A program made the position numbers and the translations under genes. Below, piece after piece: positions 1 to 36,561 of a stretch of DNA of 36,561 nt. The stretch's first letter is position 1; every line of letters starts with the position of its first letter. Under the pieces are notes generated by a model. It searched no databases. It was not told where the DNA came from and was given only the letters and a program-made list of their open reading frames with translations. The stretch lies in contig SKNY01000117.1 in assembly GCA_007123105.1 (NCBI GenBank), forward strand, positions 1-36,561, in the 5' to 3' direction. This DNA comes from Salinarchaeum sp. (GTDB lineage: Archaea; Halobacteriota; Halobacteria; Halobacteriales; SKNY01).

Positions 1-2
1 AT

Positions 3-131
3 TCGGACGATGACGTGTTCTTTCACATGGAGGACGTTGGCGGCCCTGATCTCGAAGAAGGTACAGACATCGAATTTGACATCGAACAGGCCCCGAAGGG
101 CCCGCGCGCGAAGAACGTCGTCCGCGAATAG
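3..131 (+). CDS. Cold-shock protein (CspA family), C-terminal part, truncated by window start
   Basis: Frame starting at base 3 reads SDDDVFFHMEDVGGPDLEEGTDIEFDIEQAPKGPRAKNVVRE*; the DVFFH and EFDIEQAPKGPRAKNV motifs are typical of CSPs. Confidence 0.9.
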   Translation, partial: SDDDVFFHMEDVGGPDLEEGTDIEFDIEQAPKGPRAKNVVRE

Positions 132-142
132 CTTCACCGTTT

Positions 143-156
143 GATCGTTTTTTAAC
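143..156 (+). terminator. Possible T-tract archaeal terminator downstream of the csp gene
   Basis: gatcgttttttaac, a run of six T a few bases after the csp stop; no hairpin verified. Confidence 0.35.
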
Positions 157-618
157 GATACAACGGCAGTTCGATTCCTAGGCAAATTACAACGACTGAC
201 GAGTATGCACTGGCGAAGCACGACGGACCGTCCGCGCAGAGCGACAGCCTCCTCTAGCCGTTGGGAATCAGTGGACATCCGATCCGGCTTGCTGGGCGAG
301 GATTCCAACGCGGGACAGCGGGCCGGTCCCACGTCCCCGGTGGCAACTTCTTGCCTGCAGAATGGAGTCCGTCGAGGCGATACCGGGTTCGTGCGCGATC
401 CGTCGGCCCCGCGAGGGGTGTGGCGTATTCGGCGTCCGGTCGGACGCGGTATCCGCTTGCACCGTGCATCCCGGTCGGCCCGGAGAGACGGCGGGGATGC
501 CCCCGGTCGCAAGGTTCCCAGCGCTGAAATACGGGACTTTTCCTTGCACTTCCGCAATCCTTCCTCGCCGCTGTTCGTGTTACGAACGGTTAAGATCGGA
601 CCGATCCGATGAGAGTGG

Positions 619-2685
619 GTGACAGCAGACGATGCCAACCCTCATTCTGGGCGCCAGCGTGATCGGAGCGCGCCGACGCTGACGCGCCGACCGTTCCTCT
701 CCGCGGTCGGAATCCTCGGGTGTTCGACAACAGTGACAAAGGCGACCACGGGAGCCCCGAGTGCAGGCTCATGGGACCCGGTGGATGACCCGTATTACGC
801 AAGTCTTGTGGATGAATTCCAAGGGCTCGGTCTTCCCCCCGGGGAGTTCGTGTACGCGGACACCGAAGCGGAGACACTCGCTGCGTACGGCCATCACGGC
901 GCGGGGGCTATCGAACCACTGGGGATCGGCGACGATCTTCCGTTTTCCCAAGCGATCAGGATTACCGTGCCGACTACCGTACGAAATCCCTGGGATGCCC
1001 TCCTCAAGGGAACCGTAAGGCATCGGTCCGTGGCCGCAGGCGACGTGCTCCTCGGGATCGTCTACCTACGGGATGGAGCCCCGGATGACGGAACCGTCCC
1101 GGTCGTCAGATATGCGGCCAAGGTTCAGGACCGGGAGGAGACGAACCTGGTCCAAAACGCAACCCAACCGAGTCTGAGCGGCACCTGGGAACGGTACAAT
1201 TTCCGGATTCGAATGGACGAACCCGCGGCTGCTGGGTCGTGGTGGACCGAACTGTTCCTTGGATTTGGTGAACAGACGGTCGATGTGGGCGGTCTCGCCC
1301 TCGTTCACTTCGGTGATGGCGTATCCCTGGGAGATCTACCCACCTGGACACAAGAGTACGACTATCCGGGACGGAACGCGGATGCTGCCTGGCGCGATAC
1401 CGCGCGTAGACGCATCGAGCAGTACAGAATGGCGCCACTGACGGTCACCGTGCGCGACGGTCGGGGGAATCCGATCGAAGGGGCGACCGTCGATGTCACG
1501 ATGCAAGCGCATGCCTTCGGCTTCGGAAGCGCCGTCGCTGCGCCACGCATCGTCGGTGGCGGGACTGACAACGAACGGTACCGGGAAACGTTTCTCGAGA
1601 ACTTCAACAAGGCGGTGACCGAGAACGTGCTGAAATACGGAGCCTGGAGCGGACAATGGGGTCCGGCGTACTCGGCCGAGATCGCCGACGAAACCGTCGA
1701 CTGGTTGGTCGGGCACGACATCCCGATTCGAGGACATCCGCTCGTGTGGGCCACTTACGAACGCATGGGAGTCGATCCGACCAGCCCGGAAGCGGCAATC
1801 CGGGCGACGATCCGCGACCGCATCGAGGAACGAGCGACCGCGATGCGGGGGCGGCTCGACGAGTGGGACATGCACAACCATCCCATCATGTTCCCCGAGA
1901 TATGGGAGGACCTCGGCAAGGAACTCATGCTCGAGTGGTGGGAGACAGCCAACGAAGCCGATCCGGAGGCCGTGATGTACATCAATGAAGACGACATCCT
2001 GTCCGGAGGTGGTCGACTCAAGGAACCGTATTACGACCTCATCGAGTGGTTGGTCTCCCAGGAAGCCGACGTCGAAGGGATCGGCTTTATGGGCCACTTT
2101 GCGCTCGAAGACGTACGCTCACCAACCACGTTGCTCGAGGTCTTTGACAAATTCACTGCGTTCGATCTGCCACTTCAAATTACCGAATTCGACATATCCA
2201 TCTCGGATCCCGATGATGAAGAACAAGTTGCGGCCAGAGCTGACTTTCTCGCGGACGTATACACCGCCGCGTTCAGCCACCCCGCCGTCGAGGGAGTCCT
2301 GGCCTGGGGATTCTGGGCCGACGCCCACTGGCGACCCGACAGCGCCTACTACGGTAGCGATTGGACACTCCGCCCCCACGGCAAACGATACCGAGAGCTC
2401 GTTTTCGAGGAATGGTGGACGGACGAGTCCGGCACGACGGATACTGACGGACAGTTCGAACTTCACGGATTCAAAGGCATCTACGAGATCGCCGCGAGCG
2501 CTGCCAGCGAGTCGGAGACAGCCAAAGTCCAGCTGGGCGATGCGGGCCACCACGTCGAAATCACCCTAGCCGGGGTGGAGAACGACGATGGCCAACCCGG
2601 GTTTGGTCCGGTGGCGACGGCCGGTGGCATGCTCGGCGTAATCAAGTTCCTACTTCATCGATACGATCGGACCGGCGACGATTGA
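619..2685 (+). CDS. Secreted lipoprotein with GH10 (endo-beta-1,4-xylanase-like) domain
   Basis: GTG start; twin-arginine/lipobox-like N-terminus LTRRPFLSAVGILGCS; GH10-like blocks FNKAVTENVLKYGAWSG, RGHPLVWA, EADPEAVMYINEDDI, IGFMGHF, LPLQITEFDIS, GVLAWGFWADAHWRP. Confidence 0.8.
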   Translation: MTADDANPHSGRQRDRSAPTLTRRPFLSAVGILGCSTTVTKATTGAPSAGSWDPVDDPYYASLVDEFQGLGLPPGEFVYADTEAETLAAYGHHGAGAIEPLGIGDDLPFSQAIRITVPTTVRNPWDALLKGTVRHRSVAAGDVLLGIVYLRDGAPDDGTVPVVRYAAKVQDREETNLVQNATQPSLSGTWERYNFRIRMDEPAAAGSWWTELFLGFGEQTVDVGGLALVHFGDGVSLGDLPTWTQEYDYPGRNADAAWRDTARRRIEQYRMAPLTVTVRDGRGNPIEGATVDVTMQAHAFGFGSAVAAPRIVGGGTDNERYRETFLENFNKAVTENVLKYGAWSGQWGPAYSAEIADETVDWLVGHDIPIRGHPLVWATYERMGVDPTSPEAAIRATIRDRIEERATAMRGRLDEWDMHNHPIMFPEIWEDLGKELMLEWWETANEADPEAVMYINEDDILSGGGRLKEPYYDLIEWLVSQEADVEGIGFMGHFALEDVRSPTTLLEVFDKFTAFDLPLQITEFDISISDPDDEEQVAARADFLADVYTAAFSHPAVEGVLAWGFWADAHWRPDSAYYGSDWTLRPHGKRYRELVFEEWWTDESGTTDTDGQFELHGFKGIYEIAASAASESETAKVQLGDAGHHVEITLAGVENDDGQPGFGPVATAGGMLGVIKFLLHRYDRTGDD

Positions 2686-3344
2686 CCCTACCGGCAACGG
2701 AGTGGCCACAACAGCCGACCGGATCGACCAACAATGCCACCCCCGCCTCGAGCTGTGCAATCTCAACGACCGGCGGCAGGTCCGTCAGTGAGATCTACCC
2801 GGCCTGCGTTCCAAGTTCTCCGTTGACAACGCGGTCCGCCAGGTACCAGAGATCCCGATCGCGGGTCGATCACGGATCCGATCCCACCGATGGTGAACGC
2901 CGTCTGCCAACCATCGGCTAGCCCGGAGCATCGAACGAGAACCGAGAATCCAGGAGGCGAGGACATGGAGGACGTGACAATATCACCGGCCATCGGTGCG
3001 TGACCGCATGCGTAGGGCAGGCTGCTTTGGAAGAAACCCGATGAGAATCGAGCCAAATATTCCTGGGAGAACCCTGGTGGTCCGCAGCTCGTGATCATAG
3101 ACGGGCCAACAGGGGACGTTCACCAACTCGACAGGAGTGCCCTTGCGATTGTAGAGGTGGCAAGTGGCATTCAACCGCTGACGAAACGAGATACCAGATA
3201 TCACGGATCTCGCAAGGTACCAAGCAACATTCTGGCCACGGGCGGCGAGTGCATCCGTCGGCCATGAGCGCTTCCCGGGATCTTGGTTGGCCGGGCGGTG
3301 GCCCCGGGTGAAGACATTTGCCGACCGGTGTCGATGCCAGTGCT

Positions 3345-4373
3345 ATGCAGCCCAAGCACGGCATCGTTCACGCCGGGGCCGGCCAGTTCAACGGCTGGCC
3401 GGCGAACCACGGCATGTGGGCGTGGGACGAAGAGGTCCTGGTCAGGTTCACGAACGGGTACTTCCGGTCGGATGCGGGCTTTCACGACATCGATCCCCGT
3501 CGGTCCCGCGGGAGCCTGTACGCCCGGAGCTTCGACGGGGGCAAATCTTGGGCGATTGAACACGCCGGAGATCCGTTCGCCCGTGAGACGACACCCGAAC
3601 CGTCGGCCGGCGGAATCGATTTTACACATCCTGATTTCGCGATGCGAATCCGGAACGGACAGTGGTGTGTCTCGACCGACCGCGGACGCGAGTGGAGTCC
3701 CCGCTACGAGTTGCCGGACTTTGGAACCGGTGAGCAGCTGACTGCCCGAACGGACTACATCGTGAAGGACGCGGCGACGTGTCTGATCTTTCTCTCGATC
3801 GAGGAACCCGAACGCGAAACCGACGAGGAGATTGACCGGTCGCTGTGCGCGGCCATCGTCGATGGCGGTGCGGCCGTCGAGTTCCGGGGCTGGATCACCG
3901 AAGATCCCGACCAGCGCTCGATCATGCCAGCGACGACACAACTGGCCGACGGTACGCTGTTGACCATCATCCGCCAAACCGATTTTCACGGCGCATTCGA
4001 CGAGTACGATAAACGCGAGAACTACCTCGAGGCGTTCCGATCGACCGATGACGGCCGAACATGGACCTCCGTGGGCCGCATCGCCGACACCCATAATCCC
4101 GCTGCCGCCGTCACCCTCGGAGACGATAGCGTCGTCGTTGCCTACGGCTATCGCACCGAGCCGTACGGCATCCGGGGACGGATCACTACAGATTGCGGCG
4201 AGACGTGGAGCGAGGAGTTCGTGTTACGCGATGACGGTCGGAGCGCCGATCTCGGGTATCCACGAATGGTGGCGCGCCCGGACGGGACCCTCCTGGTTGT
4301 GTATTACTTTACCACGGTCGAACGCAAGGAACAACACATCGCCGCGACGATCTTCGATCCGGCGACGACCTGA
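3345..4373 (+). CDS. Sialidase/BNR-repeat-like protein (exo-alpha-sialidase superfamily)
   Basis: Asp-box-like repeats (SFDGGKSWAIE, STDRGREWSPRY, STDDGRTWTSVG, TTDCGETWSEE) and C-terminal GYPRMVARPDGTLLVVYY; the ORF opens with TTG at 3318, first ATG at 3345. Confidence 0.75.
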   Translation: MQPKHGIVHAGAGQFNGWPANHGMWAWDEEVLVRFTNGYFRSDAGFHDIDPRRSRGSLYARSFDGGKSWAIEHAGDPFARETTPEPSAGGIDFTHPDFAMRIRNGQWCVSTDRGREWSPRYELPDFGTGEQLTARTDYIVKDAATCLIFLSIEEPERETDEEIDRSLCAAIVDGGAAVEFRGWITEDPDQRSIMPATTQLADGTLLTIIRQTDFHGAFDEYDKRENYLEAFRSTDDGRTWTSVGRIADTHNPAAAVTLGDDSVVVAYGYRTEPYGIRGRITTDCGETWSEEFVLRDDGRSADLGYPRMVARPDGTLLVVYYFTTVERKEQHIAATIFDPATT

Positions 4374-4450
4374 ACCGACGGTGACGTGCAGACCTGCATT
4401 CGGTCGACTCGGGTAGTCGGGTAGATCCCGGGCTCAAGGAGGACAATATT

Positions 4451-4550
4451 GGTAGGTGGCAGCAATCGGATCTGAGCCAGCTTCCAGTCGACAGCTTATC
4501 GTGGGGGCTACTGATTGTGCTGGCGTGCGGCTCCCGAACTGCCACCTACC
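4451..4550. repeat. 12-bp perfect inverted repeat pair (GGTAGGTGGCAG / CTGCCACCTACC) bounding about 100 bp
   Basis: Arms at 4451-4462 and 4539-4550 read directly from sequence; intergenic. Confidence 0.7.
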
Positions 4551-4697
4551 GTGATCGACCCCTTCGGTAGGTCCGGGGATCCATCTACCGGACACCGTGA
4601 CCCATGTGGAACCCCACTGACAACGTCGCGACTGATAACGGTAGTAATCGAAGTGGCGACGGCCTCGGCCAACCACACGACGAACGGACCTGATCCG

Positions 4698-4943
4698 TTA
4701 TTCGACCGGGGTTGCCAACTGAGCCTTTTTGGTTTTCGCGTACGTGACGACGTTGTCGCCAGCCGCACGTGCGTGTTTTCCGGCGTTCTTTACGTCTTCG
4801 ACAGCCAATTCGGCTTCAGATCGCGCCTCATCAATCGGTGATACTACCTCGGCGTTGCGGCGCCGACGCCGGAGCGCGCGTAGTGTGAGCAGTCCCGTCG
4901 CGATCCCGAATGCCGCAACCAACCCAGTGTTGAGTTTATTCAT
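4698..4943 (-). CDS. Small basic membrane-anchored hypothetical protein
   Basis: 81 aa; N-terminal hydrophobic segment LNTGLVAAFGIATGLLTL followed by RALRRRRR and a charged helical tail. Confidence 0.6.
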   Translation of the reverse strand: MNKLNTGLVAAFGIATGLLTLRALRRRRRNAEVVSPIDEARSEAELAVEDVKNAGKHARAAGDNVVTYAKTKKAQLATPVE

Positions 4944-5435
4944 AGAACGTGACTTATCGTACTTCGTAAGTGATGATAAAAGTCACGGTTTAGAGAGCTA
5001 CGAGTTGACATTCGTCAAGATCGGCATGGATGACCCTCCGAAACGTGCTTATTGATTAAGCTTATCTCCATATTTTCCCAATCGGTACCAGATGAAGACG
5101 GAGTAAGATGGTACTACACTCTCGATAACCGAACCAACCCCTGAATCCTGGGCATTGACCGTGAGCGCAATGTGCCCTACAAAGGGATGGTTTTGCTACG
5201 GCCAGTGATACATACGGTACGCGCGAGCAGGCAGTAATGAAATTCTGACCGTCGAGGAATGGCTTCGCACACGCCAACTGTCCCGTTTTCTCCCCTGCAA
5301 CCGCCAGATCATCCTCGACGGTAAGCCACGATCACGGAGAAGACATTCTGCACTGACGGGTATCAAACGGCACGGAGAATTCCACGATCACGTAGCAGTT
5401 TTACCATCTTCCAAAATAAGACAGTTATACGATCG

Positions 5436-6713
5436 ATGGGAACCGACGAGGTCCGACTCCTCTGTACCGGCGATCTCCACCTGGGTCGCCATCCGACGCG
5501 GGTGCCGGCAGACACCGAGCGTGGCTCCGTCTCGACGGCTCGCGCATGGGCGACGATCGCCAATACGGCTGTCGAATACGATGTTGACGGCGTCCTGCTA
5601 TCAGGGGATATCGGGGATCGAGCGAATCGATACTTCGAGATCGTCGGAGCTTTCGAGACGGGGCTCTCGATTCTCGCCGACGCGGCCATCCCGGTGGTCG
5701 CCGTTGCGGGCAATCACGACGCGAGGTTCCTCCCGCAGCTGGCCGCCGACCTCTACGGACTCACGCTCCTCGGCGAAGACGGACGTTGGGAACGGCACGA
5801 GCTCGCCGCCGGTCGCCCCGTCCACATTGACGGTTGGTCGTTTCCACGGACAAACGTCAGTGTTTCGCCGCTGGAAACGTACCCAGACGAGGCAGTTGAT
5901 AGCCCCCATCTCGGGTTGCTACACGCGGATCTCGACGCCAGTGGCGGGACGAACGCCCCGGTTGCCCTCTCCGAACTGGCGGCCACCGTCACTGACGGTT
6001 GGATCCTCGGACACATCCACGCACCCGGACGGAGAAACGAAGATCCTCTCGTGTTGTATCCAGGATCGCCCCAACCGCTCGACCCGGGCGAACCCGGTCC
6101 ACACGGACCCTGGCTGCTCACCTGGACACCGGCCAGTGGATGGACGCCGACGCATCTGCCGACCGCTACGCTCCGCTATGACAATCTCGCAGTAGACGTC
6201 ACTGACGTCGAGACTCCCGAATCCGCGATGGCAGCCGCGTCCACGGCAATGGCAAAGCATCTCGCCGGGATCGAGGGGCGCGAACACGTCACCGCGTTCG
6301 TGCCGCGGATTACGTTCACCGGCTCCACTCCCATCCATACCGACCTCGTCGATGCCGCCACAGCAATGGCCGACCAGTTCGGCCGGACCGTCGACGACGT
6401 CCGAGTCGGTCTGGACGAGATTACGATCGGAACGAGGCCGGCCGTCGGGACCGGAAATCGCGACGACGGCCCGATCGGATATCTCGTCGATGTCCTTGCT
6501 TCGATCGAGGGGGGAACGGTCCACAATGACTACCCCGACCTGTACCGGGAAGCCCGAGCACGGGCCGAAGAGGCCTACGGTGCCGCCACCTACGCACCGT
6601 TGCGCCGCGCGGGTCGGCAACCGTCGCCGCCGGCCGACGACGTCGAGACACAGCTCAAACACGAGGTCAAACGGCTCCTCGATCAACTTGTGGCCCAAAA
6701 GGAGGACACGTGA
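5436..6713 (+). CDS. Metallophosphoesterase, SbcD/Mre11/YhaO-like DNA repair exonuclease
   Basis: GDLHLGRH, LLSGDIGDRAN, VAGNHD, LGLLHADL and GHIHAPG motifs; stop overlaps start of the downstream Rad50/YhaN-like ATPase. Confidence 0.85.
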   Translation: MGTDEVRLLCTGDLHLGRHPTRVPADTERGSVSTARAWATIANTAVEYDVDGVLLSGDIGDRANRYFEIVGAFETGLSILADAAIPVVAVAGNHDARFLPQLAADLYGLTLLGEDGRWERHELAAGRPVHIDGWSFPRTNVSVSPLETYPDEAVDSPHLGLLHADLDASGGTNAPVALSELAATVTDGWILGHIHAPGRRNEDPLVLYPGSPQPLDPGEPGPHGPWLLTWTPASGWTPTHLPTATLRYDNLAVDVTDVETPESAMAAASTAMAKHLAGIEGREHVTAFVPRITFTGSTPIHTDLVDAATAMADQFGRTVDDVRVGLDEITIGTRPAVGTGNRDDGPIGYLVDVLASIEGGTVHNDYPDLYREARARAEEAYGAATYAPLRRAGRQPSPPADDVETQLKHEVKRLLDQLVAQKEDT

Positions 6714-9700
6714 TGGACAGCGACAGCCGGCAACTCTCGATCCGGTCGCTCGAGCTGCGGCGTGCGCCGGGACTTGGGAATGACACCGTCCACCTCTCGG
6801 GTCTCGCCGAGGGGGTAACGGTGTGCTTTGGGCCGAACGCAATCGGGAAGACGACGTTGGCACGGACGATCGAGGCGATCCTTTGGCCGGACGCGGCCGA
6901 GAACGGTACCCATGCAGTCGCCCATCTCACACGTGGGGACGAGCGGTGGCGGATCGAGCTCGATCACGGCAGCTGCACGTACCAACGAGACGGCTCGCCG
7001 GCCGATCCGCCATCCTTACCGGCAGTGCACGAACGCCACCGGTATCGGCTTCCGTTACACGAGCTCCTGGATGCGGACACGCAAAACGAACCGTTCGCCG
7101 AAACAATCAGGCGGGAGTCCGCCGGCGGGGTCGATCTGGCCGCCGCACACGAGGCGTTGGACTATCAGTCAAACCCGAGTACCCGGAACGTCGGCGCGTA
7201 CCAACGGGCAGTCGAGGCGATCGAGACATACGAGGAGGCGACCCGTACCGCCCGAGCATTAGAGCGGGACCGCGAGAACCTCCCCGACTTGCGGGCAGCC
7301 CGCGATCGCGCCCGCCGGGCCAAAACCGAGGTACGGCTACTCGAGGACGTACTGGCCTTCCACGAGCGGGAACGCAAGCTGGCGGCAATCGACGCCCAGC
7401 TGGCCGCGTTTCCGGACGTGATGGACGCAGTGGACGGCGACGAGGCCGACCGGATCGAGGAGCTCGACGCCCAGATCGCAGAATGGGAAGCAACCCGGAC
7501 GGCGGCGGTCGACCAGCAGGAGGAAGCGACAACCGCACTGGCGTCGACAGCCCTCCCGACCGGAGGCGTTCCCGACGGAGAGCTGGATCAGCTCCGACAG
7601 TGTCGCGACCGACTGGCGGAGCTCGAGCGGCGCGCCGACCAGCTCGAAGAAGACCTCGGCGCCGCACGAGAAACGCGAGAACGACGGCGGACAGATATCC
7701 CGATCGATGTCGAGCCCGCGGATCTGGCCGATCTCGAACCCGTCTCCTGGCGCGAACTCTCGGCGTTCTCCCGAGCAGCGATCACAGTCACGGAACGGGA
7801 GGAACGTGTCAGAACTATGACTCGATGGGCGAATGCCCATACAGACGAACCACCGCCGGACCTCGAGCCGCTGGAACGGGCGACGATCGCCCTCGAACAC
7901 TGGCTGGCCGCGGGCGGGGCACAACGGGACGACGAACGGTACCTGCTCGCCCTCGTCGTCGGGTCCGCTGTCACCGTCCTCACGGTCGGCACGCTCCTGG
8001 GCATCGTCCTTGGACCGGTGTGGATGACCGTCGGCGTGCCAGGACTGGTCCTGCTGGTCGCGCTCCTCTGGTATCTCTACGGCAGGCGAACCGGGACGGA
8101 ATCGCGGGCAGCCCATCGATCGTCATTCCCGGCAACCCAGGTTGTGCCGCCCGAGGCCTGGACCGAAGCGGCGGTTCGAGACCGGTTGTTCGGTCTCTAC
8201 GACGCGATTGCCGAACGAAAACGAATGACCGAGGGAATCAGACAGCGCGAGGCAATCGATCTCGATGCAGCACGCGATCAACTCGAGACCCGGCGGCGTG
8301 AACTCGTGGCAATCCTCGGTGCCGCGCCCGAGTCGACCGATGTCGAACTCACCGTCGCCATCAAGCGGATCCTCGACTGGCAGGAGGCCGACGAGCGCGT
8401 TCGGGAGCTAGCCACACGCCTCCAGAAGATCGACGACCAGCAGGCGGCTACGATCGATGCGATCAATGTAACCACCGAGCCATACGGGTGCGATTCGGTT
8501 ACGACAGCTGGCGAGGCAACCGCGGCGATTCGAGGGCTAGAGGTACGCGAACGCGAGCGCAAGGAAGCCGCCGCGACGATCGAGCGGGCCGGGGAGATGC
8601 AAGAAGAGGCTCTCGACCGAATCGCCACGCACGCCGTCGATCGCCGGTCGGTGTTTGCGTCACTCGACCTCGACGAGCACGATCTCGCCGGGGTGGGGGA
8701 ACTGTGTGACCACGTCGAGGAGTACGAACGACTACAGGACGAACGCAATCGAGCGCGGGGGGCGGTGGCGGCAGCCCGGTCGGAGCTGGCCGACCGCGAA
8801 GCGTTCGATCCGTCGATGTTGGATGCGGATCCGGCGACCCTGGAGGCCGAGTTGGTCGACGCCCGGGCCAGCGCGGAGGAATACGACGAACTTGCGGCCC
8901 GGGTCACAGAAATCGAGACGAAAATCGACGCGGCGAAGACGGAAACCGCGGTGGCGGACGCCCACCTCGAGCGCGAGCGCGCGTTAGATGAGCTCGCTGC
9001 ACAACGTAACGCGGACGTGGGGCGGATGGTCGGTGACGCTCTCGTCGATCACCTTCGCGATTACGGCGTCGAGGCAGAACGCCCGGCGGTGTTCGAGCGG
9101 GCCCGCGAGCTGTTCGCACAAATTACCGCGGGCGCTTGTCGACTCGAGTTCGACGACGCCTCGGGTGCGTTCCGCGCGTACGACACGGTACAAGAGCGGG
9201 GACTCGCACTCGACGAACTCTCGAGTGGTACGCGCGTCCAGCTGTTATTGGCGGTACGGCTCGGCTTCGTCGAGCGTCGCGAGGGCGAGACAACACTGCC
9301 GCTACTGCTCGATGAAACGCTTGCGAACTCCGACGACGAGCGGGCGCGGGCGATCATGGAATCGTTGATCGCGCTGGCAAGAGACGGCCGAAGCGTCCTG
9401 TACTTTACGGCGAGACGCGATGAAGTCAGAATGTGGGAGCGCGCATTGGCCGAGGACGGAACCGTGGCGTATTCGATCGTGGATCTGGCAGCGAAGCGGG
9501 ACATCGAACCGACGGTCGGCCTTCGCGGTGCGGTCGATCGCGAGGTGATTGCTCCCGACCCGCCAGCACCCGAATGTGACGATCTCACAGCCTACGGCGA
9601 GGCGCTCGAGGTGCCGTCGATCGACCCGTATGGCGGGATCGGCGGCGTCCATCTCTGGTATCTCGTCCCCGACGTCGATTCGCTATATGCGGCGTGTGCG

Positions 9701-10180
9701 GTCGGGATCGAACGGTGGGGCCAACTCGAGACGCTTTGTGAGGTCGGGGCGACAGCGGAGATCGGCCTCGATGCCGAGACAATCGAGATGCTCGAGCTGC
9801 GGGCGCGGGCGCTCGAGACGATGCTCTCGTGCTGGCGCGTCGGCCGAGGTGAACCGATCGATCGGGCAGTGCTCGAGAAAACGGATGCCGTCAGCGACAC
9901 GTTCATCGAGGAGGTAACCGCGCTCGCCCGTGCGAATGACGGCAACCCACAGGCAGTCGTCGACGCATTAGTGGCCGGGGAGGTTGCCCGATTCCGCACG
10001 GAGAAGGCCCGAGCACTGGAGGCATACCTGTACGAGCAGGGTTACCTCGAGGACGACAACCCACTGCCCGACGAGGAAATCAGAACGGCGACGTTCCGGA
10101 CGTTCCTCGATGGCGGTCTGTCGGTCGAGAAGGCCGATGCCGAGACCACGGAGCTGCTCGAGCGGACCACGATAAAATAG
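6713..10180 (+). CDS. SMC/Rad50-like AAA ATPase (YhaN-like) with central transmembrane hairpin and C-terminal extension
   Basis: Walker A FGPNAIGKTTLART, long charged coiled coil, central hydrophobic pair VVGSAVTVLTVGTLLGIVLGPVWMTVGVPGLVLLVALLWYLYG, signature-like LDELSSGTRVQLLLAVRL, Walker B LPLLLDETLANSDDERA; the provided ORF begins at GTG 6710, ATG at 6713 overlaps the upstream TGA. Confidence 0.85.
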   Translation: MDSDSRQLSIRSLELRRAPGLGNDTVHLSGLAEGVTVCFGPNAIGKTTLARTIEAILWPDAAENGTHAVAHLTRGDERWRIELDHGSCTYQRDGSPADPPSLPAVHERHRYRLPLHELLDADTQNEPFAETIRRESAGGVDLAAAHEALDYQSNPSTRNVGAYQRAVEAIETYEEATRTARALERDRENLPDLRAARDRARRAKTEVRLLEDVLAFHERERKLAAIDAQLAAFPDVMDAVDGDEADRIEELDAQIAEWEATRTAAVDQQEEATTALASTALPTGGVPDGELDQLRQCRDRLAELERRADQLEEDLGAARETRERRRTDIPIDVEPADLADLEPVSWRELSAFSRAAITVTEREERVRTMTRWANAHTDEPPPDLEPLERATIALEHWLAAGGAQRDDERYLLALVVGSAVTVLTVGTLLGIVLGPVWMTVGVPGLVLLVALLWYLYGRRTGTESRAAHRSSFPATQVVPPEAWTEAAVRDRLFGLYDAIAERKRMTEGIRQREAIDLDAARDQLETRRRELVAILGAAPESTDVELTVAIKRILDWQEADERVRELATRLQKIDDQQAATIDAINVTTEPYGCDSVTTAGEATAAIRGLEVRERERKEAAATIERAGEMQEEALDRIATHAVDRRSVFASLDLDEHDLAGVGELCDHVEEYERLQDERNRARGAVAAARSELADREAFDPSMLDADPATLEAELVDARASAEEYDELAARVTEIETKIDAAKTETAVADAHLERERALDELAAQRNADVGRMVGDALVDHLRDYGVEAERPAVFERARELFAQITAGACRLEFDDASGAFRAYDTVQERGLALDELSSGTRVQLLLAVRLGFVERREGETTLPLLLDETLANSDDERARAIMESLIALARDGRSVLYFTARRDEVRMWERALAEDGTVAYSIVDLAAKRDIEPTVGLRGAVDREVIAPDPPAPECDDLTAYGEALEVPSIDPYGGIGGVHLWYLVPDVDSLYAACAVGIERWGQLETLCEVGATAEIGLDAETIEMLELRARALETMLSCWRVGRGEPIDRAVLEKTDAVSDTFIEEVTALARANDGNPQAVVDALVAGEVARFRTEKARALEAYLYEQGYLEDDNPLPDEEIRTATFRTFLDGGLSVEKADAETTELLERTTIK

Positions 10181-10195
10181 GCGGGCTGGCCCACC

Positions 10196-10633
10196 TTAGG
10201 CAGGCGAGTCCAGCACGCCGAGTTGCTCGAAGAAGTCGAGGTTATCCCAGTAATTGATGTCCTCGACGGCCTTTCCATCCTTGAATCGATTCAACGTCAT
10301 GCCACTAATCTCGACGGTTTCACCGGTTGCCTCGATGCCAGCAAACGTACCCTCGTGGGTGGCCCCCCACGTGAAATGGGTGATCACGACGTCCCCATCG
10401 GTGAGGAAATCATGGAGTTCGAAGCTGACGTCCGGAAATGCCTCGCGGGTGGCCTGAATGTATTCCATGTAGCTGTCGATGCCGTGCATGTCCTCCTCAC
10501 CAGGGACCCTGAGCAGTACGTCATCGGCGAGTACCTCGTCTAGGTCATCGAGATTACCGCTCTCGATGATCTCCCAGATCCGCTCGGTTGCCTCCTTGTT
10601 GGATAGTTCGAGTGCTGTTGCCATAGTTATCAC
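10196..10633 (-). CDS. SnoaL-like / ester cyclase family protein
   Basis: 145 aa with YIQATREAFPDVSFELHDFLTDGDVVITHFTWGATHEGTFAGI...GMTLNRFKDGKAVEDINYWD, typical of SnoaL-like polyketide cyclases. Confidence 0.75.
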   Translation of the reverse strand: MITMATALELSNKEATERIWEIIESGNLDDLDEVLADDVLLRVPGEEDMHGIDSYMEYIQATREAFPDVSFELHDFLTDGDVVITHFTWGATHEGTFAGIEATGETVEISGMTLNRFKDGKAVEDINYWDNLDFFEQLGVLDSPA

Positions 10634-10784
10634 TGCTTCTGCACCATCGGGATGGCTGTCTGAGAAGCACTCACTAGTAGACCGGCCGAGCGCAAATAGA
10701 TTGTGCTATAACGTACCACGCGAGACTGTCTTGCCGGTCGACCCCGTCCTGTCGGTACATCCGGCACGAGTAGCCGTCAACCGA

Positions 10785-11180
10785 TTATTCCAGCTCTTCG
10801 AACTGTCGGAGACCATCCTCAACCGTCTCCACTAGTTGATTGCGAGCGACCGCGAGGTGCTCGATGGCAGTACGGTGGATGGGATAGACCCGGGGGTGGC
10901 GCCGGACCGCCGAATCGAGTTGTGGTTGTTCGAGTAGCCACATGAGCACGGATTCGAGTGCTGTCCGATCGCCTCGACGGGCCGATGACCATGCATCGTG
11001 GCCAGTGACGGGCGAACGAAGCGGTAAGTCATCAAGGCTCCGCCGGTCCTTGTGATTGTCCAGATGCACGTTGAAACTCTCAACTGCCATGTCGTACGTT
11101 TGTGCGTCCTCGTCTAGCTGGGCAAGGGTAATGGCGAAGAGGTCATGAGGAGTGGGTTCGGGGGGAGGATGGTCGTCCAT
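10785..11180 (-). CDS. Hypothetical protein
   Basis: 131 aa ORF with plausible archaeal composition; no family recognised. Confidence 0.5.
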   Translation of the reverse strand: MDDHPPPEPTPHDLFAITLAQLDEDAQTYDMAVESFNVHLDNHKDRRSLDDLPLRSPVTGHDAWSSARRGDRTALESVLMWLLEQPQLDSAVRRHPRVYPIHRTAIEHLAVARNQLVETVEDGLRQFEELE

Positions 11181-11546
11181 AAATTGTCAGTTATCATTCT
11201 TATAGTCGCAGCGGGAACGCAATTCTGCCACGGCTGCTGACCACAGGTGGTCGACGTAGGTCGTTTTATGTATGTAGGGAAGACTGATAGATGAATTAAT
11301 CGACCTGACCGTTAGATAGAAAAGGAGGAACGGAACGGGAACAGCACGTCTGGATGTGAAGAGTTCCACGACGAGCATCGTCTACGCCAGCTCACCCAAC
11401 CTCGGCGTACCCGTTGGCTAGACAGTCCCATGGCGATTCATTCGATTTAGCGTTTCCTGGCGGCCATCACCCACGTCCCGCGGTCGCGAGACCGTCGCAT
11501 CGAACGGAGTGGTGGGGTCAATTCGTCCGAGATACGTCGAAGACGA

Positions 11547-12677
11547 TCACGTATCCACGAACCGGCCTACGTCTTTGTCGCCGCGACCGCTGAGATTGAC
11601 GAGGATTCGGTCGTACTCATCGGCGAGATTGATCGCGAGCGCCAGGGCGTGCGCCGATTCGATGGCCGGGATGATCCCTTCGGTTGCACACAGCTCACGA
11701 AAGGCGGCTTCGGCGTCCGAATCGCGGACAGCGGTGTAGGTTGCCCGGCCCATTTCGTCGAGGATCGCGTGTTCGGGCCCAACACCCGGGTAGTCGAGCC
11801 CGGCCGCGATCGAATGGACCTCCGCGTCATCACCGATCGTCCGCGTCTTCATGCCGTGGATCACCTCGGTCGGGCCATCCATCGCAATCGGAGCGGCGTG
11901 TCGATGGGCATCGATACCGCCGCCTTCGGCGCCGTGGAAGGCGACCGGATCATCCTTGAACGCGTGGAAGAGACCGATGGCGTTCGACCCGCCACCCACA
12001 CAAGCAACCGCCGCGTCCGGGAGGCCGCCGTGCTGATCAAGCATCTGTTCGCGCGCCTCCTTGCCGATGACCGACTGGAACTCTCTGACGAGCCGTGGAA
12101 ATGGATCTGGCCCGACGACACTTCCGATGAGATAATGGGTGTCTGCGATGTTCTCGACGAAATCTTCGAGGGCAACGTCGACAGCCGTGGCGAGGTCCTG
12201 GTCGCCGCGCTCGACCTCGTGGATTGTTGCACCCAACAGCTCCATGCGCTCGACGTTCATGCGTTGGCGGTCGGCGTCCTGTTTGCCCATGTAAATTTCG
12301 ACCGGAATGTCCACGTACGCTCCGGCCATCGCGGTCGCGACGCCGTGTTGGCCAGCGCCAGTTTCGGCGATCAACCGTGACTTTCCCGCCTCCTTGGCCA
12401 GTAAGGCCTGGCCAATCGTGTTGTTCAACTTGTGAGCGCCACCGTGCAGGAGGTCCTCACGCTTGAGAAAAATGTCGGCCCCGACGCGCGTCGAGAACGT
12501 GCGTACGTGGGTGACCGGCGTCGGCCGGCCGGCATACTCCGCGAGGACGTCCCGAAACGACGTCCGAAAGTCGTCAGAGCGAACGATCTCCTCGTATGCC
12601 CGCCCGAGTTCGGCAAGCGGTTCCTCGAGGGCAGGTGGAACGTGGCGACCGCCGAATGTGTCGTGATCGAGGGTCAT
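11547..12677 (-). CDS. trpB: Tryptophan synthase beta chain
   Basis: KREDLLHGGAHKLNNTIGQALLAKEAGKSRLIAETGAGQHGVATA, CVGGGSNAIGLFHAF, HSIAAGLDYPGVGPEHA, NLSGRGDKDV; ATG at 12677 preferred over upstream start at 12701. Confidence 0.93.
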   Translation of the reverse strand: MTLDHDTFGGRHVPPALEEPLAELGRAYEEIVRSDDFRTSFRDVLAEYAGRPTPVTHVRTFSTRVGADIFLKREDLLHGGAHKLNNTIGQALLAKEAGKSRLIAETGAGQHGVATAMAGAYVDIPVEIYMGKQDADRQRMNVERMELLGATIHEVERGDQDLATAVDVALEDFVENIADTHYLIGSVVGPDPFPRLVREFQSVIGKEAREQMLDQHGGLPDAAVACVGGGSNAIGLFHAFKDDPVAFHGAEGGGIDAHRHAAPIAMDGPTEVIHGMKTRTIGDDAEVHSIAAGLDYPGVGPEHAILDEMGRATYTAVRDSDAEAAFRELCATEGIIPAIESAHALALAINLADEYDRILVNLSGRGDKDVGRFVDT

Positions 12678-13092
12678 ATCGGAGGCAAGTAGACGGGGCA
12701 TTAAATCGATATCCGTACGACCGACACACAGTGGGAGTCAGACACAGGATGTGACCCCGTTCACCGTTCCAATGACGGTAGTGGGGATGCGGTGCTGTCT
12801 GCTGGTGTGGGGCGACGTGGTGGAGCAAGCCACGGACATCCTGCTCGGGGGTGCACGAACACATATCGAACGAACGGCGTTAGCAGTGAATCATCAACCC
12901 GTTGGGGTGGTACGGTCTGGTCGTCCGGAACGGCGAACTCTACACAGGGGAGGATAACATGCCCGTCCACGATGTATCACGGCCGCGACCCAGCGAGGTG
13001 GCCCGCCATCCGTCACCTGAACCGGTACCGGGAGAGCACTACGGACACACCCTGGCACAACACTCAAAGAATACGCTGGTGTGTTCTTCAGT

Positions 13093-13848
13093 ATGCGAAC
13101 GATCGCCTACAACGTCTACGGTGCCACTGGGTTTCCCGAACCGCCTGAGACGGTCGACGGTGCAAACGCCGGCGACATCGCCCGAGAGCTCGATCGGTTC
13201 GAGCCGACGATTGTCTCGTTCGCCGAAGCACCACCCCGCGAAACAGTCGATTCGTTCGCCGCCGAGCTCGGGATGGAATCAACCTTCTTTCCCAGTCGCG
13301 GTGACTGGCCGGGAGCGATCTGTAGCACCTATCCAATTGTGAACGCATGCCCGCTCCAAGATGAGCTCGCCGAATTACCCGCAGATCTTCTCACCCGCCA
13401 CGGCGGCCGTGCCGTCCTGGAGACACCGATCGGCGAGGTCGTCGTTTACTCGTTACACCTCTTTCCCCACGGAGATGCCCACGATCGTCGCCTCCGTGAG
13501 ATCAGTCGGGTCCGAGCGTTGATCGCGGAGGATCTGGCAGATGATCGTTCGGTGATCCTGCAAGGAGATCTCAACCACCCCCCAACGGGGCCGGAATATC
13601 TCGAATGGCGGTTGCTGGGGCTCATCGATGCGTATGCCGCCGTCGGGACCGGCCCCGGAGCCACCATCAAAGCCCACGACCCGAACCGTCGGATCGATTA
13701 CGTTTGGGTCGACGCCTCGCTTCGTGACCGCATGACGGACGCCCGTGTGATCCGCACGCCTCCGTTCGGTCCTGGCGATCCCGGAGACGAGCTCGCCGGC
13801 CGGTTTCTATCCGATCACCTGCCCGTATCGGTGACGTTCGACAGCTAA
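13093..13848 (+). CDS. Endonuclease/exonuclease/phosphatase (EEP) family protein
   Basis: MRTIAYNVYG, IVSFAEA, VVVYSLHLFPHG, VILQGDLNHPP, RRIDYVWVDASL, FLSDHLPVSVTF. Confidence 0.8.
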   Translation: MRTIAYNVYGATGFPEPPETVDGANAGDIARELDRFEPTIVSFAEAPPRETVDSFAAELGMESTFFPSRGDWPGAICSTYPIVNACPLQDELAELPADLLTRHGGRAVLETPIGEVVVYSLHLFPHGDAHDRRLREISRVRALIAEDLADDRSVILQGDLNHPPTGPEYLEWRLLGLIDAYAAVGTGPGATIKAHDPNRRIDYVWVDASLRDRMTDARVIRTPPFGPGDPGDELAGRFLSDHLPVSVTFDS

Positions 13849-14007
13849 GCGCATTGGCAGCGCCGCCGTTCGTGACAGATCGGACCCATGCGGTGTGATT
13901 GGCTGCGATCACGGCCTCGAACGCTGTACCGGCGAGCGGCTGGTATCCCGACCGGGCAACCCCGGTGAGATACTTTCAAGGTCGGCCACGAGTCGAGAGA
14001 ACATTCG

Positions 14008-14484
14008 ATGCCCGCACCCACACTCATCTACGGGCCTTCATTTCCGGACCGCTGCCGGGCAGCGCTCGACCGCACCGACCATGCTGGTACCCAATGTCCG
14101 GATACCGTGCTCGTCCTCGAAGAGAACGCTCGCCGAGAGAACGGGTGGATCAGACACTGGCAATCGGTGATGGGGGACCCTCGTTAGCACTCGAGGTGAC
14201 GCGCCTCGCGTCGGTCGTGAACCGGGCCCACGACCGGTTTGGCGAGCCGACATCAGAGATCTGTGCGCTCGAGCGGCGGCGCCGAATCCGAGGCGGTTGC
14301 CGGGCGAGCCGAAATCGACGACGCCATCGACACCATCCTGGATCTCGCCGACCAGCAGTATGCCTTTACCGCGGACGAGGACAGCGGCCTCGCGATGAAC
14401 GAGCGAGCCGCCACACTGGAACCCGGTGACGGGTTCAGTGCGTGTTCGACGCTGGACTGCCAGCGGCTCTTCGCGGCGCTTTGA
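14008..14484 (+). pseudogene. Frameshifted remnant resembling the N-terminus of an AddB/UvrD-like helicase-nuclease
   Basis: Frame 1 MPAPTLIYGPSFPDRCRAALDRTDHAGTQCPDTVLVLEENARRENGWIRHW..., then frame 3 SLALEVTRLASVVNRAHDRFGEPTSEICALERRRRI, then frame 1 again GRAEIDDAIDTILDLADQQYAF...; family identity is tentative. Confidence 0.45.
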
Positions 14485-15090
14485 GACGCAGTGACTACCG
14501 CCGACGGAAGCCGCTACTCGCGGTCACACTATTATGCGGGTTCGGCCACTCGCTGGTCCGACCATGACTCGGACCGAGAGCACGCAGCGCTTACGAAGGT
14601 GTGTGCGACGTTGAACGATGCACTGGCACCGGAAACGCGCGCGACAGCAACGTCTTGGCGGCCGAACAGGCGGCGCCGTCCGTGTTCGCATTCGCTCGGT
14701 TATGCCGGGCCGTCCGCGATGCCTACGACGACCGAAAGCGTACGCGTCGCGACCTGGATTAGGCCGATCCCATCGATTGGACCGTGGGCGTGCTCGCGTA
14801 ACTGTGTGCCAACGAGCCAGTAACCCGAACGTTGACGATCGGGTCGTATGTCATCCGACGACCGCCGTCGCCAGTTACCTGGCGGGACAGAGACGATCGG
14901 ATCCAGGCCGAATACGATATCGAACTGCCTGCACCGGACGGCGACCCCGGGACGGCCACGATAGGATCGACGGACGTTCGGAATCTGAGGTTGATTTGCC
15001 GGACGGTAGCTGGTGTACACTTCCGTCCTCGACCACGTATAGCTACGACCAGCACTGAAACTCCGGTCGATGTCCCACCGCCCCAGACGG

Positions 15091-15375
15091 TCAGGATTTC
15101 GCTCCAGCGATATACAGCACCGAGAAAAGAAGTCCGATTGCGATCAGGACCTGGAGCGCCGATCCAGTCTGATACCCGAACGTCGCGGTAAAGATCGGTT
15201 CGGTCACGTGGGCGAATACTAACAACCCCAATCCACCGCCGAGCGCGGCGATTGGGACGACGTGAGCACCGGGCTTGCCGAGAATACCGAAAGGCAGGCC
15301 GATGACGCCGACGAGCAGCACGAAGATGCCAATGAACAACACCACGGGATTCGGATCGCCGATCACGTGCCCCAC
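15091..15375 (-). CDS. Small integral membrane protein (about three TM segments)
   Basis: 94 aa, hydrophobic segments VVLFIGIFVLLVGVIGLPFGIL, VVPIAALGGGLGLLVFA, ALQVLIAIGLLFSVLYIAG. Confidence 0.65.
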   Translation of the reverse strand: MGHVIGDPNPVVLFIGIFVLLVGVIGLPFGILGKPGAHVVPIAALGGGLGLLVFAHVTEPIFTATFGYQTGSALQVLIAIGLLFSVLYIAGAKS

Positions 15376-16422
15376 CTCGGTTGGGACGCAACGACCGTCC
15401 AGGACGTGAACGCTCGAACGTACCGACTGGAGGCCGACTCGTCCGTTCGCAGATCAGTGGCATCAACCGGCATGGAATAATGTGATAGCTACCAAACCAA
15501 AAAGGTTCTATGAGAATCGGTCGTTTGACGGGATCACCCCGTGATCAGTGTCCCCCAGGAAAGTCCATGACACCATCGACTCGCTCCGCGCCGGACAATG
15601 CCAGTACTAGATTGTCATATAGCTATACCAACGGCCAAAATGATTTAATCGCCCGAACCCGGGACAAGCGCCTCTGTCCTTGTCTATAGATAATTTCGGC
15701 CCCAGAGATTTGCGACAGCTAATGACCTCCAGTATAGATACGGATCCATATGGATCAAGCGGTGGACAATCTTGCTCGTAGCCATGGGCTCGCTGACCGA
15801 GAGCCAGTACGTTCCGACGTGACACGCACCGACAGGATGGCGGCCTGGCACTCCACCCCGGTGGTCAACTCGCAATCCATGTGACGGCACTCGCATCCGG
15901 CCACTGTCCTCGCATTCTGACGGGCGTGCTGACCCGCCACCAACCGAACGTATGCTGCCGGGTATCCGATGGAGAGTCGAGCTGAGTTACCACCCGCGAA
16001 CGACTCCACCGCGAGACCGAAGCCGACGAACTGGCTGACACAATCGAGATTGCAGCCAGGCCTGCTCCGGAGAGGGACACCGAACGGGGGATTCGTTACG
16101 GCGACTCGTTCCGACGGGATCGAGACGCGATGAACCTGCAATCGCTCGATCCGGAGACCGGCGACCGGTGGCGGCTCACGCCCCATACACAGGTCAATCG
16201 GGGAGTCGCGGTCGATAATACGGCCGGCTAGATTGCGAATCTGTCGCGGGAGCCGGGGGCCGGACTGCCGATCGCGGAGCGGCTGCCGACGACGGTGCTG
16301 TTGCCCGACGACGATCGGATCGATTCCGCCGGGCGATTCCGTCCATTCGCATGGCGCGGAGCCGACTCGCTGCGCAGCGATGACGACCGTGAACAGAACG
16401 TCGGCGTCTGGCACGGTGGAGA

Positions 16423-18381
16423 ATGGATTGGATTGGCAACGACCAACCGTTCGGCTTCACGGCCCACCAGACGGTTCTCACGCGCCGAGATGGCTTCCCT
16501 GCGGTGCTACCGAGGGAATCCGACAGCGGAGCCTCCGACCCATTACCGGGGAAAGAGAATTCGGGAAATGTAGTGGGCGAGGTCCCGGCCGGCGTATTCC
16601 TCGGGCCGCCCGTGATCCCGCGATTGATTGCTCCGTCAGGGGCGCTCGCCGATCGAACGGCCCAGGAAAACCTCGTGATTTACCTGACTGACGTGGTGTG
16701 TGCTGCCATGCACGCCGAGGCACCGTTTGCCCTGCAATTACACACCCACGGCTCGGGCAGCGAAGGCCGTGCCAGCATGTACGCCCAGGACTACATGGCT
16801 GCCGAGACCGGGTTCGTAGACGGGATCTGGTGGACCGAGCACGGTTTTCGGCTAGTGAACTACGCGAAGATCGAGTCGGTGGCGTTCTCCGGCCTGGATG
16901 AGGAACACACGTTCCCGACCCGCGATCGCGAGCGGGCGCCGGGAACGACCACCATTTCCTCGTGGTGGGAGCGCGTCGACCCGGACGACGCGCCGAAGGC
17001 GATGGCTGAGATCACCGCCAGCCGTGCCACAACGGGAGAGACGTCGCTGTATCTGACCGTTCCCGGGCGGGACGACCGCGCGACAGCTGCCCGTTGGGGA
17101 CTCCGAGCCGACAATTATCGAGAACGAATGCCCCTGTTCTCTCGGCCGAAGATCGACCTCGCTGTCTACCCTTCCGGGATGGGCTGTCCATTCCTCGAAC
17201 TCGTCCTGAGCGAACAACCCCCGGACCTCTCCCAGCCGCGGCTGGTCTACACATTCGGTGCGGACGTATCCGTCCCGGTGGAGGGCGACCGCTGCGTCCG
17301 GCGGACGGTCGACGTGACGGCCGATCGCTGGAACCGCGTCTCGCTGGAACCAGCTGCCGATGCGGAGGCCCTTGATCTTCCCGGCGAGGGCCTCGATAAC
17401 GCCCTGTACCAGCTCCGGCTGGGGGTACGATCTGACGGCGAGCCGGCAGGGGCGTGGTTCGACGATCTCCGGATCGAGCCCGCGTTCATTGGCAAGGAAC
17501 TCGTCGACATCCAGCGTGAACTGCTTGAGGAACTACCGACGCGGGTCGAACATTTTCCGGGTATCGAGATATCGTGGTACGGCCAACACGTGAACGCGTT
17601 TGGGGGCGATGTACCGGTGCCGGATTACGCCGACCGAGACCCGGACACCCTCGACACGGGCCACGTCGTCAAGCACATCATCGAACACGGTGGGGAGGCG
17701 GGGTACAACCATCCGGCCACGAGCGACTTGGACGACCACGCGGAAAGGCTGATTCGAGAAGCCGCCTACGGCGTCGCGATTCTGGAGATCGGCCGGCGCG
17801 CCGAACCCGTCGCCGACCGGCTCGAACTGTGGGACCGGCTGGGCGAGGCCGGCGTCGCGGTGACCGGCGTCGGGGTGGGGGACACCCACCACGCGGGGTC
17901 CGGCTGGGTCGCCGATCATCCGGCCGACAATTGGTGGGTGACGAAGGTGTGGGCGGACGCGTGCAAGTTAGAGTCCCTGCTCGCGGGACTGCGGGCCGGC
18001 CGGGCCTTTTTCGCCCGTCCGCAGGCGTTCGACGGGACAATGGAGATCAAGGACGAGGCAGGCCTCGCCATGGGCGACGCGACGGTCACGACGGATGCAA
18101 AACGCCTGACTGCGGACCTCGCCGGCGGCACCCCGGGAGACATGGTGCGCTGGATCTGCAACGGCGAGGAACTGACAGCCGAACCGATCGCCGCGGCAGA
18201 TGCATCGATCGACGTCACGGTACCCGCCAAAGCGGACGTCCGGGGGGTTCGCTGGGAGCTCTACCGGGACTACGAGGATCGGGAGGAACCGGCGTTGGTC
18301 GGCGCGAGTAACCCGGTCTACCTCGTGTCCGAGCGAGCACAATTACGCGGCCGGACCGCGACGGAGCGATTCTCGGGATAG
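16423..18381 (+). CDS. PHP-domain-like (CehA/McbA-like) metal-dependent hydrolase
   Basis: FALQLHTHGSGSEGRASM, DGIWWTEHG, HVVKHIIEHGGEAGYNHPATSD, GVGVGDTHHA, LLAGLRAGRAFFARPQAFDG; N-terminal start uncertain, the first roughly 50 codons look non-conserved. Confidence 0.65.
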   Translation: MDWIGNDQPFGFTAHQTVLTRRDGFPAVLPRESDSGASDPLPGKENSGNVVGEVPAGVFLGPPVIPRLIAPSGALADRTAQENLVIYLTDVVCAAMHAEAPFALQLHTHGSGSEGRASMYAQDYMAAETGFVDGIWWTEHGFRLVNYAKIESVAFSGLDEEHTFPTRDRERAPGTTTISSWWERVDPDDAPKAMAEITASRATTGETSLYLTVPGRDDRATAARWGLRADNYRERMPLFSRPKIDLAVYPSGMGCPFLELVLSEQPPDLSQPRLVYTFGADVSVPVEGDRCVRRTVDVTADRWNRVSLEPAADAEALDLPGEGLDNALYQLRLGVRSDGEPAGAWFDDLRIEPAFIGKELVDIQRELLEELPTRVEHFPGIEISWYGQHVNAFGGDVPVPDYADRDPDTLDTGHVVKHIIEHGGEAGYNHPATSDLDDHAERLIREAAYGVAILEIGRRAEPVADRLELWDRLGEAGVAVTGVGVGDTHHAGSGWVADHPADNWWVTKVWADACKLESLLAGLRAGRAFFARPQAFDGTMEIKDEAGLAMGDATVTTDAKRLTADLAGGTPGDMVRWICNGEELTAEPIAAADASIDVTVPAKADVRGVRWELYRDYEDREEPALVGASNPVYLVSERAQLRGRTATERFSG

Positions 18382-18461
18382 GTTGGATTACCCTTGATCA
18401 AGGAGACAGGTACTGTTCGTGTCAATCGATCGCTCCTCATGAGTCAGGAGAAAGTTGCCGC

Positions 18462-20342
18462 TCACTCCCAGGGGAACGCGTAGCTCGGTTCGCGGTAGAA
18501 TCGTTCGATATTTGCGGACAGGTCGACCCGCGATCCTGCATCGACGCGCACTCTGATGGCGTTTGTTCCCGGTTCGTCCGATTCACCGGCGGCGTGGATC
18601 GCCGTGAATTCGTGTTCACCGTAGGCGCCCGCTTGGACAACGACCGCTCGATCCCGCCCGCCCACGTTAACGAGTGTCAGATCGATTCCCTCCGCGGTGA
18701 TCCCCGTGACCAGTGCCGACACCCCCGGTGGGAGGCCGGGACGGCCGCGGTCGGGATCGAAATGGCGGACCTGTGCGTGCACGAGGCCGCCGTAGTACAC
18801 CGGCTGGGGCGCGCCCATGCTCAACTGGAGCAACCCCTTATGGACGATGGGGTTGCGATTCCGGAGGTAGTCCTCGGTGAGGTCGTGGGGATTGAATGCT
18901 TCCTCGCGCATCTCGTCGAGGCGATACTGCACGTGGGCGTGGCTGGCCTCCATGATCCGTTCGGGGAACTCGGCATACTCCCCGTCGAGATACACCAACC
19001 AAGGATATTCGTGGCCGTCGCCGTGTTTGCTCGATGGGCGCGGATCGACCCGGCACCAGTCACGCTTCGTCCCCTTGCCGAGTCGATAGAGACGCTGCCG
19101 ATCGGCCTCGGTCATCGACATATACCAGAGGTGGACCGCATATGGATCGTCAGAGTGCGGCTTAAACTCGTACCAGCCGTCGCGCCACAGGATTTCGCCG
19201 TCATTCTTCCGTAATCCGGACCCGTTGTAGTGGTAATCTCCCTCACTGCCATACTTGTGAGGGAGATATGGCGTGTCGCCGCGCTGGATGGCATTCCTCT
19301 CGAGGAGGTCCAGTTGGGACCGAGGAAACTCGAGGTATTCGCGGTCACCCGTCAACAGGACGGCGTTTTCGGCGGCGACGGTTGGACCGATGCCGACGTA
19401 ATGCCAACCGCCCCACGACCAGCCGTACATCCCACCGTACCACGCGCCGGTGATACCACCGATATCACCGGATCGATCGACGTTGTCCGGGATAATGCCC
19501 CCGTTTTCCGCGGTCCGTTCTTTCCAGGCGTCCAAATACTCGAGGACCCACTCCTTATACCGGTCGTCGCCGGTATGGAGATAGGCGTTCGTCATCAGGC
19601 TCGTGATCCCGAGATTGAGCGGAATATCACCGCTTGAACATCGTTCATCGAAGATCTCGTACAGGCGCTCCTCGTTGGCCGGATCCAGGAATTCGGTCGC
19701 GTTATCGAACTCCAGATCGCGCCACGGAAGCCCGTGGCTCGCCCAGCGGTAATTTGCGCCGTAGCCGCCGAACGTCGAATGGGTGCCGAACGCAGACAGA
19801 TCGCTGTACTCCGGACCCATGCTCCCGTTCATCGGTGCCCGAACGAGTCGCTGCTCGGCATCGTAATTATTTACGTCGGAGTCGGGGAGGTAAAGCGAGG
19901 CGAATTGCTCGGCACGGGCAACCACCACCTCATCGTCGGGGGCGGCCAACCCCATGTTGTAGGTGTAGAGGTTCCCCTCGCCCAGATGGAACCAGTCTCT
20001 GCACTGCTCGAACTCGTCGACGACCATCGGGTGGCCGAAGGGCGTCTCCGTCTCACCACAGCGGTCAAGGGCACCCCTGTAGGCTCCCCTCGCGTGATCG
20101 AGAAACAATGTGTCGCCGCCCATCGCATAGACGAGCGGCCAGTTGTAAAACCCCTCAATGACGTCGTCGTAGCCGTCGACGCCCACGTGATCGTCCGGAG
20201 GCCAGAACGGATCGTATCCCTCGCCGAAGTACCCTTCCACGAACCGACCGAGGGCCTCGGACATCGTCTCGAAAAGCTCGCGTTGGAGCGTCGCCCACCG
20301 TGGAGGCCGCGCGAACGGCGTGTTCGCGTCCACCTCGAACAT
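18462..20342 (-). CDS. Large alpha/alpha-toroid-like hypothetical protein, putative carbohydrate-active
   Basis: MFEVDANTPFARPPRWATLQRELFETMSEAL..., repeated helical segments with aromatic motifs (DDVIEGFYNWPLVYAMGG, ITGAWYGGMYGWSWGGWHYVGIG, WYEFKPHSDDPYAVHLWYMSM); ATG at 20342 chosen over ORF opening. Confidence 0.6.
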   Translation of the reverse strand: MFEVDANTPFARPPRWATLQRELFETMSEALGRFVEGYFGEGYDPFWPPDDHVGVDGYDDVIEGFYNWPLVYAMGGDTLFLDHARGAYRGALDRCGETETPFGHPMVVDEFEQCRDWFHLGEGNLYTYNMGLAAPDDEVVVARAEQFASLYLPDSDVNNYDAEQRLVRAPMNGSMGPEYSDLSAFGTHSTFGGYGANYRWASHGLPWRDLEFDNATEFLDPANEERLYEIFDERCSSGDIPLNLGITSLMTNAYLHTGDDRYKEWVLEYLDAWKERTAENGGIIPDNVDRSGDIGGITGAWYGGMYGWSWGGWHYVGIGPTVAAENAVLLTGDREYLEFPRSQLDLLERNAIQRGDTPYLPHKYGSEGDYHYNGSGLRKNDGEILWRDGWYEFKPHSDDPYAVHLWYMSMTEADRQRLYRLGKGTKRDWCRVDPRPSSKHGDGHEYPWLVYLDGEYAEFPERIMEASHAHVQYRLDEMREEAFNPHDLTEDYLRNRNPIVHKGLLQLSMGAPQPVYYGGLVHAQVRHFDPDRGRPGLPPGVSALVTGITAEGIDLTLVNVGGRDRAVVVQAGAYGEHEFTAIHAAGESDEPGTNAIRVRVDAGSRVDLSANIERFYREPSYAFPWE

Positions 20343-20524
20343 GCCTTCACAGTGTCGATCGGACTCATCAAGGTTTGGACTCCGGCGACTGGCCCAGAAT
20401 CCGTCGGCACCAGAAGATGGGGACCCTCGTGGCCTCAGTTCACGGACAACCGGGAGATCCCCATATTTGCGAAGCGGCCGCCGGACAGGAGTATAGCGTC
20501 TCCAAAGAATCCGAGCCACCGCTC

Positions 20525-21252
20525 CTACGCCCCGGCGGCCTCGAGCCGGTCAAGTGCCAATCGAATACCGGCCGGCGGATTGTCGGGGTCCTCCTCGTAT
20601 TCGACGACCAGCGGCGGTGTCGTCGAGACGTGTTCGTCAAGTAAGTCCAGCAGGCCCGGCGTGTCGAGAGTGCCGTCGCCGGGCACGACCTCGGTCTCGG
20701 CATACTCAAAATCCTTCACGTGCACGGCGTGTACGCGGTCTCCGAGTGCCGGTATTACGTCCGCGGGTTTCTCGTCGACACGGAAGAAGTGACCTGTGTC
20801 AACGCAGGCATCATACAGTGGGTCCGACCCTCAATCACCGTGAGGATCTCGTCGACCGTCCGAAAGCCCGCCCACGGATCCGGTCCGTGATTGTGGAGTC
20901 CGAGATTGACACCGTGACGCTCTCCCGCGACCTCAAGTGCGTCGGCAACGACGACGTTTGCGGGATCGGAGCCGATGTTCAGATATTCAATGTCATGCGT
21001 GACGGCAAAGGAGAGGATCTCGTCGGTGTCCTCAGGCTCGTTCGGCGAGGGACAACTCCAGCCGACCACGTGGGCACCTACGTCTTCGAACGCGCCGATC
21101 GTCAGGTCCATGTCGGCCGGGTTGTCGTCCATTTCAAGGTGCGTGCCCGTGATCTCCACGACGTCAACGCGGAGGTCCTTGATGGCCGCGTCGATGCCGT
21201 CGACATCGAATTGGCGATAAGTCTAGGTCTGTACGCCGATGTCGAATGCCAT
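20525..21252 (-). pseudogene. Sugar phosphate isomerase/epimerase (xylose-isomerase-like TIM barrel), interrupted
   Basis: Minus strand reads MAFDIGVQT*TYRQFDVDGIDAAIKDLRVDVVEITGTHLEMDD... with in-frame TAG at 21223-21225, then a frameshift near 20819-20828 into ...DPLYDACVDTGHFFRVDEKPADVIPALGDRVHAVHVKDFEYAETEVVPGDGTLDTPGLLDLL... Confidence 0.85.
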
Positions 21253-21605
21253 GTCCGCCCGGTTTCCGTCCGGGATCAAAAAGTGCCCGTCGTACCGACC
21301 CAACGGCGTGTCCTGGTGTAGGCCGCCGAGACGTCGCTGCCGATTGCGGTGGGGATGCGAGGTACGAGACCAAAACAACTCGCCGACTGTCTCCTAGAAC
21401 ACTGATCAGCGCTCCCTCGCCAAAATCGGGCCCTCGCTGGTACACTGTGAGGCTCACACACCTCGACGAACGAGAGGCGGTAATGGGTCCTTACACGCGG
21501 TCCCGCCGGAAAACTGGCCTAACCATCCTCATCATTTATATCAAAGGGATAGCAAAACCGGATAATGCGTCGTACTCGTCCCGTTTCCCGTTGCCGGAGT
21601 GCTCG

Positions 21606-22094
21606 ATGAATCGGAGAGTAGCGCTAGCGACCATCGCGTCCGGGGCCGTCACCGCGATGAGTGGGTGTCTCGGCCACCGGACCGACGATCGCGGCCACCT
21701 CGAGATCGATCGATCGGATCTACCTGCCAACGAGGAATGTGCCGAACGCGAGCTGCTGGGGTTCGAGCGCATTCATTTCGCCGGGGCGGTTGCGAGCGCG
21801 ATCGGATTCGAGAACGCAGTCCAGTGGACGATCGAGATGCGAGAAAACGAGGAGCTGTGGCTCCGGATCACGGGATCGGACGTGCCCTATCCGCCGCTGT
21901 TGGAGTTGACGGATGCCAACGGGTCGGTACTGCTCGATTCCGACCACGCCGCACGGACCCCCCATAGCGTCACCGCTGCCGTCGACGGAACCTTCACGCT
22001 CTGGGTCGGCGACCGACGATCCGATGGTGGAGAGTACTTCGTGGATCTTGTGTGGTACAGTGCGGAAGGATGCAGCAACCCGTACACGGAGTGA
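21606..22094 (+). CDS. Haloarchaeal-type secreted lipoprotein, hypothetical
   Basis: MNRRVALATIASGAVTAMSGCLG lipobox, acidic mature region with TADANGSVLL/FTLWVGDRRSDGGEYFVDL-like beta-rich sequence. Confidence 0.65.
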   Translation: MNRRVALATIASGAVTAMSGCLGHRTDDRGHLEIDRSDLPANEECAERELLGFERIHFAGAVASAIGFENAVQWTIEMRENEELWLRITGSDVPYPPLLELTDANGSVLLDSDHAARTPHSVTAAVDGTFTLWVGDRRSDGGEYFVDLVWYSAEGCSNPYTE

Positions 22095-22100
22095 ATCACC

Positions 22101-22876
22101 ATGACCGACATCGTACTCCTGACCGGCGGTGTCGGCGTATTGGTACTCGGAACCAGTGTATTCCTGCTCTGGCGTGGCGTCACGAACTACCGTTGGAGCA
22201 GCGACCTCGCCAACGCCGTCCCGTTCGATGCGGAGCAGACGGCCAGTGCAGTGGTCGCCATCGAGGGCGTCATCGACGATCTGGTCGAGGGTCAACTGCT
22301 AGAAAGTCGGATGAGCGCCACCCCCTCCCCTCCCCGTGTGACGTATACGGCCCGACACATTATGAACCGTACCTCCGGCGATGTCGACGTGTGGCGTGCG
22401 CCTAGCGCCAATACCGAAAACGCGTGGAAGAACGGACCGATGCCGATCCGATCGTCCTGCAAACCGATGGAGGACCGGTCCCCGTCGATGCGGATGCCGC
22501 CCACGTCGACGTCTCGGACGACGATTACGCGTCAGTATCCCTCAGTGACGTCCGCGAAAACAGAGGTACGGTCGTCGGCCTCTGATGGTTCATCCGAAAC
22601 GTCCTCGCCCAGGGTAACGATCAGTATCATCGTGAATACGAGGAAACCTGCTTCTCGACGGGCGACACCCTCCGGGCAATTGGGCGGCTTTCTGGGTCGG
22701 ATGCCGAGGGGTGGCGGCTTGGGCGAGACGGTGGGTCGCCACTCGTGCTGACGTCCCGATCGCCCGACGACGTCGCGGGGACGTTCCGGTCTGCCGCCAC
22801 GAGCCGGCTGCTCGGTGGGGTGCTGGCCCTCGGCCTGGGGGTTGCGGTGTTGGCGGTGGGGACGGGACTCGTCTGA
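22101..22876 (+). pseudogene. GIDE-domain-like membrane protein, interrupted by frameshift(s) and an in-frame TGA
   Basis: N-terminal TM in ORF 22101 (MTDIVLLTGGVGVLVLGTSVFLLWRGV...VVAIEGVIDDL); another frame continues ERTDADPIVLQTDGGPVPVDADAAHVDVSDDDYASVSLSDVRENRGTVVGL*WFIRNVLAQGNDQYHREYEETCFSTGDTLRAIGRLS...LLGGVLALGLGVAVLAVGTGLV*. Confidence 0.65.
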
Positions 22877-22949
22877 GGAACCCCGGCAATGCCCGGAACG
22901 GGGCGGAGGCCGCCCCAACCGTTTTACAGGCATCCACTGATCGCTCCAC

Positions 22950-24230
22950 ATGGCCGCGACGAATGAGAAGCCCCGCGTGATCGCCACGACCGACGGCGAG
23001 ATCGACGACCGCTGTTCGATGATCCGTTTTCTCTTATACGCCAACGAATGGGACATCGAGGGACTGATCTACTCGAGTTCGCGCTTTCACTGGCAGGGCC
23101 ACAACTGGGCGGGTGAAACCTGGATCGAAGACCAAATCGACCGATACGAACGAGTCGTCGACCGGCTCCAAGCACACGATCCCGACTACCCCGATCCCGA
23201 CGAGCTCCGCGACCTCGTTGCTGTGGGTAACGTGGCAGACGTCGGTGAGATGGACGAGGAGACACCGGGATCAAACCAAATCGTCGACGTGCTGCTCGAC
23301 GACCGGCCTGGACCGGTGTACCTGCAGGTGTGGGGCGGGACCAACACGGTCGCCCGGGCATTACGAACCATCGAGGAACAGCATCCGGATCGGATGGCCG
23401 AGGTCGCCGAGAAGGCTATCGTCTACATTATTCTCAACCAGGATCGCACCTTGCGGGAGTACATCCAGCCGAACTGGCCGGAGCTCCAGGTGCTCAACAG
23501 CTTCCGGCAGTTTGCCGTCTTCGCCTACCACTGGGACGAACTCATCCCGGATCCGGATATTCGGGCGTATCTCGGAGACGAGTGGATGCGCACACACATC
23601 ATCGACGATCACGGTCCCCTATGTGGTGCGTATCCGACCGCAGACTGGGACGAACGGTTGTTCGTCTCCGAGGGCGACACGCCCGCGTACCTCCACCAGA
23701 TTCCAGTCGGACTCGGCAGCCTCGAGCATCCGAGCTTCGGTGGATGGGGCGGTCGCTTTCGCCGCGAACCCGGGAGCAAGAACGTCTGGATCGGCGCCAC
23801 CGATGACGGGGATGACTACAAACCGATCTGGCGGTGGATCCCAGATCTCCAGCGGGATTTCGCCGCGCGGGCAGACTGGTGTGTCTCGGATGTCGATGCG
23901 GCGAACCACCCGCCAGCGGTCGTGGTCAACGGTGATGCGGGCCGTGCACCGCTCCGGATCGACGTCGATCCCGGCGCGGTGATTACGGTGGACGGCCGGG
24001 AGAGTACCGATCCTGACGGCGACGAGCTGGCCTTCGAGTGGTGGCACTACCCCGAACCGAGTAGCGGGGGTGGCATGCCACCGACGATCCACCACCCCCA
24101 TCGACCCAGGACGACCGTGACCGTACCGGAAGCGGACGGTCGCGACGACCATCTGATTCTGTCGGTGACCGACGACGGCGAACCGCCGTTGACGCGGTAT
24201 CGGCGGGTCATCCTCGAGGTTGGAAACTGA
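22950..24230 (+). CDS. DUF1593 / nucleoside hydrolase-like protein with C-terminal Ig-like domain
   Basis: PRVIATTDGEIDDRCSMIRFLLYANEWDIEGLIYSSSRFHW, VYLQVWGGTNTVARAL, C-terminal ITVDGRESTDPDGDELAFEWWHYPEP...VSVTDDGEPPLTRYRRV. Confidence 0.8.
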   Translation: MAATNEKPRVIATTDGEIDDRCSMIRFLLYANEWDIEGLIYSSSRFHWQGHNWAGETWIEDQIDRYERVVDRLQAHDPDYPDPDELRDLVAVGNVADVGEMDEETPGSNQIVDVLLDDRPGPVYLQVWGGTNTVARALRTIEEQHPDRMAEVAEKAIVYIILNQDRTLREYIQPNWPELQVLNSFRQFAVFAYHWDELIPDPDIRAYLGDEWMRTHIIDDHGPLCGAYPTADWDERLFVSEGDTPAYLHQIPVGLGSLEHPSFGGWGGRFRREPGSKNVWIGATDDGDDYKPIWRWIPDLQRDFAARADWCVSDVDAANHPPAVVVNGDAGRAPLRIDVDPGAVITVDGRESTDPDGDELAFEWWHYPEPSSGGGMPPTIHHPHRPRTTVTVPEADGRDDHLILSVTDDGEPPLTRYRRVILEVGN

Positions 24231-24258
24231 GGAGGAGCGGTGCGGACACGCGGTGCGC

Positions 24259-26331
24259 TCAGGGTGAATCGTCTACGTACATCGTGAATGCATGGCGTCC
24301 TGGGGGCACGGACAATGAAATCACATCTCCCTCGACGATCGCATCGGTGGCGAGCCGATCACCTAGCCGAATGGCGCTGACGTTGGGGCGGCTGATCCGG
24401 AGATCGGTGCGGTCTGGGGTGGTGATGATCCCTCGGGTGTCTTCGAGGAAAAGGGAGATCGGCGTCGAACTTTCGACCCCACAATCGGCCAGCTCGACGG
24501 ATCGGGCGTTTCGGGCAAAGTACCAGGCCGTCCCACGGTCGGTCGTCCGATACAACATGGCGGTCCCGTCAAGCGTGAGTTCATCAGCTACGGTAACCGG
24601 ATCCGGACTAGCGGTCCCCACCAACACGTCCTGTACCCCATTCTCGTGATCGAGGACGACACCCGAATAGTCGGAACCGGTCCGACGCTCGATTGCGGGT
24701 GGGTTGATCGACTGATCTGCAGGCACCAGAACGGTCACGAGCGTTCGTGTTCCAGTTGACCCAACGGGATACGTCGTCGTCAGTCGGTAATGGTGACCCG
24801 AATCCGGCGTCCGCTCGAGATCGCCCGACTCGACTTCGTCACAGTCGACCGCCGTAGGTTCGGTTCCGTAACCGACATCCAGGGTGACACCGTCGACGGG
24901 TGCGTGATGATCGATGGCAGCTCGGTACCGGGTTCGGTCGGCGATCGCTGTCGGCGGCGACTCGGTCGCCGGGTGGAGGTATGCATGGATGACGGCTCCG
25001 GGATCCGCGCTAACCTCGTCGATCACGGGCACGTATCCGGGGAGTTCACCGCGGCCATGAACGAGCAGCAGACTCCGGCGAAAGTCGACGGCACCGAGCG
25101 CCCCACCGGCGTCACCACACGCGTAATCGAGTAAATCCGTCGTCCAGCCTTCGACGAGGCCGGCACCGGTTCGGTGCTCGTGTCGACGCCCATCGACTGC
25201 GATCGTGTTGTTCTTCCACGGTGGCCGCATGTTTTCGCCCAGCCAACCGCCGTTGACCGTCACTTTCGCGCCGTAGGCAGAGACGGCGATGGCGTTTGTC
25301 TCCTCGTGGGTGTGCCACTCGTCGTTGGCGGTGATGTTGTACAGGCCAGCCCCGAGACTGTGCGGGTCGTCTGGCAGTTCTCGAAAGACAGCGCCACCGT
25401 CTGGATACAGGCGGCTCTGGGGCACGATCGGATCGGGTAGTGATTCGTCCATCAGGACGTAACTGAGCAGGTGGCCAGGCGGCTCGTAGTCCTCGAGCAA
25501 CCAGGCTGCGTGTGCGGCGGCCGTCCGATCGAACCGACCGACACGCCAGAGCAGGGTGCTCTTTCGGGACTCGATCGACGCGTACGGAAACGCATCGCCG
25601 AATTGGTAGAGTTGTCGCGACGGATCGACGGCCGAACCGCACAGCCAGCGGTAGAAGTGGGCAAATCGAGGATTGTCGTAGTAGCGCTGATCGATGCCAG
25701 TGTGTTCCAGTACGTCGGCGTAGCCCGTTTTTTGCGGGCGGCTATCGCTCGAACCGAGCCGTGAGAACGCGTACGTATTCGCCACCGTCGAGACGCCGTC
25801 TGGGGTCATCTGGCAGCGGTAATTGTCGTAAAATGCGTCGTCCGGTCCGGTGCGGTCTCCACAGTAAATGTCCCACGTCCCGTGGGTCCCATATCGAGCG
25901 GCCGGCCACGAGCCCTCACGATCGATCTTGCCGATTTGGTCGGCGATGACGGCCTCACACGCCGCCACATCGTCTGGCGCGAGATCGTCGTGGACGATGT
26001 CGAGTGCAAGTATACAGACGAATGCGGCCCCCATCGGTGGGACCGTCCCGGCGTGGGCCTGCTCGGGATTAAAGGTCACCGCGGAAAGCTGCTCGACGAT
26101 CGCGTCGCGAACCTGGTTGGCGTGGTCGGCTTGGCGGTCCGGTTCGAGGATGTACCCGAGGGCGAGCGCGCCCACGTATCGATGCAACGGAATAGGATCG
26201 GTGCCGTCGTACCCGTTTTCGATTCGGTCGCGGGCGTCCACCCACATCGTCGCCCACGGCTCGCGGCCGGCGCGAGCGCGGAGGTCGGGAAACTGCGATC
26301 GGTGACAGAGCAGAAAGGGATGCTCGTCCAT
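24259..26331 (-). CDS. Heparinase II/III-like or polysaccharide-lyase-like protein
   Basis: N-terminal helical toroid region, FPDGGAVFRELP-like LYPDGGAVFRELPDD, NDEWHTHEETNAIAVSAYGAKVTVNGG, beta-rich C-terminus; ATG at 26331. Confidence 0.65.
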   Translation of the reverse strand: MDEHPFLLCHRSQFPDLRARAGREPWATMWVDARDRIENGYDGTDPIPLHRYVGALALGYILEPDRQADHANQVRDAIVEQLSAVTFNPEQAHAGTVPPMGAAFVCILALDIVHDDLAPDDVAACEAVIADQIGKIDREGSWPAARYGTHGTWDIYCGDRTGPDDAFYDNYRCQMTPDGVSTVANTYAFSRLGSSDSRPQKTGYADVLEHTGIDQRYYDNPRFAHFYRWLCGSAVDPSRQLYQFGDAFPYASIESRKSTLLWRVGRFDRTAAAHAAWLLEDYEPPGHLLSYVLMDESLPDPIVPQSRLYPDGGAVFRELPDDPHSLGAGLYNITANDEWHTHEETNAIAVSAYGAKVTVNGGWLGENMRPPWKNNTIAVDGRRHEHRTGAGLVEGWTTDLLDYACGDAGGALGAVDFRRSLLLVHGRGELPGYVPVIDEVSADPGAVIHAYLHPATESPPTAIADRTRYRAAIDHHAPVDGVTLDVGYGTEPTAVDCDEVESGDLERTPDSGHHYRLTTTYPVGSTGTRTLVTVLVPADQSINPPAIERRTGSDYSGVVLDHENGVQDVLVGTASPDPVTVADELTLDGTAMLYRTTDRGTAWYFARNARSVELADCGVESSTPISLFLEDTRGIITTPDRTDLRISRPNVSAIRLGDRLATDAIVEGDVISLSVPPGRHAFTMYVDDSP

Positions 26332-26849
26332 GGGTCGCCATCGAAGAAGCGGGGGATAAGGATTCTCCGAGCGGGCGGACGGCCATGGAGTGATTCGACG
26401 ATCACGATCGACCCGCATTCCCCAACGATCATCACACGGGTACTTCGGCCGACGGAGCGATAGCGTATGGTTCGCCCTGGTACTGTCCGGTTAACGGTGG
26501 AGACCCAAGCAGATGGTGGGTCCCGTACTCGTCGCCGTCCCAGAGTGCAACAAGGGCAATCAATGAATTCGTGGGCGGATTGGGTTCACAGGACCCATCT
26601 CACCGGACTTCGCCATCAGTTCCAGCGGTGTCACTCTGAGACCCGGAGTTCACCGGACCGGTTGCAGATTCAATCGTCAGGTGAGAGCAGAGGCCCAGCA
26701 AACCACGTCGATGATGAGTCGATCAATGCAGTTACAACGGACGCAGCCGTACCGCCGCGCCAGGTTCCGTGACGTCGTCGATTAGCTAATAATTAATGTC
26801 ACGACAGTCGTCCTGTTACAATGGTGGCTAGGGTGGGTTTCTATCTGGG

Positions 26850-27377
26850 ATGAGTGAATCCGGTGCCGAACAGACGAACGATCCCGCCTCTTGTGTAGAG
26901 TTACTCAGTTTGGAGGAGCGGGTGGGTATTCAGTTGTCGGATGTCGAACGGTTACTGCTCGTCTGCGATGGAACCGTCACCCACATGTTGGAGGCCTTAA
27001 CGCGAGAACCGGTCGAAGTGGTTGTCATAGCCCAGGACCGCGAGGGCGGGACGCTCGATCGTCGAGTCCGACTCGAGACGGGGACCGGTCGCCCATTACT
27101 CTGGGCCCGGTCCGCGATTACGGTAGATGAACTTGACGATTCGGTGGGTGAGTGGTTGCTCAAAGAAGACATGGGGATCGGCACTGCGCTCCGGAAAGCC
27201 GATGTCGAGACGCGACGAGTGCTCCGTGGGCTATCGATGCACGAACCGGACGAACAGTCCTTTCCAGCCTTCGTGCCCGCCAGTGCAGGAACCCTTATCG
27301 CCCGGACGTATCGAGTCTTCGAGTCCGACGTGCCGATTATGACCATTCGCGAATACATACCGTTCGGTCGACTGTGA
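26850..27377 (+). CDS. Chorismate pyruvate-lyase-like (UbiC/DUF98) protein
   Basis: LLLVCDGTVTHMLEALTREPVEVVVIAQ, RPLLWARSAITVDEL, GTLIARTYRVFESDVPIMTIREYIPF match the expected pattern of the chorismate-lyase superfamily. Confidence 0.65.
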   Translation: MSESGAEQTNDPASCVELLSLEERVGIQLSDVERLLLVCDGTVTHMLEALTREPVEVVVIAQDREGGTLDRRVRLETGTGRPLLWARSAITVDELDDSVGEWLLKEDMGIGTALRKADVETRRVLRGLSMHEPDEQSFPAFVPASAGTLIARTYRVFESDVPIMTIREYIPFGRL

Positions 27378-28523
27378 TCAGTGGGTGTCAAACTCTGCAA
27401 AGGTCATTGTCCATGCGCTCGCATCGTGCAGTGACTGCCCGTTAACGACCCCGGTTGGACGTGCAAGCGGCTTTACGCCATGGACCGTCTGTTGGGAAAC
27501 GAGTGACAGCGGCAGGCGGCGATTGCTCAGAAATCCGTACCGATTGAGGACAGCCTGAGGAATATTCGATGGCGGTGCAATCACTACATCAGCATCCGCG
27601 TGGTCACGTATTACGGCATCGGCCAATGCGGCAAAGGAGCCCGTAGGAGCTTGCACACCGGCCAGTGGGAGGACGTCCGAAAGATATGTGGTTGCGCCCC
27701 GACCGGTCGTTGCCCGACCGGCAATTACTGCGGCCGTCGGCTGACCATCTTGGGCAGCGATGTAACTACGATAGTTCACAAGGGGATTAGCGAACCGCCA
27801 GTCGTAGAAGCGCTCGTCTCGGTATGCGTGGAACCCATCCGGGATGTGCTCGAGGTACAGGGCTGCAAACGTCGAGGCGGGGACACCGTCGACGCAGGTG
27901 ATCTCGACCGCATGAACGTCCGCTTTCCCCGGTGTCGAACCGATCGTACGAGTCACCGCGCTCGCCACGTGCGGGCACAGCGGATCGAGCAGTCGGGCGA
28001 CGCCATGACCGAGCATCCCAGACGGACGTTGAATGCGAACGAATGATTCGCGGTTGCCGACGGGACGCCAACCGTGTTTTTCGAAGGTTCCCCGCGATAA
28101 CCGATTCGGGAAATCGAAGGCGAATGCGACACCTTTGGCAGTGTAGTCGTCCAAGGCGGCCCCGAGAATGTCCGTGTACAGTCCCTGACGTCGATGATTG
28201 GGATGAACGGCAGCGTCACACGGTTGGACAGCCATGACCGTATCGCACCCGGTGTGCATCTCCAGTGGGACGAACCCACCTGCCCCCACCACCTCATCGC
28301 CGGTGGTCGCCACGACGATCGGTAGCTCGGTTGCGTAAGGAATGTCAACATATTTCCAATCGAACCAGTCGTCAGAATAGATCGGGTTGAGGATCGACCG
28401 GTATAACTCGAGAATCGAGGGTCGGTCCGACTCGCGGGCACGTCGAATGCGATACCCATCGGATCGCACAACCAGTGGATCGACCGTCGATTGCCCTCGG
28501 GAATCCGTCACGACAGAAGGCAT
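27378..28523 (-). CDS. GNAT family N-acetyltransferase
   Basis: YRIRRARESDRPSILELYRSILNP, VVGAGGFVPLEM, AVHPNHRRQGLYTDILGAAL, GVAFAFDFPNRLSRGTFEKHGWRPVG; ATG at 28523. Confidence 0.8.
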   Translation of the reverse strand: MPSVVTDSRGQSTVDPLVVRSDGYRIRRARESDRPSILELYRSILNPIYSDDWFDWKYVDIPYATELPIVVATTGDEVVGAGGFVPLEMHTGCDTVMAVQPCDAAVHPNHRRQGLYTDILGAALDDYTAKGVAFAFDFPNRLSRGTFEKHGWRPVGNRESFVRIQRPSGMLGHGVARLLDPLCPHVASAVTRTIGSTPGKADVHAVEITCVDGVPASTFAALYLEHIPDGFHAYRDERFYDWRFANPLVNYRSYIAAQDGQPTAAVIAGRATTGRGATTYLSDVLPLAGVQAPTGSFAALADAVIRDHADADVVIAPPSNIPQAVLNRYGFLSNRRLPLSLVSQQTVHGVKPLARPTGVVNGQSLHDASAWTMTFAEFDTH

Positions 28524-28619
28524 ACTCGCACCAGTATCGTTACTCGTTTGGTAAGCTGAATCGGTCTTCCGGTAGGGAGGTTCTACTTTTGCGAACGGCA
28601 CCCCGCTAGAAGGTACCAG

Positions 28620-29930
28620 ATGGCCGATATGTGGAATCCATTGCTGGAGACAATGGATCGACGGGAGCTCGAACAGTTACAGGTCAAGAAGATCAGACGC
28701 CTGGTGAGGTGGTCGATCGACCACGTGCCATTTTACTCCGAGAAATTCCAGGGGATCGATCCTGCATCGATCACCACGCTCGCCGATGTCCAGACGCTTC
28801 CAACCACGACCAAAGCGGAACTCAGCAGCGTACAGTCTCGAGACGATACTCTGTATGGGGAACTCCTGGCAGAGGAAGCCACCAACGTCGCTACGTATCA
28901 CCAGACCTCCGGGACATCGGGTGAGCCCATCAAACAGGCCGATTCGCGACGCGATTGGGAATGGTGGGCGACCAATTGGGCGACAGTCCTCTGGGCTGCC
29001 GGCATCCGGCCGGAAGATCGGGTATTCATCCCGTTCTCCTACAATGTGTTCATTGCGTTTTGGGCGGGTCATTACGCCTGTGAACGGATCGGGGCCGAAG
29101 TCGTCCCCGGTGGAAGTTTCTCATCGGAAGAACGGATCAGCATCATCGACCACCTGTCACCGACGGCCATGATGACAACCCCGACGTACGCACTCCGGTT
29201 GGCCGAGGTGGCCGAGCAGGAAGGACTAACGCCCGCCGACACCACGATCGAACGGATCGTCTGCGCGGGCGAAATCGGAGCGAGTGTGCCATCGACCAAG
29301 GATCGGATCGCGGAACGATGGGGAGCGGTGGTGTACGACCACGCCGGTGCGACCGAAACCGGCGCCTGGGGCTACGATTGTGGGGAAGGCGACGCCGGCA
29401 TCCACTTCAACGAGTCGATGTTTCTTGTAGAAATACTCGATCCGAACGGACGGCCGGTCGAACAGGGTGAGACGGGACGGCTGGTCGTCACCCCACTAGA
29501 TCGCCGGTCGCAACCGGTCATTCGCTTCGAGCAGGGCGATCACGTCGTGAAAGGGCCAACCTCCGAGTGCCCATGCGGTCGAAGTTACCGTGTTGCACCT
29601 GGCGGTGTGCTCGGGAGAGCCGACGATTTCAAACTCGTCAACGGTGTATTACTATCACCTCGGGCGATCGAAGACGTTATCCGCGGGATAGACGGGCTCT
29701 CCGATGCGTATCGGGTCGTCCTCGCCGAACACGAAGAGAAGGCCATTGACGTCGCGACCGTCATCGTTGAAGTACGAGAGGGTGCACCGGATCGATGCGA
29801 GCAGATCACCACCGAACTCCAGACGGCCTTACAACGAGCAAGCGGGCTCACCTTCCGGATCGAGATCCAGAACCAGGGGTCACTCGAGCGGTCGGAGCTA
29901 AAAGCCGAACGAATCATCGATACCCGATAA
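28620..29930 (+). CDS. Phenylacetate-CoA ligase-like (PaaK) AMP-forming acyl/aryl ligase
   Basis: LPTTTKAELSS, YHQTSGTSGEPIKQ, VYDHAGATETGAWGYDC, GETGRLVVTPLDRRSQPVIRFEQGDHV, GRADDFKLVNGVLLSPRAIEDVI. Confidence 0.85.
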   Translation: MADMWNPLLETMDRRELEQLQVKKIRRLVRWSIDHVPFYSEKFQGIDPASITTLADVQTLPTTTKAELSSVQSRDDTLYGELLAEEATNVATYHQTSGTSGEPIKQADSRRDWEWWATNWATVLWAAGIRPEDRVFIPFSYNVFIAFWAGHYACERIGAEVVPGGSFSSEERISIIDHLSPTAMMTTPTYALRLAEVAEQEGLTPADTTIERIVCAGEIGASVPSTKDRIAERWGAVVYDHAGATETGAWGYDCGEGDAGIHFNESMFLVEILDPNGRPVEQGETGRLVVTPLDRRSQPVIRFEQGDHVVKGPTSECPCGRSYRVAPGGVLGRADDFKLVNGVLLSPRAIEDVIRGIDGLSDAYRVVLAEHEEKAIDVATVIVEVREGAPDRCEQITTELQTALQRASGLTFRIEIQNQGSLERSELKAERIIDTR

Positions 29931-29933
29931 CCC

Positions 29934-30122
29934 ATGCAAGCGCAACCATCTCCCGAACAGATTCGATCCTGCTTGGCCGAATTAGACGATGCTGCCAGGG
30001 AACTTCGTCAGTTCGGCGAGATACACGACATTCCAGTCCTCGAACACGAAGCCGCCCGTCTACAAGATATCATCGCCGTGCTGTCCATGCACGTTCCTGA
30101 AGTGACAGAATACAGTGAATGA
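29934..30122 (+). CDS. Small helical hypothetical protein
   Basis: 62 aa, starts 3 bp after the PaaK-like stop; overlaps the downstream rhodanese-like frame. Confidence 0.5.
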   Translation: MQAQPSPEQIRSCLAELDDAARELRQFGEIHDIPVLEHEAARLQDIIAVLSMHVPEVTEYSE

Positions 30123-30543
30123 TAACACCGTCGTAACGGCTTGTCCACGGTACGAGCGGGATCGAGCGTACCATTCCACCGAATGGATCGGTCATCGTCC
30201 TCAGGAGGATGGTGACGGCGGGGTCGAGCGACACAAATATACCACCGGCTCAATCAACGTCGACATCCGACAAAGCATCGACAATGCAGTAGGGTGGCTC
30301 CGTTCGCCCGAGGAACTCGCGATCTGGGAAGAGAATGGCGAACTTGGCACTGAGGATCCCATCGTCGTGTACTGTCTCACTGCGATCCGTGCCTCTGTGG
30401 GCTGGCTCCTACTCCGTGAACTCGGCGCACCAGACGTCAGAAATTACGAAGGATCGTGAATGGACTGGGGGAACCGTTCGGTCGATGATGGGTACCACTA
30501 CACCTCTAATGTGGATACGGGGACCGTTGTCGACGTGTTCTGA
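30115..30543 (+). pseudogene. Rhodanese-like domain protein interrupted by in-frame TGA
   Basis: GSINVDIRQSIDNAVGWLRSPEELAIWEENGELGTEDPIVVYCLTAIRASVGWLLLRELGAPDVRNYEGS*MDWGNRSVDDGYHYTSNVDTGTVVDVF*; TGA at 30457-30459 falls where rhodaneses have conserved Trp (YxGSWxEW). Confidence 0.75.
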
Positions 30544-30550
30544 ACGAAGA

Positions 30551-31396
30551 TCAAGCGCCTTCAGGTTCTCCAATCGATTCCGGTGGGCATGTCGTTCCAT
30601 CCGACGGGTCGTGGGAGGGAATCTGTCGTTCCGTCCACGAGAGATCAGCCGTATCGAGGGTTGCGATCGTGCCGTCGGTTTCGTAGCCGGTGTGTGGGGT
30701 CCGGATACATTTCGGCCGGATCAGCTGTACCGTCTCGTCGATCGTTGCTCGCGCGGGAAAATGGAGGTGGCCCGAACAGACGAGATCGACGCGTCCTGCC
30801 AGCGTGGTTTCGTACAGTTCGGGTGATCCCCGCTGGACGTACTTTTCTAAGTTCCGGTCCGGTTCCACTGCGTGGATTGCCTCGACGACGGGATCGACGT
30901 CGAGCGGGACGTGCGTACAAAGGACACACGCACGATCGTTATCGAGCACGGAATCGAGCCACGAGCGGGCATCATCGGCGACCGCACTCAAGGCACTGTC
31001 GAGCAGAATGAATCGCACATCGTCGAGATCGAGGACCCGGTCGGAAATCTCGACGTTCGACGCCGCGTATCCGCATCGACCTGCCTCTTGATCGTGTTCG
31101 GTGTCCGAACCGGATTCGTCTGTGGGCACCGCATAATCGTGGTTACCCGGCGTGAGGTGCCACGGCATCTCCAGGTCCTCGAGCAGCGAGAGTGCGAAAT
31201 CCCGATTGGCATCGGTATAGTAATCGACGAGATCGCCGAGAATGATGACGTGATCGACGGCTGCCGCGTTCAGCTCCTCGATGACCGTTCGAAAGCTCGG
31301 CCATGCCTCGGCGAAATGCTGTCGCGTCTCCAATCGCGATTCGTAGGAGTCGTTCGGATTGATGAGGTGCGGATCCGCAATCAGGCCGACGTGCAT
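30551..31396 (-). CDS. Calcineurin-like metallophosphoesterase
   Basis: MHVGLIADPHLIN, HVIILGDLVDYYTDANRD, LTPGNHDYAVP, CVLCTHVPLD, LVCSGHLHFPA; ATG at 31396. Confidence 0.85.
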   Translation of the reverse strand: MHVGLIADPHLINPNDSYESRLETRQHFAEAWPSFRTVIEELNAAAVDHVIILGDLVDYYTDANRDFALSLLEDLEMPWHLTPGNHDYAVPTDESGSDTEHDQEAGRCGYAASNVEISDRVLDLDDVRFILLDSALSAVADDARSWLDSVLDNDRACVLCTHVPLDVDPVVEAIHAVEPDRNLEKYVQRGSPELYETTLAGRVDLVCSGHLHFPARATIDETVQLIRPKCIRTPHTGYETDGTIATLDTADLSWTERQIPSHDPSDGTTCPPESIGEPEGA

Positions 31397-31540
31397 ATGG
31401 TGGCGTTCCGACCGCAAATGATTAATCAATCGGCTGATGTCGGACAGCGGCCGAAAGCGCCCACGCGAGACATTCCTCGTCGTTCGACCTCCCTGCATCA
31501 ATCACTCACCTGGATTATGCGGTGCGTAAACACCCCACGG

Positions 31541-32854
31541 TTACCGGTACGCATCAGCCGGCAGCGTCTGGTCGTCCAGCGTGAGCGGCTCGAGCGATCC
31601 GACCGAACATGCGGGATGCTCCCGGAGCTCCGTCGCGACGGCCTCGGAAACGACGAGCGTGTCCGGATCGAGAGTGTTTCGGATCCGGGCGATGCGGACC
31701 GTCGCAAAGTCGGTCCGTCCGAGCGTCGACGGGATGACCCGCAGCGCCGTCGCGTCGTCCGGGACGACGAATGGAATCTTCGCACGCCCGGGTTCGCCGC
31801 TGGTGGCGATGTTAATGTATGTGTCCGTCATGTCTGTGGCCTCGATCAGCTGGGCGTGGACGAAATCGGCCAGCCCGAGCCCCACGGCGTTACCGTGTGA
31901 GGCGCCGGTTAGCGACCGAGCATAGACCCGGGTAATTTGCGGGTGCTCCGGTTCGGGTTCGCCGTGAAATCGGTAGCGGCCCAGCACATTCGTATCCATA
32001 CACGTCCCCGAGATGTCCTTGCCGATGGCATCGACGATGAGGAGATCGAGATCGTCGACCGGTAACGTCGGGAGCTCGTCGTATGCCATCTCCAGGAGGG
32101 ATGGCTCGCGATCGAGGATCTCCGGGGCGGCCATGCCTTCGATGTGGGTGGCCTGCTTGGCCGCGTCCTCGACGATCGCAATGCCGCCGATGATTGGCGC
32201 TGCCTCGAGCAGCCGTTCGGTCCGGTCGAGCAACACATCCGCGAAATCGCCCGCCAATCCGGCATTGTGAAAGGATTCCGCCCCGCGGTGTTTCCCCAGC
32301 CCGACGACCGCCATCTTACAGAGCCCGCTCTCGACTGGTCCGGTGAAGTCCGTATGGGGCTTGATCCGGTTGATCAGCACGATACCGTCGGCAGCGGTCG
32401 CATCCGCCGCGAGGAACACGGGTCGACCGAGCTCGTCTACGGTGACCGATTCGACTGCCATCGAGGTTCGAATCGGACAGCCGACCGTGTCCTCGGTGAT
32501 GCCGAGAGCGGCCAACGTCTCGCGTTGTCCATCGGCGGTGGCGCCGCCGTGGCTGCCCATTGCTGCCAGTACGAAGGGCTCGTACCCCCGATCGTGGAGT
32601 TCTTTGACGACGGCCGATAAGATGGCCGGCTTGTCGTTGATTCCCCGGCTCCCGGCGGTCAGGCCAATCTCGGCACCCGGTGGGAGCCCGTCCAGATCCA
32701 TGCGGCAGACCGCGGTGCGTGCCGCGGCCGGGACGTCCTCGATCGGGTCAAGCTCGCGATCACGGGTGACGGTGGCGAAGGCGGGATAATCGTCAATCCG
32801 CAGCTCGCTTGCAGTGCGAAGTGATTCGGCGTCCGGAAACGCGAGTGACGTCAT
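31541..32854 (-). CDS. Lactate racemase (LarA)-domain-like / DUF2088 protein
   Basis: GLTAGSRGINDKPAILSAVVKELHDRGYEPFVLAAMGSHGGATADGQ, GIVLINRIKPHTDFTGPVESGLCKMAVVGLGKHRGAESFH. Confidence 0.7.
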   Translation of the reverse strand: MTSLAFPDAESLRTASELRIDDYPAFATVTRDRELDPIEDVPAAARTAVCRMDLDGLPPGAEIGLTAGSRGINDKPAILSAVVKELHDRGYEPFVLAAMGSHGGATADGQRETLAALGITEDTVGCPIRTSMAVESVTVDELGRPVFLAADATAADGIVLINRIKPHTDFTGPVESGLCKMAVVGLGKHRGAESFHNAGLAGDFADVLLDRTERLLEAAPIIGGIAIVEDAAKQATHIEGMAAPEILDREPSLLEMAYDELPTLPVDDLDLLIVDAIGKDISGTCMDTNVLGRYRFHGEPEPEHPQITRVYARSLTGASHGNAVGLGLADFVHAQLIEATDMTDTYINIATSGEPGRAKIPFVVPDDATALRVIPSTLGRTDFATVRIARIRNTLDPDTLVVSEAVATELREHPACSVGSLEPLTLDDQTLPADAYR

Positions 32855-33882
32855 CGGTCCGACCCCCCGCGCCGCACACCCACGAGCCGGGCGGCAACCT
32901 CGACGGCGTCGACCATACTCGTCGCATCCGCGACGCCCTGCCCGGCAATGTCAAAGGCAGTCCCGTGATCCACGCTCGTCCGGACGATCGGCAGGCCGAT
33001 CGTGACGTTCACACCACTGACGGCCTCCCCGGCGGAGAAGCCGAGCATCTTGATCGGAATGTGGCCCTGATCGTGATACATCGATACCACACAGTCGAAC
33101 TCGCCGGCGGCTGCCCGCACGTAGACGGTATCAGGTGAGATCGGACCGACGGCATCGATCTCCGCGTCCCTGACCTGTGCGACGGCCGGGGCAATCTCGT
33201 CGGCATCTTCGGTCCCGAGCAGCCGGTCGTCTCCGGCGTGGGGGTTCAGCCCGGCCACCGCGATCGTCGGTGCGTCGATACCGAGCTCTCGGAGCGCCCC
33301 GTGGGTCACGTGAATCGTCTCGACGACGCGGTCCGTCTCGACGAGTGCACACGCCTCCCGCAATGGGACGTGGGTGCTGACGTGAGTTACCCGCAAGCCG
33401 TGGGCGATCAGCATCATCGAATACCGTTCCGTGTTGGTACGGGCAGCGAGAAGGCCGGTGTGGCCGGCGTGTTCACTGCCGGCCGCACGCGTGGCCTGTT
33501 TGTTGATGGGGGCGGTCACGATCGCGTCGATGGCGCCCTCGAGTGCCAGCTCGATCGCCCGCTCGACGTACGCCAAACTCGCCCGACCGAAGGCAGCGTC
33601 CACCACGCCCCACCGGTGATCCGACACGTTTGCGAGGTCGAGAAGCGGGAGCACCGACCGGTCAACCGCCGTCGCCTCGGCCGGCGTGTCGATCCGCTGC
33701 AGCCCAACGTCGGCCTCGCAGACGTCGATCGCCGCCTCGAGGACGGGCTCGTCTCCGATCACGACCGGCACCACGTGCTGGCGGATGCGCTCGTGTGCCT
33801 GCACGATGACCTCAGGTCCGATCCCGGACGGATCACCCATGGTGATCCCGACGATGACATCCTCCGGGTTCTGGCGGCTCAT
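32851..33882 (-). CDS. 4-hydroxythreonine-4-phosphate dehydrogenase family (PdxA/PdxA2-like)
   Basis: GITMGDPSGIGPEVI, IVTAPINKQATRAAG, GHTGLLAART, GLNPHAGDDRLLGTED, GPISPDTVYVRAAAGEFDCVVSMYHDQGHIPIKMLGF, VNVTIGLPIVRTSVDHGTAFDIAGQGVAD; ATG at 33882. Confidence 0.9.
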   Translation of the reverse strand: MSRQNPEDVIVGITMGDPSGIGPEVIVQAHERIRQHVVPVVIGDEPVLEAAIDVCEADVGLQRIDTPAEATAVDRSVLPLLDLANVSDHRWGVVDAAFGRASLAYVERAIELALEGAIDAIVTAPINKQATRAAGSEHAGHTGLLAARTNTERYSMMLIAHGLRVTHVSTHVPLREACALVETDRVVETIHVTHGALRELGIDAPTIAVAGLNPHAGDDRLLGTEDADEIAPAVAQVRDAEIDAVGPISPDTVYVRAAAGEFDCVVSMYHDQGHIPIKMLGFSAGEAVSGVNVTIGLPIVRTSVDHGTAFDIAGQGVADATSMVDAVEVAARLVGVRRGGSDR

Positions 33883-33978
33883 ACGTGCCGATGGAGGGCA
33901 GACCAATTAATGGTGGTCCGTTCGCTCGCGGTCAAGACTGATCGTCGGGAATCCCCGTGCCAACCGGCACCGCTGACG

Positions 33979-34446
33979 TTATCGATCGGGAGCAGTATCA
34001 CGTCGCCGACCGCTGATGTCCGTTGGTTCAAGGAGGTACCAGTCGCGTTCGAGATCATCCGCCCCCGTCCACCGGATCTCCTCGGCACCGTCATCGGCCT
34101 GCGTGACGAAGGTTGCAATGGAGCGTTCCGAGAGATCGGCCACCGTTGCCGGGCGGAGGAACCCGGTGACGATGACGCTCTCCCACACCTCCTTGCTCTC
34201 GACGGCGTACACGACGAGCGTGACCTCGTTCGAGGAGGACAGGAAGGCCTGCTTTTTGCTCGAGCCGATATTGAGCAATTCGAACACGAACCGATTGTGC
34301 TCGCGTTCGTACCCGAACGACACCGGAATGCCGTAGGCGTTGTTGTTCCGTGCCAACGCGAGGACGCCGTGGCCGCGTGATTCCAACAATGATACACACG
34401 CCGCCAACGACATCGCTTCGCCGACCTGGGCGGGTTTGTCCGTCAT
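33979..34446 (-). CDS. Pyridoxamine 5'-phosphate oxidase-family (FMN-binding split-barrel) protein
   Basis: LLESRGHGVLALARNNNAYGIPVSFGYEREHNRFVFEL, SSSNEVTLVVYAVESKEVWESVIVTGFL; ATG at 34446. Confidence 0.75.
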   Translation of the reverse strand: MTDKPAQVGEAMSLAACVSLLESRGHGVLALARNNNAYGIPVSFGYEREHNRFVFELLNIGSSKKQAFLSSSNEVTLVVYAVESKEVWESVIVTGFLRPATVADLSERSIATFVTQADDGAEEIRWTGADDLERDWYLLEPTDISGRRRDTAPDR

Positions 34447-34720
34447 GTGCGGACTCTCGTTCCGAGGATACAAATCCCCCCACCGGAGCTGCCCGTGGTG
34501 TGACCGGTGTTCGCGTCCGGTATCAGTCATCAGGACAACAAGTCCGTTCACCAGGGACGCTCCACTAACACCTTACGAGAGGAGGCCAATACGGGTCCAT
34601 GCGTCGATGCTCCACGGGCGAGAGTGACGGTTGTGCTACACGCTGTCGCCAACCCAACCGGGCGCGAGGTGCTTCGTCCCGCAAGCAGCCTCAGGTCGTG
34701 AGGAATCTTCGGTAGTAGGT

Positions 34721-36145
34721 GTGTCCAGCACACCCCCGTCCGATGTCGTGATCCATTGGCATCGTCGTGACCTCAGAACATCCGATAATCACGGCCTCGC
34801 GCAGGCGGCAACAGCGGGTGCAGTCGTGCCGGTGTTCGTGGTCGATCCAGGAGTACTCGATCACGCTGGACCACCGCGAGTGACGTTCATGCTCGCGTGT
34901 CTGTCGAGTCTCCGCCAACGGTATCGTGACCTCGGGAGCGACCTCGAGATCAGGATCGGGGATCCAGCGACCATACTACCAGCGCTAGCCGACCGGTACG
35001 GAGCAGACGCGGTCGTCTGGAACGTTGATTACTCGGGGCTTGCCCGCGAACGGGAGGCCGCGGTTCGAACGTCCCTTCGGGCCCACGGGATCGACGTGAC
35101 GACCTTCGATGACGTGTACCTCCATCCGCCGGGATCGATAACCAACAATGCCGGCGATCCCTATGCAGTGTTTTCGTATTTTTGGGAGAAGTGGACGGCT
35201 CGGGAACCCGACAGCCCGCACCCGTCACCGAGCCCGACGGATCTCTATCCCGTGTCAGGGCCAGAGCTACCGACCCGTCGCAAGCTCGGCTGTGTTCCGC
35301 CCGAAGCGGACGTGCCACCTGGCGGGATCGAGGCGGGAACCGAGCGGCTCGCGGCGTTCTGTGCTGACGCCATCTATGCGTACGATGCGAACCGGGACAG
35401 GCCGGCCGCGAACGGCACGTCCCGGTTGTCGCCACACCTCAAATGGGGCACCCTCGGCATCAGAACCGTTCGTGAGATGGTCGATCGTGCAGGAGCCGAA
35501 GCACCGAATCAACCGGGCGCTGACTCCTGTGAGGCGTTTGCACGCCAACTCGCGTGGCGGGATTTCTACGGCCACGTGCTTGCAGAGAAGCCGGACACCG
35601 TCTCGACGGCATACCGGACATACGAACGACCGATTCAGTGGCGAGCGGACCCGGACGGGGTACAGGCGTGGAAGGACGGCATGACGGGATTTCCCATCGT
35701 CGACGCGGGGATGCGCCAGCTACGGCGGGAGGCATTCATGCACAATCGGGTTCGCATGATCGTCGCCTCCTTTCTGACGAAGGATCTTCTCGTCGATTGG
35801 CGGACCGGCTATGCGTGGTTTCGGGAACGATTGGTCGATCACGACACGGCCAATGACGTCGGCGGCTGGCAGTGGGCCGCTGGGACCGGGACCGATGCCC
35901 AGCCGTATTTCCGAATATTCAACCCGACCATCCAGGGTGAGCGCTACGATCCCGACGCCGACTACATCCGGACGTATGTTCCCGAGCTCCAGGGCGTTGC
36001 CACCGACGTCATCCACGGATGGAACGACCTCGATGCAGCGGATCGAACGACCGCGGCACCGGCCTACCCAGCACCGATCCTCAACCACGCCGACCGTCGG
36101 GAGCTGGCAATCGAGATGTTCGAGACGGCCCGCGGCGGAGACTAG
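34721..36145 (+). CDS. phr: Deoxyribodipyrimidine photolyase / cryptochrome family
   Basis: VVIHWHRRDLRTSDNHGLAQA, NVDYSGLARERE, LAWRDFYGHVL, GFPIVDAGMRQLRREAFMHNRVRMIVASFLTKDLLVDWRTG, HDTANDVGGWQWAAGTGTDAQPYFRIFNPTIQGERYDPD; GTG start at 34721 inferred. Confidence 0.93.
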   Translation: MSSTPPSDVVIHWHRRDLRTSDNHGLAQAATAGAVVPVFVVDPGVLDHAGPPRVTFMLACLSSLRQRYRDLGSDLEIRIGDPATILPALADRYGADAVVWNVDYSGLAREREAAVRTSLRAHGIDVTTFDDVYLHPPGSITNNAGDPYAVFSYFWEKWTAREPDSPHPSPSPTDLYPVSGPELPTRRKLGCVPPEADVPPGGIEAGTERLAAFCADAIYAYDANRDRPAANGTSRLSPHLKWGTLGIRTVREMVDRAGAEAPNQPGADSCEAFARQLAWRDFYGHVLAEKPDTVSTAYRTYERPIQWRADPDGVQAWKDGMTGFPIVDAGMRQLRREAFMHNRVRMIVASFLTKDLLVDWRTGYAWFRERLVDHDTANDVGGWQWAAGTGTDAQPYFRIFNPTIQGERYDPDADYIRTYVPELQGVATDVIHGWNDLDAADRTTAAPAYPAPILNHADRRELAIEMFETARGGD

Positions 36146-36194
36146 CGGGTCGGCAACGGTACTGCCGAAAATCCGTCGAGGGGGGTTCAAGGCG

Positions 36195-36561
36195 TCAATC
36201 GGCTGCGAGCGCCAACGAGACGGCCTCGTCAAAGGGCGTCAGCGTGATCGGCACGAGCGTGCGGATCCGTTCATCCCTGGCCACAACGGGCGTGGCGAGC
36301 CCGTAAACGAGGGGGTGGGCGACCTGTTTCGGGACGTCGGTCACGAGATCGACCCAGTACACAGACAGAGCCGGCGTGAGGACGGGAACTGGAATGATGC
36401 GAGGGTGTTTCCCGAGCTGTGCACCCGTTCGCACTAGCATCTCCTGGTACGTGAGCACCTCGGGACCGCCGATATCGAAGGTCTCACCGGCGGTCGCTGG
36501 TACCTCGAGCACGCCGGTCAAGTAGCCGATGACGTCCTGGAGGGCGATGGGCTGACAGCTG
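36195..36561 (-). CDS. NAD(P)-dependent epimerase/NDUFA9-like protein, C-terminal part, truncated by window end
   Basis: Minus strand reads CQPIALQDVIGYLTGVLEVPATAGETFDIGGPEVLTYQEMLVRTGAQLGKHPRIIPVPVLTPALSVYWVDLVTDVP..., open to window end. Confidence 0.8.
   Translation of the reverse strand, partial: SCQPIALQDVIGYLTGVLEVPATAGETFDIGGPEVLTYQEMLVRTGAQLGKHPRIIPVPVLTPALSVYWVDLVTDVPKQVAHPLVYGLATPVVARDERIRTLVPITLTPFDEAVSLALAAD

Follow-up and report, generated by a model that had tools for sequence, protein, structure and literature searches.

The gene at positions 619 to 2685 of the window (the whole stretch of 36,561 nucleotides of Salinarchaeum sp. DNA that was analyzed) encodes a predicted exported GH10-fold protein in which a histidine, His421, stands in the column of the catalytic acid/base glutamate. 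Sequence comparisons indicate that this protein, here termed a His-GH10, represents a real, reproducible variant of GH10. With modest confidence, it is read here as an active xylanase that has exchanged its acid/base residue.

Identification of a GH10-fold protein with histidine in the acid/base column

The following features were assigned, all on the forward strand.

619..2685, +, open reading frame of 688 aa; exported GH10-fold protein with His at the acid/base position
679..723, +, Tat signal motif TLTRRPFLSAVGILG, about aa 21-35, from sequence
757..1347, +, N-terminal beta-rich domain, aa ~47-243, from AlphaFold2 secondary structure
1510..2346, +, GH10 (beta/alpha)8 catalytic-type domain, aa 298-576, from protein and genome matches to PF00331
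1864..1884, +, strand-4 motif WDMHNHP, aa 416-422, from sequence and alignments
1879..1881, +, His421 (codon CAT), acid/base Glu column of GH10 (XynA E182), from structure alignments
1984..1989, +, Asn456-Glu457, at the canonical N-D-Y of strand 5, from alignments and the AlphaFold2 model
2089..2097, +, Met491-Gly492-His493, from the alignment of 112 domains
2185..2187, +, Glu523 (codon GAA), catalytic nucleophile position (XynA E280), from alignments
2596..2682, +, C-terminal tail with QPGFG, a hydrophobic stretch and Arg, by eye

The open reading frame matched PF00331 with an E value of 3.1e-32 (112.5 bits; curated cut-off, 22.1), and its AlphaFold2 model (mean pLDDT, 93.8; model residue + 46 = protein residue) is a GH10-type (beta/alpha)8 barrel. 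The best Foldseek matches to the model were all GH10, led by 7d88/7d89 with TM-scores of 0.88 to 0.89 over the target. An RR motif of the same type as that of the window protein is present in other haloarchaeal His-GH10 sequences, and the beta-rich N-terminal domain, which is possibly carbohydrate binding, is conserved across the His clade. Profile and PDB sequence searches with this domain returned zero family matches and zero PDB sequence matches, and its assignment to a known CBM was therefore rejected. Judged by eye, the C-terminal tail resembles a haloarchaeal surface anchor of the PGF-CTERM-like kind; an NCBIfam search gave no match to it. Dockerin-like repeats (DFDGDGxVxxxD) were seen by eye at the C termini of several haloarchaeal His-GH10s, namely, L139 (L003), L140, L145, and L063.

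In a phmmer search against the PDB, EWDMHNHP paired with WDVNNE of XynA (7d88), and the two Ala columns of 7d89, a deposited E182A/E280A double mutant, coincided exactly with His421 and Glu523. Profile alignments with the solved GH10s 1vbr, 8b73, and 6fhe agreed on both columns. In the AlphaFold2 model His421 lies directly after strand 4, Glu457 in strand 5, Met491 and His493 in strand 6, and Glu523 in strand 7. The preliminary description of this DNA had placed a His codon at the acid/base position and a retained nucleophile Glu downstream, and both assignments hold: strand 4 lacks the canonical acid/base Glu of WDxxNE at its end, and the strand-7 nucleophile is present as Glu523, opposite XynA E280. 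The column inspection that it had proposed, made with PF00331 and the solved structures, found His421 there and no other Glu in the column. An alignment slip hiding a real Glu nearby was ruled out by the solved structures, including the 7d89 double mutant. Because His421 occupies the acid/base column, the product is best classed as a GH10 variant by descent and not as a canonical GH10 by catalytic signature.

XynA was the best match in both sequence (E = 1.6e-56) and fold (Foldseek TM, 0.88 over the target). It resembles the window protein in the nucleophile column and in an Ig-like N-terminal extension of the barrel but differs in having Glu182 in place of His421, Asp-Tyr in place of Glu457-Asp458, and Gln in place of Met491. 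Relative to C. fimi Cex (Xyn10A; 2exo, 2his), we take His421 to correspond to E127, Glu457 to D170, Asp458 to Y171, Met491 to Q203, His493 to H205, and Glu523 to E233. On this presumed numbering the equivalents of E43, N44, K47, H80, W84, N126, H205, E233, D235, W273, and W281 are kept in the window protein, while E127 is replaced by His, D170 by Glu, Y171 by Asp, and Q203 by Met.

Distribution and phylogeny of His-type GH10 domains

Relatives were gathered from 394 genomes of the class and from a scan of 84,980 species, and were recovered from haloarchaea, Lentisphaeria, Planctomycetes, Hydrogenedentota, KSB1, and Bacteroidota. A His at the acid/base column was found in 35 nonredundant GH10 domains, that of the window and 34 others, belonging to haloarchaea, Lentisphaeria, and Planctomycetes; a single-sequence oddity arising by chance or sequencing error was thereby ruled out. 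Both CAC and CAT occur as the His codon among the His-type relatives (3 of the 35 read-outs in the codon survey landed on another motif, GAG/GAA, and were discounted; the motif codon was also read directly). The closest haloarchaeal relatives of the window protein carry EWD(M/V)HNHP, and WDMHNHP recurs in Lentisphaeria, in the soda-lake metagenome-assembled genome sequence L036. WDVINHP was found in the Pirellulaceae sequence L053 and its relative L081, WDTINHI in further genomes of the same class, and WDVVNHP in L111. Some tblastn rows (L022, L060, L033, and others) appeared to have His, Tyr, or Thr at this column, but these were gap slips, as MAFFT alignment gives Glu. One His-GH10, L016 in genome G267, has an in-frame TGA replacing the conserved Trp377 and is either a decaying copy or affected by a sequencing error.

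In a tree built with the motif columns masked, the careful version of which was made on a subset, the His-type domains fell into two clades, one of 25 members including the window protein (SH-aLRT, 98) and one of 10 members (SH-aLRT, 91). The parsimony minimum for the origin of the His is two changes, and a single clade was not rejected (AU test, p = 0.167). A small branch is made up of the window protein and L003, its sister from genome G324. The sharing of NHP by a clade of homologs had been put forward as support for a defined variant, and these 35 domains in two supported clades provide it. No papers on His-type or acid-less GH10s were found in open-access text.

Substitutions linked to the histidine

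Columns were compared across 112 nonredundant domains, 35 His-type and 77 Glu-type. Few of them split the two types, the main ones being 421, 457, and 491. Column 421 is His in 35/35 His-type and 0/77 Glu-type domains, the latter having Glu in all 77. At column 457, Glu is present in every His-type domain (35/35) compared with 20/77 of the Glu type, where Asp predominates (56/77), and at column 491, Met occurs in 32/35 and 0/77, respectively, with Gln in 72/77 Glu-type domains. Column 458 is aromatic in 70 of the 77 Glu-type domains and in none of the 35 His-type domains. Gln203 (Cex numbering) contacts the acid/base residue in canonical enzymes. Given the distributions of Glu457 and Met491, the acid/base pocket seems to have been altered as a unit; the coupling of either change to the His is not absolute, since three His-type members keep Gln491 and some Glu-type domains have Glu457.

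The remaining active site is preserved in the His clades. N420, His493, H373, and Glu523 are each found in 35/35 domains, D525 in 33/35, and W571 in 34/35, so that neither the nucleophile nor the -1 subsite shows the loss that marks the probable GH10 pseudoenzymes described below. Pairs within the His clades gave dN/dS values of about 0.13 to 0.27 and are thus under purifying selection. A separate Lentisphaeria group (L124, L127, L128, and L130 to L138), with WxVxHG or WDVLHA at the motif, has lost the nucleophile, His493, and Trp563, and its members are probably true pseudo-GH10s. This group is likewise without the acid/base residue and occurs in several copies.

Genomic context of His-GH10 genes

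A GH67 alpha-glucuronidase was found in 16 of the 17 sampled genomes carrying a His-GH10 compared with 23 of 376 others (Fisher p = 5e-17, with kinship ignored), and in 13 carrier genomes GH67 lies within ~31 kb of the His-GH10. At the level of the clade, His-GH10 genes sit in glucuronoxylan loci. The locus in G035 includes UxaC, the D-xylose 1-dehydrogenase Gfo6 (NCBIfam equivalog match, 541 versus 350 bits), GH67, GH3, a polysaccharide deacetylase, and an Opp-type ABC importer plus binding protein. The sole GH10 of this genome, which is 99% complete, is the His protein, and genome searches of G035 and G322 did not find GH5, GH8, GH11, GH30, or GH43.

Many carrier genomes also hold canonical GH10s. 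In most carriers with one canonical GH10 alongside, that copy is ~320 to 330 aa long, with no room for a signal, and is probably cytoplasmic, whereas the His copy in haloarchaeal genomes with two GH10s has a Tat signal. On this basis, several genomes seem to export no GH10 other than the His protein. In G322, the canonical cytoplasmic-type GH10 is broken at C1:1481018-1481638 (L163, L182), with split frames and an in-frame TGA, and the His-GH10 at the same locus is the exported copy. Glucuronoxylan systems of the Geobacillus type consist of an exported GH10, an ABC importer, an intracellular GH10, and GH67. The haloarchaeal loci follow the same gene logic, but with the His variant as their exported GH10. 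Zones of xylan hydrolysis are produced by strains that share 99% 16S rRNA identity with Halobacterium hubeiense (PMC9726719). The His-GH10 of G357 is identical (100%) to that of Halobacterium sp. CBA1126, and the link from the H. hubeiense-type zones to G035 is indirect, running solely through a genus code that G035 shares with G357.

Genome searches found no GH67 in the window's genome (67% complete) or in G324 (complete), and both the window protein and L003 are in surroundings without it; GH5 and canonical GH10 genes are close by L003 in G324. For this reason the connection to xylan applies to the clade and not directly to the window copy, and the branch formed by the window protein and L003 may have a different substrate. 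Directly downstream of the His-GH10, positions 3318 to 4373 of the window encode a BNR-repeat sialidase-like protein (PF13088), and a Sortilin/BNR protein also occurs near the sister copy, in L139. The other neighbors in the window are what we take to be SbcCD-like genes. Farther along the window are a Sde182-type nucleoside-hydrolase-like protein (22950 to 24230; PF07632 and PF21027), of a family described from polysaccharide degraders, and a PdxA-family dehydrogenase (PF04166) beside a DUF362-type protein (31541 to 33906), which possibly act in sugar-acid catabolism and not in pyridoxal synthesis.

Proposed mechanism and alternative explanations

The reading that we favor, if only by a moderate degree of belief, is that of an exported, active xylanase using a retaining two-step mechanism. 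Glu523 would attack and form the glycosyl-enzyme, as in the usual retaining first step; His421, instead of Glu, would carry the acid/base step; and Glu457 of strand 5 would orient His421 and hold its charge, making a His-Glu dyad. We infer xylan hydrolysis, proton transfer by His421, and the partnership of Glu457 from several observations: the His is fixed in 35 domains of archaea and bacteria in two supported clades; the nucleophile and -1 subsite are intact, while the Lentisphaeria pseudo-GH10s lost them; and the linked changes at 457 and 491, the purifying selection, the GH67/xylan loci, and the export of the His copy point the same way. There is precedent for such chemistry: evidence supports a His-plus-carboxylate general acid in GH117, and one has been proposed in GH3 NagZ and in GH156 (PMC11574756). 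In GH3 NagZ (Asp-His dyad) and the GH117 agarases (His302/Asp320), a His-carboxylate acid replaces Glu/Asp as proposed here (PMC11574756), but these are unrelated families and sites, GH117 is inverting, and the His is not at the strand-4 acid/base position of GH-A. The window protein, as a GH10, does not share the fold family of NagZ, GH117, or GH156, and only the chemistry is comparable.

Of the three explanations offered in the preliminary description, an altered mechanism is thus the one that the sequence comparisons favor. The main rival, a binding pseudoenzyme, is less likely and is given a distinctly minor share of our belief. It would be an exported, xylan-binding GH10 barrel, serving as an anchor or targeting module, in which catalysis has stopped and the remaining site residues are kept for binding. 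The changed acid/base residue, the canonical GH10s also present in many carriers, and the beta-rich N-terminal domain with surface-anchor or dockerin-like tails would all suit such a role. However, a noncatalytic binder has no obvious need for a nucleophile and His partner kept in 35/35 domains, both of which the decayed Lentisphaeria group did lose. The coordinated H421/E457/M491 replacement, the constant use of His in 35 members (never Ala, Gln, or Gly), and the one genome with no other GH10 and none of GH5/8/11/30/43 also argue against it.

It is improbable that the enzyme is active with another carboxylate as its acid/base. The third explanation in the preliminary description, an acid supplied by the downstream PEIWEDLG, is unsupported because neither Glu is conserved in the clade, where relatives read QPNIRDRLG or QSNFRDRDGLG. 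Glu457 is the only clade-wide candidate; it would have to reach in, with His421 only positioning it. Its strong enrichment beside the site (the sole carboxylate of which this is true) agrees with such a role, but position 457 lies within strand 5 of the model, and Glu457 is not diagnostic, since the 20 Glu-type proteins that have it carry it alongside a normal acid/base. That the His makes the protein a retaining glycoside phosphorylase or transglycosylase, as might be suggested by GH3 N-acetylglucosaminidases with an acid/base His that were reported as phosphorylases (Macdonald 2015, as cited in PMC11574756), is very unlikely because the protein is exported: the haloarchaeal proteins carry Tat signals and would gain little from extracellular phosphorolysis, in their loci they occur together with an oligomer importer and cytoplasmic-type GH67/GH10, and GH117 and GH156, in which a His is the acid or has been proposed as such, are ordinary hydrolases (PMC11574756).

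Implications for the GH10 family

Xylanase activity is predicted from the acid/base Glu of GH10, which is regarded as invariant, and the replacement of this Glu by His, with linked changes, spans a clade from two domains of life. A broader proposal, which is speculative and which we consider rather unlikely, is that on one or two occasions GH10 exchanged its acid/base Glu for a His-Glu pair, giving an exported class for charged aglycones that feeds GH67; unlike Glu, a His in the neutral or cationic state would not repel the carboxylate of glucuronic-acid-decorated xylan. If true, the swap would be a natural acid/base exchange within clan GH-A, spread between archaea and bacteria. If inactive, the His-GH10s would be a widespread xylan-binding pseudoenzyme. 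If active, they would be a natural case of a retaining glycosidase changing its proton shuttle, and a different enzyme would lie behind many "xylanase" annotations.
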